From positions 4,508,501-4,572,500 of the forward strand of contig NZ_CM001023.1 in NCBI RefSeq assembly GCF_000166275.1: a DNA stretch of 64,000 bases. The letters are read 5' to 3'. Below, piece by piece: positions 1 through 64,000 of the stretch. The notes beneath the pieces are model-generated. The model saw only the letters and a program-made list of their open reading frames with translations, was not told where the DNA came from and ran no database searches. Origin of the DNA: Algoriphagus machipongonensis. GTDB lineage: Bacteria; Bacteroidota; Bacteroidia; Cytophagales; Cyclobacteriaceae. Made by a program: the position numbers and the translations under genes. Position 1 is the stretch's first letter. Each line of letters opens with the position of its first letter.

Positions 1-600
1 ATCCAGGTGGTCCGCGTCTGTACTTGTAATGATCGCTTCATTTGGATGTAGCCTCAGGAAGGATCTATCAAATTCATCCGCTTCCACCACGACGACGCTT
101 TTTTCTTTGGACTTCTTGTCTCCCAGAATCAAATTGCTCTGGTAGTTTTGCGTAATTCCGCCCAAGAAAGCTGCTACTGGCTTACCACCATCTTTCAGCA
201 GATGTGCGATTAAGGAAGAAGTGGTCGTTTTTCCATGGGTTCCCGCCACTGCAATGGTGTAGAAATTACGGGTCACCATTCCCAATACTTCAGATCTCTT
301 TTTCAGAGAATATCCCTTGCTGGTGAAGTAATTGAGCTGAATACTTTCCTTCGGTAGTGCAGGAGTCCAAACGATGAGGCTATTCTTTTGAGCATCTTTC
401 AAGTCAGCTGGAATAGATTCCAGGGTATCCTCAAAAGTCACAGGCATTCCCTCATTGATCAGAGCGTCTGTCAATGCGGAAGGTGTTCGGTCATATCCCG
501 ACACTGCATACCCCTCGTGCTGGAACCAACGAGCCAAGGCACTCATGCCTATGCCGCCAATTCCTAAGAAGTAAACCCTATGTATCCCTTCGAAACTCAT
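1..600 (-). CDS. murC: UDP-N-acetylmuramate--L-alanine ligase MurC (N-terminal part, cut by window edge)
   Basis: Cytoplasmic ATP-dependent ligase that adds L-alanine to UDP-MurNAc, the first amino-acid step of peptidoglycan precursor synthesis. Only the first 200 codons are present; the rest lies beyond the left edge. The N-terminus has the Rossmann signature VYFLGIGGIGMSALA, and the ATP-binding loop GTHGKTTTS is visible near residue 120; the visible part ends with DADHLD, all typical of MurC. Its ATG overlaps the TGA of murG in an ATGA junction, so it is translationally coupled as the last visible gene of the dcw operon. Identification is firm; nothing can be said about the C-terminal half. 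Confidence 0.96.
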   Translation of the reverse strand, partial: MSFEGIHRVYFLGIGGIGMSALARWFQHEGYAVSGYDRTPSALTDALINEGMPVTFEDTLESIPADLKDAQKNSLIVWTPALPKESIQLNYFTSKGYSLKKRSEVLGMVTRNFYTIAVAGTHGKTTTSSLIAHLLKDGGKPVAAFLGGITQNYQSNLILGDKKSKEKSVVVVEADEFDRSFLRLHPNEAIITSTDADHLD

Positions 601-1679
601 GCAACCAGTTTTTCTATTTCTTTTCGAATGGCATTTGCCGCATCCGGCTTTGCCAATTGTTTCATATTTATTCCCAATGTCTCTACCGTTTGAGGGTTAG
701 ACATCAGTTCATCAATTTTCATCTTCAACTCCCCTACAGCATCTTTATCCTTCAAAAGCCACGCAGCCTCGTGATTGACATAGGCCATGGCGTTTTTTGT
801 CTGATGATCCTCTGCCACATTGGGCGATGGAATGAAAATCACTGGCTTTCCAACCAAGGAAAGTTCAGACACTGATAAGGCACCTGCCCGAGAGACGATT
901 ACATCAGCCACAGCATAAGCCAAATCCATTTCGCGGATAAACTCTCTCAAATGAATATGGGGTAATCCAGCAGCTTCTGTTTTTTCCAGCATATCCTTGA
1001 AATAATATTTCCCGCACTGCCATAAAACCTGATAACCTTCCTTCTGAAGCTTCTTCATGTCTTTTAAAACTGCCTGGTTTAAGGTCCTTGCTCCCAAGGA
1101 TCCTCCCAAAACCAAAATGGTCTTCTTCCCCTCTTCCAGTTTGAAGTGACTACATCCCTTCTCTCGTTTCCCATCTAAATCCAAAATATCCTTTCGAACA
1201 GGGTTACCTGTATAGGCGATTTTTTCTCCAGGGAAAAAGCGATCCATCTCAGGATAGGCCACACAAATTTTATTGGCCTTTTTAGCCAAAATCTTGTTGG
1301 TAAGACCAGCATAGGAATTTTGCTCCTGAACGAGTGTAGGTATCCCCTTACTTTGTGCGGCATATAAAACCGGACCACTAGCATACCCTCCTACTCCTAC
1401 AACCACATCTGGTCTGAATTCCTTCACAATCTTTCTGGCTTTCAACAAGCTTTGCAGCAACTTGAAAGGGAATTTTAGATTTTCTAAAGTCAACTTTCTC
1501 TGCAATCCTGCCACAGGCAATCCCACAATTTGGTATCCCTCCTCTGGCACTTTTTGCATTTCCATTTTGCCTAAAGCACCGACAAATAGAATTTCGCTGT
1601 CTGGATAAGACTCTTTCCAGGCATTGGCAATGGCGATCGCTGGGTAGATATGTCCCCCAGTTCCTCCTCCACTGATCAT
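597..1679 (-). CDS. murG: UDP-N-acetylglucosamine--N-acetylmuramyl-(pentapeptide) pyrophosphoryl-undecaprenol GlcNAc transferase MurG
   Basis: GT28 glycosyltransferase acting at the cytoplasmic membrane face; it adds GlcNAc to lipid I to make lipid II. The glycine-rich GGGTGGH loop lies at residues 4-10, a second glycine loop GGSLGARTLNQ in the middle, and the sugar-nucleotide site SRAGALSVSELS with the following VAEDHQTKNA in the C-terminal domain. The 360-residue length is normal. The ATG used here leaves only three residues before the GGGTGG loop, and the reading frame stays open upstream with YRI directly before it, as in longer MurG proteins, but no ATG, GTG or TTG is available there. 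It lies 28 bases after ftsW and overlaps murC by 4 bases. Confidence 0.97.
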   Translation of the reverse strand: MISGGGTGGHIYPAIAIANAWKESYPDSEILFVGALGKMEMQKVPEEGYQIVGLPVAGLQRKLTLENLKFPFKLLQSLLKARKIVKEFRPDVVVGVGGYASGPVLYAAQSKGIPTLVQEQNSYAGLTNKILAKKANKICVAYPEMDRFFPGEKIAYTGNPVRKDILDLDGKREKGCSHFKLEEGKKTILVLGGSLGARTLNQAVLKDMKKLQKEGYQVLWQCGKYYFKDMLEKTEAAGLPHIHLREFIREMDLAYAVADVIVSRAGALSVSELSLVGKPVIFIPSPNVAEDHQTKNAMAYVNHEAAWLLKDKDAVGELKMKIDELMSNPQTVETLGINMKQLAKPDAANAIRKEIEKLVA

Positions 1680-1707
1680 GATGCGATATGTTCTCTTGGT
1701 TTCGATA

Positions 1708-2874
1708 TTAGGCTGTTTTTAATCTTGATTTATTGAGCGTAGACACGCTACCAATTTCTTCGTCCTGATGATCACCTCGGCTGACAGACAGAATAATCCC
1801 TAATGAAATTCCTGTAAATACCAGTGAGGTTCCCCCCATACTGAGCAGTGGCAACGGTAAACCTGTAATGGGTCCTAATCCAACTGCCACGGCCATATTG
1901 ACCAATGCTTGAATGACCAGAGCAAAACTCAAACCTGCCGAAAGCAATCCACCAAATGCTTTGTTGGAATTGGCTACGATGCGCATGCCTCGGTAGAGCA
2001 ATGCCAAATACAAAAACAATACTCCTACTCCCCCTACTAATCCGTACTCTTCAATAATGATGGCATAGATAAAATCAGAATAGGGATGAGGAAGGGAATT
2101 TCTTTGTTCACTATTTCCAGGTCCTTTTCCTGTCACTCCCCCAGTAGCAATAGCGATATAGGATTGTTCTGCCTGAAAAGGCACTTCCTCCTTATCCATA
2201 AATGCCTCAATTCTGGAAAAGAATGTTTCTCCTCTTTGTCCTAAAAAGACCGCCGCAGTCAGCCCGAGCATCCCTACCATGACCACCATGGCGAGATATT
2301 TTACTGGAACTCTACCCACAAACATGATCAGTAGGCAGGTCATCAATAACAAAATGGCCGTAGACATATTGGCCAGGGCTATCAACAAACAGATGATCCC
2401 AATGGCTATAATGATAGGAACAAAGGTGTTTTTGAAGTCTTTGATATTATTCTGTTTTCGAGCTAGCATGGCCGCCAAGGCAGCAATCAAGGCTAGTTTT
2501 GCCAAATCGGAAGGCTGGAAAGCTTGGTTGATCACAGGTATAGTCAACCAGCGATTGGCCTCATTGATATTGGAGCCAAACAAATACGTCAACAATAAAA
2601 GTGGTATGGAAAGGTACATAGCCAAGCGAGCGTACAGCGCGTAATTTTTGTATGGAATTTTATGTGCAAACCACATCACTACCAAGGATACAAGCACCAA
2701 AAAAGAGTGACGGAATAAATACACTTCTGTATTTCCCCCAGCATATTTATAGGCCAGCGAACCTGTGGCAGAGTAAACTACCAGAATACTAAATAGCGAC
2801 AGCAAGATTACAATCCCCCAAATAAGAGGATCGCCCTTGAAGTGCTCATCTATCCATGCTTTAAACTGATTCAT
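1708..2874 (-). CDS. ftsW: Septal peptidoglycan polymerase FtsW (SEDS family)
   Basis: Multi-pass membrane glycosyltransferase of the SEDS family that polymerises lipid II at the septum with its partner PBP3/FtsI, encoded four genes upstream. About ten hydrophobic segments are visible. Family signatures include the ANRWLTIP motif with FQPSDLAKLALI following, and the GLPLPLLSMGGTSL stretch near the C-terminus. Position between murD and murG, as in most dcw clusters, supports FtsW rather than RodA. Its ATG overlaps the murD stop in an ATGA junction. The 388-residue length fits the family. Confidence 0.96.
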   Translation of the reverse strand: MNQFKAWIDEHFKGDPLIWGIVILLSLFSILVVYSATGSLAYKYAGGNTEVYLFRHSFLVLVSLVVMWFAHKIPYKNYALYARLAMYLSIPLLLLTYLFGSNINEANRWLTIPVINQAFQPSDLAKLALIAALAAMLARKQNNIKDFKNTFVPIIIAIGIICLLIALANMSTAILLLMTCLLIMFVGRVPVKYLAMVVMVGMLGLTAAVFLGQRGETFFSRIEAFMDKEEVPFQAEQSYIAIATGGVTGKGPGNSEQRNSLPHPYSDFIYAIIIEEYGLVGGVGVLFLYLALLYRGMRIVANSNKAFGGLLSAGLSFALVIQALVNMAVAVGLGPITGLPLPLLSMGGTSLVFTGISLGIILSVSRGDHQDEEIGSVSTLNKSRLKTA

Positions 2875-4223
2875 GCGATGGTTTCTGGTTTTAATTCCTT
2901 TACTGCGGATCTAAACTGATCTCCGCGATCTTCATAATTCTTGAACAAGTCAAAGCTTGCACAGGCAGGTGATAGAAGAACTACATCGCCTGGAACGGCA
3001 AGTAATTGTCCCCAACGCACAGCCTCTTTGATGTCCTGTGTTTCTTTGATTTCACCGACTAAGGGATGAAAAGCCTTCTTCAACTTTTCATTGTCTTTTC
3101 CCAAGCAAATCAGACATTTTACTTTCTCCTCCACAATACTTTTCACTGTCTGATAATCATTTCCTTTATCCACGCCTCCAGCAATCCAAATCAGAGGATT
3201 TTGAAAGGCGTCCAAAGCGTATGCTGTTGCCTCCACATTGGTCCCTTTACTATCATTGATAAACTTCACCCCCTCAATTTCTCTCACTAACTCCATCCTG
3301 TGAGGGGCATTGGTAAAGCTGCCCAACGACTGTTGTATCGTATCCTTTTTGACTCCTACAAGCAAAGCAATCAAGCCTGCGCACAAAGCATTCTGGATAT
3401 TATGCTCCCCTTGAAGTGACATGGCACTCAATGGAATTTGGACAACTTTATCATCCAATTGCCAGTGCAAAAACTCCCCATTTAAGCTGCCACCATTATT
3501 GATATTGGAAGTACTAGAAAACCAATAGGTCTTTGGTTTGACAGAAAGAGTCTTTAACCCTATTTCAGTCAAAGGGTCAGTCTGATTGAAAATCACCTGA
3601 TCTTCATCACTCATATTTTTAAACAGCCCAAATTTTGACTGTATGTAATTATCTACTTTGTATTCATACCGATCCAAGTGATCAGGCGTGATATTGGTCA
3701 ACAATGCCACCGCTGGTTTGAAGCATACAAACCCATCAATCTGAAAACTGCTACACTCTATCACCCACCAATCATGATCTCCTTCTAGTAACTGGGCGGC
3801 CCAGCTTTTCCCGACATTTCCTGCAAGTCCTACATCTAGGCCTGCATTTTTGAGCAAATGGTAGGTTAGCAAGGTGGTAGTCGTCTTTCCGTTGGTTCCG
3901 GTGATGGCAATCACTTTCCCTGAACTGTAGCGGAAAGCAAATTCCAATTCGTCTATGACCGGGATACCATTCTCCAAAGCTTTCTTGACGATGTTTACAG
4001 AATCTGGAATTCCTGGTGATTTGATGATCAAATCTGAATTCAGGATTTCCTCTTGAGAGTGCACTCCCTCTTCAAAGGAGATTTTCTCTTCTTTCAGCTT
4101 AGCTTTTCTTGAGTCAGAAATTTTACCAGCATCGGAAACCCAAACTGCATAGCCTTCCCGTTTTGCGAGCAATGCTGCTCCCAATCCGCTTTCTCCAGAA
4201 CCTAGAATGGCTATACGTTTCAT
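2871..4223 (-). CDS. murD: UDP-N-acetylmuramoylalanine--D-glutamate ligase MurD
   Basis: Cytoplasmic Mur ligase adding D-glutamate to UDP-MurNAc-L-Ala using ATP. The N-terminal nucleotide-binding fold begins MKRIAILGSGESG; the ATP loop GTNGKTT is at residues 109-115; the central domain carries NITPDHLDRY, and the C-terminal domain contains NDSKGTN and the AGGVDKG turn typical of MurD. Length 450 is standard. It sits 7 bases after mraY and overlaps ftsW by 4 bases, consistent with one dcw transcript. Confidence 0.97.
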   Translation of the reverse strand: MKRIAILGSGESGLGAALLAKREGYAVWVSDAGKISDSRKAKLKEEKISFEEGVHSQEEILNSDLIIKSPGIPDSVNIVKKALENGIPVIDELEFAFRYSSGKVIAITGTNGKTTTTLLTYHLLKNAGLDVGLAGNVGKSWAAQLLEGDHDWWVIECSSFQIDGFVCFKPAVALLTNITPDHLDRYEYKVDNYIQSKFGLFKNMSDEDQVIFNQTDPLTEIGLKTLSVKPKTYWFSSTSNINNGGSLNGEFLHWQLDDKVVQIPLSAMSLQGEHNIQNALCAGLIALLVGVKKDTIQQSLGSFTNAPHRMELVREIEGVKFINDSKGTNVEATAYALDAFQNPLIWIAGGVDKGNDYQTVKSIVEEKVKCLICLGKDNEKLKKAFHPLVGEIKETQDIKEAVRWGQLLAVPGDVVLLSPACASFDLFKNYEDRGDQFRSAVKELKPETIA

Positions 4224-4230
4224 TTTCTTA

Positions 4231-5442
4231 CTATCTCAATTTCAATGTTGCCAAGGTCATTACTGCCAGCAGTATCCCGACAATCCAAAAGCGAGTGACA
4301 ATTTTCGCTTCCGGTATATTTTTTTTCTGATAATGGTGGTGAAGTGGAGACATCAAGAAAATCCGTCTTCCTTCCCCATATTTTCTTTTCGTGTATTTGA
4401 AGTATCCTACTTGGAGTACCACACTTGCATTTTCAACTACAAAAATCCCACACATCAATGGGATCAAAAGCTCCTTTCTAAGGGCCAAAGCCAAAACGGC
4501 AATTACCCCACCGAGCATCAAACTTCCTGTGTCCCCCATAAATACTTGAGCCGGGTAGGCATTGTACCATAAAAACCCTATGCAAGCACCAATAAAGGCA
4601 GCAGCAAAAATCACCAGCTCACCAGAGTTGGGGATGTACATGATGTTGAGGTATTGGGAGAAAATCGCATTACCACTGATATAGGCAAAAATCGCAATGG
4701 TTAAACCAATGATGGCGGAGGTTCCTGCTGCCAGTCCATCAATCCCATCAGTAATATTCGCACCGTTGGAAACCGCCGTAATAATGAAAATCACTACGAA
4801 AATGTAGAGTACCGGCGTCATGGCTTCTCCTAAGAAACCCAGAAGCGATTCATAATTCAGCTCATTGTTTTTAACAAATGGAATGGTCGTTTTCGCCACT
4901 TTCACATCCTTAAATGCAGGCGTTTCTACTACGCCCTCTTCAATAGAGACCGGATTCTGAAATTCACGAATTACCACATCTTCATTGAAGTAAAGGGTTG
5001 CTCCAACGATGATTCCTATTCCTATTTGGCCTACAATCTTAAAACGTCCAGCTAAGCCTTCTTTATTTTTTCTAAAAACCTTAATGTAATCATCCAAAAA
5101 CCCGATTCCACCTAACCAAACAGTAGTAATCAAAAGAAGGATGATGTAGATATTATTAAGGTCCCCAAAGAGTAAGGTTGGAATCAAAATAGCCGCAATC
5201 ATCATCAATCCTCCCATCGTAGGAGTACCTTTTTTCTGCTTCTGTCCTTCCAATCCTAGATCTCTAACAGTCTCTCCGATCTGCTTTCTTCTGATCCAGT
5301 TGATGATTTTATGCCCAAAGGTGATCGTAATGATCAAAGAAAAGAGCGCAGCCATCCCTGCCCGGAAAGAAATGAATCGAAACACTCCTGTTCCAGGGAT
5401 ATCCAAGACCTTATCTAAATATTCAAAAATTGGATACAACAT
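4231..5442 (-). CDS. mraY: Phospho-N-acetylmuramoyl-pentapeptide-transferase MraY
   Basis: Integral membrane enzyme transferring phospho-MurNAc-pentapeptide to undecaprenyl phosphate to form lipid I. Hallmarks are the aspartate pair FLDDYIK (D117, D118), the [12 protein letters not shown] motif near residues 229-240 and the HHHYQKK cluster towards the C-terminus. At 403 residues it is longer than the roughly 360 of E. coli MraY; the surplus is a hydrophilic insert at about residues 155-205 between membrane segments, which I believe is common in Bacteroidota. It is separated from murE by 2 bases and from murD by 7. Confidence 0.97.
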
Positions 5443-5444
5443 GC

Positions 5445-6908
5445 TTAGCTCTGGGTCAATTGCGTTAAATACTCTGTTACTATTTCAGCATCATCAAAAT
5501 GATGCTTTACTCCCTTTATTTCCTGATAGTCCTCATGCCCTTTTCCGGCTATGAGAATGATATCTCCTTTATTAGAAAGCATACAAGCGGTTTTGATTGC
5601 TTCCTTTCTATCTTCTATTGTCAATGATTTTCTTATTTCAGATACACCAATCCCTGTTTGCATATCCTTCAAAATATCCATTGGGTCTTCAAACCGAGGG
5701 TTATCAGAAGTCAAAATCACCTTATCACTTTCCTGAACAGCAATTTTTGCCATGATAGGACGCTTGGTTTTATCTCTATTTCCGCCACATCCGACTATGG
5801 TTATCAATTGCTCTACCCCTGTTCTTACTCCATTGATGGTTTTCAAAACATTATCCAAGGCATCTGGAGTATGGGCATAATCCACTATCGCAGTAACTCC
5901 ACCGATGGAGATCCTATCAAATCTCCCTCTCGCTCCTTTAATACCTGAAAGCTCTCGAAGCACTTCCTCCTCTTCCTCACCTAAGAGTACAGCAGTACCC
6001 AACACTCCTAATAAATTATAAGCATTGAATGCCCCGATCATCATAAACCAGATCAAGGTTCCATTGATATCCAGCTCCAGGCCTTCCAGCGTATTTGAAA
6101 TGATTTTTGCCTTAAATTCTGCTGGAGTTTTCAAGCCAAAAGTCTGATGGCTACCCTTACAATTTTGAAGCATGACCATGCCTCTTTTATCGTCGCCATT
6201 GACCAATGCAAAAGCAGCTTTTGGCAACTCATCAAATAGCTTTTTCTTGGCTTTGATGTATTCATCAAAAGTCAAGTGATAATCCAAATGATCATGGGAA
6301 ATATTGGTAAAAACTGCTCCCGCCAATTTCAATCCAGCGATCCTTTCCTGGACAATGGCATGGGAACTAGCCTCCATGAAACAATGGGTACATCCAGCTT
6401 CCAACATCTGCTTTAATAAAGCCTGAATGCTGACTGAATCCGGAGTGGTATGAGTGGCAGGAATAACCTCCTCGTTGATTTTATTCTCCACTGTAGAAAG
6501 CAGGCCAGTACTATAGCCCATTCTCATAAATAATTGATGCAATAGTGTCACCGTGGTAGTTTTACCATTGGTTCCGGTTACGGCAACTACTTTCAGTTTC
6601 TCTGAAGGGTTATCAAAATAATTTCCCGCCATAATCCCCATGGCTTTGGCAGAATTAACCACTTGTACATAGGTGATCCCTTTTTGCAATTCAGAAGGTA
6701 GCTTTTCAAAAATCACTGCTTTCGCACCCAGTGCTAATGCCTTATCAATAAAATCATGCCCATCCACCTGTGTGCCAGGTACAGCAACGAAGACCGAACC
6801 TTCTTTCACTTTTCGGCTATCAAAGACGATATCCTGAATCTGCACCTCCATATCACCAGTGGTACTGACCAAGGAAACTTTATATAATATGTCTTTTAAT
6901 ACTTTCAT
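5445..6908 (-). CDS. murE: UDP-N-acetylmuramoyl-L-alanyl-D-glutamate--2,6-diaminopimelate ligase MurE
   Basis: Cytoplasmic Mur ligase that adds the third stem-peptide residue. The ATP loop GTNGKTTT is at residues 112-119 and the substrate region ATHTTPDS follows. D402-N-P-R405 is the DNPR motif that marks meso-diaminopimelate specificity in characterised MurE enzymes, so the wall is predicted to be the meso-DAP type. Length 487 is normal. Its ATG abuts the ftsI stop directly with no spacer, and mraY follows after 2 bases. Confidence 0.97.
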
Positions 6909-9020
6909 TTAGCCTAAAACAAGATTTATAGTGGCATTTGGGACTAATTTTGAACCGGGATTTATAGACTGTTTTCTCACCACACCTTTACCGGAGTAAT
7001 TCACATTTAACCCCTTATTTTCAAGAATAAAGAGCGCATCTCTCAAGGGTAATCCTGAAACATCTGGTACCGATGGAGCATCCATGTCATTATTTTCCCA
7101 TTGCACTGGCTCAGCATTTGAAACCGTTCTTACCCACTGTTCAGCATTCGCTGGATTCGCTTTCACTCCCAGCTCTTCAAATATTTCATTTAGCTCTTCT
7201 CCTCTACCCGCTCTCGTGAAGGGGTATTTAGGATTGACGTTGTCTTCAGCGATAAATATTTCCTTTTGATTATGAGGATTTAACTCTAAGTCCAAAGCGT
7301 ATATTCTATCTGCGATTTCTTTGAAAACTGGGGCAGAGACATCCCCCCCATAGGCAGCAAAACCTTTTGGATTATCGATTACCACGATCATGGAATACTT
7401 TGGTCGATCTGCAGGGAAATAGCCTGCGAAACTCGTGTAATACTTACGAGTATATTTTCCATCCACCAATTTCTGTGCGGTTCCTGTCTTACCCGCTATC
7501 TTATAATCTGCATCGACAATATTTCTTGCTGTTCCTCGATCTACAACTCCTTCTAAAAGTTCCTGCAACTGCTTAATCGTTTTATCAGAAGCTATTTGCT
7601 GACGGATTACCTCGGTTTCATATAGTTTCTCGATGGTATTTCCACGAACTATGGATTTTACAATCATAGGTTTTACCATAGTACCACCATTTGCCACCGC
7701 ATTATATAAAGAGAGGGTATGTATTGGATTAAGCTTAATTTCATAGCCAATGGAAATCCAAGGCAAGGATGTCCCATACCAGTTTTTATCTCCGGGAGTC
7801 TTGAAATAGGGCTTACCTTCTCCTATCAACTGAAATCCTAATGGCTCTTTTAAACCCACTTTATCCAGATAGGCCATAAATTTGGAAGGACTGGAACCAA
7901 AGTATTCATCCACCAATTTGGAAATTCCCACATTGGAAGACTTTTCGAAAGCTTCTCGAACGGTCAATGTTCCATAGCCTCCATTTTTGGCATCTCTCAT
8001 GGTGCGATCGTAAAATCTATGAGCTCCATTTCCTGTCTCTACCTTATCATTCAGGCTTACTTTGTTTTCTTCCAAAAGAGCCAACATAGAAAGTAGCTTG
8101 AAAGTGGATCCTGGCTCTGTATTACCTTGATCACCGATCGCGTAATTGTAGTTCTCTCCGTAACCATTTCCACTTTTATTTCTTTGCAGGTTGGCGATGG
8201 CCTTGATCTCTCCGGTTTTCACTTCCATGACGATCACGGATCCAAACTCAGCTTCACGATCTTCCAATTGTCTAAGGAGTGCAGTTTCGGCTACATCCTG
8301 AATATTGACATCTAGAGTAGTTACCACATCAAAACCATTTTCAGGCTTTACATCTTCCGCATCAAAAACAGGTTTCCAGCTACCTCCAGCAAGTCTTTGA
8401 AATAAGGCTTTACCATCAGTACCTCTTAAAAATTCATTGAAGGAATATTCGATCCCTGCGCCATACTCGTCTTCATTTAAGAATCCAACCGTACGACTAG
8501 CTAGGGAATTAAAAGGTCTATATCTTTTCTCAACTTTTTCAAAAAGGACACCACCACCTAATCGGCCACCTCTGAAAATTGGCCATTTGGCCATTTGCTG
8601 CATATCCTGATATCCGATCTGTTTTCTATTTAAAACGATATAGCGTTTGTGATCCTTTCTTGCGTCAGTGATCATTCGCTTATACGCTTTTGCAGACTTG
8701 TCTTTATAAAACCCCGATAGGAAAACAGAGAGAGAGTCAATTTTTGCTTTGAAGCGATCTTCTTTGACAATGGTAGGATCCAGAGCCACTCGATAAAAAG
8801 GTAGACTTGTCGCTAACAAGCTTCCATCTCCGGCATAAATATTCCCACGCGTCGCAGCAACTTCCCTGTACTGAAAGTTGATAGTTTCTGCTTTTTCTCT
8901 CCACTTATCGCCTTTGTCCAATTGCAACTGGGCAACACGATATGGAATCGCGGCTGCAACCAGCGCTACAAGGATGAATACCACCCTCACTCGGAGCAAT
9001 ATGGAGCGTTTTATATTCAC
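6909..9020 (-). CDS. ftsI: Septal transpeptidase FtsI/PBP3 (class B penicillin-binding protein with PASTA domain)
   Basis: Periplasmic DD-transpeptidase anchored by an N-terminal membrane helix (residues 11-27), cross-linking septal peptidoglycan with FtsW. The pedestal domain occupies about residues 50-225. The catalytic motifs are S305-T-F-K308 (SxxK), S361-S-N363 (SxN) and K511-T-G513 (KTG). A single PASTA domain closes the protein (about 645-703, starting PSVPDVSGLPLRDAL); such a tail is common in Bacteroidota and Gram-positive PBPs but absent from E. coli FtsI. The start codon is GTG, forming a GTGA overlap with the ftsL-like stop; no upstream ATG fits, so translation is probably coupled to ftsL. 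Confidence 0.96.
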   Translation of the reverse strand: MNIKRSILLRVRVVFILVALVAAAIPYRVAQLQLDKGDKWREKAETINFQYREVAATRGNIYAGDGSLLATSLPFYRVALDPTIVKEDRFKAKIDSLSVFLSGFYKDKSAKAYKRMITDARKDHKRYIVLNRKQIGYQDMQQMAKWPIFRGGRLGGGVLFEKVEKRYRPFNSLASRTVGFLNEDEYGAGIEYSFNEFLRGTDGKALFQRLAGGSWKPVFDAEDVKPENGFDVVTTLDVNIQDVAETALLRQLEDREAEFGSVIVMEVKTGEIKAIANLQRNKSGNGYGENYNYAIGDQGNTEPGSTFKLLSMLALLEENKVSLNDKVETGNGAHRFYDRTMRDAKNGGYGTLTVREAFEKSSNVGISKLVDEYFGSSPSKFMAYLDKVGLKEPLGFQLIGEGKPYFKTPGDKNWYGTSLPWISIGYEIKLNPIHTLSLYNAVANGGTMVKPMIVKSIVRGNTIEKLYETEVIRQQIASDKTIKQLQELLEGVVDRGTARNIVDADYKIAGKTGTAQKLVDGKYTRKYYTSFAGYFPADRPKYSMIVVIDNPKGFAAYGGDVSAPVFKEIADRIYALDLELNPHNQKEIFIAEDNVNPKYPFTRAGRGEELNEIFEELGVKANPANAEQWVRTVSNAEPVQWENNDMDAPSVPDVSGLPLRDALFILENKGLNVNYSGKGVVRKQSINPGSKLVPNATINLVLG

Positions 9021-9406
9021 TTCTCTATTTCGATCTTTATCGGCGGTTCATTTAATTCCTCTATTTCCTGTGCAGCCACTTTTTTAGCCACTTCAGACTG
9101 CATGCTACTCAACATGTATTCTGCTTCCAGCGTAGTCACATCTGCCCGAAGGTCTTCTACTTCCTGCTGTGCTTTTTCTATTTTCCTGACCATGTTTTCA
9201 GCACGGTGATTACTCCATATATAGACTAGTGCCAATAAGACCACAAAGCCTATTGGCGGAACCAACTGCACAGGTACTCCCTCACCCAAAAGTCCGGTCA
9301 CGTTCAATTTTTCCTCAATCCAAGTGAAAATGGTTTTTCGAGGACCACTCGCTTTTTTCTGAGTATTCGACTTCTTCAGCTTCTTTTTAAACGTATTTTG
9401 ACTCAT
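9017..9406 (-). CDS. ftsL: FtsL-like cell division protein
   Basis: Small bitopic division protein expected to form the FtsL component of the FtsQLB/FtsWI complex. It has a very basic cytoplasmic head (residues 1-30, lysine-rich), one membrane helix at about 48-66 (VPPIGFVVLLALVYIWS) and a periplasmic coiled-coil-like stretch at about 70-105 (MVRKIEKAQQEVEDLRAD). The sequence itself is weakly conserved in this family; the call rests on topology, size (129 residues) and position between rsmH and ftsI, exactly where ftsL sits in other dcw clusters. It overlaps both neighbours by 4 bases. Confidence 0.85.
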   Translation of the reverse strand: MSQNTFKKKLKKSNTQKKASGPRKTIFTWIEEKLNVTGLLGEGVPVQLVPPIGFVVLLALVYIWSNHRAENMVRKIEKAQQEVEDLRADVTTLEAEYMLSSMQSEVAKKVAAQEIEELNEPPIKIEIEK

Positions 9407-10314
9407 TTTCCTGTCTTTTTAGCTACTCTTAGCTTCGCACTTCTAGCCCTTGGATTTCTTGCCACCTCTTCTTCATCAGCGATGACCGCCTTTCTTGTCA
9501 CTGGCTCCAATGGGCGAATCATATTTCCATAAAAGTCCTTTTCTACTTCTCCCTGAAACTTTCCTTTTTGGATCAAATTCTTCACAAGCCGGTCTTCCAA
9601 GCTGTGGTAACTCATCACCACAAGTCTTCCCTCAGGCTTCAATAGATCAACCGAGTCGAGCAACATCTCCTCCAAAGCACCCATTTCATCATTCACTTCT
9701 ATCCTGAGCGCCTGAAAAACCTGAGCGTAATATTTAAAGTCTTTTCCCCTTGGGGCATATTTTTTTAGGAAAGCCGTAAATCCTTCCGTGGTCTCAAATG
9801 GTTGAGCAGCTCGCTCAGAAACAACCGCTTGGGCCAATGTCTTGGCATTTCTTATTTCTCCATAAATCCCAAAAACCTTATGTAGCTGATGTGCCTCATA
9901 GGTATTCAAAACTTCTTTTGCAGATAATTCGGCAGATTGATTCATCCTCATATCCAAGTCTCCACTAAAGCGGGTAGAAAATCCACGGCTTGGTTCATCA
10001 ATTTGATGAGATGAAATCCCCAAGTCAGCTAAGATCCCGTCCACTTTTTTCACCCCATGTAATCTGAGGTACCTTTTCAGATCTCTGAAATTGGCCTGGA
10101 CAAAAGTGAAGTTTTCGCTTTCTGGGATATTGGCAATGGCATCCTCATCTTGATCAAAACCATATAGGTGCCCTTTATCCAAATGTTTTAGGATTTCCCT
10201 TGAATGTCCACCACCACCAAAAGTGACATCGACATAGATTCCGTTAGGATCTATAGCCAAGCCTTCAGTGCATTGGGGTAGCATGACTGGGATATGGTAA
10301 ACAGACTCTGTCAT
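9403..10314 (-). CDS. rsmH: 16S rRNA (cytosine(1402)-N(4))-methyltransferase RsmH (MraW)
   Basis: SAM-dependent enzyme methylating N4 of C1402 in the decoding centre of 16S rRNA. The N-terminus HIPVMLPQCTEGL is characteristic, followed by the SAM-binding DVTFGGGGHSREIL; ADLGISSHQID and GFSTRFSGDLDMRM are further RsmH signatures, and VMSYHSLEDRLVK is in the C-terminal third. Length 303 is typical. It starts 4 bases after mraZ and overlaps ftsL by 4 bases. Confidence 0.98.
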   Translation of the reverse strand: MTESVYHIPVMLPQCTEGLAIDPNGIYVDVTFGGGGHSREILKHLDKGHLYGFDQDEDAIANIPESENFTFVQANFRDLKRYLRLHGVKKVDGILADLGISSHQIDEPSRGFSTRFSGDLDMRMNQSAELSAKEVLNTYEAHQLHKVFGIYGEIRNAKTLAQAVVSERAAQPFETTEGFTAFLKKYAPRGKDFKYYAQVFQALRIEVNDEMGALEEMLLDSVDLLKPEGRLVVMSYHSLEDRLVKNLIQKGKFQGEVEKDFYGNMIRPLEPVTRKAVIADEEEVARNPRARSAKLRVAKKTGK

Positions 10315-10318
10315 GGCT

Positions 10319-10753
10319 TTAGGAGAGGTATTTTTCCATTAATGCCGATAAGTCAGCCGGGTCAGGGATGACATGCTTGGCATGATTCTCAGGATTCCAA
10401 ATTTCTATTCGTGAACCGTTACCAGCAACAACTACCTCTTTTTCCAAGCTGGCATAAGCCTGAAATGTCTTTGGTATCAAGAGCCTTCCAGCACTGTCAA
10501 GCTCTACATCGACTACTGTATTGAAAAATGCACGCTGAAGCGCTCGCTGTTCCGGATTATTGATGTTTAAGGACTTGATCTGATTCTCAAGCTTCCGGTA
10601 TTCCACCATAGGATACAGCGCCAAGCAATGATCCTCGGCCATCCGAAGCATCAATCCAGTCCCATTCGCATCTGGAATCGCTGCCTTAATTTTTGCCGGC
10701 AGCGCCAGACGTCCCTTGGGATCTAGCTTACAATCGTAATGGCTGTTGAACAT
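10319..10753 (-). CDS. mraZ: Transcriptional regulator / division protein MraZ
   Basis: DNA-binding regulator at the head of the dcw cluster; in E. coli and Mollicutes MraZ binds direct repeats upstream of its own gene. Two SpoVT/AbrB-like halves are visible: N-terminal with LDPKGRLALPAKIK (about residues 10-23) and C-terminal with LDSAGRLLIPKTF (about 85-97). The paired GR(L)xxP motifs are the family signature. Length 144 is normal. Three tandem boxes matching the MraZ consensus lie 60-90 bases upstream, so autoregulation is very likely. Confidence 0.97.
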   Translation of the reverse strand: MFNSHYDCKLDPKGRLALPAKIKAAIPDANGTGLMLRMAEDHCLALYPMVEYRKLENQIKSLNINNPEQRALQRAFFNTVVDVELDSAGRLLIPKTFQAYASLEKEVVVAGNGSRIEIWNPENHAKHVIPDPADLSALMEKYLS

Positions 10754-10785
10754 CGCTTAATTTTTCCTTGAGTATGTGGTAAAGA

Positions 10786-10793
10786 CAAAAGTA
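10786..10793 (-). promoter_or_regulatory. Putative -7 promoter box of the dcw operon
   Basis: On the minus strand this reads TACTTTTG, an exact match to the Bacteroidota -7 consensus TAnnTTTG. It lies 33 bases before the mraZ ATG, giving a leader of roughly 25-30 bases. No clear TTG is seen at the expected -33 position, which instead is occupied by the MraZ boxes; strong activity without regulation is therefore uncertain. Confidence 0.55.
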
Positions 10794-10810
10794 ATAAAAT
10801 GATATACACA

Positions 10811-10842
10811 TTCTACCACTTCCCCCCACTTTTTCCCACTTT
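10811..10842 (-). promoter_or_regulatory. Three tandem MraZ-binding boxes
   Basis: On the minus strand three direct repeats with an exact 10-bp period read AAAGTGGGAA, AAAGTGGGGG and GAAGTGGTAG. Known MraZ operators are direct GTGGG/TGGGN-type repeats with a 10-bp period upstream of mraZ. The third copy is the weakest. They lie just upstream of the -7 box, overlapping the -33 area, so bound MraZ would be expected to block RNA polymerase. Confidence 0.85.
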
Positions 10843-11034
10843 CTCTTAAAAGTAGCCAAAAGATTCAAGCAAGCCAATATTTAATCAATTATTTCAAGGA
10901 TTTTTTTGGGGATATTTCTATGATTAACAGCTCTTTATAAAATTCAAAAAACCTCCAATTCTGACATTTTGAAGTGTTTTTCTACTAAAAAAATGCAATT
11001 TTATTGAATCCTATTTAGAATTGGAGAAAGAAAG

Positions 11035-11091
11035 TGGGAAGATTTCCCAAATTTTTTTTCAGCTTTCTCAAAAATGTGGGATAATATCCCA
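11035..11091. promoter_or_regulatory. Twin 15-bp palindromes, format TGGGA-N5-TCCCA
   Basis: TGGGAAGATTTCCCA (11035-11049) and TGGGATAATATCCCA (11077-11091) are both perfect palindromes around an odd centre, share the outline TGGGA-N5-TCCCA, and have centres exactly 42 bp apart (four helical turns). This looks like a pair of operator sites for one dimeric regulator. The nearest gene start is mraZ, 280-340 bases away. The TGGG core resembles half of an MraZ box, but here the halves are inverted rather than direct. The binding protein is unknown. Confidence 0.45.
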
Positions 11092-11186
11092 TGAAGTTTT
11101 CTCAAGCCCAAAATTCAACTAGTCAATGTAGAATATTCAAAATTATTGACCAATAGTCAATGACGTTTCTCTTTACTAGGTAAAAC

Positions 11187-11222
11187 AAAAAAAAGACCTG
11201 CCCACCAAGCAAGTCTTTTTTG
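11187..11222 (-). terminator. Rho-independent terminator of the BlaI-M56 operon
   Basis: On the minus strand, arms AAAAAAGACTTGC and GCAGGTCTTTTTT flank a short loop and run into a T tract; the only imperfection is one T-G wobble on this strand, which would be a C-A mismatch on the other, so it is oriented for the minus strand. It lies about 60 bases past the stop of the M56 peptidase gene. Confidence 0.8.
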
Positions 11223-11280
11223 AAGCATCAACACACAATTACCTTTTCAGGTATTTACCGTATTAAGAACGAAGCTTATA

Positions 11281-13359
11281 CTAGTTATCGTCTGATTTAT
11301 TAAGCTGTTCTTCTAATTTTTTTTGAAATTCTTTGATTTTGTCAGCATTCTCCTTTTGCCAAACTTCCATTTTTCGCTGGTATTCTTCCATTTTAGGCTG
11401 CATCTCTTTCTCCCAAGCCTTCATCTTTTCTTCAAATTCCTTCAATTTTGGTTCGTTTGATTTTTGCCATTCTTTCATTTTCGCCTCAAACTCTTTCATC
11501 TTTGGCTCATAGGCTTTTTGCCACTCCTTCATTTTGGCTTCAAACTCCTTCATTTTAGGTTCATTGGCTTTTTCCCACTCTTTCATCTTCTGCTCGTATT
11601 CCTTCATTCTAGGCTCATTTTCCTTCTCCCAAGCCTTCATCTTCTCCTCGAACTCTTTCATTTTTGGCTCCATGGTTTTTTCCCATTCAGCTGCTTTTTT
11701 CTCCATTTCTGCAGCTCGCTCTTCCATCTCTTTTTTCCACTTCTCCTTCTCTGCTTTGGTCATTCCAATGGTATCTTTTTGCATAATTTCCCAATCATCT
11801 CCAAAGTCCCAGAAACTTTCCATTCCTTCAAATTCCATCGGAGGCATAGGAGCCATCTTAAATTCCATTGGAGGCACAGGTGCCATTTCAAATTCAAAAT
11901 CTGGTGCTGGAGCCATTTCAAAGTCCATTTCAGGCGCCATCGCCATCTCAAAGTCCATCACCGGAGCCATAGCGCCTTCTGGAAATTCAGGTACAGGAGT
12001 TAGCTCTAATTCAGGCATATCTTCAAGCTTGATCGTCTTTCCATTTTTCTGGATTACATAAACTCCTTTTTCATGGTTTTTATGGATGACTGTATCTTTA
12101 CCATAAATAATGGTATCGCTTTTAATTTGGATATGGAATTCTTCCGCATCCTTAAGATCAATCACCTCATTTTCAGCATTTACCATCACCGGCACACCAT
12201 CTGTAATAATGATTTTTTCAGTTTTAGAATTAACTGTATCTGAAATTGCCTTGACTACTTTAGGGGAGACCACAGATGCCACTTGAACTTGCTCCAAAGG
12301 CTCTACTTTCTCTGCCTTCGCAGGCACATCTTGCTGCGCACTTGCCATTAGGCCCGCACTTAATAATAGGGTGAATAACATAGGGATAGAAATTATAGGG
12401 TTCTGAGGATAGGTTTGGGCTGGATACCCCATGATCCTCTTAATTCTTTGTAATGTTGGATTTCTTTTTTTGCTGGCAGCTAAGGCCAATTCTGGAGGAT
12501 TTTGCTTTGCAAAATTCAACACTTCTGTCAAACCATAAGCCAGTTCTTTGGCAGAAACACCAGTAGAAACAGCCAGGTCATCGGAAGCATTTTCTCTTAA
12601 TTCTTTTACTGTTTGACTGATCCACCAGAAACAAGGATGGTAGAAAAACACCACTTCCAATGAGGACTGAAATAGATTAGCCAAATAGTCATTTCTCTTG
12701 ATATGAGCCAGTTCATGGGCTAATATTGCCTCCAACTGTGAGGAAGAAAGCTGGAATAATAAGCCAGCAGGTATTAAAATCACAGGCTTCAAAAAGCCAA
12801 ATGTGATGGGAGATTGACCTAAATCAGTAATCCTTAACTGAACATGCTTACTAACTCCAATTTTGTCACCAATATTTTTTACCAATTGGTCTATACTCGA
12901 GTCTTCGTTGGCCCAAGAAGACTTCCTTAAAATTCGAATTTCTGAAAGACTTGTGACCAATCTAAACATGAAGAGCATGGCCCCTAGGAACCAAACGTTC
13001 ACCAATACGGGCAATTGGATTTCAATCCAATGGATTACTCTTGGTATCAATGCCTCTGTACCCATACTTGCTTCGCTCGTCTGAGTCAATATCATCGCAT
13101 CCAAAGCCACCTTATCGAATAGTGAAGCTGGAGCATTTACATCCAATTGATACATAAAGGTGACAAGGGCAACAAGAAACGTCAATCCTAAACTTGACAT
13201 CGCTAATGTGTACTTAAATGCAGGACTCCTTTTGGAGAAGATCTTTAACAACAGCCAAAGTGCTCCACCAATAAGGATCAGTTGCCAAATAGAGTGAACC
13301 AAGGTCCAGCCTAAGGCAAAAAGGAAATTATCCGGGATCAAATCATTTAAAATTGTCAT
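11281..13359 (-). CDS. M56 family (BlaR1/MecR1-like) membrane metallopeptidase with repeat-rich tail
   Basis: Predicted sensor-protease that relieves repression by its operon partner, the BlaI-type repressor. The N-terminal half has about four membrane helices and the zinc-protease motif HELAHIKRND near residue 216, followed by the helix ending SAGLMASAQ. Unlike BlaR1 there is no penicillin-binding sensor domain. Instead the remaining third holds an anti-parallel-looking beta-type stretch, a Met/Pro/Phe-rich segment (about 460-515, repeating MAP and FEMAP), then seven 18-residue charged repeats (559-684) beginning W-E/Q-K. The tail is probably periplasmic. Its ATG overlaps the blaI stop by one base (TGATG). 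The sensed signal is unknown. Confidence 0.9.
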   Translation of the reverse strand: MTILNDLIPDNFLFALGWTLVHSIWQLILIGGALWLLLKIFSKRSPAFKYTLAMSSLGLTFLVALVTFMYQLDVNAPASLFDKVALDAMILTQTSEASMGTEALIPRVIHWIEIQLPVLVNVWFLGAMLFMFRLVTSLSEIRILRKSSWANEDSSIDQLVKNIGDKIGVSKHVQLRITDLGQSPITFGFLKPVILIPAGLLFQLSSSQLEAILAHELAHIKRNDYLANLFQSSLEVVFFYHPCFWWISQTVKELRENASDDLAVSTGVSAKELAYGLTEVLNFAKQNPPELALAASKKRNPTLQRIKRIMGYPAQTYPQNPIISIPMLFTLLLSAGLMASAQQDVPAKAEKVEPLEQVQVASVVSPKVVKAISDTVNSKTEKIIITDGVPVMVNAENEVIDLKDAEEFHIQIKSDTIIYGKDTVIHKNHEKGVYVIQKNGKTIKLEDMPELELTPVPEFPEGAMAPVMDFEMAMAPEMDFEMAPAPDFEFEMAPVPPMEFKMAPMPPMEFEGMESFWDFGDDWEIMQKDTIGMTKAEKEKWKKEMEERAAEMEKKAAEWEKTMEPKMKEFEEKMKAWEKENEPRMKEYEQKMKEWEKANEPKMKEFEAKMKEWQKAYEPKMKEFEAKMKEWQKSNEPKLKEFEEKMKAWEKEMQPKMEEYQRKMEVWQKENADKIKEFQKKLEEQLNKSDDN
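11308..11685 (-). repeat. Seven in-frame 54-bp repeats (18-residue unit)
   Basis: Residues 559-684 of the M56 peptidase split exactly into seven 18-residue units with the pattern W(E/Q)KxxEPKMKEFExKMKx, followed by an 8-residue end. All seven keep the leading Trp (W) and the exact length. Eighteen residues equal five helical turns, so the array probably forms one long charged helix. The units differ enough at DNA level to argue against recent slippage. Confidence 0.9.
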
Positions 13360-13730
13360 CAGGAATCTCGTTCTAATTGGTCTAAAAATTCTCTTATTTC
13401 ATTCAATTCCTCTTTGGAAGGATTTTCTTGCCCAAGCGCCTGCATCACTAATTTTTTTGCAGATCCACCAAATGCTGTAGTCATCAAATTCTTCAATAAA
13501 GACTTTTGTGTCTCTCCTTGGTTGGTAGCAGGCATGTAGATATGCGTTCTACTTTTTTCGTTTCTACTTACCATACCTTTGGCATGCATGATCTGCATGA
13601 TTTTCAGCGTAGTGGTATACCCGGTTTCTTTGGATTTAGAAATCTCTTCGTGAATCTGTCTCACACTGGCTTCCTTCTTTTCCCAAAGCAGGGATAAAAT
13701 CTCTAATTCAGCTTCTGTAGGTTTGCTCAT
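13359..13730 (-). CDS. BlaI/MecI/CopY-family transcriptional repressor
   Basis: Winged-helix repressor predicted to control its own operon with the M56 peptidase. The helix-turn-helix region begins TEAELEILSLLWEKKEASVRQ and continues with TGYTTTLKIMQIMHAKGMV, classic for this family; a C-terminal dimerisation tail follows (about 90-123). The frame stays open to 13787, but I choose the ATG at 13730 (MSKPTEAEL) because the family normally begins there and because a consensus promoter and one operator lie between 13741 and 13764, inside any longer reading frame. It gives a 123-residue protein, the usual size. Confidence 0.93.
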   Translation of the reverse strand: MSKPTEAELEILSLLWEKKEASVRQIHEEISKSKETGYTTTLKIMQIMHAKGMVSRNEKSRTHIYMPATNQGETQKSLLKNLMTTAFGGSAKKLVMQALGQENPSKEELNEIREFLDQLERDS

Positions 13731-13740
13731 GGCTTTGTTA

Positions 13741-13809
13741 TACGACATCTTTCGTACAAAGTTATACGAAGACAATCGTAATATCAAAATATCTACGAAA
13801 ATAATCGTA
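13741..13809 (-). promoter_or_regulatory. Autoregulatory promoter of blaI-M56 with three operators
   Basis: Three 16-bp sites share the perfect format TACGA-N6-TCGTA: 13741-13756, 13765-13780 and 13794-13809. On the minus strand a -7 box TAACTTTG (13757-13764, exact TAnnTTTG) sits between the first two sites with no spare base, and a -33 TTTTG (TTG at 13785-13787, 20 bases before the -7) sits between the second and third. A repressor on all three would cover the promoter fully. BlaI/MecI operators are TACA/TGTA-type palindromes, so TACGA/TCGTA is a plausible variant for the adjacent repressor. Confidence 0.85.
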
Positions 13810-13963
13810 TTAAAAAGTGTTAAATATCAGTTATTCAGAGCTTTTACCCTCAAAATAAACTAGAACATAAGAGGGATATTGTTTCTAGATTCCAACAAGG
13901 AACTTTCTTGCTTAGACATTAGTTGTATAAACATTGAATTTTTAAACAAAACCAACTAATACC

Positions 13964-15073
13964 ATGAGTACGAATCAAGCATTATTACGACCAATCACGG
14001 TCGGAAATAAGAAATTATCCAATAGAGTCTGGATGGCACCTATGACTAGGTCTAGAGCAGCAAATCCGGAAAACAAACCATTCGAAATTCACACTAAATA
14101 TTATGAGCAAAGAGCCTCATCTGGCCTAATTATTACTGAAGGGTCTCAGATATCCAAAAGAGCCGTGGGATACATCAATACGCCAGGGATCTATTCTCAA
14201 GAACAAATTGAGGGTTGGAAGGAAGTAACTAAAGCAGTACATGAGGAAAATGGACATATTTTCATTCAGCTATGGCATGTAGGAAGAATTTCACATCCTG
14301 ACTTCCATAATGGAGAATTGCCATTGGCACCTTCAGCAATCAATCCAAATGAAAAATCCTACACTCCAGAAGGATTTAAGGAAACTGTCACTCCGAAGGC
14401 GATGAGCATTGAAGAAATCAAACAGACCATCGAGGATTTCAAAAATGGAGCTAAAAATGCAATGGAAGCGGGTTTTGACGGAGTAGAAATCCACTCTTCC
14501 AATGGATATTTATTGCACCAGTTTTTCAGCGCAACAAGTAATGTAAGAACTGACGAATATGGTGGAAGCATTGAAAATAGAGCGAAAATTCTTTTTGAAG
14601 TGATTGATGCAATCAAAGAAGTGATGCCCGAGAATAAGATCGGCGTAAGATTGAATCCATCGCTGAATGGTGTTTTTGGAATGAAGGCTGACAAAGAAAC
14701 CATCCCGACTTTCGATTACATCATCAATAAATTGAATGAATACGATTTGGCATACCTGCACTTATCAGAACCATTCACTGACGTTTCGGACATTCCATAT
14801 TTGGAGCCAAACATCGCAAAAAGATATAGACCTATTTATAAAGGCACTTTGGTGATCAACAATCAATTTGATCAAGAAAAAGGTAACAAGATCATCGAAG
14901 AAGGACTGGCTGATGCTGTGGCATTTGGAAAATTGTTTATCTCCAACCCAGATTTACCAATCCGATTTGAAAGCGATGCAGCACTGGCAGAATGGGATCA
15001 GGATACTTTCTATACCCCTGGAGAAAAAGGTTACACAGACTATCCACTCCTCGAGGAATCTAAAGTTGGATAA
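13964..15073 (+). CDS. NADH:flavin oxidoreductase, Old Yellow Enzyme family (alkene reductase)
   Basis: FMN-dependent TIM-barrel oxidoreductase that reduces activated C=C bonds of enones or nitro compounds with NAD(P)H. It starts with LLRPITVGNKKLSNRVWMAPMTRSRA, the usual FMN-binding opening; the substrate-binding motif GVEIHSSNGYLLHQF carries the His-Asn pair, and NVRTDEYGGSIENRAKIL is the conserved OYE block. Length 369 is standard for the NemA/OYE class. It is a single gene followed by a strong terminator and reads away from the blaI operon. The physiological substrate cannot be told. Confidence 0.95.
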   Translation: MSTNQALLRPITVGNKKLSNRVWMAPMTRSRAANPENKPFEIHTKYYEQRASSGLIITEGSQISKRAVGYINTPGIYSQEQIEGWKEVTKAVHEENGHIFIQLWHVGRISHPDFHNGELPLAPSAINPNEKSYTPEGFKETVTPKAMSIEEIKQTIEDFKNGAKNAMEAGFDGVEIHSSNGYLLHQFFSATSNVRTDEYGGSIENRAKILFEVIDAIKEVMPENKIGVRLNPSLNGVFGMKADKETIPTFDYIINKLNEYDLAYLHLSEPFTDVSDIPYLEPNIAKRYRPIYKGTLVINNQFDQEKGNKIIEEGLADAVAFGKLFISNPDLPIRFESDAALAEWDQDTFYTPGEKGYTDYPLLEESKVG

Positions 15074-15082
15074 TCACCAATT

Positions 15083-15108
15083 GGGCCGGATATTCCGGCC
15101 TTTTTTTT
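15083..15108 (+). terminator. Rho-independent terminator after the OYE gene
   Basis: Perfect arms GGCCGGA and TCCGGCC around a 3-base loop, followed by eight T residues. It begins ten bases past the OYE stop and ends about ten bases before the next ATG, so the NRDE gene must have its own promoter inside or upstream of it, or depend on read-through. Confidence 0.92.
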
Positions 15109-15118
15109 ACATTTAAAA

Positions 15119-15907
15119 ATGTGTTTAGTAGCTATTTCCTGGAATATCCATCCTGGGTATCCACTGATAATTCGAGCAAATCGAGATGAGTTTTTCAATC
15201 GGCCCACCGCTAAAGTTCATTTGTGGGAATCTGGATTTTATGGAGGAAAAGATTTGAAGAGCGGGGGAACCTGGATGGGTTTTCACCCAAATGGAAGATG
15301 GGCTTTACTCACAAATTATAGAGATTTTAATAGTCCTAGGAAAGCCCAAATTAGCAGGGGGAAATTGGTGCAGGATTTTTTGGAGAGTACAGTATCTCCG
15401 AAGGATTATTTGGCTTCCGTGGAAGTTAATCAAGATCAATATGATGGATTCAACTTGCTCGTATCAGACGGAGAAAAACTCTTTTATTTCAGCAATTTTG
15501 GAAAAGGAATCTTGGAGTTAGCACCGGGAATTCATGGGCTAAGCAATGGCTTATTGAATGATCCCTGGCCAAAAGTTGAATTGGCTAAATCCGAATTAAA
15601 ACAAGCTACTTCGGAACATTTCACGGTTGACTCCTTGTTAGAAACACTCAAATCCAAAAAGACCTATTCCATAGACCAACTTCCGGACACGGGAGTCCCT
15701 GAAGAAATGGAGATTGGACTTTCTGCTCAATTTATCCGATTGGGAGACAATTACGGAACTGTATCTTCTACTGCTTTGATTTTGGATAAAAGTGGAAAAG
15801 TATGGATGAAAGAGCGGAGTTTTCAACCTGATTACAGTAAATTCACCGATGAAACCTATTCGTTTCATCGCTCAAACCTAGAAATTGATGACCCAGAAAA
15901 TATATGA
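15119..15907 (+). CDS. NRDE family protein (TANGO2-like)
   Basis: Member of the NRDE/TANGO2 family, cytoplasmic proteins with an N-terminal-nucleophile-like fold whose biochemical role is unsettled. The opening MCLVAISWNIHPGYPLI followed by RANRDEFFNRPT is the family signature (Cys2 is the putative nucleophile after Met removal). GGTWMGFHPNGRWALLTNYR and HGLSNGLLNDPWPK are further conserved blocks, and the protein ends with the GTVSSTAL region. Length 262 is typical. It overlaps the downstream YpdA-like gene by 20 bases, suggesting translational coupling. Confidence 0.92.
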   Translation: MCLVAISWNIHPGYPLIIRANRDEFFNRPTAKVHLWESGFYGGKDLKSGGTWMGFHPNGRWALLTNYRDFNSPRKAQISRGKLVQDFLESTVSPKDYLASVEVNQDQYDGFNLLVSDGEKLFYFSNFGKGILELAPGIHGLSNGLLNDPWPKVELAKSELKQATSEHFTVDSLLETLKSKKTYSIDQLPDTGVPEEMEIGLSAQFIRLGDNYGTVSSTALILDKSGKVWMKERSFQPDYSKFTDETYSFHRSNLEIDDPENI

Positions 15908-16862
15908 TGTCTTGATCGTAGGCGGAGGCCCTATTGGTCTTGCTTGTGGTGTTGAAGCTCAAAAAGCAGATCTAGACTATGTGATTCTTGAAAAAGGAGC
16001 TTTAACAAATTCCATTTTCAACTACCCCATCAACATGACTTTTTTCTCCACTTCAGAAAGACTGGAGATGGCAGATATTCCTTTTATGTCCATTGGGAAT
16101 AAGCCTACGAGAACGGAAGCTTTGGAATATTACAGAAGAGTTTTCCTTCATTTTAACCTAAACGTCAAACTTTACGAAGGGGTAGAAACCTTGACAAAAA
16201 ATGGTGAGAATTTCGAGGTTAAGACCTCCAAAGGAACTTATCAAACCAAAAAGATTATCCTAGCAACTGGCTTTTACGATTTACCAAATCTCATGAATGT
16301 TCCCGGTGAAGATTTGCCAAAAGTTCAACACTATTACAAAGAACCTTGGCCATATATCGGCCAAAAAGTACTGGTTGTGGGGGGAGCAAATTCTGCTGTC
16401 GATGCAGCTTTGGAAACTTGGAGAAAAGGAGCCGAAGTCAGTATTGTCCTTTTGGAAGATGAAGTAGACCAAAATGTAAAATATTGGGTTAGGCCCGACA
16501 TCATGAACCGCATCAAAGAAGGTTCGATCACAGCCTATACAAAATCCAGAATCAAAGAAATCCGAGCGCATGAAGTTGTGATATCAACTCCAGAGGGTGA
16601 AGTGACCATTGAAAATGATTTTGTGTTAGCGATGACAGGATACAAACCAAACTTTGCCTTACTCGATCAACTGGGAGTAGAAATGAGCCAAGATGAAAAA
16701 AGACAACCCTGCTACGATGAATTAAATCAAGAATCTAACGTGCCGGGAGTTTATTTGGCAGGAGTGGTTTGTGGTGGACTGAATACAAGGGAATTCTTTA
16801 TTGAAAACAGCATCATCCATGCAGAGACGATTATGAGTGATATTAAGGAGAAGTTGAGTTAA
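15888..16862 (+). CDS. ypdA: YpdA-family putative bacillithiol disulfide reductase
   Basis: FAD/NAD(P)H-binding thioredoxin-reductase-like oxidoreductase. Characterised YpdA (Bdr) of Firmicutes reduces oxidised bacillithiol. The FAD loop is VLIVGGGPIGLACG (about residues 7-20), the NADPH loop VLVVGGANSAVDAAL at about 162-176, and the sequence NSIFNYPINMTFFSTSERLE with TREFFIENSI near the end matches YpdA well. No CxxC redox pair is present, as in the family. I use the ATG at 15888 rather than a TTG one codon earlier. bshA, for bacillithiol synthesis, lies elsewhere in this window, supporting this role. Confidence 0.92.
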   Translation: MTQKIYDVLIVGGGPIGLACGVEAQKADLDYVILEKGALTNSIFNYPINMTFFSTSERLEMADIPFMSIGNKPTRTEALEYYRRVFLHFNLNVKLYEGVETLTKNGENFEVKTSKGTYQTKKIILATGFYDLPNLMNVPGEDLPKVQHYYKEPWPYIGQKVLVVGGANSAVDAALETWRKGAEVSIVLLEDEVDQNVKYWVRPDIMNRIKEGSITAYTKSRIKEIRAHEVVISTPEGEVTIENDFVLAMTGYKPNFALLDQLGVEMSQDEKRQPCYDELNQESNVPGVYLAGVVCGGLNTREFFIENSIIHAETIMSDIKEKLS

Positions 16863-16869
16863 TGCTGAA

Positions 16870-18057
16870 TTAATTTGCCTGTAACTCTCCCCAGTAAACA
16901 GTAAATTCCTCCGCCTCTACATTGGGATCTGGTTTTTTCATCCAGACTATTTTGCCCTTTTCAACCATAAACCCGTTTTGGTGCATCTTAGGCAGATTAA
17001 CAGGAATCATTTCTCCATTTGGCTTCCTTAGAATAGTTCGCATTTTAGCTTCTTCACTAAGCCTCTTTTTGGTTTCATCCGGTGCATCACCCGCCACAAC
17101 CAAAGCAATAGCTTCTTTATCTTTTGGGCTTGGTGAATAGGTGATTAATAAATCTTCTCCGTATTGAGTTAAGTTAATAATGGAAGAAGGATAAGCTCGT
17201 TTTTCAAAACTATTAATTTTACCTAATTCAATCGCCCCTTCTTCAAAGCCGGGATGAGTTTCAAACCCCTCAAGTTCCAAGTCTATTGTTTCCACCAATT
17301 CGGGAGTTTCTTCGCCCCAATTGTAGATATATAAAGTGGGTTCACCCTTAAACATCAGGTAGAGCAAATTACTCTTCTGATCAAAATGAAAAATTGGCCT
17401 GAAGTCTCTAAAGTAAAAAACATTTCCATTCAGAAACTGAGAGCTTTCCGGGAATGGGATCAACTTTTTGGTTTCATTAGTTTGAATATCCGTCATCAAG
17501 ATATTCTTTCTTTCCTTTAAAAATTCCGCATCATACTTCCCATCAAAATCTTCTATAATATCTAGAGAGTAAAGCAAGTATTCTTTCCCATTTTTCTCTA
17601 TCAGCTGTTCATTATCAAATAAAGAAATCGCAGAACCCAAGCCAACCTGATCTTGAAAAATCCTAAAATCCTGAACAACTTCACCTTCTATCTTAAGAAC
17701 TTTCACTCCATACATAATATCAACAATCACAAGATTCCCATTCTTGTCCAATAAGAAATTTGAAGAAGCCATGCTAAACCTGCCGGGAACATCACCCTCT
17801 TTATTCCATTGATTCTCTAGCTCCCCTTCTTTATTAAAAATATAAACCTGCGAGGAAGCCATATCTCTAAAAACATACTGACCTCCTTGCTCCCCTTGAT
17901 ATAAAAAAACTCTTGCCAGGATATCTTTTACCGTTAAAGAGTCAGTTTTTTGAAATTCGTAGCTTAACTCTTGGGAGTTTTCTGCTTCTGAAGATTTTGG
18001 GGTTTCACATGCAAAAAGCACAAATAGTAAGGCGTAAAAAGTTGAATAGTTTCTCAT
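16870..18057 (-). CDS. Lipoprotein with predicted six-bladed beta-propeller (DUF4221-like)
   Basis: Secreted lipoprotein of unknown role. The signal peptide ends at the lipobox LLFVLFAC with Cys16-17 as the lipidated residue. The mature part is made of repeated beta-strand segments such as QVYIFNKEGELENQWNKEGD and NLVIVDIMYGVKVLKIEGEV, which resemble 6-bladed propeller (BF3164/DUF4221) lipoproteins of Bacteroidota. No catalytic motif is visible. It is transcribed convergently with the ypdA-like gene, only 7 bases apart. The function is open; binding of peptide or glycan is only a guess. Confidence 0.75.
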   Translation of the reverse strand: MRNYSTFYALLFVLFACETPKSSEAENSQELSYEFQKTDSLTVKDILARVFLYQGEQGGQYVFRDMASSQVYIFNKEGELENQWNKEGDVPGRFSMASSNFLLDKNGNLVIVDIMYGVKVLKIEGEVVQDFRIFQDQVGLGSAISLFDNEQLIEKNGKEYLLYSLDIIEDFDGKYDAEFLKERKNILMTDIQTNETKKLIPFPESSQFLNGNVFYFRDFRPIFHFDQKSNLLYLMFKGEPTLYIYNWGEETPELVETIDLELEGFETHPGFEEGAIELGKINSFEKRAYPSSIINLTQYGEDLLITYSPSPKDKEAIALVVAGDAPDETKKRLSEEAKMRTILRKPNGEMIPVNLPKMHQNGFMVEKGKIVWMKKPDPNVEAEEFTVYWGELQAN

Positions 18058-18155
18058 AAAGTCAATTTAAGCTTCCATAATACTAAATTTAGTTTAGTTA
18101 ATAAACTATTGCCTAGTAGATTACTTATTCCTCTCGCTTACTCATTCTAATCTCT

Positions 18156-18163
18156 TATCTTTG
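18156..18163 (+). promoter_or_regulatory. Putative -7 box of the RluA-type gene
   Basis: TATCTTTG is an exact TAnnTTTG match ending ten bases before the chosen ATG. Transcription would start only a few bases before the start codon, predicting a nearly leaderless mRNA. No clear TTG is found at -33. Confidence 0.5.
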
Positions 18164-18172
18164 TCCCTGATT

Positions 18173-18910
18173 ATGAAAAAGAAGCCTCCATTTTCTGTTG
18201 TCTATGAAGACAACCACCTTTTGATAGTAAATAAAACTGCCGGAGTTTTAGTCCAAGGAGATAAAACCGGAGACAAAACTCTCACGGATTATTGCAAAGA
18301 TTACATTGCAAAAAAATACGATAAACCGGGAGCTGTTTTCCTCCATCCTGTTCATCGTTTAGACAGACCTGTCAGTGGGTTAGTTGCTTTTGCCAGAACG
18401 TCAAAAGGCCTGGAGCGTATGATGGAGCTTTTTAGAAAGCGTGATATCCATAAAGTTTACTGGGCGGTTGTGAAGCGCAAGCCCAAAGAAAAATCAGGTA
18501 AACTGACTCACTGGTTAGTAAAAGATGAGCAAAGAAACGTTGTGACTGCTCATGATCATGAGGTACCAGGATCTCAAAAAGCGGAGCTGAACTACAAAAC
18601 CTTAGGCTTTATGAACGATCATTGGCTTTTGGAAGTAAGACCCATTTCTGGTCGCCCACACCAAATCAGAGTTCAACTGTCTTCCATGGGTTGCCCTATT
18701 CGAGGTGACTTGAAATATGGTTTCGCTAAACCTAACCCTGATGCAAGCATCAACTTACATGCCTTCCATCTCGTGTTTGTACACCCTGTGAAAAAAGAAA
18801 AAATGTATCTCAGAGCGGCCTTACCTGAAGAAGAGTTTTGGGAGCAGTTTTTACAATATGAGTCTGTCAAAGCAAAAGATCAACATCTCGACAATACCTT
18901 TTCCGGATAA
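18173..18910 (+). CDS. RluA-family RNA pseudouridine synthase
   Basis: Converts uridine to pseudouridine in rRNA or tRNA. The catalytic motif HPVHRLDRPVSGLVAFAR contains the essential Asp (HRLD), and RPISGRPHQIRVQLSSMGCPI is the conserved RluA C-terminal block. No S4 domain is present, so it resembles RluC/RluD-like short members; the exact target site cannot be assigned. The reading frame opens at a TTG four codons upstream, but ATG at 18173 is the natural start and the promoter box overlaps that TTG. Length is 245 residues. Confidence 0.93.
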   Translation: MKKKPPFSVVYEDNHLLIVNKTAGVLVQGDKTGDKTLTDYCKDYIAKKYDKPGAVFLHPVHRLDRPVSGLVAFARTSKGLERMMELFRKRDIHKVYWAVVKRKPKEKSGKLTHWLVKDEQRNVVTAHDHEVPGSQKAELNYKTLGFMNDHWLLEVRPISGRPHQIRVQLSSMGCPIRGDLKYGFAKPNPDASINLHAFHLVFVHPVKKEKMYLRAALPEEEFWEQFLQYESVKAKDQHLDNTFSG

Positions 18911-18927
18911 TTAAATCTAACCTTCTT

Positions 18928-19425
18928 ATGAAAAACCTAATTTTAATTCTAGTTGGTGTATTATTCCTGGCCTCTTGCTCTACTGCGCCAAAAGAAAAGA
19001 CTATTTACATTGTAAGACATGGGGAAAAAGTATTGACTGGAGATGATCCTATGTTATCAGAAGTTGGTCAACTTAGGTCACAGAAATTGGCACAAATCCT
19101 ATCAGACAAGGGAATCGAGCATGTTTTCAGCACGAATTACCGAAGAACAAGAGATACCGCCTTACCTACTTCTATGCAAGCTGGTGTGGAAACTCAAATC
19201 TATGACCCAAGAAATCATGATGAATTAGTGGAACAACTGAATTCATTAGATGGAAATATTTTAGTAGTGGGCCATAGCAATACTGTAGGTCAAATTGCTA
19301 ATTACTTTGTTGGAGAAGGTGAAAAATATGGTGATCTATCTGATGATGAGTACAACTTCATCTATATCGTAGACATAAATAAAGATGGCTCTAAAGTGAC
19401 AAGAAAAACTTTTAGAGATTATTAA
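18928..19425 (+). CDS. Histidine phosphatase family lipoprotein (SixA/PGM-like)
   Basis: Exported member of the histidine phosphatase superfamily. The signal peptide ends in the lipobox LFLASC (Cys17). The catalytic motif IVRHGEK follows directly, with the second histidine in VVGHSNTVGQ and FSTNYRRTRDTA supplying the conserved arginines. It is shorter (165 residues) than phosphoglycerate mutases and closer to SixA-type phosphohistidine phosphatases, but its location outside the cytoplasm argues for a phosphomonoesterase or scavenging role. It starts 17 bases after the RluA gene, so may be co-transcribed; its stop codon interleaves with that of glpR on the other strand. Confidence 0.9.
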   Translation: MKNLILILVGVLFLASCSTAPKEKTIYIVRHGEKVLTGDDPMLSEVGQLRSQKLAQILSDKGIEHVFSTNYRRTRDTALPTSMQAGVETQIYDPRNHDELVEQLNSLDGNILVVGHSNTVGQIANYFVGEGEKYGDLSDDEYNFIYIVDINKDGSKVTRKTFRDY

Positions 19426-20183
19426 ACCAAGACCAACTCAATCCCTTTTTCTTCTAGTTTAGACCGATACAGTGCTGGTATCCCTGCGTCTGTGATAATC
19501 ACATCTACATCTTCCAAATCGCAGATTTTCCCAAACCCCTTTTTTCCAAATTTCTTGGAATCTGCCAGTACGATCGTTTTTTGGACATTCTGGATCATTT
19601 GACTATTGAGATGTGCTTCCATCATATTGGAAGTGGTTAAACCGTGCTCCAAACTGATTCCATCCACACTTATAAATAGCTTGCTACAAGCAAAATTTTT
19701 CAGCATTTCCTCAGCATAATGCCCTACAGCCGAACTACTACTTTTTCTCACGACCCCTCCCAACTGTACTAATTCGATCTCCGCAGAATCTATCAAAGCC
19801 AAAGTCACATTCATAGCCGCAGTAAGTACTGTCAAAGGTTTATTCCTCGGAATAGCTTGAGCAAAAGCAACTACGGTAGTACCTGAACCAATTAATATGG
19901 CCTCGTTATCCTCTAAAAAAGCGAGAGCCCTGTCAGCAATTTTATTTTTCTCCTCTACCTGCTCTAACTTCTTCACATTGACCGAACGGTCCGAAACATA
20001 AGGCGAAACTGGAGTAGCGCTACCATGCGAGCGATAAAGCAAACCCTTGTCCTCTAAAAGTTTGAGGTCTTTTCGAATCGTTACCATCGTCACCTCCATA
20101 CTTTTAGAAAGCTCAGAAACTGAAACAAACCCAGCCCTATTCAACTCATCTAAAATGTATTTATGTCTTTCTGCAATGGTCAT
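19422..20183 (-). CDS. glpR: DeoR/GlpR-family transcriptional regulator (probable glycerol regulon repressor)
   Basis: DNA-binding repressor with a sugar-phosphate-sensing domain. The N-terminal helix-turn-helix is VSELSKSMEVTMVTIRKDLKLLEDKGLLYRSHG shortened here to its key parts VSELSKSMEVTMVTIRKDL (about residues 19-37); the effector domain has IGSGTTVVAFAQ and LFISVDGIS with KKFGKKGF near the end. It is divergent from glpD-glpK-glpF with a 125-bp shared control region, so it very likely senses glycerol-3-phosphate and represses that operon. Length 253 is normal. The effector is inferred from context. Confidence 0.9.
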   Translation of the reverse strand: MTIAERHKYILDELNRAGFVSVSELSKSMEVTMVTIRKDLKLLEDKGLLYRSHGSATPVSPYVSDRSVNVKKLEQVEEKNKIADRALAFLEDNEAILIGSGTTVVAFAQAIPRNKPLTVLTAAMNVTLALIDSAEIELVQLGGVVRKSSSSAVGHYAEEMLKNFACSKLFISVDGISLEHGLTTSNMMEAHLNSQMIQNVQKTIVLADSKKFGKKGFGKICDLEDVDVIITDAGIPALYRSKLEEKGIELVLV

Positions 20184-20211
20184 TTTCTTTCTTTTCTAAC
20201 CTAAAACTAAT

Positions 20212-20264
20212 GAAACAATAGGAAAGAATAGCAATTTTTTGAATTTTTACTTTCTTATTGTTTC
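20212..20264. promoter_or_regulatory. glpR-glpD control region: 15-bp inverted repeat, putative GlpR operator
   Basis: GAAACAATAGGAAAG (20212-20226) and CTTTCTTATTGTTTC (20250-20264) are inverted copies with one mismatch, centres 38 bp apart. For glpD a -33 TTG lies inside the right arm (20258-20260) with TACTTTTA (20284-20291, one base off the -7 consensus) 23 bases downstream; for glpR a TAGTTTTA (20202-20209, minus strand) lies beside the left arm with TTG at 20232-20234. The symmetry suggests one regulator controlling both directions. The promoter boxes are imperfect. Confidence 0.5.
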
Positions 20265-20308
20265 TTTTTCTTTCTTTTTCAATTACTTTTAAACCTATAT
20301 AGAAAGAA

Positions 20309-21874
20309 ATGAATAGAGAAGAAAATATAAAGCAAATCCAAGACAGTAAAAAAGTCTGGGATATTGCAGTGATTGGAGGAGGGTCCTCTGGATTAGGAGT
20401 TGCATTAGATGCGGTTTCCAGAGGTTTAGCTGTTGTTTTATTGGAGAAGGCGGATTTTGCCAAGGGCACATCCAGCCGAAGCACCAAACTGGTCCATGGC
20501 GGAGTTCGCTATTTAGCGCAAGGTGATGTAATGCTGGTTCTTGAAGCATTAAAAGAAAGAGGAAAGTTGCTTAAAAATGCCCCTCACCTTGCGCATGACC
20601 AGCCTTTTATTATTCCGATTTATTCTTGGTTTGATCGTGTGAAGTATAGCGTAGGGCTAAAGCTTTACGATTGGATGTCAGGAAAACTGAGCTTAGGAAA
20701 ATCTGAGTTTATCTCCAAAAAAGATACTGTGAAGAGGCTTCCTGCCGTGCTACAGAAGGGACTATTGGGTGGAGTTGTCTATCATGATGGGCAATTTGAT
20801 GATGCCCGACTCGCTTTAGACATTGCCAAAACTGCTGATGAGGCTGGAGCCTGCATTTTGAACTATACAAAAGTCAGCAAGCTTGAGAAAACCGAATCTG
20901 ATAAAATATGTGGACTTGAAGTACAAGACTTATTAAATGGAGAAAAGTATCCCTTGAAGGCCAAAATGGTTGTGAATGCCACGGGTGTTTTTGCGGATAA
21001 AATTCTACAAATGGATAATCCAGGCGCTCCAAAAACCATTCAACCAAGTCAGGGAATCCATTTGGTCATGGACTTGGATTTCTTGGGGGGGGAAGATGCT
21101 TTAATGATTCCCAAAACCCGTGATGGAAGAGTTCTTTTTGCTGTGCCATGGCATGGCAAGTTAGTAGTAGGAACCACTGATACCTTGCGAGAAAAACCAA
21201 AATTAGAGCCTGAAGCCTTGAAAAAGGAAATTGATTTTGTTTTAGAAACTGCCGGAGGCTACCTCACTAAAAAACCTACTCGGGCAGATGTAAAAGCAGT
21301 TTTTGCCGGCTTAAGACCTTTGGCAAGACCAGAGGAAGGAAGCACCAAAACCAAAGAAATTTCGAGGTCTCATAAAGTCATTATTTCTGAAAGTGGCTTG
21401 GTCACTTTGACAGGAGGAAAATGGACTACCTTCAGAAAAATGGGGGAAGACACGGTAGATTATTTTGAACAAATTACCGGAGAAAAACCAGTGCCTAGCA
21501 ATTCATTAGATATGAAAATTCATGGCCACACGGAAAATCTTCCCGAAGGACATTGGCATCTTTACGGCTCAGACGCAAAAGCCATCCAAGACCTCATTTT
21601 GGAGAACCCTTCCCTAGCTGAAAAAATACACCCAGACTTCCCTAATATTACCGCTGAAGTAATTTGGGCAGTAAGAAATGAAATGGCTGTCAAAGTGGAG
21701 GATGTTCTCTCCAGAAGAATTCGTATTTTGATCCTTGATGCTCAAGCTGCCATAGATGCTTCTGAAAAAGTTGCTGTCCTGATGGCCGCGGAACTTCAAA
21801 AAGATGAGAAATGGATCAGCAATGAATTGGCAGATTTCAAAAAAGTAGCATTGAAATACTTGATTAAAAATTAA
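20309..21874 (+). CDS. glpD: Glycerol-3-phosphate dehydrogenase (aerobic, FAD-dependent)
   Basis: Membrane-associated flavoenzyme oxidising glycerol-3-phosphate to dihydroxyacetone phosphate and passing electrons to quinone. The FAD loop is VIGGGSSGLGVALDA (about 22-36), followed by the family motif GTSSRSTKLVHGGVRYL (about 53-69). The substrate part contains VGTTDT and the TLTGGKWTTFRKM motif; the C-terminal cap domain ends the 521-residue protein. It heads the glpD-glpK-glpF operon, with glpK following after 73 bases, and reads divergently from glpR. Confidence 0.96.
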   Translation: MNREENIKQIQDSKKVWDIAVIGGGSSGLGVALDAVSRGLAVVLLEKADFAKGTSSRSTKLVHGGVRYLAQGDVMLVLEALKERGKLLKNAPHLAHDQPFIIPIYSWFDRVKYSVGLKLYDWMSGKLSLGKSEFISKKDTVKRLPAVLQKGLLGGVVYHDGQFDDARLALDIAKTADEAGACILNYTKVSKLEKTESDKICGLEVQDLLNGEKYPLKAKMVVNATGVFADKILQMDNPGAPKTIQPSQGIHLVMDLDFLGGEDALMIPKTRDGRVLFAVPWHGKLVVGTTDTLREKPKLEPEALKKEIDFVLETAGGYLTKKPTRADVKAVFAGLRPLARPEEGSTKTKEISRSHKVIISESGLVTLTGGKWTTFRKMGEDTVDYFEQITGEKPVPSNSLDMKIHGHTENLPEGHWHLYGSDAKAIQDLILENPSLAEKIHPDFPNITAEVIWAVRNEMAVKVEDVLSRRIRILILDAQAAIDASEKVAVLMAAELQKDEKWISNELADFKKVALKYLIKN

Positions 21875-21947
21875 GGAGCCTATGATGAGACAAGAGTCAA
21901 TATTAATTTGATACAGGCGCCCCCATAGTAGGTAAAACAAAAAAAGA

Positions 21948-23450
21948 ATGACCCAAAACAAACCTTACCTGATGGCCTTGGACCAGGGAACAACCAGTTC
22001 AAGAGCGATCATTTTTGACAAAAAAGGGCAGATTGTTTCTGTTGCCCAAAAAGACTTTAAACAATACTTTCCTCATTCAGGCTGGGTGGAACATGATCCA
22101 AGAGAGATCTGGACCAGTCAATCAAACGTCATGATTGAGTCCCTCGTCAACCAAGGGATCAAAGCAAATCAAATAGCAGGAATAGGAATCACCAATCAGA
22201 GAGAAACTACGATCGTCTGGGATCGAAAAACCGGAAAGGCAATCTATAATGCGATAGTTTGGCAGGATCGGCGAACAGCCAATTTCTGCGATCAGCTTAA
22301 AGAGGAAGGACACTCGGAGCTTATTGCATCCAAAACAGGACTTATCATTGATGCTTATTTTTCTGCAACCAAAATTCGATGGATTCTGGATAATGTCGAA
22401 GGGGCAAGAGAAAAAGCTGAAGCGGGAGAGCTTGCTTTTGGAACGGTAGACTCTTGGCTCATCTGGAATTTGACCGGAGGAAAAACACATATTACAGATA
22501 TCACCAATGCGAGTCGCACCATGGTCTACAATATCCATAAGCAGGAATGGGATCAGGAGCTTTTGGATTTGCTGGAAATTCCTAATTCCCTTTTACCCGA
22601 GGTGAAGAGCTGCAGCGAAATTTATTGTGAAACTGCAGGTGATGTTTTAAGCACCAAAATCCCTATTGCCGGTATAGCCGGAGATCAACAGGCTGCACTT
22701 TTCGGTCAACTTTGCACCCAACCAGGAATGGCAAAAACCACTTATGGGACGGGGTGCTTCTTAGTAATGAACACAGGAAAAGAAGCGGTGAGATCTAAAA
22801 ATCAATTGTTGACCACCGTGGCTTGGAAAATAGGTGATGAAATCAATTATGCATTGGAAGGTTCAGTCTTCATCGGAGGAGCTGCCATTCAGTGGCTTCG
22901 CGATGGCATTGAGATTGTAAAACATGCCAAAGATTCTGAGAAACTGGCGACAAGCCTTGATGATAATGACGGAGTTTACTTTGTTCCGGCGCTTACAGGA
23001 CTAGGAGCTCCACATTGGGACCAAAATGCTAGAGGAGCATTTTTTGGAATTTCCAGAGGAACCACCACTGCTCATATGACTCGAGCGGCATTGGAAGCTA
23101 TTGCTTACCAAGTTCATGATGTGCTAAAAGCAATGGAAAAAGATTCTCAAAAAGCGACCCAAGAACTGAGAGTAGATGGCGGAGCCACTGCCAATAATTT
23201 CTTAATGCAATTTCAAGCTGACTTATTAGATTGTGAAATTAAAAGGCCAAAAATCATAGAAACCACTGCTATTGGAGCTGCCTTTCTTGCAGGTTTGGCT
23301 GTGGGCTTTTGGAAAAATCAGGAAGAGATTCAATCTCTTTGGGAATCTGATAGGAATTTTCAGCCAGACATGGACAGCCAAAAACGAGAAAAATTGCTTC
23401 ATTTTTGGCATAAAGCTGTTGAACGATCTAAAAACTGGATAGAATCATGA
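21948..23450 (+). CDS. glpK: Glycerol kinase
   Basis: Cytoplasmic FGGY-family kinase phosphorylating glycerol to sn-glycerol-3-phosphate with ATP. It opens with [17 protein letters not shown], the classic phosphate-1 motif; [13 protein letters not shown] and VWQDRRT are substrate-binding blocks; [14 protein letters not shown] and [17 protein letters not shown] complete the ATPase fold. Length 500 matches E. coli GlpK. The stop overlaps the glpF ATG in an ATGA junction. It works between the facilitator GlpF and the dehydrogenase GlpD in the same operon. Confidence 0.98.
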
Positions 23451-24181
23451 ACCCATATGTAGCGGAAATTATTGGAACTGGACTTCTCTTGTTATTGGGT
23501 TCCGGTGTGGTAGCAAACATGCTGCTTCCTAAGACTAAAGGTCATGGAGGAGGAATCATGGAAATCAGTACGGCTTGGGCCCTAGCAGTCTTTGTAGGAG
23601 TTGTCGTTGCCGGTCCTTACAGTGGTGCACATTTAAACCCTGCCGTTACGGTAGGTTTAGCCATTGCAGGAAAATTCGATTGGGCCTTGGTTCCAGGATA
23701 TATCGGAGCCGAAGTTTTAGGTGCCATGATAGGAGTAGGAATTGCCTGGCTTTTTTATAAAGACCATTATGATGCTTCAGATGATCCGGATTTAAAAGCC
23801 GCACCATTTGGCACTTCACCTGCAATAAGAAACCTTCCATTAAACTTCTTTTCGGAACTCGTTGGCACCTTTGTATTGATTATCGTTATCCTCTACAATG
23901 CAGGAGTGAAAATCGAAGATGCCGACCAAACCCCCATTGGGATGGGTTCACTTGGAGCAATTCCAGTAGCATTTTTGGTTTGGGTGATCGGTTTAGCTCT
24001 AGGAGGAACGACCGGCTATGCCATTAATCCTGCCAGAGATTTTGGTCCAAGATTAATGCATTCGATATTACCAATCAAAGGAAAGGGAAGTTCTGACTGG
24101 GGATATGCCTGGGTGCCAATTTTAGGACCTATTGCCGGTGCTGCTGTGGCAGCGGGTATTTACCTTTTGGCAGGAGCATAA
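23447..24181 (+). CDS. glpF: Glycerol uptake facilitator (MIP family aquaglyceroporin)
   Basis: Six-helix channel of the inner membrane admitting glycerol by facilitated diffusion. Both NPA boxes are present: [14 protein letters not shown] in the first half and [13 protein letters not shown] in the second. The Asp after the second NPA-R (NPARD) is the mark of glycerol facilitators rather than water-only aquaporins. Length 244 is normal. It is the last gene of the glp operon and is followed within a few bases by a strong terminator. Confidence 0.96.
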
Positions 24182-24183
24182 AA

Positions 24184-24216
24184 AAAAGCCTGAAAAATCT
24201 AAATTTTCAGGCTTTT
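24184..24216. terminator. Bidirectional terminator between glpF and the acyl-CoA dehydrogenase gene
   Basis: Perfect 13-bp arms AAAAGCCTGAAAA and TTTTCAGGCTTTT around a 7-base loop, A-rich upstream and T-rich downstream. It ends the glpD-glpK-glpF operon on the plus strand and can also serve the convergent acyl-CoA dehydrogenase gene. Confidence 0.9.
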
Positions 24217-24239
24217 GCTTCTTTAATACTATATCTGAT

Positions 24240-25379
24240 TTACTTCAAAACTTCTCTGGCGATAACTAATTTCTGGATTTCTGAAGTCCCTTCCCCTATT
24301 GTGCAAAGTTTGGAATCACGGTAATACTTTTCTACGGGATAATCTTTTGTAAAGCCATAACCACCAAAAATCTGAACTGCTTCATTTGAAACGGAAACGC
24401 AGACCTCAGAAGCATAGTATTTGGCTTGGGCAGAAGCCAAAGTCACTTTTTCACCCCTGTTTTTCATATCAGAAGCTTTCATAATCAACAGTTTGGCCGC
24501 TTCAACTTGAGTAGCCATATCTGCTAACTTAAACGAAATACCCTGAAATCTACTGATAGGCTTTCCGAATTGCTCTCTTTCTTTTGAGTACTGAATAGAA
24601 GCCTCCAATGCTCCCTCAGCAATCCCTAGTGACAAAGCAGCGATGGAAATCCTTCCACCATCCAAAACTTTCATCGACTGAATAAAGCCATCTCCAACAT
24701 TTCCTAGTACTTGAGACTCATGAATTTTACAATCTTCAAAAATCATTTCGGCAGTTTCAGATGCTCTCATCCCCAGCTTATCTTCCTTCCTGCCTCCTTT
24801 GAACCCTGGTGTACCTCGCTCCACAATGAAAGCGGTCATTCCGTGTGAATCTCCAACCTCTCCTGTTCTTGCTATCACCACAGCCAAATCCCCCGAAACA
24901 CCATGAGTAATGAAATTTTTTGCTCCATTTAAGATCCAGTAATCACCATCTTTTACAGCAACAGTTTTCATATTTCCAGCATCTGACCCCGTATTTGGTT
25001 CGGTTAGTCCCCATGCGCCAAGCAATTCACAAGTTGCTAATTTTGGAAGGTATTTTTGTTTTTGCTCCTCCGATCCAAACAGAAGAATATGTCCTGTACA
25101 AAGAGAATTATGAGCCGCTAATGACAGCCCAATAGAAGGATCCAATTTAGTTACTTCCACAATGGCCGTCACATATTCATCATAACCAAATCCTGCTCCT
25201 CCGAAATCGGTAGGAACCAAAACTCCCATGAGACCAAGCTCACCAAGTTTCTTGAATAAATCCTTTGGAAAAAATTGAGTATCATCCCACTCCTTGCGAA
25301 AAGGGGTAATTTCTTTAGCACCAAAATCACGAATCATATCCGCAATCATTCGCTGGTTTTCGCTTTCATTAAAATTCAT
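24240..25379 (-). CDS. Acyl-CoA dehydrogenase
   Basis: FAD-dependent dehydrogenase introducing the alpha-beta double bond in acyl-CoA, for fatty-acid or branched-chain amino-acid breakdown. Blocks seen are LGAWGLTEPNTGSDAGNMKT, WILNGAKNFITHG (FAD and substrate binding), EREQFGKPISRFQ and the C-terminal KLCTIGEGTSEIQKLVIAR, where the Glu of GEGTSE is the catalytic base position used by short- and medium-chain members. Length 379 is standard. It stands alone as a minus-strand gene; chain-length preference cannot be told. Confidence 0.96.
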   Translation of the reverse strand: MNFNESENQRMIADMIRDFGAKEITPFRKEWDDTQFFPKDLFKKLGELGLMGVLVPTDFGGAGFGYDEYVTAIVEVTKLDPSIGLSLAAHNSLCTGHILLFGSEEQKQKYLPKLATCELLGAWGLTEPNTGSDAGNMKTVAVKDGDYWILNGAKNFITHGVSGDLAVVIARTGEVGDSHGMTAFIVERGTPGFKGGRKEDKLGMRASETAEMIFEDCKIHESQVLGNVGDGFIQSMKVLDGGRISIAALSLGIAEGALEASIQYSKEREQFGKPISRFQGISFKLADMATQVEAAKLLIMKASDMKNRGEKVTLASAQAKYYASEVCVSVSNEAVQIFGGYGFTKDYPVEKYYRDSKLCTIGEGTSEIQKLVIAREVLK

Positions 25380-25875
25380 AGAAATGTTACTTGGGTTTAT
25401 ATATCATTTAACCCTAAGATTCAGAATAAGTTTGGATTCCACAAATCAGTATCAACCGCATAAAATTTGCATTCAATTCATTTATTCATGCTATTGATTC
25501 ATTCTTCTCACCACAAACCTCATATTTAGGGAGTTACAGATGAATTAACCATCTAATATTTCTTTTCATAAATAAAAAATAAATGATTTATCAGCCTCCA
25601 AATCAATAATTTACGACCCAAAAGGCACTCAATGGATCAAATCTCTTATTTTTTCTAAAAAATTGATACAAAAGATTTTTTTGGCCAAGACAAGTCTTAT
25701 GTTTCGGAAAAGCATTTTAAATAGCCTCTATTCTAATTAAATCTGAACCTATAACTTTAGAGAATTGAGAGTAGTATTCAATTGATCCAGAAAACATGGG
25801 TGGAAAAAATACCTGAATCTTCATTGAATAAACCAACAGAATAATACACCCTTGGGTTAGAAAAATAAACCAATT
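25380..25875. other. 496-bp intergenic region between divergent genes
   Basis: AT-rich, no convincing coding sequence. Visible structure is limited to short palindromes: AAGACAAGTCTT at 25687-25698 and a 6-bp inverted pair AATTGA/TCAATT at 25764-25783. TAACTTTA at 25750-25757 is one base off the -7 consensus and may belong to the hydrolase gene, but it lies about 120 bases before the ATG. I see nothing else. Confidence 0.4.
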
Positions 25876-27267
25876 ATGAAAAAAATAGCACTTTTATTGT
25901 CAACAATATTGGCACTTCATTTTACTCAGGCACAGGATATTTCTGGGCAATGGAAGGGAGTTCTTAAAGTTCAAGGAGTCCAATTACCCTTGGTTTTCAA
26001 TATTGAAAAAACTGATTCCGGTTATAAATCAACCATGGACAGTCCTCAACAAGGAGCTTTTGGAATTCCAGCTACTTCAACCAACTTTGAAAATAGCACG
26101 CTGACGATTCAGATAACCAATGCCCGAATTAAGTATGAAGGCACTTTAGGGGAAGATGAAGTTGTCATTGGAGTCTTTGATCAAGGTGGTCAAACCTATC
26201 CTATGAATCTCAAAAAGAACACGGAAGGATCGGATAAGCCTACTAGACCTCAGGAACCAAGCAAGCCTTATCCTTACCTATCTGAAGACATTACTTTTGA
26301 GAATTCAAGTGCAGGAATAGACTTAGCAGGAACTTTGACTATGCCTTCTACTGGAGAAGCTTTTCCAGCAGTAGTCCTCATTTCCGGGAGCGGCCCTCAA
26401 GACCGAAATGAGGAATTGATGGGGCATAAGCCATTTTTAGTACTCTCGGATTTTTTAACGAAAAATGGAATCGCAGTATTAAGATTTGACGATAGAGGTA
26501 CTGGTAAGTCCACAGGTGATTTCAGTGCTGCAATTACCCAGGACTTTGCTACAGATGTCGAAGCAGCAGTCAACTATTTAAAAACTAGATCAGAAATTAA
26601 TGCTGACAAGATCGGCTTGATTGGTCATAGCGAGGGAGGAATGATTGCTCCCATAGTTGCTGTGAATACTGATGACGTTGATTTTATAGTGCTTCTGGCT
26701 GGCACAGGAATCCCAGGAGACCAATTACTGCTCTTGCAGCAACGTTTGCTTGGTAAAGCTTCTGGCATGTCTGATAGCCAATTAGAAGAAAATGATGTCA
26801 TCAGCAAAAAAGCCTTCGAAATAGTTAAAACATCAGAAAACCCAAAAAGGGATCTTACAGATCTTATGATAGATGTTTTCAGAAATCTTCCCCAAGACAA
26901 AATCCCTCAAGGCATGACAGAAGCTGACTTCGTCAATGCTCAGGTCAATCAAATGAGCAATCCCTGGATGATGAATTTCATTCAATACGACCCAGCCCCT
27001 ACACTTCAAAAAGTAAGCTGCCCTGTGTTGGCAATCAATGGATCTAAAGACCTTCAAGTAGCTCCAAAAGAAAATCTGGAAGCAATAGAAAGTGCAGTTT
27101 TAGCTGGTGGAAATAAAGAGATTACGATCAAAGAATTACCAGGTCTAAACCACCTTTTCCAAGAGAGCACAACTGGAGCTCCAAGTGAATACGGAGCCAT
27201 TGAACAAACAATTTCTCCTATTGCTTTGGATGAAATTTTAAACTGGATCCAAAAGCAAGTCAATTAA
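25876..27267 (+). CDS. Secreted alpha/beta hydrolase (S9/dienelactone-hydrolase-like)
   Basis: Exported serine hydrolase. A signal peptide ends at about residue 19 (FTQAQ). The N-terminal part (20-120) is a beta-rich accessory domain of the type found before such hydrolases in Bacteroidota. The catalytic domain starts around residue 145 with AGTLTMPSTGEAFPAVVLISGSGPQDR cut short here to LISGSGPQDRNE; the nucleophile elbow is GHSEGG (about 248-253); the acid is probably in NGSKDLQV and the base in GLNHLFQ. Length 463. Substrate unknown; acyl esters or peptides are possible. Single gene with its own terminator. Confidence 0.9.
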   Translation: MKKIALLLSTILALHFTQAQDISGQWKGVLKVQGVQLPLVFNIEKTDSGYKSTMDSPQQGAFGIPATSTNFENSTLTIQITNARIKYEGTLGEDEVVIGVFDQGGQTYPMNLKKNTEGSDKPTRPQEPSKPYPYLSEDITFENSSAGIDLAGTLTMPSTGEAFPAVVLISGSGPQDRNEELMGHKPFLVLSDFLTKNGIAVLRFDDRGTGKSTGDFSAAITQDFATDVEAAVNYLKTRSEINADKIGLIGHSEGGMIAPIVAVNTDDVDFIVLLAGTGIPGDQLLLLQQRLLGKASGMSDSQLEENDVISKKAFEIVKTSENPKRDLTDLMIDVFRNLPQDKIPQGMTEADFVNAQVNQMSNPWMMNFIQYDPAPTLQKVSCPVLAINGSKDLQVAPKENLEAIESAVLAGGNKEITIKELPGLNHLFQESTTGAPSEYGAIEQTISPIALDEILNWIQKQVN

Positions 27268-27282
27268 ATTTTATAGATCAAC

Positions 27283-27318
27283 AAAAAAAATAGTCCAGAA
27301 ATCTGGACTATTTTTTTT
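27283..27318. terminator. Bidirectional terminator between two convergent genes
   Basis: Perfect arms with core TAGTCCAGA and TCTGGACTA separated by AA, flanked by eight A residues on the left and eight T residues on the right, so it works on both strands. It lies 15 bases past the hydrolase stop and 20 bases beyond the end of the BNR-repeat gene. Confidence 0.92.
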
Positions 27319-27338
27319 GATTTTCTTAAAAGGAAAAA

Positions 27339-30300
27339 TCACTTAATATCATCGTATTGCTTCTTCAACTCATCAAAGGTTGATTTCAATTCATTAAAAC
27401 GCTCGTAGGCATCCTGCCCAGGCTTTTGATCAGATCTGCCGAGCATAGACCCCAAGTATCTTGCTTGATCTTGAAGCATGGGTTTCATGTAAGTCCCGTC
27501 TGGAGTGACTAATTGATAGTAAATTGACTCCAGCTGCTGCTTTTTCACATCTACATTTTTAGGAGAGTTTTCCTTTTCCAGTACCAATTCCAAGGCTTCC
27601 TTCTTTTTCTCAATCTCTACAATCAATTTTTCTATATCATCTCTAAAAGATTGAATCTCGAGAGAAAGCTTTTCTTGCTCTGCCACATCAGCATCCGAAA
27701 CCAAAGTGACTCTTGGATCCAACACCACGTCAAACTCCTGCTCCAACACCTGATCTCCTGACATTAATCTGGCTTTATATTTCCCTGTAGATACCAATGG
27801 ACCATTCCCCACATACGCTCTTTTAGGATCTTTATTCCAACCACCCTGGTGTCTCATATTCCAATCAAATTGATTAATCCCAGGCTTATTGGGAAGTCCT
27901 TTGGAAGCAGGTGCTTCGGTAAATTCAGTAGACATGTTTCTGGTGGTATCTGTCTCCGGTTCTTTTGGCCCATCAGCGATGTAGGAGTGAACTACTTCAC
28001 CTTTTTCATTCAGTATTTCTAAGCGAAGGTTTTCCTGCTTTTCAGCTAAATAATAATTAAGATTTGCTCCTGCTCGAGGGTATTCAGGTCCATTAGTTTC
28101 ACTTCTTGCATAAAGGAAATTTCGAATAGCAGGCTTGGTATCAAAAAACACCAGCTTTCGATCTCCAATGGAAGGGATTTCTCTCAGGCTAAGTAAATTA
28201 TCTAAAATCCAGAAACCTCTTCCCATGGTAGACATTACCAAATCATCTTCATGTATCTTAATATCTGTGATTGGGGTAACTGGTAAATTACTCTTAAAAG
28301 CAGTCCAGCTTTGTCCATCATTCATAGAAATAAATAAACCAAACTGCGTTCCTGCATATAACACACCCTCTTTCTTTGGATCTTCTCTCACAACTAATGT
28401 TGGGAAATCCTCTGGAATACCATTTTCACTTGTGGTCAACAAAGTCCAAGTTTGACCATAATCCTCCGTCTTATAAATGTAAGGTTTCTCATCGCCTAAA
28501 AGATATCTAAGAACAGCTACATAAGCTTTTGCTGGATCATGGGGCGATGGCTCTACTGCATCTACACGGCCTCCTTTTGGCATATTAGGCGTTACATCCT
28601 CCCAAGTTTCGCCTCCATCTTTGGTCACATGGACTGGACCATCATTAGCACCTACCCAAATCAATCCAGCCTGAATAGGTGATTCCCGAATAGAATAAAT
28701 CGTGCTGTAGTATTCCTCTCCTGTCACATCCCGAGTAATAGGGGAACCCGATGCCATTTGATTTTCCGGGTCAAATGCAGTTAAATCAGGTGAAATAATT
28801 TCCCAAGTTTTCCCATCGTCTGTAGTTTTATGAACATACTGTGAAGTATGGTAGACCATATTTGGGTTGTGTGGAGAAACATGAACAGGCGCTACACGCT
28901 GAAATCTAAATTTCAGATCTTTCGGATTATGTCCGTAAATATTTGTTGCCCCTACATAATACTGCAACTCTTGACCAGACCTTTTATCATATACACCAAA
29001 CCTACCCTTACAATTTGTGTAAACTATATGAGGCTCGCCCGGCTTTGGAACAGCAGGTCCTGTTTCGCATCCTCCCACATTAATGATGTAGGAATTGCTC
29101 CCTGACTGGACGCTGGCCGGTGGCATACTTGGAACTGCAATTGCGCTATAATTATCCTGCTGACCTGAATACAAGTAGTAAGGATATTGATCATCTACTT
29201 CCACTGAATACAACTCAGCTGTAGGCTGGTTAAACTGAGTAGACCAGCTTTCACCAGAATTTAGAGTCACATTAGCTCCTCCATCATTTGATTGTATCCA
29301 GATGGTGGTATCATTTGGGTTAATCCAGATGTCGTGATTATCTCCATGGGGAGTAGAGAGAGACTTCCAGGACTTTCCACCATCATAGGATCGCAAAAAG
29401 CGCAAGGAATTGTTGTACACTGTGTTCGCATCCTTTGGATTTGCTTCAATATTCGTGTAGTAAAATGGTCTATTGGTCAAATTGGAATTATCAGAAACGA
29501 ACTCCCAGCTTTCTCCACGATCTGAAGACCGATAAAGACCTCCTTGATCATCTGAAGCCTCAATGTTAGCATAAACGACATTTGGATCAGCTGGAGAAAC
29601 AGCAAAGTCAATCTTCCCTGTCAACCCTGTTGGCAATCCATTACTTAATTTATTCCATGTTTTTCCCGCATCGGTAGACTTATATACTCCGCCCTCGGAA
29701 GCACCAGAAATAATCGTCCAAGGCTTTCTTTCTCCACGCCAAGCACCTGCATAGATGGTATTCGGATCATCTGGAGCGAGCTCTAAATCAGAAACCCCGA
29801 CACTGTCTGAGTGGTAAAAAACTTTTTCCCAAGAAGCTCCACCATCTGTGGTTTTAAATACTCCTCTTTCTTCATTTTTAGAAAAAGCCTGACCAATTGC
29901 CGCGACATAAACTATGTCTGGATTATCGGGGTGAATTTCTACAGCACCGATCTGCCCTGCTTTTTTAAGTCCAATAAACTCCCAAGTCTTTCCCTCATCC
30001 GTTGACTTGTACATTCCTTTACCTGTGATCACATTGGAGCGAAGCCCATCTGATCCAGTACCTACATAGATAATTTCAGGTTGATTTTGATAAACAGAAA
30101 TAGCTCCTATTGATGGAGTTGAAAAGTATCCATCAGAGATGTTCTCCCATGACATCCCAAAGTCTTTGGTTTTCCAGACTCCTCCACCGGTTGCTCCCAT
30201 ATAAAAAAGTGAGGGTTTGGTAGCTACTCCAGCGACGGCTGTCACACGACCTCCTCGCAGCGGTCCTACATTTCGAAATTTATAAGACTCTAGAAGTGTG

Positions 30301-30371
30301 GGAAGATCTTGGGAAAACCCAGAAAATCCCAAAACAAGTATGAAGGCGGTGGAAAGAAGCTTCTTCAGCAT
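27339..30371 (-). CDS. Secreted BNR/Asp-box repeat protein (VPS10/sortilin-like propeller)
   Basis: Large exported beta-propeller protein. The signal peptide is MLKKLLSTAFILVLGFSGFSQ; I start at this ATG (30371), since the 24 codons upstream in frame do not look like a signal sequence. Asp-box motifs S/T-x-D-x-G-x-T/S-W recur throughout: STDEGKTWEF, TTDGGASWEK, STDAGKTWNK, SSDRGESWEF, TTDDGKTWEI and TKDGGETWED among others, marking two consecutive propellers. A helical, charged C-terminal part (about 900-1010) follows. Homologues are annotated as glycosyl hydrolases, but no sialidase active-site residues are apparent, so enzymatic activity is unproven. 1010 residues. Confidence 0.88.
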   Translation of the reverse strand: MLKKLLSTAFILVLGFSGFSQDLPTLLESYKFRNVGPLRGGRVTAVAGVATKPSLFYMGATGGGVWKTKDFGMSWENISDGYFSTPSIGAISVYQNQPEIIYVGTGSDGLRSNVITGKGMYKSTDEGKTWEFIGLKKAGQIGAVEIHPDNPDIVYVAAIGQAFSKNEERGVFKTTDGGASWEKVFYHSDSVGVSDLELAPDDPNTIYAGAWRGERKPWTIISGASEGGVYKSTDAGKTWNKLSNGLPTGLTGKIDFAVSPADPNVVYANIEASDDQGGLYRSSDRGESWEFVSDNSNLTNRPFYYTNIEANPKDANTVYNNSLRFLRSYDGGKSWKSLSTPHGDNHDIWINPNDTTIWIQSNDGGANVTLNSGESWSTQFNQPTAELYSVEVDDQYPYYLYSGQQDNYSAIAVPSMPPASVQSGSNSYIINVGGCETGPAVPKPGEPHIVYTNCKGRFGVYDKRSGQELQYYVGATNIYGHNPKDLKFRFQRVAPVHVSPHNPNMVYHTSQYVHKTTDDGKTWEIISPDLTAFDPENQMASGSPITRDVTGEEYYSTIYSIRESPIQAGLIWVGANDGPVHVTKDGGETWEDVTPNMPKGGRVDAVEPSPHDPAKAYVAVLRYLLGDEKPYIYKTEDYGQTWTLLTTSENGIPEDFPTLVVREDPKKEGVLYAGTQFGLFISMNDGQSWTAFKSNLPVTPITDIKIHEDDLVMSTMGRGFWILDNLLSLREIPSIGDRKLVFFDTKPAIRNFLYARSETNGPEYPRAGANLNYYLAEKQENLRLEILNEKGEVVHSYIADGPKEPETDTTRNMSTEFTEAPASKGLPNKPGINQFDWNMRHQGGWNKDPKRAYVGNGPLVSTGKYKARLMSGDQVLEQEFDVVLDPRVTLVSDADVAEQEKLSLEIQSFRDDIEKLIVEIEKKKEALELVLEKENSPKNVDVKKQQLESIYYQLVTPDGTYMKPMLQDQARYLGSMLGRSDQKPGQDAYERFNELKSTFDELKKQYDDIK

Positions 30372-30555
30372 ATGAAATAAATAAGGTATCGATTGACGAA
30401 ATAGCCATAAAGATACAGTATTAAGAAATTTGAGAATTGCCATCCAAATAATTGTTTCACCATACCCAAAAGTCTTAAAGCTTTAATATTCTTTTTGTTA
30501 AGAAGAAAAACAAAGGATACTTTAGAATAGAAATGCTTCTTCAACACCCTTACCC

Positions 30556-32349
30556 ATGATAACTCTAATTAGAAATGCCACTTTAATACTTTGCCTTGCT
30601 ACTTTTTTGATTCCTCAGGCAATGGCCCAAAAGACCATACCTTCTCTTTTTATTACTCAAAAGCCTAAAACATCCGATCCCTTTTTAAAGGAGATTCATG
30701 GCGAGTTCTTGAAGGTTGCAGATGATATTTCAGAGTTACCTGCCCCAGCTAGACAGATGACTGGCAGGAGGCTTTTAAGCATTAGCAGAGCCTATTTGAA
30801 GCGAATTTCCTATTTGGCTTACGCCTATCAGCTGACTGGAGATGAAAAATATCTCAGAGCAACAGAAAAGTATCTTTTAGCGGCGGCGGCGTTCGAAGAT
30901 TGGAACCCCTCCCATTTTCTCGATGTAGCAGAAATGACGATGGCTATGGGGATAGGATACGATTGGGTGCATGCTGACCTTTCACCCGAGTCATCAAAAA
31001 TAATTAGAGAAGCCATTCTTGAAAAAGGGTTGAAACCTTCAATGGCGGAAGATTATTGGTGGATTACGACTACTAACAATTGGAACCAGGTTTGCCATGC
31101 TTCCTTGGCAATAGGCGCTTGGGCAATTGAGGAATTCTACCCAGAAATCTCCTCTGAAATTGTGGCTAGATCTAAGGAAAAAATTCGGATTCCTGAAGCC
31201 CAATACAACCCTGATGGGGTTTATCCAGAAGGGACTTCCTATTGGGAGTACGGCACCACGTTTCATGTACTTTTTCTAGACGCTTTTGAGAAAAAATTTC
31301 CTGATGTATCCGTTCCTGTTTCTGATGGTTTTCTAAATACCGGCAATTACTTTCTCCATGCACATGGGCCCACAGGAAGCTTTAATTATTCAGATTCCCG
31401 CCAAAATCAGGTGATGTCTGCAGGTATGTTTTGGTTTGCCTCTAAAACAAGTAATCCTAGTCTCTTAACGGACCAAGTACCTTTTTTACAAAAATTTGTA
31501 GATCAGGAAAAGCAGTTGAACCCAGAAAATAATGGGGATAGGTTTTTTGCCTTTCTATTGATCTGGCTTTCGGAAATGGAACTGGACAATATCCCTCAAC
31601 CAGATCAACTTTCCTGGTCTGGAAGAGGCGAAAACCCCGTAAGCTTCCAGCGAAGTAGCTGGGATAAAAATGCCATTTATCTAGGCACCAAAGCAGGATC
31701 TCCTGAGGTAAGCCATGGCCATATGGATGTAGGAAGTTTTGTCATGGATGCCAATGGAGTACGATGGGCTATAGATCTAGGAATGAATAATTATAATTCT
31801 TTGGAATCGCAGGGAGTTAATATTTGGGATGGGAAACAGGACGGCGAACGATGGTCTGTATTTCGATACACAAACTACGCCCATAATACACTTTTGGTAG
31901 ACAGTGCTTTGCAGGATATCCATGGAAAAGGAGAGATTATCAAAGTTAAGGATCGAAAAAAAATAAAATCGACTCGCGTGGACATCAGTTCTGTCTATTC
32001 TGAACAGTTAAAAAGTGCCATTAGGACAAACCTTATCCGAAAAAACAAAGAAGTCAGGATCATCGATCAAGTTCAAAATAATGAAGCCAATTCAACTATC
32101 CGATGGGCGATGATGACTTATGATTCTATTGAAATGCTGCAGGACAATGAATGTATCATTTCTCAAAATGGAGAAAAATTAAGGCTAAGGATTGTCTCTC
32201 CAAAAAACAGCACGCTCAAACAATATCCTGTCGACCCAACGGCTGCAGGCGAGGAAAAAAATGAGGGTTTGGTATTGCTTGGTTTTGAAACTGAATTGGC
32301 CCCTAAACAAAAACAAAAATTAGAAGTAAGGCTAATTCCAATCAATTGA
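30556..32349 (+). CDS. Heparinase II/III family protein (polysaccharide lyase-like)
   Basis: Exported lyase-like protein expected to cleave uronate-containing polysaccharide by beta-elimination. The signal peptide ends at PQAMAQ (about residue 25). The N-terminal alpha/alpha toroid holds TTNNWNQVCHASLAIGAWAIEE, the typical Asn-containing substrate site, and EGTSYWEYGTTFHVLFLDA; the C-terminal beta-sandwich begins near residue 360 with the heparinase signature SHGHMDVGSFVMDANGVRWAIDLG (split here: SHGHMDVGSF and RWAIDLGMNNY). Length 597. PL12/15/17-type substrates (heparin-like, alginate) cannot be separated. Its stop overlaps the convergent methyltransferase gene by 8 bases. Confidence 0.88.
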   Translation: MITLIRNATLILCLATFLIPQAMAQKTIPSLFITQKPKTSDPFLKEIHGEFLKVADDISELPAPARQMTGRRLLSISRAYLKRISYLAYAYQLTGDEKYLRATEKYLLAAAAFEDWNPSHFLDVAEMTMAMGIGYDWVHADLSPESSKIIREAILEKGLKPSMAEDYWWITTTNNWNQVCHASLAIGAWAIEEFYPEISSEIVARSKEKIRIPEAQYNPDGVYPEGTSYWEYGTTFHVLFLDAFEKKFPDVSVPVSDGFLNTGNYFLHAHGPTGSFNYSDSRQNQVMSAGMFWFASKTSNPSLLTDQVPFLQKFVDQEKQLNPENNGDRFFAFLLIWLSEMELDNIPQPDQLSWSGRGENPVSFQRSSWDKNAIYLGTKAGSPEVSHGHMDVGSFVMDANGVRWAIDLGMNNYNSLESQGVNIWDGKQDGERWSVFRYTNYAHNTLLVDSALQDIHGKGEIIKVKDRKKIKSTRVDISSVYSEQLKSAIRTNLIRKNKEVRIIDQVQNNEANSTIRWAMMTYDSIEMLQDNECIISQNGEKLRLRIVSPKNSTLKQYPVDPTAAGEEKNEGLVLLGFETELAPKQKQKLEVRLIPIN

Positions 32350-33043
32350 CCTTTTCGAACACTAAAAAGTGTTGGATTTTTAAAAACTTCCCGTTTTCCA
32401 CCAATCGAAAACCATTATCCTCCAGTTCCTTCTTCGCTTGTCTTTCCGTCATTTTATGAAGTGGCTTGATGGGTATCGTAGGGTCTTCTCCCCGGTACTC
32501 CAAAAGGATAATTTTTCCATTTGGTTTCAAAGATTTCCAGATGGCTTGAAGCATCTCTTTTGGATAGGATAGTTCATGATAGACATCCACCATAATGGCT
32601 AGATCAATGGAGTTCAAGGGTAAATTTGGACCTTTTTCACCTCCTTTTATGGCCTCCACATTTTCAAATCCCAAGTCCGAACTTTTATCATTTAAATATT
32701 TTACTGCAGCCTCTTGAATATCTACAGCGTATACTTTCCCCTTTGGAACTTTTGGAGCGATTCGAAAAGTGTAATATCCTGATCCTGCCCCAATATCTGC
32801 CACCACACTGGAAGAATTAATCGGAAGCTTTTCAATCGCCAATGAAACATTCTCTTCCTCCTCTCTAGTATCTCGTTCCAGCCAATTTTTCCCAGCAAAG
32901 CCCATTACTTGAGAAATTTCTCTTCCCATAAAATACTTTCCCGTTCCATCCCGGCTTGGGTTTTTGAAGGTATATGTATCCTTTTGAGCTTGGCAAGAGA
33001 TAAAAATGCCGCAGGCAAAAACAAAACTTAGTAAATATCTCAT
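32342..33043 (-). CDS. Class I SAM-dependent methyltransferase with export signal
   Basis: The core has the Rossmann SAM motif VVADIGAGSGYYTFRIAP (about residues 85-102), the acidic VYAVDIQ, and IDLAIMVDVYHEL, as in UbiE-type methyltransferases. Oddly the ATG at 33043 gives a lipoprotein-like signal peptide, MRYLLSFVFACGIFISCQAQ, with Cys17 as a possible lipidation site. The open frame extends 16 codons further, but that extension is basic and not conserved-looking, so I prefer 33043 (233 residues). A methyltransferase outside the cytoplasm would lack SAM. Either the signal is real and the protein has another role, or a shorter start is used. Confidence 0.85.
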   Translation of the reverse strand: MRYLLSFVFACGIFISCQAQKDTYTFKNPSRDGTGKYFMGREISQVMGFAGKNWLERDTREEEENVSLAIEKLPINSSSVVADIGAGSGYYTFRIAPKVPKGKVYAVDIQEAAVKYLNDKSSDLGFENVEAIKGGEKGPNLPLNSIDLAIMVDVYHELSYPKEMLQAIWKSLKPNGKIILLEYRGEDPTIPIKPLHKMTERQAKKELEDNGFRLVENGKFLKIQHFLVFEKVN

Positions 33044-33247
33044 GAGGGATTTTTTTTTATACAACCGAATAATGGACGCACAGGTTTTCAAATAAATTGA
33101 TTTCAGCTCCTAGGGCATTTTCGAAAGAAGGTTATTCAGGTCTTTTTAAAAAAATTTCAAATCATGATAGGGGTAAAATGGCTTTGACTTGTCTTATATA
33201 AAAACCCAATCAAACTATTATCTTGCAGGAACAGCTAATATGCCTCC

Positions 33248-33829
33248 ATGCAATTAACGGATCAAATGATTTTTCAGTCGATTAAATCAGGTGATGAAAA
33301 AGCACTGGAGATGTTATTTAAAGAATATTATCAACCCTTATGTCGCTACGCCAACTCCTACCTCCCAGATCCTGATGAGGCTGAGGAAGTCGTACAGAGC
33401 TGTTTTATCAAGTTTTGGGAAAAGCGTGAAAAAATTGACATCCAGAGCTCTGTCAAATCCTACCTGTATCAAATCATTCGAAATGCCTGTCTGAATGAAA
33501 TTAAACACCAGAGAGTCAAAAGGAATTACAGTGAAATGGTGATTCAAAAAGGGGAGGATTTTAGCGGGGCATCTGATGAGAAAACGATCCATGATGAATT
33601 GGAGGATAAAATCAGAAATGCCATCCAGAAATTACCCCAGCAATGCAGGGTCATTTTCACAATGAGTAGGTTTGAGGAATTGAAATACCAGGAAATAGCT
33701 GATCAGTTAAATATTTCCATTAAAACTGTGGAAAATCAAATGGGAAAAGCTTTGAAGATGATGCGTATTCAATTGCAGGAATACCTTCCATTTATCATCT
33801 TATTTATTCAGTTTTTAACAGAAAAATGA
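33248..33829 (+). CDS. RNA polymerase ECF sigma factor (FecI-like, Bacteroidota type)
   Basis: Alternative sigma factor that directs RNA polymerase to a small regulon, held inactive by the FecR-like gene that follows. Region 2 spans about residues 20-90 (EEVVQSCFIKFWEKREKI, SVKSYLYQIIRNACLNEIKHQ), and region 4 about 118-172 with the helix-turn-helix YQEIADQLNISIKTVENQMGKALK. Length 193 and architecture match the ECF group paired with FecR/SusC-type systems. Its stop overlaps the FecR ATG (ATGA), so both are translated together. Confidence 0.96.
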   Translation: MQLTDQMIFQSIKSGDEKALEMLFKEYYQPLCRYANSYLPDPDEAEEVVQSCFIKFWEKREKIDIQSSVKSYLYQIIRNACLNEIKHQRVKRNYSEMVIQKGEDFSGASDEKTIHDELEDKIRNAIQKLPQQCRVIFTMSRFEELKYQEIADQLNISIKTVENQMGKALKMMRIQLQEYLPFIILFIQFLTEK

Positions 33830-34800
33830 GAGATCAGGAAGAACTAAATATCGACAATCTAATCGCCAAATACATTGTAGGTGAGATCAGTCCTTCTGAA
33901 GAGAAAGAGCTGATGGACTGGTGTGCTCAATCTCCACAGAACCAAAAAACTCTGGATGATGAATTGTTGATTTTTAAAAGAGCTAACCTACCAAGTCAAC
34001 AAAAATTTGATTCCGAAAAGGCTTGGCAGAAAATCCAACCGCAGATCCAAAAACCAAAAGCTGGAAAATCAGTCCTATTTCCAATATGGAGAATCGCAGC
34101 GGGCTTTGCCTTAATTGCAGCAATTTCTATTCTCATCTACCAGCAAATCAATGCTCCAAAAGAATTTGAGTATCTCAGTGCGAGTAATGTAGAAACCCAA
34201 GTCTTGCCTGATAATACCAGCATCTCACTAAATCGGGATTCGGAAGTTCAAGTGGCCTACAATGAGAGAAAGAAAACTGGCTTAATCAAGCTTAGCGGTG
34301 AATCTCTTATCACTATCCCTGAGACCAAAAAAGTTACTTGGCAAGTACAGGTAGACCAGCTTTTAATAGAAGATATAGGAACAGTATTTAATGTAAAAGC
34401 GTATCCCGACAGCCCAATTGTGGAAGTTTCAGTGCTCGAAGGATTGGTGAAAATGTATTTACCCAATCAAGAGGGCATAGAACTAAGTGCAGGTGAAAAA
34501 GGGATCTTTGATAAAAGCGACAATACATTTTCTAAAACCATCTCTGATCAAAATGTGGTTGCTTATGCCTCACGATCTTTCTCCTATAATAATGATGATT
34601 TGACTACTGTCATCAGCCAACTTAGTGAGGTTTATCAAAAAGATATTCGTCTGGAAGGGCCGATAGGAAATTGTAGGCTAACAGTGAATTTTGAAGAAGA
34701 GGAATTGAATACGATATTGATGATTATTTCCGAAACTTTAAATTTGGAACTTCAACAAGAAGGGGACGAATTCCTACTTTCAGGCACGGGTTGCAATTAA
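33826..34800 (+). CDS. FecR-family anti-sigma factor
   Basis: Inner-membrane regulator that binds the adjacent ECF sigma factor and receives a signal from an outer-membrane partner in the periplasm. The N-terminal cytoplasmic part (1-84) contains the IVGEISPSEEKELMDWC motif typical of FecR-like proteins; one membrane helix lies at about 85-105; the FecR periplasmic domain is at about 120-215 (LPDNTSISLNRDSEVQVAY), and a C-terminal DUF4974/STN-like domain at about 250-320. Length 324 is standard. The next gene, starting 9 bases on, carries the matching STN domain. Confidence 0.95.
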   Translation: MRDQEELNIDNLIAKYIVGEISPSEEKELMDWCAQSPQNQKTLDDELLIFKRANLPSQQKFDSEKAWQKIQPQIQKPKAGKSVLFPIWRIAAGFALIAAISILIYQQINAPKEFEYLSASNVETQVLPDNTSISLNRDSEVQVAYNERKKTGLIKLSGESLITIPETKKVTWQVQVDQLLIEDIGTVFNVKAYPDSPIVEVSVLEGLVKMYLPNQEGIELSAGEKGIFDKSDNTFSKTISDQNVVAYASRSFSYNNDDLTTVISQLSEVYQKDIRLEGPIGNCRLTVNFEEEELNTILMIISETLNLELQQEGDEFLLSGTGCN

Positions 34801-34809
34801 TTTTTTAAG

Positions 34810-36489
34810 ATGAAAAATGTTTTAACAAGGTACCTTTTTCCGGTATTCTTTTTTCTGGGATTTAGCCAAGCTGCTTTCTCCCAGCAGAATTCTTTACTTG
34901 AAAAAAACATCAGCATATCCGCTGAAAACGAACCCTTAGAACAGTTTTTAAATCGCCTTTCCAAAGAAATAGGTGGTGTGTTTTCCTATAGCCCTTCAGC
35001 ATTGGATGTTTCATTGGATGTTTCTAAAAACTATGAAAACAACTCTTGTCGAGAGGTTTTAGAGGATGTCTTTAATGGGGAAGTAAATTACAAACAACGA
35101 GGTAATTACATTATTCTAACTCCAGCTCCATCCACAGACAAGGAAATCACTATCAGCGGCTATTTGGTGGATGAACAATCCGGAAATCGAATCAAAAATG
35201 CCACAGTTTATAACCCGATTACCCTGCAATCTTCCACCACGGATGAATTTGGTTTTTTTGAGTTTCAGATAAAAAATCCTGCAGAAGAAAACTTCCAATT
35301 GGTCATAAATAAAAAAGACTATGCAGATACCCTGATAGTGGATAATCAGAAATCCAGATTCAAGAAAATCTTCTTGAAAGCTGAGGGAGAAAATGTTGCC
35401 CCGATAGTTCAGAGCCTTACTGAACCCATGAAGAACTTCTGGATATGGACCAAAAACTCTGTGGGCTTCACCAACCTTGAAAACGTCCCTGATACGCTTG
35501 AAAGGGGCTTTCAGATGTCATTTGTTCCTTTCCTTGGAACCAATAGAAAGCTTTCAGGTTCTGTAGTTAATAACTTCTCCCTAAATATTTTAGGTGGTTT
35601 TTCCGGAGGCACAAACAAAGCAGAAATAGGTGGACTTTTTAACATCAACAGAAGAAATACGCAATATTTTCAAGTAGCAGGGTTATTCAATCAAGTGGGA
35701 GGAACTGTACGAGGATTGCAAATTGCCGGGCTTACCAATATAAATTTAGACACAGTCAGAGGAGTACAGTTTGCTGGAGTTTCGAACTTTAGCTCAGGGC
35801 CAGTGAAGGGATGGCAAACCGCAGGAGTTCTAAACATTTCTACTTCAGACATGGATGGATTACAACTAGCAGGAGTAGCAAATTACACGCATCATGATGT
35901 CCGAGGCGCCCAAATAAGCCCTGTCTTAAACATCGCTAGGAATGTCAAAGGCATGCAACTTGGCCTATTTAATTATTCAGATAGTATCTCTGGTACTCCT
36001 ATTGGACTGATCAGTTTTGTAAGGAAAGGATACCATAAAGTCGAACTGTCAGCAGATGAGATTTTACCTTTAAATGTATCCCTTAGAACAGGTACAAGGG
36101 GATTCTACACCATGCTTTTTGCTGGAATGAGACCTGAAAAAGCAGACTCAGTTACCTGGGCTTTTGGCTACGGGATAGGTAGCTCGCCAAGACTTGCCAA
36201 TAAGCTTTTCCTGAATGTGGAGCTAAGTTCGCAACAACTCATCAAAGGAAATATTCAGGCTTTAAACTTAATCAACAGGGGATTCATTGGCCTGGATTAT
36301 CAGTTGGCCAAGGGGATTGGAGTTTTTGCAGGGCCAAGCATCAATTTGAGGGTATACGATAATTCTTTTACAGATCATCCGGAATTATTCACTTACTCAT
36401 CGCCCAAAATCATCTCAGAAGAAGATTATACAGATGGTTTCAAAAGTCAATTATGGTGGGGCTGGAGAGCAGGAATACGCTTTTTCTAA
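34810..36489 (+). CDS. STN-domain protein with carboxypeptidase-regulatory-like domain and LA_2272-type surface repeats
   Basis: Predicted exported outer-membrane or surface protein. Order of parts: signal peptide (1-25), STN domain (about 33-104, ISAENEPLEQFLNRLS to YIILTPAP), carboxypeptidase-regulatory-like domain (112-190), then a beta-strand domain containing six 16-residue GxQxAGLxN repeats (286-380) and a conserved C-terminal end SQLWWGWRAGIRFF that could be a membrane strand. STN domains normally precede a TonB receptor barrel and talk to FecR; here the barrel is replaced by LA_2272 repeats. Following sigma/anti-sigma genes by 9 bases, it is a good candidate for the sensor of that pair. 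The ligand is unknown. Confidence 0.82.
   Translation: MKNVLTRYLFPVFFFLGFSQAAFSQQNSLLEKNISISAENEPLEQFLNRLSKEIGGVFSYSPSALDVSLDVSKNYENNSCREVLEDVFNGEVNYKQRGNYIILTPAPSTDKEITISGYLVDEQSGNRIKNATVYNPITLQSSTTDEFGFFEFQIKNPAEENFQLVINKKDYADTLIVDNQKSRFKKIFLKAEGENVAPIVQSLTEPMKNFWIWTKNSVGFTNLENVPDTLERGFQMSFVPFLGTNRKLSGSVVNNFSLNILGGFSGGTNKAEIGGLFNINRRNTQYFQVAGLFNQVGGTVRGLQIAGLTNINLDTVRGVQFAGVSNFSSGPVKGWQTAGVLNISTSDMDGLQLAGVANYTHHDVRGAQISPVLNIARNVKGMQLGLFNYSDSISGTPIGLISFVRKGYHKVELSADEILPLNVSLRTGTRGFYTMLFAGMRPEKADSVTWAFGYGIGSSPRLANKLFLNVELSSQQLIKGNIQALNLINRGFIGLDYQLAKGIGVFAGPSINLRVYDNSFTDHPELFTYSSPKIISEEDYTDGFKSQLWWGWRAGIRFF
35665..35949 (+). repeat. Six in-frame 48-bp repeats (16-residue GxQxAGLxN unit)
   Basis: Residues 286-380 split into 16-residue units starting YFQVAGLFNQ, GLQIAGLTN, GVQFAGVSN, GWQTAGVLN, GLQLAGVAN and GAQISPVLN (the last shorter). 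The pattern G-x-Q-x-A-G-x-x-N recurs at a fixed spacing. The same unit appears in the next gene. Confidence 0.9.
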
Positions 36490-36567
36490 AAATTTTAATT
36501 TTTTTCAATTTTTCATAGGGGTCGTTTGAATTTCGATTGTCTTAGAATCGAAATCTAATCCAAGACT

Positions 36568-37761
36568 ATGAAAACGTTTAACAAATTAATCGGGGCTTTC
36601 TTACTATTTACCCTGAATCCACTATCGGGAATTTCACAAACAACAAATGACAATGAAGCTGGAATTTCTACCAGTAATTTCCAAATATCTATTGTCCCTT
36701 ATTTAGGAACCAACGGCACTCGCTCAGGAACCACTATCAATGATTATTCTTTTAACCTTTTTGGTGGCTACTCAGCAGGAACCAATAAACTAGAGATGGC
36801 TAGTTTATTCAATATCAATCGATATGATGCCAAGCATGTACAATTAGCTGGCTTATTTAATCAAGTAGGTGGCAAATTCAACGGAGTTCAACTCGCTGGC
36901 TTAGTGAATTCAAGTTTAGATTCTGTTCAAGGCCTTCAAGGGGCTGGGCTAGTCAATTTCACAGCTACTGGATTAAGAGGTGCTCAGATGGCAGGTCTGG
37001 TAAACTTTTCCGGGCAGCAAGCACATGGATTCCAAGCTGCTGGGCTAATCAATTTCTCAGGAAAAGAATTCAATGGTTTTCAAGGAGCTGGTCTTGGAAA
37101 CTTTGCTATAGGTGATGTCCATGGCACGCAGGCTGCAGGGTTGATCAATTTTACTCCAAAAGACCTCCATGGTGTACAGATAGCAGGAATTTTGAACTTT
37201 GCTAGAAATGTTCATGGATCCCAAATAGGACTAATTAATTACTCAGATAGCACTTCTGGAGCACCTATTGGATTGATTAGTTTTGTAAAATCAGGTTATC
37301 ATAAAATAGAGCTTAGCACTAATGAAAACCTTCCTATCAATTTTGCTTTCCGCACCGGAACCAGAAGCTTTTATAATATCGTCATGGTTGGTTTTCGTCC
37401 AGAATTTACCGAGTTCACCACTTGGGCATTCGGATACGGAATAGGAACATCTCCCAGACTAGGGAAAAAGTCCTTCTTAAATATTGAACTCAGTTCCGAA
37501 CAACTTAATCGCGGAAATGTAGAAGCTCTCAATATGATCAATCGCCTGCATGTTGGTTTAGACTTACAGGTTGCTAAAAAGTTTGGGATTTTCGCAGGCC
37601 CAACGCTTAACTATCGATTGTACGAAAACAACTATGACCGTCATCCTGACTTATTTATTTACGACGGTTTCAAAGTCATCTCCGAAGGCACTTATAAATA
37701 CAACTCAGACCTTGGAGGCCAATTATGGTGGGGCTTCCGCGCAGGTTTAAGATTCCTATAA
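36568..37761 (+). CDS. LA_2272-type surface repeat protein (paralogue lacking the STN domain)
   Basis: Exported repeat protein closely related to the preceding gene product over its last 330 residues. The signal peptide ends near residue 24 (SGISQ). The shared opening IVPYLGTNGTRSGTTIND resembles FVPFLGTNRKLSGSVVNN upstream, then come seven to eight 16-residue GxQxAGLxN units (about 90-216), the shared stretch YSDSTSGAPIGLISFVKSGYHKIELS split here to SGAPIGLISFVKSGYHK, and the end QLWWGFRAGLRFL. It lacks the STN and regulatory domains, so cannot signal by itself. Likely a duplication product and perhaps a partner or substitute of the upstream protein. Gap of 78 bases; probably co-transcribed. 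Confidence 0.82.
   Translation: MKTFNKLIGAFLLFTLNPLSGISQTTNDNEAGISTSNFQISIVPYLGTNGTRSGTTINDYSFNLFGGYSAGTNKLEMASLFNINRYDAKHVQLAGLFNQVGGKFNGVQLAGLVNSSLDSVQGLQGAGLVNFTATGLRGAQMAGLVNFSGQQAHGFQAAGLINFSGKEFNGFQGAGLGNFAIGDVHGTQAAGLINFTPKDLHGVQIAGILNFARNVHGSQIGLINYSDSTSGAPIGLISFVKSGYHKIELSTNENLPINFAFRTGTRSFYNIVMVGFRPEFTEFTTWAFGYGIGTSPRLGKKSFLNIELSSEQLNRGNVEALNMINRLHVGLDLQVAKKFGIFAGPTLNYRLYENNYDRHPDLFIYDGFKVISEGTYKYNSDLGGQLWWGFRAGLRFL
36835..37215 (+). repeat. Eight in-frame 48-bp repeats (16-residue unit)
   Basis: Residues 90-216 divide into units HVQLAGLFN, GVQLAGLVN, GLQGAGLVN, GAQMAGLVN, GFQAAGLIN, GFQGAGLGN, GTQAAGLIN and GVQIAGILN (each given by its first nine residues). All are 16 residues long except the last, which is 15. 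The regular period and invariant Gly, Gln, Gly and Asn suggest a beta-solenoid or stacked strands. Confidence 0.92.
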
Positions 37762-37836
37762 ACACATTCATTCTACATCTTTCTTTCACTGAGAATTACT
37801 CAGAATGGAAGACCCATGTCTAAAAATTGAAATGCT

Positions 37837-39864
37837 ATGAATTCTCTTTTCAAAATCTATCTCTTTTTATGTCTGTTCTTGATTCAAATATCCGCTCAAG
37901 CGCAGGAAATAAGTCAAACGGTTCGGGGGAAAATTGTTGACCAGGTCAGCAAATCACCCCTGATAGGTGCTTCTATTATGATTCTCAACACAGATCCTTT
38001 GATCGGAGGAGTCACCAATGAATTGGGAGAATTCAAGCTTCAAAATGTACCCCTGGGTCAGCATTCTTTACGCGTAAGTTATGTTGGATACCAAGAGTCT
38101 ATCTTGCCAAACGTACAAGTAAACTCAGGGAAAGAGGTTGTATTAGAGGTCTTCATGGAAGAAGACATCACACAGATTCAAGAATTTGTAGTGACTGCTA
38201 CAGAAAAAGATAGAACTATCAATGATATGGTGGTGGTCAGCGGTAGAACATTTTCGGTTGAGGAAACAAAAAAGTTTGCTGCTGCTGTTAACGACCCAGG
38301 CAGAATGGCTGCCTCCTTTTCAGGTGTGGTGAGTACTGATGATGGCAATAACAACATTTCTATTCGAGGAAATAGTCCAAATGGATTACTTTGGAGAATG
38401 GAGGGAATAGAAATTCCCAACCCAAATCATTTCATTAACCCAGGGAGTTCGGGCGGTGGTGTATCTATCTTAAGTGCTCAACTTCTATCCAATTCAGATT
38501 TCCTAACAGGAGCTTTTCCTGCTGAATATGGGAATGCCCTTTCGGGAGTTTTCGACCTAAATCTGAGAAAAGGAAATAATGAAAATCAAGAGTATACTTT
38601 CCAAGCTGGATTTCTAGGTATAGACGTAGCTGCGGAGGGTCCTATTGCCAAGAATTACCGGGGTTCATATTTGGTCAACTACCGATATTCCACGCTTTCA
38701 CTTTTATCAAAACTTGGGTTACCCTTAGGAGATTTTGCAACCAATTTCCAGGATCTTTCCTTCAATATTTATCTTCCTACTAGTGCTAAAAGCAGTTTTT
38801 CAATATTTGGCTTCGGTGGGCTTAGTGACCAAGATAGTGAGGCGGAATCAGATTCATTGAAATGGGAGAGCGATGGCGACAGGTACAGCTCTAATTTCCT
38901 TTCCAATACTGGAGCAATTGGGTTAAAACATTCTTTGACTGTAAACAAGTCAAATTTCCTTCAATCCACTATCCTGTTTTCTGGCAATACCATTGAATTC
39001 AATGAGTTTAGATTAAATCAGGAAATAGTCAATGAGAATCGCTATCAAGAGCAGTTTGGCAATTCTAAAATAACTCTGAGTACGGTCTTGAATTCTAAAT
39101 TATCTGCAAGATCCAGTCTGCGAACAGGCATTTATCTCAACCAGCTATATTATAATTTGTATCAAAACAATTATGATGAAGACCAGGGAATCATGGTACG
39201 TGAGATTGACTCTAAAGGCAATACACAAAGTATTCAGGCTTTCTCACAATGGAATTATAAGGCAAATGACCGTCTTACGTTGAATGTTGGTTTGCATTAT
39301 TTGGAGCTACTTCTGAATCATTCAAGATCTATTGAGCCCAGGCTGAGCGCTTCCTATGAACTCGATGAGGTACAACGAATTAATTTCGGGTATGGCCTGC
39401 ACAGTCAGATCCAACCATTGGGAACCTATCTTGCAGAGCAAGAAGTGAATGGTACCATTTTACTTCCAAATGAAAACCTTGATTTTAGTAAATCGCATCA
39501 TTTTGTCTTGGGTTATGACCGTTCCCTCAATCCTTTCCTACGATTAAAGCTAGAAGCCTATTATCAGCATTTATTCCAAATTCCAATCAAGGAAGGGGTT
39601 GATGAGACTTATTCTATTATCAACCAGCAATGGACATTTGCTACAGATCCATTGATCAATGAAGGGTTTGGAAAAAATTATGGTGTAGAGCTGACTTTGG
39701 AGCAATTCACCAATAATAACATGTACTTCCTGCTTTCAACCTCACTCTATAATTCGCTTTATAAGACTCAGGAAAACGTCTGGAGAAATACTCGGTACAA
39801 TGGGAATTTGAACGTCACATTTACAGGAGGAAAAGAATTTGCCTTGAAAAAAATCGAGCCTTAG
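37837..39864 (+). CDS. TonB-dependent receptor, main part (reading frame broken near the 3' end)
   Basis: Outer-membrane receptor for energised uptake. The signal peptide ends near residue 23 (SAQAQ), a carboxypeptidase-regulatory-like domain spans about 27-110, the plug about 115-230 (NISIRGNSPNGLLWRMEGIEIPNP, split here as ISIRGNSPNG and RMEGIEIP), and barrel strands follow. There is no STN domain. At an A7 run (39847-39853) the frame ends at TAG a few codons on, and the missing C-terminal strands continue in another frame up to 40184. One more A would restore a receptor of about 782 residues. It follows the sigma/FecR/repeat genes and may belong to their regulon. Confidence 0.88.
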   Translation: MNSLFKIYLFLCLFLIQISAQAQEISQTVRGKIVDQVSKSPLIGASIMILNTDPLIGGVTNELGEFKLQNVPLGQHSLRVSYVGYQESILPNVQVNSGKEVVLEVFMEEDITQIQEFVVTATEKDRTINDMVVVSGRTFSVEETKKFAAAVNDPGRMAASFSGVVSTDDGNNNISIRGNSPNGLLWRMEGIEIPNPNHFINPGSSGGGVSILSAQLLSNSDFLTGAFPAEYGNALSGVFDLNLRKGNNENQEYTFQAGFLGIDVAAEGPIAKNYRGSYLVNYRYSTLSLLSKLGLPLGDFATNFQDLSFNIYLPTSAKSSFSIFGFGGLSDQDSEAESDSLKWESDGDRYSSNFLSNTGAIGLKHSLTVNKSNFLQSTILFSGNTIEFNEFRLNQEIVNENRYQEQFGNSKITLSTVLNSKLSARSSLRTGIYLNQLYYNLYQNNYDEDQGIMVREIDSKGNTQSIQAFSQWNYKANDRLTLNVGLHYLELLLNHSRSIEPRLSASYELDEVQRINFGYGLHSQIQPLGTYLAEQEVNGTILLPNENLDFSKSHHFVLGYDRSLNPFLRLKLEAYYQHLFQIPIKEGVDETYSIINQQWTFATDPLINEGFGKNYGVELTLEQFTNNNMYFLLSTSLYNSLYKTQENVWRNTRYNGNLNVTFTGGKEFALKKIEP

Positions 39865-40184
39865 GAATCAACCTTCGGGCAATCTATGGAGGGGGCTTTA
39901 GGACGAACCCAATCCTTTTGGATGAATCCATTGAAGCAGAAGAAACTGTTTTTGATGAGAACCGAGCCTTTGAAGAGCAAAACCCTGCTTATTTCAGAAC
40001 TGATTTGAGAATCAGCCTGAAGAAAAATAAACCAAAATCAACTCGCACCTGGGCTTTGGACATACAAAACGCGACCAACAGAAAAAATGTCTATGGAAGC
40101 TATTATGATCCAACAGAAGGAGAGATCATGACTTCTTATTTGACTCCATTAATCCCGATCCTTAGTTATCGAGTAGAGTTCTAA
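39865..40184 (+). pseudogene. 3' end of the TonB-dependent receptor in a shifted frame
   Basis: Directly after the premature stop, the frame that begins LGINLRAIYGGGFRTNPILL continues to a stop at 40184 and ends YRVEF, a typical C-terminal beta-strand with terminal Phe for an outer-membrane barrel. KSTRTWALDIQNATNRKNV is the usual penultimate strand of this receptor family. It has no start codon of its own suited to translation (a TTG at 39918 only). It is therefore the detached end of the preceding receptor gene, not an independent protein. Cause: true frameshift mutation, slippage, or sequencing error in a homopolymer. Confidence 0.85.
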
Positions 40185-40190
40185 AAATAA

Positions 40191-40227
40191 ATGCCTGGCC
40201 TAATGAAATTTCCTCATTAGGCCGGGT
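40191..40227 (+). terminator. Stem-loop terminator after the TonB receptor gene
   Basis: Arms CCTGGCCTAATGA (40194-40206) and TCATTAGGCCGGG (40214-40226) pair with one G-U wobble on the plus strand and a 7-base loop. The T tract after it is weak (TATTTCCTT). On the minus strand the wobble becomes a mismatch, so the plus-strand use is favoured. Confidence 0.7.
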
Positions 40228-40241
40228 ATTTCCTTGCTCCT

Positions 40242-41783
40242 CTAACTCAATTCTTTCTTAAGAATTTTACCTGTTGCGGACATGGGTAAAGCATCCAAAA
40301 ACTCGATAATCCTTGGGTATTTATATGATGCAATATGTGCTTTCGTCCATGAAATCAACTCCTCTTCACTAATATCAAAACCATTATTGCGTACCACACA
40401 AGCTTTTATTTCTTCACCTAAGCTTTCAGCAGGAACACCTATGACAGCTACCATCGATACCGCCTCATGCTTCATCATCACTTCCTCGATCTCTCTAGGG
40501 TAAACATTCAAGCCCTTCCTGATGATCATATCCTTAGTCCGGTCCACAATGAAAAAGAACCCATCCTCATCTTTTATGGCGACATCCCCTGAATACAACC
40601 AGCCATCCTGAATGGTTTTTTCGCTAGCTTCTAGATTATTGTAATATCCTTTCATCACATTATGCCCGCGATAGATTAATTCACCCTTCTCTCCTACAGG
40701 AAGTTCTTTTCCCTCTTCATCCACTATTTTAACTTCTACTCCCCAGATTGGAACCCCAACTGATCCTGCCTTGGTCCCAAACTCTTTTTGGTTAAAAGTC
40801 ACCACAGGAGACCCTTCAGACATACCGTACCCTTCTAAAATATCTACATTAAATTTTTTCTTAAAATTTTCCAGAACATTGACGGGCAAAGCAGCTCCTC
40901 CTGAAACACAAGTTTTTAAATTCTTTGCGATACCTTTTAGGTCAAATTGTTCTCCCTCAAAATTCAATAACCCCCAATACATGGTAGGAACCCCAGCAAA
41001 AATGTTTACCTGATGTTTTTGCATCAAACCAAAAACCTGGGATGCATCAAACCTAGGTAATAATACGCTGGTTGCACCGACATAGAGTCCTGCATTCATT
41101 AATACCGTCATAGCAAAAATGTGAAAGAGAGGCAATACGATGAGTTGGGTATCTTCCTTTTCCAAAGAGAGGATTTTCACCGAAAGCATCGCATTCAGCA
41201 ATAAATTAGAATGTGATAACTCAGCTCCCTTTGGCTTACCCGTGGTACCAGAGGTATAAATAATAAGTGCTGTATCATCCGATTTTGTGACTACCGTAGA
41301 AAAAACAGGAGGTTCATCTTTCATCAGCATCCCTAAAGCCTTAACCCCATCAATAGGTGAAGGATCGGACATTTGGGGGCTGATTACAATAAATTGTTCA
41401 CAACAATCAGTGTTGCAGAATCCCTCATAGCCCTCTTTTGCCATGGGCAAGTCTGGAGTCCCCTCAAAACAAAAGTAGGCTTTCGCACCTGAGTTTTGAA
41501 GATGATATTCTATTTCATCATGTTTGAGTAGCACGGAGAGCGGAACAACAATGGCTCCTGCTTTTAAAATCCCGAAATAGACCATTGGGAAATAAGGTAA
41601 ATTAAGACAGCTTAGTGCTACTCGATCACCTTTTTTGATTCCTAATTTTTGAATGCTGTTTGCTATTTGATTGGCCGCTCCATTTATCTGAGCAAAAGTC
41701 AAGCGCTTATCCATAAAAATAAAGGCGTCCTTATTGGGATATTTCCGAGCACTCTCTTCCAACAATACTGAAAGATTCATCAT
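40242..41783 (-). CDS. AMP-dependent acyl-CoA synthetase/ligase (long-chain fatty acid type)
   Basis: Adenylate-forming enzyme activating a carboxylic acid to its CoA thioester. The P-loop-like motif IIYTSGTTGKPKGAELSH is at about residues 174-191; GGAALPVNVLENF and the A5 motif GYGMSEGSPVV follow; YSGDVAIKDEDGFFFIVDRTKD holds the A7-A8 hinge, and the C-terminal SATGKILKKEL contains the catalytic Lys. Length 513 is standard. It stands alone and its acyl specificity cannot be assigned, although fatty acids are most likely. Confidence 0.94.
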   Translation of the reverse strand: MMNLSVLLEESARKYPNKDAFIFMDKRLTFAQINGAANQIANSIQKLGIKKGDRVALSCLNLPYFPMVYFGILKAGAIVVPLSVLLKHDEIEYHLQNSGAKAYFCFEGTPDLPMAKEGYEGFCNTDCCEQFIVISPQMSDPSPIDGVKALGMLMKDEPPVFSTVVTKSDDTALIIYTSGTTGKPKGAELSHSNLLLNAMLSVKILSLEKEDTQLIVLPLFHIFAMTVLMNAGLYVGATSVLLPRFDASQVFGLMQKHQVNIFAGVPTMYWGLLNFEGEQFDLKGIAKNLKTCVSGGAALPVNVLENFKKKFNVDILEGYGMSEGSPVVTFNQKEFGTKAGSVGVPIWGVEVKIVDEEGKELPVGEKGELIYRGHNVMKGYYNNLEASEKTIQDGWLYSGDVAIKDEDGFFFIVDRTKDMIIRKGLNVYPREIEEVMMKHEAVSMVAVIGVPAESLGEEIKACVVRNNGFDISEEELISWTKAHIASYKYPRIIEFLDALPMSATGKILKKELS

Positions 41784-41881
41784 GATTCTATCGATTAGAT
41801 GGGTGTAATGTTAAATTCTTAGGCACTACATCAATCTAACTATTTTTTAGCTTTTTATAACGATTCAAGTCAATCAACCTA

Positions 41882-43999
41882 TTAGTCTGGAAGCGCGAAA
41901 GCCACATAAGAATCTCCACTTTTGGTCCCTTTTCCCCCTCCACAAGCGATCACAAGGAATTGTTTGCCATCATATTCATACATTGCTGGGGTAGCATGCC
42001 CTGCCGCTGGCAACTTAGCTTCCCAAAGCTTTTCTCCCGTTTCCTTGTCAAAGGCTCTGATTTTCTCATCCTTCGTCGCAGCAATAAAAAGTAGACCTCC
42101 TGCTGTTACCACTGGACCTCCATAATTTTCAGTCCCAGTAGGCTCAAACCCTTGTGCGCTTAATGAATTAATCTCACCCAAAGTGACTTGCCATTTTTTC
42201 TTGCCGGTATTCATATCAATGGCTGTTAATAAGCCCCAAGGTGGATTGGAGCCATAAACCCCATCTTTCGTTAGCAATTTTTTATATCCATTCATATAGT
42301 ACCCAGGGGCTAAAGGAACATTCTCTCCCTCCATATCCTTTTTATCACCTTCCTCCAAATTTTTACCAAGTAAAAAGGCTGTTAAAATCTTTCTATTTTC
42401 TTCACTAATATGATCAAAAGCGGGCATAGCCCCTCTTCCTTTTATAATCAATTGATTCAAAGAATCTTGGGAGTACTTTTCAGCAAGCCCTATTAATGAA
42501 GGTATTGCAGGCAAATCCCCTTTTCGTGAAAGCCCATGACAATTACCACAGTAACTGCTGTAGATAGATTGCCCAACATTCTCAAATTCAGCATTGGGTG
42601 TCATCTCAATAAGCCATGGGATCTGATTGGCATTCACATATAATGTTTGATTACTTGGATCAAAAGAAGCCCCGCCCCATTCACCGCCACCATCCATTCC
42701 TGGAAATAAAATAATTCCATGCTCCGAGCTTGGTGGAGCCCAGGTATCACCATACTGAACATTCACCAACTGACTTCTAATATCTTCTTCCCATTCTGGT
42801 TTTAAACTCAAAATATCGGAGTCCTCAAAAGTCATGTTCATAAATGGCTCTGGCAATGTTGGGATCGGCTGTGTGGCAGAAGTAATCTCACCAGGCAAAT
42901 TGGATTGAGGGACATTGGTCTCTACAATAGGCCAGATGGGTTCACCAGATTCTCGATCAAAAACATAGGTCATCCCCTGCTTTGAAATCTGAGCTACCGC
43001 ATCAATCCATTCTCCCTCTTTCTGTATTCTTATGAGGTTAGGATTGGCAGGAAAATCCCTATCCCAAACATCATGATGAACCGCCTGAAAATGCCATATT
43101 CTCTCTCCGGTATTAGCATCTAAAGCCACTAAGGAATTTGCATATAAGTTGTCTCCGGTTCTATATCCACCCCAGAAATCATAGGTGGCAGAACCAGTAG
43201 GGACGAAGACGATTTCTCTTTTTTGATCGACTACCATTCCTGCCCAATTATTGGCCCCTCCAATTTTCTGAATAAACTCCGAGTCCCAGGTATCATAGCC
43301 GAATTCACCTTTTTGAGGGATGGTATGAAAAATCCATTCTCTTTTACCAGTTTTCACATTATAGGCCCGAATATGGCCTGGGGCAGCATCCAGCCCCTCA
43401 GAAAGCCGCATCCCAATGATGATCTTATCCTTGAAAATTACTCCCGGAGCATTGGCTACAATCAAAAAATCGTCTCTATCGGTATCTAAATTTTTCCTTA
43501 GATCCACTTTACCTCCATCTCCAAATTCAGAAATAGGATTACCTGTCAAAGCATCTACCGCCATCAACCAGTTTCCAGCCCCAAAAAGGATTCTTTTATC
43601 TTCTGCTTCTGCCCAATAACTCACACCACGATTTGTTCCTGCCCAAGAATTTTCTCCTCCTAAAATATCAAATGGATCAAATCGCCAAATTTCTTTGCCT
43701 GTTGCTGCGTCCAAAGCAAAAACATCAAGTGATGGGCTGGTACCATACAAAATGCCATCAATCACGATCGGTTGACACTGGATTTGGGATCTTTCTGTCG
43801 CATCGCCTGTATGGTAAACCCAAGCTTGTGCAAGTTGACTTACATTATCCTTGTTGATTTGTGTTAAAGATGAATAACGGGAACCATCTTCCGGACCTCC
43901 ATAATGTGACCAATCTGTATAATCAATATTATTTTCTTCGGACGTACATGCAATAAGAAAAAATAGAAATACCAGAAAGCTTGAAGGAATTACTTTCAT
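41882..43999 (-). CDS. PQQ-dependent dehydrogenase lipoprotein with embedded cytochrome c domain
   Basis: Periplasmic quinoprotein oxidising an alcohol or sugar. The signal peptide ends in the lipobox FLIAC (Cys18). Propeller blades carry DWSHYGGPEDGSRYSSLTQI at the start, WRFDPFDILGGENSWAGTNRGVSYW (shortened to SWAGTNRGVSYW) and many tryptophan docking motifs such as GKEIWRF and GERIWHF. At about residue 482 the haem motif CGNCH begins a cytochrome c domain inserted between blades, ending with MPAF as likely Met ligand; two more blades follow it. Substrate unknown. Length 705. This layout occurs in Bacteroidota PQQ dehydrogenases. No PQQ synthesis genes are in the window. Confidence 0.92.
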   Translation of the reverse strand: MKVIPSSFLVFLFFLIACTSEENNIDYTDWSHYGGPEDGSRYSSLTQINKDNVSQLAQAWVYHTGDATERSQIQCQPIVIDGILYGTSPSLDVFALDAATGKEIWRFDPFDILGGENSWAGTNRGVSYWAEAEDKRILFGAGNWLMAVDALTGNPISEFGDGGKVDLRKNLDTDRDDFLIVANAPGVIFKDKIIIGMRLSEGLDAAPGHIRAYNVKTGKREWIFHTIPQKGEFGYDTWDSEFIQKIGGANNWAGMVVDQKREIVFVPTGSATYDFWGGYRTGDNLYANSLVALDANTGERIWHFQAVHHDVWDRDFPANPNLIRIQKEGEWIDAVAQISKQGMTYVFDRESGEPIWPIVETNVPQSNLPGEITSATQPIPTLPEPFMNMTFEDSDILSLKPEWEEDIRSQLVNVQYGDTWAPPSSEHGIILFPGMDGGGEWGGASFDPSNQTLYVNANQIPWLIEMTPNAEFENVGQSIYSSYCGNCHGLSRKGDLPAIPSLIGLAEKYSQDSLNQLIIKGRGAMPAFDHISEENRKILTAFLLGKNLEEGDKKDMEGENVPLAPGYYMNGYKKLLTKDGVYGSNPPWGLLTAIDMNTGKKKWQVTLGEINSLSAQGFEPTGTENYGGPVVTAGGLLFIAATKDEKIRAFDKETGEKLWEAKLPAAGHATPAMYEYDGKQFLVIACGGGKGTKSGDSYVAFALPD

Positions 44000-44068
44000 A
44001 TTCTTGGGTTTAAGGAAATTGATTCTAAAAATATCGGCTTTTTTAAAGCCCCTTCAAAATCCTAAGGT

Positions 44069-44893
44069 CTACTTCACATAAGTAAAATCAAGGGGGTCAG
44101 GAAAGTGGAACTCAAAACCTGTACTAAGAAGCTTTTCTGGAGAAATCAATCGGTCCTCGCCCTCCTTTGGCGGAGCATAACTTTTAGGAGGCTTTATGCC
44201 CAGTTCATGAGAGTTTTTTTCATAAATCTCTTTTCTAACTGCATGAACTGGAGCAACAGCATTGAAGGTTTTTCCCCAAAGTTCCTCCTCTAGAATCCAT
44301 GCCATAACCCTGACAGCATCCTCTTGATGAATAAAATTAACTCGGGTATGTCCGACCACCTGATCTTTTCCTGAAAAGTATCTTCCAGGAATCCTGTCCA
44401 CACCTAATAACCCTCCAAACCTGATGATGGTGGTATCGAAATTATTTTCACTTAAGACCATTTTTTCTGCGGTAAGCAAGGTAGGATTACCTGCATTTTC
44501 CTTCGTCAGAACAAAATCCTCTGTATAAGTCATTCCATTTTTTTCGGATGGATAAACTCCTGTGCTGGAAACAAAAACAACTTTTTTTACCTCAGATTTG
44601 CCCAGCATACTCATTAGGTATTTCAATTGTTCTATGTAAAAACCTGATGACTGAGAACGGGATTTGGGGGGTATGTTAATCACCATATATTCAGCTTCAA
44701 AAAGCTTTTGAAACCCTTCGCCTTTGGGAAAAGGATCCAATTGAAATTGAATAGCTGATATCCCTGCCTCTTGTAAAGAAGCACACTTCGCCTTGCTTGT
44801 GGTACTCCCACAAACTTCCCAATTTCTATCTTGTAAAAAATTAGCCAGGGGAAGTCCAATCCATCCTAGGCCTATAACTGCAACTTTCTTCAT
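44069..44893 (-). CDS. NAD(P)-binding SDR/epimerase-like protein (YeeZ-like)
   Basis: Extended-SDR-like oxidoreductase or epimerase. The dinucleotide loop VAVIGLGWIGLPLA opens the protein, with VVFVSSTGVYPSE in the middle and INFIHQEDAVRVMAWILEE near the end, resembling E. coli YeeZ and related proteins. The canonical YxxxK is not obvious, so catalysis is uncertain. I use ATG 44893 (MKKVAVIG); the frame stays open 28 codons further but that stretch overlaps the terminator of the gene before it and has no homology-like features. Length 274 residues. It follows the hydroxylase gene on the same strand with a terminator between them. Confidence 0.85.
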   Translation of the reverse strand: MKKVAVIGLGWIGLPLANFLQDRNWEVCGSTTSKAKCASLQEAGISAIQFQLDPFPKGEGFQKLFEAEYMVINIPPKSRSQSSGFYIEQLKYLMSMLGKSEVKKVVFVSSTGVYPSEKNGMTYTEDFVLTKENAGNPTLLTAEKMVLSENNFDTTIIRFGGLLGVDRIPGRYFSGKDQVVGHTRVNFIHQEDAVRVMAWILEEELWGKTFNAVAPVHAVRKEIYEKNSHELGIKPPKSYAPPKEGEDRLISPEKLLSTGFEFHFPDPLDFTYVK

Positions 44894-44904
44894 TTGTTTC
44901 GAAT

Positions 44905-44934
44905 AAAAAAAACCTCCTTTTATGGGAGGTTTTT
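44905..44934 (-). terminator. Terminator of the fatty acid hydroxylase gene
   Basis: Arms AAAAACCTCC (44908-44917) and GGAGGTTTTT (44925-44934) around a 7-base loop; on the minus strand it ends in a T run. It lies a few bases past the stop of the minus-strand hydroxylase gene and just before the start of the SDR-like gene. Confidence 0.85.
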
Positions 44935-44940
44935 CAATGT

Positions 44941-45564
44941 TTATTTTTTTGGCATGGTCCCGAGAAGAATATCCCAAAGTGGAGTGCTTACCCCAAAGGC
45001 CACATCAGGATCTTTATAATGGTGAATAGCATGATTCACCCATAGAACCTTCATAAAGTTTTTTGGTGGAGCTAGTGCATGAACCAAATAATGGAACCCA
45101 AGGTAACTAGCATATCCAAATAAGAATCCTGGAAGAAAATACAAAGCATAATCTCCCATGATCAAGGTAAATACAAGATAAAATATAGCGGCATAGGCAG
45201 CCGATACAAAAGGAGGCATTGCTAATCTGTACTTATCTTTTGGATAATCGTGATGTACTCCATGAACCGTATACTGAAGTTTATCTTTCACAGGATTGCT
45301 TGGCTCCATATGGAAAAAATGCTTGTGCATCATATATTCCACAAAGGTGAAAGCGATATATCCGATGACAGTAATTATCAAGCCAATGCCCAAGCCAATA
45401 CTTGTGGTGGTTAAGGCATAGTAAAATGAAACTCCGGCAAATACCAAGAACATGGAAATGGGAACCAAAATATTCGTTCTTGTCAACCATTCCAGAAATG
45501 GATTGGTAAACATTCTTGCAGTACCAAAATTGTCAGGTTTATCTAGTCTTCCAATCTTTTTCAT
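44941..45564 (-). CDS. Fatty acid hydroxylase / sterol desaturase family protein
   Basis: Membrane di-iron oxygenase of the fatty-acid hydroxylase superfamily. Four to five membrane helices and the histidine boxes HKHFFH, HGVHHDYP, HYLVHA and NHAIHHYKD supply the metal ligands (the HxxHH pattern is visible in GVHHD/AIHHY). Length 207 is normal for the small bacterial members that hydroxylate fatty acyl chains of lipids. Substrate unknown; lipid A-like or sphingolipid-type chains are possible in Bacteroidota. Single gene with its own terminator and a good -7 box upstream. Confidence 0.93.
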   Translation of the reverse strand: MKKIGRLDKPDNFGTARMFTNPFLEWLTRTNILVPISMFLVFAGVSFYYALTTTSIGLGIGLIITVIGYIAFTFVEYMMHKHFFHMEPSNPVKDKLQYTVHGVHHDYPKDKYRLAMPPFVSAAYAAIFYLVFTLIMGDYALYFLPGFLFGYASYLGFHYLVHALAPPKNFMKVLWVNHAIHHYKDPDVAFGVSTPLWDILLGTMPKK

Positions 45565-45623
45565 GCGATGTTGTATAATATCTATTTTAAAGTACTCCAG
45601 GTAAAAATCTCCCTGTCGAGTTA

Positions 45624-45631
45624 CAAAGTTA
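45624..45631 (-). promoter_or_regulatory. Putative -7 box upstream of the hydroxylase gene
   Basis: Minus strand TAACTTTG, an exact TAnnTTTG match, about 60 bases before the ATG. The -33 TTG is not evident, so support is partial. Confidence 0.4.
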
Positions 45632-45684
45632 ACCTATTTGAATTATTTGGAAGATTATTTAGTCCCCAATAATTCAAGAAATTA

Positions 45685-46821
45685 TCAAATCTGTGCTAAA
45701 GTGCTCTCTATTGTCTTCTGATAATAAGACACATATAAAGGTAAAATTGCGGAAATATCAAATTCCTTGGCTCTTGCTAAGGCTTTTCTCTTAAATATTG
45801 GGAGATTATTATCGTCCAAAATAAACAATGCTTTTTCTTTCATATCCTGAACATCCCCGATTTGGCAAACAAATCCCGTTTCTCCGCTGATGTTTAGCTC
45901 AGGAATCCCACCGGCATCTGAGGATAAAATAGGCACCTCGCATGCCATGGCTTCTAATGCCGCAAGCCCAAAACTTTCTTTCTCAGAAGGCATCATAAAC
46001 AAATCTGCTACGGAAAGCACTTCCTCCACAGCTTCTAATTTACCTAGAAACCTCACATCATCGCAGGTACCAAGTTCACGACAAAGACGCTCCATCTTAT
46101 CTCTTTCAGGGCCATCACCTACAAGTAGTAATTTAACTGGAATTTCCTTCCTAACCTCATAGAAAACCCGAATAACATCTTCTACTCGCTTGACTTTCCT
46201 GAAATTAGATGTGTGAACTAACAGCTTTTCTCCCTGTGGGCAAATAGCTAGTTTAAAATGTTCCTTCTTTTGCTTTTTGAAGCGCTCTAAATCAATAAAA
46301 TTGGGAATGACATGAATGTCTCTTTTGATATCGAAATGCTGAAAAGTCTCTTTTCTTAAATCCTCAGAAACTGCAGTAACACCATCCGATTGATTGATAC
46401 TGAAAGTCACTACTGGCTCATAGCTAGGATCTTTCCCTACTAAGGTGATATCTGTACCATGAAGGGTAGTCACGACGGGAATTTGAATCCCTTCCTCTTT
46501 TAATATTTGTTTGGCCATATAGGCTGCAGAGGCATGTGGAATAGCATAATGCACATGCAGTAGATCTAATTCCTCATATTTCACCACTGAAACCATCTTA
46601 CTAGCTAATGCCAATTCGTATGGGGCATGCTCAAATAAGGGATAACTTTTTATGTCTACCTCATGGTAAAATAGATTCTCGCTAAAGAAATCTAATCTAG
46701 TGGGTTGCCTGTACGTGATGAAATGTACCTCATGCCCAATTTTTGCGAGACCTTTTCCCAGTTCTGTCGCTACTACTCCGCTACCCCCAAATGTAGGGTA
46801 ACAAACAATGCCTATTTTCAT
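45685..46821 (-). CDS. bshA: N-acetyl-alpha-D-glucosaminyl L-malate synthase BshA
   Basis: GT4 glycosyltransferase making GlcNAc-malate from UDP-GlcNAc and L-malate, the first step of bacillithiol synthesis. The N-terminus MKIGIVCYPTFGGSGVVATE with LGKGLAKIGHEVHFITY is diagnostic; HVHYAIPHASAAYMA, TTLHGTDITLVGKD, and LLVGDGPERDKMERL with MPSEKESFGLAALEAMAC (the GT4 E-x7-E region) follow. Length 378 is normal. In Bacteroidota bshA is commonly single, apart from bshB and bshC, neither of which is in this window. The ypdA-like gene at 15.9 kb is the expected redox partner. Confidence 0.96.
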   Translation of the reverse strand: MKIGIVCYPTFGGSGVVATELGKGLAKIGHEVHFITYRQPTRLDFFSENLFYHEVDIKSYPLFEHAPYELALASKMVSVVKYEELDLLHVHYAIPHASAAYMAKQILKEEGIQIPVVTTLHGTDITLVGKDPSYEPVVTFSINQSDGVTAVSEDLRKETFQHFDIKRDIHVIPNFIDLERFKKQKKEHFKLAICPQGEKLLVHTSNFRKVKRVEDVIRVFYEVRKEIPVKLLLVGDGPERDKMERLCRELGTCDDVRFLGKLEAVEEVLSVADLFMMPSEKESFGLAALEAMACEVPILSSDAGGIPELNISGETGFVCQIGDVQDMKEKALFILDDNNLPIFKRKALARAKEFDISAILPLYVSYYQKTIESTLAQI

Positions 46822-47103
46822 ATTTCAGATGGTGTCGGTGTTTAAACCTGATTTTAAACACGTTTTGGGTTTACTTTTGTTCAAATTATGAATTTTAAAT
46901 ATAAAAAATGTCCTAATTAGAAAACCCCACCCGCTTTTTGGCTCTGATTTTCATATAGATACACCCTAGATCCGGGGTAAATAAAAATTAAAAAAAATCA
47001 GATTTTTATACTCTCATGATATCAAAACAGGGGATTAGTAGCAATTTTTATAATAATATGCTTAATTATAATTTTTTAGGTCATTAATCAAATCCACCTT
47101 TCA

Positions 47104-48411
47104 TTGAATCAAAAACCGAAAATAAAACTGCTGGAAGCCATGTCCATAGGAATAGGCGGTATGGTGGGTGGAGGAATCTTTGCGGTTTTGGGCTTAGCAG
47201 TCTCTCTATCAAAAGGAGCCACCCCTATTGCTTTTTTAGTGGCAGGGATAATAGCATTGATTACCTCCTACAGCTATGTACATTTATCTCTTACTTTTCC
47301 GGATAGAGGAGGAACTGTCAAGTTTATTAATGAAGGCTTTGGGAAAACGGTCTTTAGCGGCGGAGTAAACAATCTTTTATGGGTGAGTTACATCATTATG
47401 CTTTCCTTATATGCATCAGCATTTGGCTCATATGCACCTAATTTATTTTCGATTACAGGAGATCAAAATTTAGACTCCCATATCTATTCAAGCGCAGTGA
47501 TTATCCTCGCCACTATTATCAATTACTATAGCGTTAAGGTGGTGGGTGAAATTGAATCTTTTGCAGTATTTGTCAAATTACTGATACTTATTGGCTTTGT
47601 TGGAATTGGCTTTTATGGCCTTTTTGGAAACGAAAACCTATCCCAACTTTCACCTGATCAATGGGAAAACACTTTTCAAATTCTCGGTGGGGGAATGGTG
47701 ATTTTCGTTGCTTATGAGGGCTTTGAATTGATAGCAAATGCCGCCCCTGACATCGATTCACCTAAAAAGAATATTCCCAGAGCTTTTTATTATTCAATTG
47801 GCTTCGTCATCCTTTTATATGTCACCATTGCAATAGTTACTGTAGGGTCATTGCCTTTTTCTGAAATTGCGAAAGCCGAAGATTACGTTTTAGCTGAGGC
47901 TGCTAAACCCATGTTAGGTAAAATAGGCTTCACCATCATAACCATTGCAGCTTTGATTTCCACTTTTTCTGCCATAAATGCCTCCCTTTACGGGGGAAGC
48001 CGAGTGAGTTATGAGATTGCAGAAGATGATGAACTTCCACATGCTTTGACTTTCCAGTTATGGAATCAACCGGTGGGATTATTAATCACCGCAATACTGA
48101 CTCTCCTTATGTGTAATACGGTGGAATTGGAAAGCATTTCCATATCAGGCAGCATAGGATTCCTCATGATATTTGCTTTCGTCAATTTCTCAGGCTTTAA
48201 ACTATCTGATCAAACATCCGGAAATAAAATCATCCCATTGATCGGTTTTATCCTTTGTTCCTTAGCCACGATTACATTGATTTACCAACAGCTTCAATCG
48301 AATAAAACAGGGATAATTATCGCTGGCTCCATTGTATTCACATGTTTTATAATCGAGGGAGTCTACAAAAAATCAAAGTCCTATCGAAGGAAATATCCTG
48401 AAGGAAAGTAG
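47104..48411 (+). CDS. APC superfamily amino acid permease
   Basis: Secondary transporter of the inner membrane with about 12 hydrophobic helices. The opening LLEAMSIGIGGMVGGGIFAVLG contains the GxGxxxGxGI(F) motif of the family's first unwound helix; VAYEGFELIANAAPDIDSPKKNIPRA is the loop after helix 6. The start is taken at TTG (47104): the only in-frame alternatives before the stop at 47077 are non-standard, and the next ATG is inside the first helix. The upstream 282 bases are AT-rich and hold no other gene. Substrate not assignable; a cationic or neutral amino acid or amine is likely. Length 435. Confidence 0.9.
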   Translation: MNQKPKIKLLEAMSIGIGGMVGGGIFAVLGLAVSLSKGATPIAFLVAGIIALITSYSYVHLSLTFPDRGGTVKFINEGFGKTVFSGGVNNLLWVSYIIMLSLYASAFGSYAPNLFSITGDQNLDSHIYSSAVIILATIINYYSVKVVGEIESFAVFVKLLILIGFVGIGFYGLFGNENLSQLSPDQWENTFQILGGGMVIFVAYEGFELIANAAPDIDSPKKNIPRAFYYSIGFVILLYVTIAIVTVGSLPFSEIAKAEDYVLAEAAKPMLGKIGFTIITIAALISTFSAINASLYGGSRVSYEIAEDDELPHALTFQLWNQPVGLLITAILTLLMCNTVELESISISGSIGFLMIFAFVNFSGFKLSDQTSGNKIIPLIGFILCSLATITLIYQQLQSNKTGIIIAGSIVFTCFIIEGVYKKSKSYRRKYPEGK

Positions 48412-48413
48412 TC

Positions 48414-51368
48414 TTACTTTTTACCCATTGCTTGGTAGATAATATCGTGAATGTCTGTTCGGATTCCTTCTCTTAATAACTTGGTATTAGTGGCATCTGG
48501 GTAAACGCGATTGGAAAGAAAAACATAGATGAGATCATTTTCAGGGTCTGCCCAAACACAGGTTCCAGTAAATCCAGTATGGCCAAAAGTGCTTTTTGGA
48601 GCTAAATCTCCTGCAGAGCCACCTTTCCCCATATCGACTTCAGGCTTATCCCAACCCCAGCCACGTCTACTCACTTTAGATTGCCTTTTTGTAAATGCCT
48701 CCACTGTCTCTGGCTTGATTAAAGCTACATCCCCATAACTCCCTTTGTTGAGCATCATTTGCATCATGACCGCCAGATCATTCGCCGTTCCAAACAAACC
48801 AGCATGCCCAGCTACGCCACCAAACATGGCTGCTCCCGGGTCATGAACATAGCCTCGAACCAATCTTTTTCTAAATGCCACATCATCTTCCGTAGGAGCA
48901 ATGTTATCTAAAGGCATTTTTTCATAAGGTAGGAATGTCAAGGTATTTAAGCCTAAAGGAGCATAGAAGTTTTGATCCAAAAATTCATTTAATGGCTGAT
49001 TTACTATGTTTTCTACCACCGCCTGCATCAGATACATGGTAAGGTCTGAATAAACATATTTATATCGACTTCCACTTTTTCTCTGCAACTTTGATTTCAC
49101 AGTCCAGTGCCAAATGCTGTCTCTTAAATCATCTCTGGCAAACATATCATTAGAAACTGGTCTAGTAAAGCCAGCCTCACCTTTAGGCTTGTAATAATCA
49201 CCTCTCCACATGCCGTTTTGAACAGTCTTGACATAATGTGGAATATAAGCAACTAAGCCTGCCTCATGAGTCATTACATCTTTTAAAACCAAATTGGCTT
49301 TATTGGTACCCTTTAATTCTGGGACGTAATCACCCAGCGTTTTATTCATGTCCAATTCCCCTCGACTTTCCAAAAACATGACTGCTTGGGTAGTCGCTAG
49401 GACCTTGGTGATAGAGGCTAAATCATAAACGGTTTCTGAATTTACCTTGGGACTATTTTTATACTCTAAAGTTCCATACGAACGTTCAAAAACAACTTTA
49501 CCATTTTTGACAACTAGCACATTGGCTCCAGGGGTAGCCTGCATTTGGATTGCTTTTTCTGCCACCTCATCTATTTGGTCAAGGATTTTACTGTCTAGGC
49601 CCTCACTTTCCGGACTCCCATAAGACAACCTATTCGATCCCTGCAAATAGCCTCCTACTCCTTGAGAGAATTGATCACTTACAGTTACCGGCAAAATCCC
49701 CTGAGCAGGTCTGCCTCCGAATAAAACCTGAGGAACAAGCTCTTGGGTCATATCATTATTTTCATAAGCAAAGACCAAATGATCCAGCCCTTCTAAATAT
49801 TGGGCCCCATAAGCATTGCCAAATAAGGAAACGACTACATTTTGCCTCTTACTTAAATCTCTTAGCAAGTCCACATCTGCGGGAGCAATTCCGAATTTCC
49901 TCCTTGGACTATTGGAAATACCCATTAAGCCTACCACCACTACATCATAGTCTTCCAACTTTTTCATGATGTTGTAATGTGTGCTTTGGTCTGCAGCCTT
50001 CTTGATAGAAAAATGCTCAAACTCCGTGTATTTTGATAGGTACTTTTGGAATTCCTCTCCATCATCCCCAATAGTCAAGCTGGCGAATTTCTTCATGTCA
50101 AGCTGTCTGAAAGGAATTAAATCATCCTTATTGACAGCCACAGTCATAGCATCAGCATAAAGCTCTTCTATAATTTCACCCGTTTCTGGAGTATTCAATC
50201 TTTTGACAAGATCCTTGGTATTGATGGGGTGATAATCATTTAACCCAGCCCAATATTTAGCTTTCAATACCTTTTTGACTCTTCTGTCAATTTCGGATTC
50301 AGAGATGACACCGTCTTCTACTGCGCTTTTGATCATTGCCTTGGCTTTCGGCACATCTTGTGAATAGAGAAGGATATCATTTCCCGCAAGCAATGCTTTT
50401 AGATCCACCTCACCTGGGGAATTGGTATTAGCTACTCCTCGCATATTCAAAGCATCGGTAAAAATCAAGCCTTGGAAATTCATCCTATTTTGAAGTAAAT
50501 CTGTCACCACTTTCTTGGAAAGACTTGTGGCCATGTCGGCACGGGAATCCAGACTGGGGATATTGAGATGCGCTACCATCACAGACATCAGGTTTTCTCT
50601 GAAAAGTTCTTGGTAAGGATAAAGATCCACATCCCAAATTCTCTGTTCAGGATTTTTAATGACCGGTAAAGAATAGTGGCTATCCACCTCAGTATCTCCA
50701 TGACCAGGGAAATGCTTGGCATTGGCAATTACCCCATGGTCTTGAAGCCCTTTCATATAAGAAACAGCTCTCTGTGCCACCAATTTTTTGTTTTCTCCAA
50801 AAGCTCTGTACCCAATCACTGGATTATCTGGATTAGAATTGACATCTACCACAGGAGCGAAATTGATATGCATGCCCAGTTCTTTAAATTGCCTGGCCAT
50901 TTCGGTCCCCATCTGATAGATCAAATCTGTATCCTGAACTGCCCCCAAAGTCATTGCTTTTGGAAAATCAGGTATAGAATCGAGACGCATGCTGATACCC
51001 CATTCGGCATCCATCGCTATGAAAAGAGGTGTTTTTGATTGTGCTTGATAATAATTGGTTAGACGAGCTTGTCGATCTGGCCCTCCTTGGAAAAAAATTA
51101 AGCCTCCCAGATTTTCATTCTTTACCAACTCAGAAATTTCATTGACATGCCGCTGGTCTTTATTGGAGTAGGCAGCCACCATAAAAAGTTGTCCCAGTCG
51201 CTCGTCAAATGTAAGATTTTGAAAAACAGAATCTACCCAACTAATTTGTCTATTTACATCCTCACTAAGTAATGGATCCTCAACGGCCACCATCCTATCT
51301 GACCTTCCAGAAGAAAATAAAATTGCTATAAATCCAACGGTCAAAACCCTCCAAAGCTTCATGCCCAT
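48414..51368 (-). CDS. Fusion of NagZ-type beta-N-acetylhexosaminidase (GH3) and serine beta-lactamase-like domain
   Basis: Exported two-enzyme fusion. A hydrophobic N-terminus (about 1-22) serves as signal. Residues 45-390 are a GH3 catalytic domain with KHFPGHGDT (218-226) and FTDALNM (nucleophile Asp305), the NagZ-type signature; 400-580 is the GH3 C-terminal alpha/beta domain. Residues 595-984 are a beta-lactamase-like serine hydrolase with S652-I-T-K655, YKYVYSD as the Tyr motif and HTGFTGTCVW as the KTG equivalent. Fits removal of GlcNAc and cleavage of stem peptides or of acyl groups outside the cytoplasm. Common in Bacteroidota. Second Met (residue 3) is an alternative start. Confidence 0.92.
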   Translation of the reverse strand: MGMKLWRVLTVGFIAILFSSGRSDRMVAVEDPLLSEDVNRQISWVDSVFQNLTFDERLGQLFMVAAYSNKDQRHVNEISELVKNENLGGLIFFQGGPDRQARLTNYYQAQSKTPLFIAMDAEWGISMRLDSIPDFPKAMTLGAVQDTDLIYQMGTEMARQFKELGMHINFAPVVDVNSNPDNPVIGYRAFGENKKLVAQRAVSYMKGLQDHGVIANAKHFPGHGDTEVDSHYSLPVIKNPEQRIWDVDLYPYQELFRENLMSVMVAHLNIPSLDSRADMATSLSKKVVTDLLQNRMNFQGLIFTDALNMRGVANTNSPGEVDLKALLAGNDILLYSQDVPKAKAMIKSAVEDGVISESEIDRRVKKVLKAKYWAGLNDYHPINTKDLVKRLNTPETGEIIEELYADAMTVAVNKDDLIPFRQLDMKKFASLTIGDDGEEFQKYLSKYTEFEHFSIKKAADQSTHYNIMKKLEDYDVVVVGLMGISNSPRRKFGIAPADVDLLRDLSKRQNVVVSLFGNAYGAQYLEGLDHLVFAYENNDMTQELVPQVLFGGRPAQGILPVTVSDQFSQGVGGYLQGSNRLSYGSPESEGLDSKILDQIDEVAEKAIQMQATPGANVLVVKNGKVVFERSYGTLEYKNSPKVNSETVYDLASITKVLATTQAVMFLESRGELDMNKTLGDYVPELKGTNKANLVLKDVMTHEAGLVAYIPHYVKTVQNGMWRGDYYKPKGEAGFTRPVSNDMFARDDLRDSIWHWTVKSKLQRKSGSRYKYVYSDLTMYLMQAVVENIVNQPLNEFLDQNFYAPLGLNTLTFLPYEKMPLDNIAPTEDDVAFRKRLVRGYVHDPGAAMFGGVAGHAGLFGTANDLAVMMQMMLNKGSYGDVALIKPETVEAFTKRQSKVSRRGWGWDKPEVDMGKGGSAGDLAPKSTFGHTGFTGTCVWADPENDLIYVFLSNRVYPDATNTKLLREGIRTDIHDIIYQAMGKK

Positions 51369-51645
51369 TACCGAGTAAAATTTTTAATCCTTAACTTTTA
51401 AAATAAATTTGTGAAAACGGCCAGCTGATAATTTCGTTTTAAAGATTTCAGCACCTTTGTTCCTGGGCCGTTATCTGGTCATTATGTGGAACAAAAGGAA
51501 AATTAAAGATAGAAAAGATCAGGCAACATTGATCAGCAAATTCGTTGAAATAACGAAGAAATTTGATAGCTGGTTCTGATTCTTGAACTTAATCCTCAAT
51601 TATAGCTTTACCATAACGTAAAGCCTACAGAAAACATATAAAGTC

Positions 51646-52050
51646 ATGAAATTTCCATCCATATTCCGTACGGCCAGCCCAATGCGCTTCGATATTAAGC
51701 CCAGGTACTATGATCCAGTCAAGGAGGAAATAGACCAAAGAACTTCTCGTATTAAGCAAGAACTAAAAGCTGAAGGAGTACTTTCTGATGAGGATTCTGA
51801 AAACAAAATTTCCTACCAATCAGGAATTCGTGGAGCATTCGCTCAGCACAAGGGGATGAAAGAAAGATCAAGCAACCCCTTTACCTCCACAGGAATGATC
51901 CGATCATTTATCTTTTTCCTGCTGCTTGGTAGTTTAGGAGGGTATATTTACATAGGCCCCGTAATTTTTGAATACTTACTTTACCTTACTGCGATAGTCG
52001 CAGGGATTTATTTTTTCTTTAGGCTAAAACCAAAAAGAAAAAATGAGTGA
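51646..52050 (+). CDS. Hypothetical protein with basic soluble head and two C-terminal membrane helices
   Basis: Not recognised beyond its context. The first 85 residues are hydrophilic and end in a Bacteroidota-type basic patch (FRTASPMRFDIKPRYYDPVKEEIDQRTSRI cut here to FDIKPRYYDPVKEE), followed by two closely spaced hydrophobic segments (about 87-106 and 110-127) and a lysine-rich tail. The gene overlaps mutL by 8 bases, suggesting translational coupling, and similar small membrane proteins precede mutL in related genomes as far as I recall. No functional claim is made. Length 134. Confidence 0.75.
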   Translation: MKFPSIFRTASPMRFDIKPRYYDPVKEEIDQRTSRIKQELKAEGVLSDEDSENKISYQSGIRGAFAQHKGMKERSSNPFTSTGMIRSFIFFLLLGSLGGYIYIGPVIFEYLLYLTAIVAGIYFFFRLKPKRKNE

Positions 52051-53893
52051 TGTCATTCAGTTACTTCCTGATGCCATTGCCAACCAGATCGCCGCAGGGG
52101 AGGTAGTACAAAGACCCGCCTCTGCTCTTAAAGAGCTTTTAGAGAACTCTATTGATTCCGGAGCTACCAAAATCCAAGTGGTGGTAAAAGATGCTGGCAA
52201 ACAATTGATTCAAGTTATTGATAATGGGAAAGGTATGTCTCCAACAGATGCGAGAATGAGCTTTGAGAGACATGCCACCTCAAAAATCCGTTCGAGTAAA
52301 GATCTTTTTTCTATCCGAACTTTCGGATTTCGAGGAGAAGCTTTAGCCTCTATTGCTGCCGTAGCCCAAGTGGAGTTAAAAACAAAGCCTGCAAATGCTG
52401 ACCTTGGAACATTAATTCAAATTGAAGGTTCCGAAATCAAAAATCAGGAACCCATTGCAGCTACCGAAGGAACTTCAGTATGTATGAAAAATTTATTTTT
52501 CAACGTACCTGCCAGACGTAATTTTCTAAAATCGAATCCAGTAGAAATGCGTCATTTGGTGGATGAATTCCAACGAGTGGCTCTATCCTACCCTGAAATC
52601 TCTTTTTCCTTATATCAACAGGATCTGGAGATGTTTAATTTACTTCCAGGCAAACTTAGCCAGCGGATAGTAGGGTTATTTGGCAAAAACTACCAGGGTC
52701 AGTTAGTTCCATGCGAAGAATTAACCCCCCATATCAATATCAAGGGTTACATTGGAAAGCCGGAAAATGCCAAAAAGACCCGTGGGGAACAGTTTTTTTT
52801 CGTCAACAACCGGTACATAAAAAGTAGCTATTTAAACCATGCGGTTTCGAATGCTTTTGAAGGTTTAATTCAATCCGACCAACATCCTTTTTATGTGCTA
52901 TTCCTAGAGATTGACCCTTCTCACATCGATATCAATGTCCACCCGACTAAGACGGAGATAAAGTTTGATGATGAGCGCACAGTATATGCTGTCATCAGAT
53001 CTGCAGTAAAACAGGCTTTGGGAGCTCATCATGTAGTCCCTTCTTTAGACTTTTCCTTTGACGTGAATTATACAGAAAACTGGGATAAAAATCCTGAGAA
53101 AAAGGAACAGGTAGACCGCGAGTATAGCTACAAAAGCTATAATACTCCCGAGTTTAAAAAGTCAAGTGCTTCGGGATGGGAAAAGCTATTTGAAGGAAAT
53201 ACTCCCCAAAAAACCCAAGAGCAGCCAAGAGACGAGAATGAAGAAGAGCCTGAAGTATTGACTTTCCCAAGCCGAGTAAATCCGGAAGAGAGTCAGGATT
53301 TTTTCCCGAAAATTTCGGTTGAAGAATCTACCGGCACTACTTTCCAAGTAGAGCTTTCTTACATCGTCGCCCAACTATCCACGGGAATGTTGATCCTTGA
53401 CCAGCAAATAGCACATGAGCGCATACTTTATGAACGCTATACCAAGCAATTAAACTCTGCCCAAGGCCCATCTCAGCAATGTCTCTTTCCTCCAACCGTA
53501 GTATTAAGCGCCTCAGATTTTGCCTTAGTCATGGATATTTTACCAGAGCTGCATAGCCTTGGCTTTATGGTTTCTGAGTTTGGGAAAGATACTATTATCA
53601 TACAAGGTGTCCCTGCTGACATTCAACCTAAAAGTGAAAAAGACCTTTTTGAAAGCCTTTTGGAACAATTTAAAAACTTCAAAAACGAGCTTTCTATAGA
53701 TAAAAGAGAAAATCTTGCACGGTCTTTGGCACGCAAATCATCCTTAAAAAGAGGACAAAAATTAACTCCACAAGAGATGGAAACCCTCGTTGGGCAACTT
53801 TTTGCCTGTCAAAATCCAAATTATGGACTTTCGGGGAACAAAACTTTCGTAAAATTGGATTTATCCAGCATCCACTCCTTCTTCGGAAAATAG
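52043..53893 (+). CDS. mutL: DNA mismatch repair protein MutL
   Basis: GHKL ATPase coordinating MutS recognition with downstream excision. The N-terminus IANQIAAGEVVQRPASALKELLENSIDSGAT (shortened: AAGEVVQRPASALKELLENS) is diagnostic, with DNGKGM and RHATSKI, and FGFRGEALASIAAV; the transducer domain and an acidic linker (about 350-430) come before the C-terminal dimerisation domain. The motif there reads D453-Q-Q-I-A-H-E-R-I-L-Y-E: the His and Ala of the endonuclease motif DQHA(X)2E(X)4E are replaced by Gln and Ile. Length 616 normal. Confidence 0.97.
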   Translation: MSDVIQLLPDAIANQIAAGEVVQRPASALKELLENSIDSGATKIQVVVKDAGKQLIQVIDNGKGMSPTDARMSFERHATSKIRSSKDLFSIRTFGFRGEALASIAAVAQVELKTKPANADLGTLIQIEGSEIKNQEPIAATEGTSVCMKNLFFNVPARRNFLKSNPVEMRHLVDEFQRVALSYPEISFSLYQQDLEMFNLLPGKLSQRIVGLFGKNYQGQLVPCEELTPHINIKGYIGKPENAKKTRGEQFFFVNNRYIKSSYLNHAVSNAFEGLIQSDQHPFYVLFLEIDPSHIDINVHPTKTEIKFDDERTVYAVIRSAVKQALGAHHVVPSLDFSFDVNYTENWDKNPEKKEQVDREYSYKSYNTPEFKKSSASGWEKLFEGNTPQKTQEQPRDENEEEPEVLTFPSRVNPEESQDFFPKISVEESTGTTFQVELSYIVAQLSTGMLILDQQIAHERILYERYTKQLNSAQGPSQQCLFPPTVVLSASDFALVMDILPELHSLGFMVSEFGKDTIIIQGVPADIQPKSEKDLFESLLEQFKNFKNELSIDKRENLARSLARKSSLKRGQKLTPQEMETLVGQLFACQNPNYGLSGNKTFVKLDLSSIHSFFGK

Positions 53894-53894
53894 C

Positions 53895-54686
53895 ATGTTT
53901 AGAAATATCACTCCTGTAGTACAAAATCTTCTATTGATCAATGTGGTCATGTATTTGGTTTCAGCCTTCTTGTTCCCTCAGCTTGGGGACTTGTTTGCTC
54001 TTTACTACATCAATAGCCCCTACTTTCAGCCATTTCAGTTTTTGACCTATATGTTTATGCATGCCGGATTTTGGCATCTATTCAGCAATATGTTTGGTCT
54101 CTTAATATTTGGCCCTTTACTGGAACAATTTCTTGGGCCTAAAAAGCTATTGATCCTATGGATGGTTTGTGGTGTAGGCTCAGGAGTATTGTATTCGGGC
54201 TATACTTCCTATAGAATGGTAAACCTTCAGGATAAAGTAGCCACGTTCCAAGCCGATCCAGACCCAGAAACTTTCAATAAGATTGTTGTCGAAAACAGAG
54301 GTTACTTTGATCGGGCTATTTTTGATTTTATTGATGATTATAGCCGAAACCCAAATGATCAAGTGAAAATTCAAAGAGCTAGTCAAACGCTGGATGCTAT
54401 TTTGGAAATTCAGGGGAATGTCCCCATGGTAGGAGCTTCTGGAGCGCTATTTGGTATTTTGATTGCCTTCGCCATGCTCTTTCCCAACACACAATTATTT
54501 CTGCTTTTCCCTCCAATGCCGGTAAAAGCTAAATATCTGGTACTTTTCTATGGACTTTACACCGTTTATAACGTATTGGTAAATAACCCTACTGACAATG
54601 TCGCTCATTTTGCACACTTGGGAGGTTTGATCATCGGAGGAATATTGGTTTATTTCTGGAAAAAAGACAGAAACAGTTTCTATTAA
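53895..54686 (+). CDS. Rhomboid family intramembrane serine protease (first of two)
   Basis: Membrane serine protease cleaving substrates within the bilayer. About six helices; the serine lies in MVGASGALFGILIAF (GASG motif) and the partner His in VAHFAHLGGLIIGG; the loop motif HAGFWHLFSNMFGLLIFGPLLE is typical of the family's first catalytic block. A soluble loop of about 60 residues (about 100-160) separates helices 3 and 4, as in other Bacteroidota rhomboids. It starts 2 bases after the mutL stop and precedes a second rhomboid by 2 bases, forming one transcription unit. Confidence 0.94.
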   Translation: MFRNITPVVQNLLLINVVMYLVSAFLFPQLGDLFALYYINSPYFQPFQFLTYMFMHAGFWHLFSNMFGLLIFGPLLEQFLGPKKLLILWMVCGVGSGVLYSGYTSYRMVNLQDKVATFQADPDPETFNKIVVENRGYFDRAIFDFIDDYSRNPNDQVKIQRASQTLDAILEIQGNVPMVGASGALFGILIAFAMLFPNTQLFLLFPPMPVKAKYLVLFYGLYTVYNVLVNNPTDNVAHFAHLGGLIIGGILVYFWKKDRNSFY

Positions 54687-54688
54687 TT

Positions 54689-55621
54689 ATGTACGGAAAT
54701 TTTTGGGAAAATCTTAGGAACGCCTTTCGGCATAATAACAATAGCCTTTACAAGCTGATTGCTATCAATCTCATCGTCTTTATGGTGATTCTTGTGGCGC
54801 GTGTGATGCTCACAATCACGGGATATGGAGATCTCTATTCGGCAGGCCTTTCACACCTAATGATGCCTGCTTCTTTAGGTAAATTGGCTACCCAACCCTG
54901 GTCCATTTTCACCTATATGTTTTTGCATGAGGGTATTTTCCATATCCTCTTCAATATGCTTTTCCTATTTTGGTTTGGCCAGTTGGTACATCAGTTTTTG
55001 GGAAGTCGAAAATTAGCCAACCTATATGTATTGGGAGGTCTGGCAGGTGCTTTATTTTACCTGTTGATTTACAACTTGGCTCCCTATTTCAGAGGAGCTA
55101 TTGACAGTTCCATGATGCTTGGAGCCAGTGCTGGGGTTTTCGCTATCGTCGTAGGAGCAGCAACGCTAAGTCCAAATACTACCTTCTTTTTGATACTTTT
55201 AGGCCCTGTAAAAATAAAATACATCGCCATATTTTATGTAATCTTGTCTTTTGCAAACTCTGCAGGAGCAAATGCCGGAGGAGAACTTGCACACTTGGGA
55301 GGAGCCTTATTAGGCTATTTCTATATCGTGGAATTGAGGAGGGGAATAGACCTTGGCGTGCCCGTTCAAAAAGTGGGGATTTTCTTTGAAAATCTATTTA
55401 ATAAAAGGCAAAAGGTAAATGTCACTTATCGTAGAAAGCCAAAAACTTCCAGCAGCTTTAAGCCATTTTCTAAACCAAGCACATCGAAGCCAGTGACCAA
55501 GTCCTCTGATGAAGCTTCACAAGAAGAAATTGATGTGATTTTGGACAAAATAGCTGAAAAAGGCTACGAGGCTTTAACTAAAGATGAGAAACGGAAGCTT
55601 TTCGAATTCAGCAAAAAATAA
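54689..55621 (+). CDS. Rhomboid family protein (second) with C-terminal soluble domain
   Basis: Second rhomboid of the pair. HEGIFHILFNMLFLFWFGQLVHQFLG, MLGASAGVFAIVVGA (catalytic Ser in GASA) and GELAHLGGALLGYF (catalytic His) are intact, so it should be active. After residue about 215 a cytoplasmic tail contains a basic, Ser/Lys/Pro-rich linker and a conserved-looking terminal helix SQEEIDVILDKIAEKGYEAL with KDEKRKLFEFSKK, matching the DUF6576-type tail of Bacteroidota rhomboids. It follows the first rhomboid by 2 bases; the two probably act on related substrates. Length 310. Confidence 0.93.
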   Translation: MYGNFWENLRNAFRHNNNSLYKLIAINLIVFMVILVARVMLTITGYGDLYSAGLSHLMMPASLGKLATQPWSIFTYMFLHEGIFHILFNMLFLFWFGQLVHQFLGSRKLANLYVLGGLAGALFYLLIYNLAPYFRGAIDSSMMLGASAGVFAIVVGAATLSPNTTFFLILLGPVKIKYIAIFYVILSFANSAGANAGGELAHLGGALLGYFYIVELRRGIDLGVPVQKVGIFFENLFNKRQKVNVTYRRKPKTSSSFKPFSKPSTSKPVTKSSDEASQEEIDVILDKIAEKGYEALTKDEKRKLFEFSKK

Positions 55622-55622
55622 G

Positions 55623-56093
55623 TCACAGAGGAAAGGCAAATCCAAACCGAAAACCTGGCTCTCGGGGATGTTGACTTTGTACTTTAAACTCGGTACTTAA
55701 CCCTACCCAATCAGTCAAAGAAATGTAGGCTCCAACCCCTACATTAGCACCTTTGACCGTTCGTCTCGTTCCGGCCCCATCAGGATTAGTATTCTCCCAG
55801 TTTTGGCTGTATCCTGCCATAAAATAAAGCTGAGAGCTTCCTGTAGAAACATAATAGCGTAAATCGGCACTGAAATTACTTTCCTTACCAACATTCGGAA
55901 AAATCTTGGTATAGCTTGGCATGATAGCAAATTGGTCGATGAAAAAATATTCGACCCCTCCTCCAACGCCAAAGTATTTATACCTCAAGCCATAAGAGCC
56001 TAAAACATGCACCCTACTATCACCTTGGGTTTGAGCGGAAGCAAAAGTTGAAAAAGCCATACAGGCTATCAGCAAAAGGATTACTTTTTTCAT
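55623..56093 (-). CDS. Small outer-membrane beta-barrel-like protein
   Basis: Exported protein with a signal peptide ending near residue 20 (STFASAQ). The mature part alternates aromatic and small residues in strands (YKYFGVGGGVEYFF, LRYYVSTGSSQLYFMAGYSQN, ANVGVGAYISLTDWVGLSTEF) and ends in FRFGFAFPL, as in OmpW/porin-family small barrels of Bacteroidota. Convergent with the second rhomboid, one base between stops. Length 156. Role unknown. Confidence 0.8.
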   Translation of the reverse strand: MKKVILLLIACMAFSTFASAQTQGDSRVHVLGSYGLRYKYFGVGGGVEYFFIDQFAIMPSYTKIFPNVGKESNFSADLRYYVSTGSSQLYFMAGYSQNWENTNPDGAGTRRTVKGANVGVGAYISLTDWVGLSTEFKVQSQHPREPGFRFGFAFPL

Positions 56094-56156
56094 GAGCTGA
56101 AATCTATTAATTCAAAAAAGATACTGGGCATTATCCATTAATCAAAATGCCAATGG

Positions 56157-57215
56157 TTAAAGGGCCCCAACTTCATTCTTATTCGCTAACTGGCCACAAG
56201 CCGCATCGATGTCCTGACCTCGTGATTTACGCACTTTGGCGATTACCCCTTGGCTTTCCAATACCCTAATATACATATCCACCGCTTCTTGTTTGGCCTG
56301 CCTAAACTCGCCTTCATCTATTGGGTTATACTGAATGATATTAACTTTTGAAGGAATCAACTTACAAAATTTAGCCAGTGCCCGAGCATGTCTCTCATCA
56401 TCATTTACCCCATCCCAGATCACATACTCATAGGTTACTTTTCTTCCCGTCTTTTTGTACCAATATTTTAGAGATTCCCCTAATTCTTCGACTGGATTGG
56501 AATCATTGATTGGCATCAATCGAGAGCGGGTTTCATTTATCGCTGAATGTAGGGAAACAGCAAGGTTAAACTTCACTTCATCATCTGCCATTTTACGGAT
56601 CATTTTGGTCACGCCTACGGTAGAAAGTGTAATCCTTCGAGCTGCCATGCCCAAGCCTTCTGGAGAAGTAATTTTATCGATCGCAGCCAAGACATTGGCA
56701 TAGTTCAACAAGGGTTCGCCCATCCCCATAAATACAATATTAGTCAGAGGCCTCTCAAAATACTTTTCCGCTTCTTCCTTAATTGCAACGACTTGATCAT
56801 AGATTTCATCAGGATTTAGATTCCGCATGCGCTTTAACCTTGCAGTAGCACAAAAGTTACAATCCAAACTACAACCAACCTGCGACGAAACGCAGGCAGT
56901 TATCCGTTTGGAAGTCGGAATCAAGACCGATTCTACTATTTTGTCATCATATAATTTGACTGCATTTTTAATCGTGCCATCCGAAGAGTGCTGCATTAAA
57001 TCAACCAGTATATGATTTATTTTAAAGTACTTCTTAAGCAACTCTCTGGTTTCCAATGATATATTACTCATGTCATCGAAGTTTTTCAGAGATTTATTCC
57101 AAAGCCAATCGTAAACCTGCTTGGCTCGAAACTTCTTTTCCCCATGGGCTAAAAAAAACTCTTCTAGCTCCTCGAGGGAAAGTTTTCTGACGTCACTTTT
57201 CTGAATTTCTTCCAT
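56157..57215 (-). CDS. rlmN: Dual-specificity rRNA/tRNA adenine C2-methyltransferase RlmN
   Basis: Radical-SAM enzyme methylating C2 of A2503 in 23S rRNA and A37 of some tRNAs. The 4Fe-4S motif is C115-x3-C119-x2-C122 (CSLDCNFC), preceded by ACVSSQVG; TGRKVTYEYVIWDG and VNIIQYNPIDEGEF are further RlmN blocks. The methyl-carrying cysteine is in DAACGQL near residue 342. Length 352 is normal. It is the only minus-strand gene between the small barrel gene and the divergent nitrilase. Confidence 0.97.
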   Translation of the reverse strand: MEEIQKSDVRKLSLEELEEFFLAHGEKKFRAKQVYDWLWNKSLKNFDDMSNISLETRELLKKYFKINHILVDLMQHSSDGTIKNAVKLYDDKIVESVLIPTSKRITACVSSQVGCSLDCNFCATARLKRMRNLNPDEIYDQVVAIKEEAEKYFERPLTNIVFMGMGEPLLNYANVLAAIDKITSPEGLGMAARRITLSTVGVTKMIRKMADDEVKFNLAVSLHSAINETRSRLMPINDSNPVEELGESLKYWYKKTGRKVTYEYVIWDGVNDDERHARALAKFCKLIPSKVNIIQYNPIDEGEFRQAKQEAVDMYIRVLESQGVIAKVRKSRGQDIDAACGQLANKNEVGAL

Positions 57216-57344
57216 GTTGCAATTTAAGAATTAAAGGTTGGAATTTGTTGGTAACCAAATTCTCAGCTTTGAGTTCGCAAATTAACAAGAACTTAGGTTG
57301 CCTTTGTTCCTGACTTTGTAAATTGATGTCAAATACCCATAAAA

Positions 57345-58262
57345 ATGAAGGTAAAAGTCTGCTTAGTCCAAGAGAGCCCCGTGTTTTTTGACAAAGAGAA
57401 AACACTCCAAAAGTTAGAGCGGCTCTGTGAAAAATATGCTAAAGAAGGGAATCAACTGATCGTTTTCCCTGAATCCTTTATCCCAGGATACCCTCGTGGA
57501 TTTTCTTTTGGTGCCAAAATCGGGAGTAGAACCCCCGAGGGGCGGGATCTTTATGAGGAGTATTACCAAAATAGCTTCGACTTAGATTCTGAAGATCTCA
57601 CCAGACTTGAAAAGCTCTGCCATCAATTGAATATCTATTTGGTCTGTGGGGTTACCGAGCGCATGAAGCAGCATGGTAGTTTGTATTGCTCCATGATCTA
57701 CATAAGCCCCAAAGGCTTGCTGGGAGTTCATAGAAAAATCAAACCTACAGGAATTGAGAGGTTGGTTTGGGCAGAAGCTTCCGGGGATTCTCTGGTCACT
57801 TTTGATACAAAAATCGGAAAGCTAGGAGGCCTAATTTGCTGGGAAAACTATATGCCTTTAGCCAGAATGGCAATGTATTCTCAAGGAGTGGAAATTTACA
57901 TCGCTCCTACCGCCGACGCCCGAGAATCATGGGTGGACACCATGAGGCATATTGCCATTGAAGGGAGATGTTTTGTTCTAGCATGTAATCAATATTTCAC
58001 AAAATCTATGTATCCGCATAGGCTTCAAAAGGACATGGAAGAAGTAGAGGAAGATTTTTGTAAAGGTGGAACAGTTATTTTCTCTCCTTTAGGTGAGCTT
58101 ATTGCTGGGCCTTTGTATGGAGAGGCAGGTGCACTCTCAATGGAGATTGATTTGAACCTCATTACTAAAAGTAAACTCGATTTTGACCCCATCGGCCACT
58201 ATGCTCGAGATGATATCTTTGAATTCAAGGTCAAAGGTCAACCGCCGATAAAAAAAGAATAA
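57345..58262 (+). CDS. Nitrilase (carbon-nitrogen hydrolase family)
   Basis: Cytoplasmic hydrolase of nitriles or related C-N bonds. The catalytic triad is visible: Glu43 in VFPESFIPGYPRGF, Lys131 in HRKIKPTGIERLVW and Cys165 in GGLICWENYMPLARMAMYSQG. The HRK-x-KPTxxERLVW and CWENxMPLAR blocks are those of true nitrilases (branch 1) rather than amidases. Length 305, slightly shorter than plant nitrilases. Followed after 29 bases by the SRPBCC gene, so probably co-transcribed. The substrate is not known. Confidence 0.93.
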   Translation: MKVKVCLVQESPVFFDKEKTLQKLERLCEKYAKEGNQLIVFPESFIPGYPRGFSFGAKIGSRTPEGRDLYEEYYQNSFDLDSEDLTRLEKLCHQLNIYLVCGVTERMKQHGSLYCSMIYISPKGLLGVHRKIKPTGIERLVWAEASGDSLVTFDTKIGKLGGLICWENYMPLARMAMYSQGVEIYIAPTADARESWVDTMRHIAIEGRCFVLACNQYFTKSMYPHRLQKDMEEVEEDFCKGGTVIFSPLGELIAGPLYGEAGALSMEIDLNLITKSKLDFDPIGHYARDDIFEFKVKGQPPIKKE

Positions 58263-58291
58263 ATCTAATGGTCAATTTTTAATTCAATAAC

Positions 58292-58738
58292 ATGGAAACT
58301 ACTGACAAACAAACTTTTGGGATCTATCATACCTTTTGGATAAGAAGCACCATTTCAAAAGTTTTCTCGGCCATCTCAAGCCCCGAACAACTCATCCTTT
58401 GGTGGCCACAAAAGTGCTCTGGTAAGCCTGAAATAGGAGAAAGCTACAACTTCTACTTCACTCCTGAGTACGATTGGTTTGGTACCGTTTCAAAGGTGGA
58501 AGAAAATAAAGCTTTCCATATCAAAATGGTAGATTCAGATAAAGATTGGGATCCTACTTCTTTTGGTTTTGAACTGGAGGAAGACGGAACAATGGTCAAA
58601 GTCTCATTTTGGCATAAGGGATGGGAAAACCAAAATGAACATTTCAAAATCTCTTCCTATTGCTGGGCGATTCTACTACAGGGACTTAAAAACTACCTCG
58701 AAAAAGGTGAAGTTCTACCTTTTGAGGAACGATCATAA
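58292..58738 (+). CDS. SRPBCC (AHSA1/START-like) domain protein
   Basis: Small helix-grip fold protein with a hydrophobic ligand pocket, often associated with lipid or small-molecule binding. The motifs ISKVFSAISSPEQLILWWPQ and FHIKMVDSDKDWDPTSFGFEL, then HKGWENQNEHFKISSYCWAILLQGLKNYLEKGE (shortened: GWENQNEHFKISSYCWAILL), are typical of the activator-of-Hsp90-type family. Usually near ArsR regulators; none is seen here. It lies 29 bases after the nitrilase gene. Length 148. Confidence 0.9.
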   Translation: METTDKQTFGIYHTFWIRSTISKVFSAISSPEQLILWWPQKCSGKPEIGESYNFYFTPEYDWFGTVSKVEENKAFHIKMVDSDKDWDPTSFGFELEEDGTMVKVSFWHKGWENQNEHFKISSYCWAILLQGLKNYLEKGEVLPFEERS

Positions 58739-58873
58739 TAATTGTTGCCTTACTCATAGTGGGAAAAAGTTGCAACAGTTGAAGATCAGGCTAACTACTT
58801 TATCGTGCTACAAACCTTATAATCTGATAATTGCATTATTATTGAGCTCCTATTGAAAATAAAATAAAGTTCA

Positions 58874-60097
58874 ATGAATTTATTTTTAGAAAAATGGGCT
58901 GAAGCGGCCAATACAAGTCTTGGTCTTTTCTGGATGGCTTTTTGGGCATTTTCTTTAGGCTATCTGGTCAGTAGTATGATTCAGATTTTTGTGACAGAAG
59001 AGAAAATGCAAAAACTAATGGGTGATCAAGAGGGTAAAGGGGTTTTATTGGGTACAATTTTTGGGTTTATAAGTAGTTCCTGTAGCTTTTCAGCATTAGC
59101 AAGCACTAAAACACTTTTTAAAAAAGGAGCAAGCTTTATCTCTTCCATCGCTTTTTTATTAGCTTCTACCAATTTAGTCATAGAACTTGGGATCATAATT
59201 TCTATTTTTTTAGGTTGGCAGTTTGTAGTTGGTGAGTATGTTGGAGGTATTATTTTGATTTTGGTAAGCTGGTTATTAATCAGAATCATTAAGCCAAATT
59301 CTTTAATAAAAAGTGCAAGAAAAAATCTTCCTGACAGTGAAATGGCCATGGAGCAAATGGATAACTCAAAACCTGATGTCATTAGTTCAAATAAAAGTTG
59401 GGCTAAAACAGGTCGTCAATATGGCATGGAATGGAAAATGGTATGGAAAGATGTAACAGTCGGATTTACAATTGCAGGTATAATCGCCGCTATGGTTCCA
59501 GATTCATTTTTTCAGACCCTATTTATCAATAGCGGTCAAGGAAAAATCGATTATTCATTTTTGGAGATTCTCCAACATGTGGTAATAGGACCTATCGCAG
59601 CTTTTCTGACGTTCATTGGATCAATGGGGAATATACCATTAGCTGCATTACTTTTTGGAAAAGGAGTAAGTTTTGCTGGTGTAATGGCCTTTATTTTCAG
59701 CGATTTAGTCGTTTTTCCTGTTTTAAGAATCAACTCTAAATATTATGGTTGGAAAATGGCTTTTTTTATCCTTTTTCTGCTTTTGGGAGCCTTACTAATT
59801 TCCTCTATAACCTTACATTATTCGTTTGATTGGTTAGGAATCTTGCCAGAACCAAAACAAGTCACTATTCAAGACCAAGAATTTTTCAAATTGGATTATA
59901 CTTTTTATTTAAATATGGGATTTGCCTTAGTGAGTATAGTGTTGCTTTGGATTGGATACATTAAGTGGAAGGATTTGAATTATATGAAAGAAATGGCTCC
60001 TAAAAGTAAATCATTAGAGCGCATTCTAAAATATATGGCATACACCTGCTTCCTCTGGTTGGCCGGAGGAATGTTTATAAAACTTTTTCTGGTTTAA
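58874..60097 (+). CDS. Predicted permease (DUF318/ArsP-like)
   Basis: Inner-membrane permease with about ten hydrophobic helices in two repeated halves. The family signature is the SSSCSFSALAS stretch in a helix near residues 58-70, repeated in spirit by FIGSMGNIPLAALLFGKGVSFAGVMAF (shortened: GSMGNIPLAALLFGKGV) in the second half. ArsP of this family exports organoarsenicals, and others have unknown substrates. No arsenic genes are nearby. The 135-bp gap before it contains no terminator that I can see. It ends 2 bases before the convergent M1 peptidase stop. Length 407. Confidence 0.88.
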   Translation: MNLFLEKWAEAANTSLGLFWMAFWAFSLGYLVSSMIQIFVTEEKMQKLMGDQEGKGVLLGTIFGFISSSCSFSALASTKTLFKKGASFISSIAFLLASTNLVIELGIIISIFLGWQFVVGEYVGGIILILVSWLLIRIIKPNSLIKSARKNLPDSEMAMEQMDNSKPDVISSNKSWAKTGRQYGMEWKMVWKDVTVGFTIAGIIAAMVPDSFFQTLFINSGQGKIDYSFLEILQHVVIGPIAAFLTFIGSMGNIPLAALLFGKGVSFAGVMAFIFSDLVVFPVLRINSKYYGWKMAFFILFLLLGALLISSITLHYSFDWLGILPEPKQVTIQDQEFFKLDYTFYLNMGFALVSIVLLWIGYIKWKDLNYMKEMAPKSKSLERILKYMAYTCFLWLAGGMFIKLFLV

Positions 60098-60099
60098 TC

Positions 60100-61677
60100 T
60101 TATTTACGAATCATGAACCATTTATTTGGATCCACCTGAATCTCCGTATTACTTGAAATTAATACTGGTTTGGGACCCAATTCAATCTTTTTTATTCCCT
60201 CAGATGTTTGAACTTCCACTGGCATAGAAAACTTGATTCCTCTTAAGGACACCTCGTAACCATCACTCCCCTTTTTCTTGATTTTGAGCTCAGGCAAATT
60301 GGTGGTCTTCAAATAGAAATTCAGGTATTCACTCAAATCATTCCCTGTGTAGGTATGTACAAATTCAATAAAGTCACTGCTTTTTACCTGATTTTGATAA
60401 GTAAATTGATCATCAGAAATAAATGCCTTGAGCATGGGGAAAAACACTTCATCTCCTAGTATTCCTCTTAATCCATGGACGATTGAAGCACCTTTGGAGT
60501 ATATTTCTCCATGATAAGCTTCCTCTTCCGTGCTATTTACCGGACTTAATACTGGCCTGGCATGAGGTAGGGTTTGGATGACTGAAGCTGCATGCTTTAA
60601 ATAGGCTTCATGCCCACCATGTTCCTCATAAAAAAGCCAATCCCCATAAGCTGTAAATCCTTCGTGAATCCACATATCTGCCCAATCTCCAACAGACATT
60701 TTGTTCCCAAACCATTCATGCCCTAACTCATGATGTAATAAATTATCATACAGGACATCACCCATTGGAATAAACCGGAAGTTATTTCCATAGGCATTGA
60801 TGGTTTGATGCTCCATCCCCAAATAGGGCGTTTCCACAACCGCTATTTTATCTTCAGGAAATGGGAAGGCTCCAAAAAATTTCTCTTGGGTAGCAGTGCT
60901 AACTTCCAATACTTCTAGCAAAGTTTCAGCTTGTGCACTATCCTCTTTCAGGACATAGACATGCATCGGGATTTTTTTGCCAGATACGGAAGTATAAGTG
61001 GTGCTAGCTTCCGTAAAAACTCCCAAAGTAAAATTGATCCCATAGTTATTAATCGAGTAATTGGTGGACCAATGATAGGTAGTTTTATCTCCCCTTTCTT
61101 TGGTCTCCAATAAGTTGCCATTCGAGGCGACAAAATAAGGCTTCTCTACAGTAAAATATAGATCTACCCCATTACTTGGCTCACTAGAAGGATGGTCCAA
61201 AGCAGGCATAAACACCTTTGCCCCCTCTCCTTGTGAGGATAATCCCATCCAATGATACCCCAGTTGATCTACCTCCCAAGTAAAACCTCCTGTCCAGGGC
61301 GGGTTGATAGCAATAGGAGTTACACCTCCATAATACACCGTTACTTCATTGCAGGTACAATCGATCGGAGTGATATCCAAAATATCATTTTCATGCGAAA
61401 ACTCGACCTCCTCTCCATTCATGGTTACCTTAGATACCTGGTATTCATCAATTAAATTGAGTCGAAGCGTTGCTAGTTTTTCCGCTGCCTCAAATGTCAC
61501 GGTGTTTTTGCCCTGAATAGATTTACTTTCTGGAAGAATTTCTAGTTCTAGTTGGTAATGCAAGACTTTGAATTTTTCCTGAAGTGGATCCATAGGACCT
61601 CCCCAGTCCCAATTTTGACCAAATGCCGATGCTGTGAAAAAGAAAAAAAGGGGTAAATACAGTAATAACTTTCGCAT
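60100..61677 (-). CDS. M1 family zinc metallopeptidase (aminopeptidase-like), exported
   Basis: Secreted or periplasmic M1-type peptidase. Signal peptide ends at about residue 20 (SAFG). The zinc motif is H316-E-L-G-H320 followed by E339 (HEGF), as in family M1, with the active-site region MGMEHQ instead of the GAMEN exopeptidase motif: residues 287-291 read GMEHQ. A beta-sandwich N-domain (30-225) precedes the catalytic domain; a small C-terminal domain ends the 525-residue protein, shorter than full aminopeptidases with the ERAP-like domain. The C-terminal region with DLSEYLNFYLKTTNLPEL is typical of this Bacteroidota branch. Confidence 0.92.
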   Translation of the reverse strand: MRKLLLYLPLFFFFTASAFGQNWDWGGPMDPLQEKFKVLHYQLELEILPESKSIQGKNTVTFEAAEKLATLRLNLIDEYQVSKVTMNGEEVEFSHENDILDITPIDCTCNEVTVYYGGVTPIAINPPWTGGFTWEVDQLGYHWMGLSSQGEGAKVFMPALDHPSSEPSNGVDLYFTVEKPYFVASNGNLLETKERGDKTTYHWSTNYSINNYGINFTLGVFTEASTTYTSVSGKKIPMHVYVLKEDSAQAETLLEVLEVSTATQEKFFGAFPFPEDKIAVVETPYLGMEHQTINAYGNNFRFIPMGDVLYDNLLHHELGHEWFGNKMSVGDWADMWIHEGFTAYGDWLFYEEHGGHEAYLKHAASVIQTLPHARPVLSPVNSTEEEAYHGEIYSKGASIVHGLRGILGDEVFFPMLKAFISDDQFTYQNQVKSSDFIEFVHTYTGNDLSEYLNFYLKTTNLPELKIKKKGSDGYEVSLRGIKFSMPVEVQTSEGIKKIELGPKPVLISSNTEIQVDPNKWFMIRK

Positions 61678-61751
61678 GATCGAAGGTAGGTCAATGGAAT
61701 GAAAAACGGGTCAAAAATATCACCAGAGGCAGTAAATATGTTCTTTTGGTT

Positions 61752-62348
61752 TCAAGAATCACCCTTGATCTTTTCCTTCAACTTATTTGGCAGGTCATGA
61801 AGCTTCTTCAGCTTTAAGGAAAATAAAATTGCTACTACGCCTAACAAAACAAAAATCAACGCAGTCAAAGTCACTAAAGTCATCCCAATAATGGAAGGAT
61901 TCCAAATTAAAATAAAGGACAAAATCATTCCTCCGATTGCCAGGTAAAGTAAGGTCTGATATTCGTCTCCGTGATCTTTTAAACTAAGTGCAAAGCTGAT
62001 TCCAGCAATGGATTTAAACATTACTCCAAAGCCAACATATAGCGGTAAGGTGGCCATAGAAAGAGCAGGATTCGTTAATAATAAGGCCCCAATCAAGGTA
62101 CTTATCAAGCCTGAGGCAAGAAACCAACCCCAATGGTCCAAGGTTTTTCTATTGCCAAAGGCAAAGGTGAGTTCACTCAAGCCTGAGGCTAAAAATGAAA
62201 GACTGAATAATGTAGCTAAAACTAAATAGGAAGCCATGGGAGTTTGAAAAACATACACTCCCAATAGGATAAATAAGACGCCTATTACTGTAAGTAAATA
62301 CCAATGTTTTAAGGCTTTTTGGATCGTTTTGAATGGTTTTGCAGACAT
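61752..62348 (-). CDS. HdeD/DUF308-family membrane protein
   Basis: Small integral membrane protein with about six helices arranged as repeated pairs, like HdeD-type proteins. LLLTNPALSMATLPLYVGFGVMFKSIAGISFALSL contains the helix-pair pattern (GFGVMFKSIAGISFA). Length 198. HdeD in E. coli is linked to acid resistance; here the role is unknown. Start ATG at 62348; the gene is preceded by the GNAT gene with about 66 bases between. Confidence 0.85.
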   Translation of the reverse strand: MSAKPFKTIQKALKHWYLLTVIGVLFILLGVYVFQTPMASYLVLATLFSLSFLASGLSELTFAFGNRKTLDHWGWFLASGLISTLIGALLLTNPALSMATLPLYVGFGVMFKSIAGISFALSLKDHGDEYQTLLYLAIGGMILSFILIWNPSIIGMTLVTLTALIFVLLGVVAILFSLKLKKLHDLPNKLKEKIKGDS

Positions 62349-62414
62349 GGCTATTTTGGTTAGTGTAATTAAAAATAAGATTTTCTAAATGAATCTTCTG
62401 CCAACTTCAAAAAA

Positions 62415-62909
62415 TTACGACAAATCCAAACGATAGTAAACTTCCAGCATGGGGAATCCAAAATTCTCTGTCATCTTCTCGGAAACTTTCCTAAAGCCAT
62501 GTCTCTCATATAAACTAACCGCTGGATCAAGCCCTTTAGTAGTAAAAAGATAAGCAGACTGGTATTGTCTTTCCTGAAAAAAATCCATCCACTCGCCCAT
62601 TAGTTTCTTCCCAAGTCCTATACCTCTAAAAGTTTTATCTAAAATAAAATAACGCAGTTGTGCCTGATTATTCGGTCTATGCATGAGCAATAAAAACCCG
62701 ACCATCCTCTCATCAGATTCCACGATCCAAACACGGTCTTTTTCAGTATCGAACTGTTCAAAAAACTCGACCACACTTTGCATCACATAAACTTCAAAAC
62801 CAATAGGAAAGCCATGTTCTTCCCCATAAATCTTCCCATGCAAAGCTGCAATTTGACTAAGATCTCCAGGTTTTAACTGGTGACGAATTGTATACTTGGG
62901 GATATCCAT
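62415..62909 (-). CDS. GNAT family N-acetyltransferase
   Basis: Acetyl-CoA-dependent acetyltransferase. The acetyl-CoA site is FRGIGLGKKLMGEWMDFF (R-x-x-G-x-G/A pattern) near residues 95-112, followed by FTTKGLDPAVSLYERHGFRKVSEK, the usual beta4-to-beta5 segment. Length 164. The amine substrate is not known. Its neighbours are on the same strand; a terminator separates it from the upstream UPF0158-like gene. Confidence 0.92.
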   Translation of the reverse strand: MDIPKYTIRHQLKPGDLSQIAALHGKIYGEEHGFPIGFEVYVMQSVVEFFEQFDTEKDRVWIVESDERMVGFLLLMHRPNNQAQLRYFILDKTFRGIGLGKKLMGEWMDFFQERQYQSAYLFTTKGLDPAVSLYERHGFRKVSEKMTENFGFPMLEVYYRLDLS

Positions 62910-62928
62910 ATTGGAACTGAAACAAGAA

Positions 62929-62951
62929 AACCGTCTTTGTGGACGGTCTTC
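62929..62951 (-). terminator. Terminator of the UPF0158-like gene
   Basis: On the minus strand GACCGTC and GACGGTT pair (one G-U wobble) around a 5-6-base loop, followed by a TTTTC run. It lies directly past the stop of the minus-strand gene ending at 62954. Confidence 0.75.
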
Positions 62952-62953
62952 AA

Positions 62954-63391
62954 TTAATCTTCAGAATAGTTGAAACTATCTACCTGCTCCTTAACCCAAT
63001 CATGGTATTTGGAAAGTCTATATTCTTTCCACTCGGAACTATATTTTGATTCTTCTATCAAGTATTTAAACCCTGTGGATGCTTTTGGTTTACTCAAGGC
63101 ATTCACCAAATCCTCAGCAAGATTTTTCTCTTTAATTTTACGGTCTACAAAATCCTGCATCATTTGATGCTCTTGAGCAGGCTCCATTTTAGTAAACTCG
63201 GCAAAATTATCAGGATTTTCCTCTATCTCATCTAGGATATCCTCTTCTTCTTCAGTGAGGTCATAGTTAAAATAGTCTTCATCATCGGGCATATGATGGA
63301 TCTTCTTTTTGTCAATTTGAAAGAAGCAAACATTGCCTTTAAGCAGTTGGGCAGAAATTAATCCTACCTCTTTTTCAGTAAGCGAAAACAT
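62954..63391 (-). CDS. Acidic UPF0158-like protein of unknown function
   Basis: No function recognised. The first half is strongly acidic (YDLTEEEEDILDEIEENPD) while the second half contains the pattern STGFKYLIEESKYSSEWKEY with HDWVKEQVD, which resembles the UPF0158 family (RxFKD..WYxFR-type helices). Length 145. Cytoplasmic, no membrane segment. It may bind a basic partner. Single gene with its own terminator; the next gene upstream is the esterase at the window edge. Confidence 0.7.
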   Translation of the reverse strand: MFSLTEKEVGLISAQLLKGNVCFFQIDKKKIHHMPDDEDYFNYDLTEEEEDILDEIEENPDNFAEFTKMEPAQEHQMMQDFVDRKIKEKNLAEDLVNALSKPKASTGFKYLIEESKYSSEWKEYRLSKYHDWVKEQVDSFNYSED

Positions 63392-63491
63392 GAATTGGTT
63401 ACAAAATTTTTGGAAAAATAGTGAATGTCAAATTTGCATCAAATTGTTTTTGATGATGCATGTATGAAGTCTACTCATTTTTATTGACATT

Positions 63492-64000
63492 TTATAAAAA
63501 AACTTGCTTTAGAACCTCAGAATCAATCACATGACCGCCAGAAAAAGTTATTTTTTTAATTGGTTTCCCTAAATCTTTTATCAAAATATTCTGCTTTTCA
63601 AGACTTTCGGGTTTAATAAACTCATCTTCGTCTCCCAAGACGAGCGTAAAATCAGTTTCCGAAAACTTCTTTTTACTATCCTCAATAAGCAAATCATGAG
63701 CAAATCCTCCTGCCCACAAAACCAACTGATCAACTTTTCCAGTCCACCTACTCGCCCAGCGAGTTGCAGTGGCTCCACCTTGAGAAAATCCTAATACGTT
63801 GATTTTGGGGGTTGATTTATACCCCTCCAAAATAGAACCTATTAATTCATCTAAAAACCTGTGATTGTTCTCTATAGCCAACTCACGTTCATGGCTCGTC
63901 ATCCAATTTGCTCCAACCCTCCCTTTAAAATCTTTCAAGTATCCATAATTGGTCCCTTCGGGAGCAATGAATAGTCTTTTATCTCCATCAAAAGGAATGA
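63492..64000 (-). CDS. Alpha/beta hydrolase, carboxylesterase/phospholipase-like (N-terminus beyond window)
   Basis: Serine esterase cut by the right edge: the frame runs open from the stop to position 64000 and no start codon is needed inside. The catalytic triad is visible: Ser in VLGFSQGGATATRWA (GFSQGG), Asp in LVLGDEDEFI and His in FSGGHVIDSE, as in the YpfH/carboxylesterase-2 family. The visible segment IPFDGDKRLFIAPEGTNYG matches the usual beginning of such enzymes. No signal peptide can be judged. The 3' end of the gene is complete; only the first residues are missing. Confidence 0.88.
   Translation of the reverse strand, partial: IPFDGDKRLFIAPEGTNYGYLKDFKGRVGANWMTSHERELAIENNHRFLDELIGSILEGYKSTPKINVLGFSQGGATATRWASRWTGKVDQLVLWAGGFAHDLLIEDSKKKFSETDFTLVLGDEDEFIKPESLEKQNILIKDLGKPIKKITFSGGHVIDSEVLKQVFL

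Follow-up and report, generated by a model that had tools for sequence, protein, structure and literature searches.

The present analysis suggests that the gene set at 33248-40184 of the window, the whole 64,000-nucleotide stretch of Algoriphagus machipongonensis DNA that was analysed, encodes an autoregulated FecI/FecR-type cell-surface signalling system in which the transducer is a small non-TonB barrel protein and a repeat-only paralogue is an output. We assign this reading a probability of roughly two in three (0.68). The set consists of genes for a TIGR02985-type ECF sigma factor, an anti-sigma factor with FecR and FecR_C domains, a protein combining STN, carboxypeptidase-regulatory (CPD) and LA_2272 repeat domains, a repeat-only paralogue and a TonB receptor lacking an STN domain (Table 1). 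The gene order, the 4-base ATGA overlap between the sigma and FecR genes (33826-33829) and the 9-base gap before the STN-repeat gene (34801-34809), all claimed in the first-pass annotation, were confirmed on the sequence, from which the domain order, the adjacency and the promoter-like motif with its two genomic copies are also read. The TonB receptor described behind the paralogue does have CPD and Plug domains and no STN match, but it is not one intact gene.

Table 1. Features of the locus, with positions in the window.
Feature	Position	Strand	Evidence or remark
Promoter-like motif TAGGGGT-N14-TTGTC	33168..33193	+	54 bases 5' of the sigma gene; one of two exact genome copies
ECF sigma factor, 193 aa	33248..33829	+	TIGR02985, 190.4 bits
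FecR-like anti-sigma factor, 324 aa, FecR and FecR_C domains	33826..34800	+	PF04773 and PF16344 over cut-off
Proposed transducer, 559 aa: signal peptide, STN, CPD, beta-solenoid, 8-stranded barrel	34810..36489	+	Domain matches and predicted model
STN signalling domain of the 559-aa protein (residues 33-106)	34906..35127	+	Profile matches and model
CPD (transthyretin-like) domain of the 559-aa protein (residues 112-193)	35143..35388	+	
Predicted beta-solenoid of 16-residue LA_2272 repeats, 559-aa protein (about residues 229-405)	35494..36024	+	Repeat period and model
Predicted C-terminal 8-stranded outer-membrane barrel, 559-aa protein (about residues 406-559), C-terminal Phe	36025..36486	+	Predicted
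Second TAGGGGT-N14-TTGTC copy	36516..36541	+	26 bases 5' of the paralogue
Repeat-only paralogue, 397 aa: predicted solenoid and barrel, no STN or CPD match	36568..37761	+	NF047436, 38.4 bits; lower-confidence model
TonB-dependent receptor without STN (CPD and Plug), first part	37837..39864	+	Frame broken near the end
Open frame corresponding to the receptor's C-terminal remainder, different frame	39918..40184	+	Longer receptors (782-790 aa) in L005-L007

The domain assignments differ in strength. The sigma protein matched TIGR02985 well above the cut-off of 126.4 bits, and the anti-sigma protein exceeded the cut-offs for both FecR (47.4 bits) and FecR_C (39.3 bits). The 559-aa protein scored 23.4 bits against STN and 25.9 bits against CarbopepD_reg_2, under the Pfam cut-offs of 28.4 and 32.2, respectively, so the window's copy is weak when taken alone. 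A match to STN at E <= 1e-3 was nevertheless found in 72 of 111 diverse relatives (35/55 and 37/56), and a profile of 109 repeat-type STN regions matched a profile of 21 regions from repeat-free proteins at 99.3% probability (E 1.1e-20), compared with 1.3% for the CPD control and 97.4% (E 9.4e-12) for the STN-like region of FecR itself; because a repeat-type STN seeded the profile used to excise the regions, this comparison is not independent. The STN is also a separate domain in the predicted model, and three receptor-type proteins in the same genome match PF07660 unaided, two of them over its cut-off. The absence of any STN match, which had been named as grounds for abandoning the proposal, is thus not what was observed; the match is real at the family level. 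Both repeat proteins, in which the repeat period is 16 residues, exceeded the cut-off of 25 for the LA_2272 repeat family NF047436 (26.9 bits for the 559-aa protein), and no Plug or receptor-barrel family was detected at E <= 1e-3 in any of the 111 relatives. Some family members have been named "STN and carboxypeptidase regulatory-like domain-containing protein" by NCBI, a name without a function, and the protein as such is therefore already known by name.

The arrangement extends beyond this locus. All 110 fetched neighbourhoods with an STN/CPD-repeat ORF have FecR immediately upstream in the same orientation (109 from ORF calls and L197 from a six-frame check), and a sigma gene stood beside FecR in 106 (102 plus four added on re-check). 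In two of the remaining four loci (L104 and L109) a sigma gene lies about 3.6 kb upstream, and in the other two (L186 and L191) none was found. The order of STN and repeats beside sigma and FecR genes therefore recurs in related bacteria, and the opposite outcome, a repeat protein occurring mostly without such neighbours, does not apply to the STN-bearing form in the fetched loci. STN-less repeat proteins do occur away from FecR: of 26 neighbourhoods lacking an STN-repeat ORF, 24 also lack a FecR ORF. Four FecR genes are present in the A. machipongonensis genome; three precede STN-CPD-Plug proteins of 1094-1177 aa and the fourth precedes the 559-aa protein, suggesting that the repeat protein occupies the place of the receptor. 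Adjacency and this comparison together support the central claim of the first-pass annotation, that within a sigma/FecR gene set the STN is carried by a repeat protein instead of a TonB receptor.

The AlphaFold2 model of the 559-aa protein (pLDDT 89.3) comprises an STN domain, a transthyretin-like domain, a beta-solenoid of 16-residue repeats and a C-terminal 8-stranded outer-membrane barrel; the model of the paralogue is of lower confidence (pLDDT 74.4), and barrel and solenoid matches were obtained. A barrel is thus predicted in the protein, 8-stranded and C-terminal, and the repeats themselves are predicted to form a solenoid. Since the solenoid is predicted on the N-terminal side of the barrel, the simplest topology would place the repeats in the periplasm, and they are probably periplasmic rather than surface-exposed. 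The view of the repeats as a surface sensor is accordingly not supported by the models, despite the family name of NF047436, which says surface repeat.

Herein, we propose a circuit in which we infer the membrane topology, the STN-FecR contact and the reading of the motif by the sigma factor. The C-terminal barrel would anchor the transducer in the outer membrane, the repeats would form a rigid solenoid most likely pointing into the periplasm, and the N-terminal CPD and STN domains would extend towards the inner membrane, where the STN might pair with FecR through the latter's STN-like C-terminal domain. This contact would change when a signal reaches the barrel or the solenoid, and FecR would then release the sigma factor or be cut to release it. 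The sigma factor, reading TAGGGGT-N14-TTGTC, would raise its own operon and hence the transducer, as well as the paralogue and the STN-less TonB receptor that follows it. The paralogue, for which the roles of effector, decoy or co-receptor had been suggested, looks like an output rather than a decoy, because the motif of the sigma gene precedes the paralogue too; it may be an effector or a co-receptor. The receptor is probably also an output. In this genome its reading frame is interrupted near 39.86 kb; the fetched loci hold 71 STN-less receptor ORFs of at least 600 aa, including the 675-aa ORF of the window, with a median of 787 aa.

The motif argues for this regulation. The 4.79-Mb genome has only two exact copies, one preceding the sigma gene and one preceding the paralogue, and the 110 loci (1.68 Mb) hold 76 sense and 0 antisense copies, or 142 and 10 when one mismatch is permitted. 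The spacer of 14 is sharply preferred, with 76 copies against no more than one at any of spacers 10-13 and 15-18, while the mean identity within the spacer is only 0.34; all 81 copies have a T in front of AGGGGT, even though the T was not part of that search. By position, 24 of the exact copies precede the sigma gene, 13 precede FecR at the sigma/FecR junction, 19 precede a repeat-only gene, 8 an STN-less receptor and 10 another ORF, and 2 lie at no called start. The junction copies would drive FecR and the transducer and not the sigma gene, so autoregulation of sigma would not be general, and an exact motif is missing from 58 of 110 loci, 28 of 110 having none even with one mismatch. In 36 genomes, 34 of 60 matches were inside the module, compared with 31 matches in total for a reversed-pattern control, and this control gave 4 matches in the A. 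machipongonensis genome versus 2 for the true pattern; a lone match elsewhere thus means little. With a looser pattern, 6 matches were obtained in that genome (4 outside the locus) and 9 with the reversed form. In a 12-genome set, the exact motif was present in 3 of 10 loci with the repeat protein versus 1 of 24 control loci without it, and this single control, in G248, has three copies at divergently oriented FecR and sigma genes and indicates that the motif is not exclusive to the module.

Other readings of the locus have been weighed. The TonB receptor (37837-40184) might be the real sensor, binding in the outer membrane an STN-bearing barrel protein that acts as a mere relay to FecR, with TonB-driven signalling split over two proteins. 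Consistent with this, 72 of 110 loci have an STN-less receptor of this type within 7 kb and none has an STN-bearing one, as counted with profiles derived from the receptor and STN of the window, and the repeat-only gene and receptor are also paired away from sigma genes (L095, L112, L185 and L190). Yet in 38 of 110 loci no such receptor was seen within 7 kb (some are truncated by contig ends), the motif stands before the receptor in 8 cases, as fits an output, and in the window the receptor frame is broken while the rest of the locus is intact; we consider a sensing role for the receptor unlikely. Similarly low odds are given to a sensor of envelope quality, in which the signal would be the outer-membrane folding of the transducer itself, or a lipid or barrel-assembly defect, with no external ligand. 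This idea is compatible with the preferred circuit and draws on the candidate outputs, which are envelope proteins (solenoid-barrels, the receptor and, in other genomes, DUF2807 proteins), and on the finding that in 6 of 12 genomes the repeat-type locus holds the sole FecR gene detected, as would fit a basic role, although these genomes were picked from module carriers and not at random.

It is far less probable that the STN-repeat protein is uninvolved in signalling and that its STN-CPD part was left over when the barrel of a former receptor gene was exchanged, being retained only through its place in the operon. The weak STN score in the window's copy and the 39 of 111 relatives that miss E 1e-3 would fit such a relic, but the FecR adjacency in all 110 fetched loci, the STN matches in most relatives and the occurrence of STN-less repeat proteins away from FecR stand against it.

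The proposed small-barrel transducer resembles and departs from known systems. According to two reports, the STN-type domain of outer-membrane transducers contacts FecR-like proteins, and in the systems described there the importer is the sensor, with signalling tied to TonB-driven import (PMC11637429, PMC9249621). As in FecI/FecR/FecA-type signalling (FecA, FpvA, PupB, FoxA), the locus has an ECF sigma factor, a FecR with an STN-like C-terminal domain and, beside FecR, an N-terminal STN on a protein placed in the outer membrane solely by its predicted fold. The FecA-type transducer is a TonB-energised receptor with a plug and a TonB box, whereas here neither a plug nor a large barrel was found and 8 strands are predicted. 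The three receptors of the same genome share the STN and CPD pair and the place after FecR; in these, Plug follows (one of the three also matches a receptor-barrel family), whereas a predicted solenoid and small barrel follow in the 559-aa protein. The Dma anti-sigma factors of Bacteroidota likewise connect the outer membrane with an ECF sigma factor, by a different route in which one anti-sigma protein has domains all the way from the outer membrane into the cytosol (PMC13088901); in the window and in annotated neighbourhoods, FecR is encoded apart from the outer-membrane part, and the two would be joined via the STN. No description of the module or motif was found in the literature searched, though this sigma group may already have been described.

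If true, a conserved sigma/anti-sigma/STN system with a non-importing barrel would uncouple sensing from transport and allow one to ask directly whether STN-FecR signalling needs TonB, and the motif makes the regulon testable in any module-carrying strain. More tentatively, and at somewhat less than even odds, we hypothesize a widespread TonB-independent branch in which an 8-stranded barrel with a periplasmic solenoid of variable length presents the STN to FecR, so that the outer membrane, or something bound by the small barrel, is read without import. Such a branch would be the sole FecR system in several Bacteroidota, with one conserved promoter controlling solenoid-barrels, the receptor and head-GIN (DUF2807) proteins.

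Several further candidates were set aside. One is a single clean branch of repeat-type FecR proteins, which did not emerge: trees built by a quick method from 39 of 109 repeat-type FecR and 24 others, with long branches, did not resolve them into one group (2 changes in the FecR tree and 5 in the sigma tree). Another is a further fixed gene of the module: when unlabelled ORFs lying within 6 kb of the transducers were clustered, the most widespread family reached no more than 12 loci; four of the 12 ORFs in the largest cluster were scanned, and all are DUF2807 proteins (L050, L191, L193 and L066), absent from the window's locus. P0115, listed with FecR_C, STN and CPD as an apparent FecR-transducer fusion, has only a longer N-terminus with no FecR part before the STN, and the FecR_C profile also matches STN regions in other proteins.

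In the fetched neighbourhoods, STN-bearing repeat proteins were always accompanied by a FecR gene. A protein search with the proposed transducer, the repeat protein with STN and carboxypeptidase-regulatory (CPD) domains, returned 1288 relatives, the closest named ones belonging to Algoriphagus (77% identity). Matches were found in 97 of 118 genomes of the family, and profile-based searching of 247 genomes belonging to the class gave 85 at E <= 1e-20, including STN-CPD parts of long receptor-type ORFs. The set of 136 neighbourhoods comprised 72 clusters among the matches listed in the former search, 58 among those listed in the latter, five named loci and the window; lower-scoring clusters with repeats only and, from the class-wide search, matches in long ORFs were left out, close relatives were kept in unthinned, and some stretches are truncated at contig ends. 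An STN/CPD-repeat ORF was present in 110 neighbourhoods and absent from 26. FecR was the next upstream gene on the same strand in all 110 (109 by ORF call; L197 by six-frame search), and a sigma gene adjoined FecR in 106. No FecR ORF was observed in 24 of the 26 remaining neighbourhoods, the exceptions being a receptor-type set in L113 and a module in L173 with its transducer split over two frames. STN-less repeat proteins occur freely away from FecR, and no STN-bearing one was seen away from FecR in the 110 fetched loci. An STN-less receptor lay within 7 kb in 72 of these loci, a receptor with STN in none; 48 carried an additional repeat-only gene, and a receptor was among the next three same-strand ORFs for 34 of 73 repeat-only genes.

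The transducer is also in two open frames in L161 (6253-9801), as in L173 (4407-8001, one internal TGA), still behind sigma and FecR in both. A weak STN match was observed in a 912-aa receptor-like ORF (G000:C1:4386346-4386456, L121), an orphan STN receptor, the surrounding 12-kb stretch containing neither a sigma nor a FecR gene.

The genome of A. machipongonensis (one contig, 4,786,724 bases) provides an internal comparison. Three of its four FecR genes have a sigma gene on one side and an STN + CPD + Plug protein of 1094-1177 aa on the other (STN above the cut-off in two, 25.8 bits vs 28.4 in the third), and the fourth precedes the repeat protein, which thus occupies the receptor's position. 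No LA_2272 repeats were found elsewhere in this genome at E <= 0.01. In the domain test applied, the STN-repeat protein is not a TonB-dependent transducer: none of 111 relatives gave a Plug or receptor-barrel match at E <= 1e-3. The STN and CPD matches are weak in the window's own copy, though not in the family: among 111 diverse relatives, 72 matched PF07660 (STN) and 103 CarbopepD_reg_2 at E <= 1e-3. By analogy, the module appears to work like FecI/FecR/FecA signalling, the STN-to-FecR contact having precedent in PMC11637429 and PMC9249621. In Leptospira, according to PMC12155086, a FecR-like pair is present, yet the genus has no TonB receptor with an N-terminal extension; a non-TonB transducer like the STN-repeat protein could be a candidate to fill this gap.

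The gene positions of the first-pass annotation were borne out, with one amendment: in this single-contig genome the reading frame of the TonB receptor is interrupted at about 39.86 kb, and the C-terminal end continues in a different frame. Three named relatives (L005, L006 and L007) have a longer, single receptor ORF (782-790 aa); either a sequencing error or a genuine mutation may account for the break.

Features of the locus (window coordinates)
Feature	Position	Strand	Remark
Motif copy 1	33168-33193		exact match
Proposed transducer	34810-36489	+	559 aa
Motif copy 2	36516-36541		exact match
Repeat-only gene	36568-37761	+	no STN/CPD match
TonB receptor	37837-40184		STN-less

When regions upstream of sigma, repeat-only and receptor genes were compared with those of unlabelled neighbours, one two-box, promoter-like motif was common to all three sets. 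GGGT-N15-TGTC occurred upstream of 27/46 repeat-only, 28/95 sigma and 12/36 receptor genes, against 9/322 background regions, which come from the same loci and may themselves contain genuine copies. Across the 110 loci, the module's strand carried 76 copies of AGGGGT-N14-TTGTC and the opposite strand none, and spacers of 10-13 and 15-18 gave 0-1 copies each. An exact copy was present in 52 loci and one with at most one mismatch in 82 (9 on the other strand). The spacer sequences are unlike one another (mean identity 0.34), and a T that was not part of the search precedes the first box in 81/81 copies over all loci; these two features point to selection rather than mere relatedness.

Sorted by position, the 76 copies comprise 24 upstream of sigma, 13 at the sigma/FecR junction, ahead of FecR, 19 upstream of a repeat-only gene, 8 upstream of an STN-less receptor, 10 upstream of some other ORF and 2 at no called start; most are therefore consistent with either autoregulation of the regulatory genes or regulation of the repeat-only gene and the receptor. 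In the junction cases (L067, L070, L074, L075, L094, L096, L153, L155-L157, L178, L193, L206) the motif is not before sigma, so that only FecR and the transducer would be under this promoter. The window holds two exact copies (0.02 expected), which, with the preceding T, are the only ones in the genome (reversed pattern, 4) and are among six matches to a looser pattern. As no exact copy lies between FecR and the transducer in the window, the latter would share the promoter of the sigma operon.

Repeat-type proteins mostly stay together in trees of FecR (39 of 109 repeat-type and 24 others) and sigma (38 and 23), with 2 and 5 changes, respectively, against about 19 in shuffles, and a clean clade was obtained for neither. 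In 6 of 12 genomes, picked among module-bearing ones, the only FecR match was the module's own; the others had 4, 4, 5, 13, 19 and 88, the last in one family genome (G080) compared with 1 to 19 in the other 11. LA_2272 repeats as such occur in 66/296 genomes of the phylum.

The motif was also scanned in 36 genomes, the 118- and 247-genome searches having placed the module in 29 of them and not in the other 7. There were 60 copies (reversed pattern, 31), of which 34, spread over 21 genomes, lay inside fetched module neighbourhoods and 26 outside the fetched module stretches; the seven genomes without the module had one altogether. One off-module copy precedes the repeat-only gene in L113. Among ten off-module loci examined, a DUF2807 (head GIN) gene starts directly behind the motif in four (L266, L275, L287, L288), the called start overlapping it in two; a FecR gene does so in L290, and the motif falls inside genes in L267, L273 and L280. 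DUF2807 or small barrel-like proteins also adjoin the module in L193, L191, L050, L066 and L048. In the remaining two of the ten, L281 (1552-2172) and L282 (1522-2172), from two genomes of one genus, the motif lies just upstream of the same unassigned 206-216-aa protein, the L281 copy of which had no Pfam match. Moreover, a second FecR-sigma pair, in reversed order, was observed in G248 (L296, 5072-9969), with three TAGGGGT-N14-TTGTC copies preceding FecR, an ORF of 303 aa and a receptor-like one of 755 aa.
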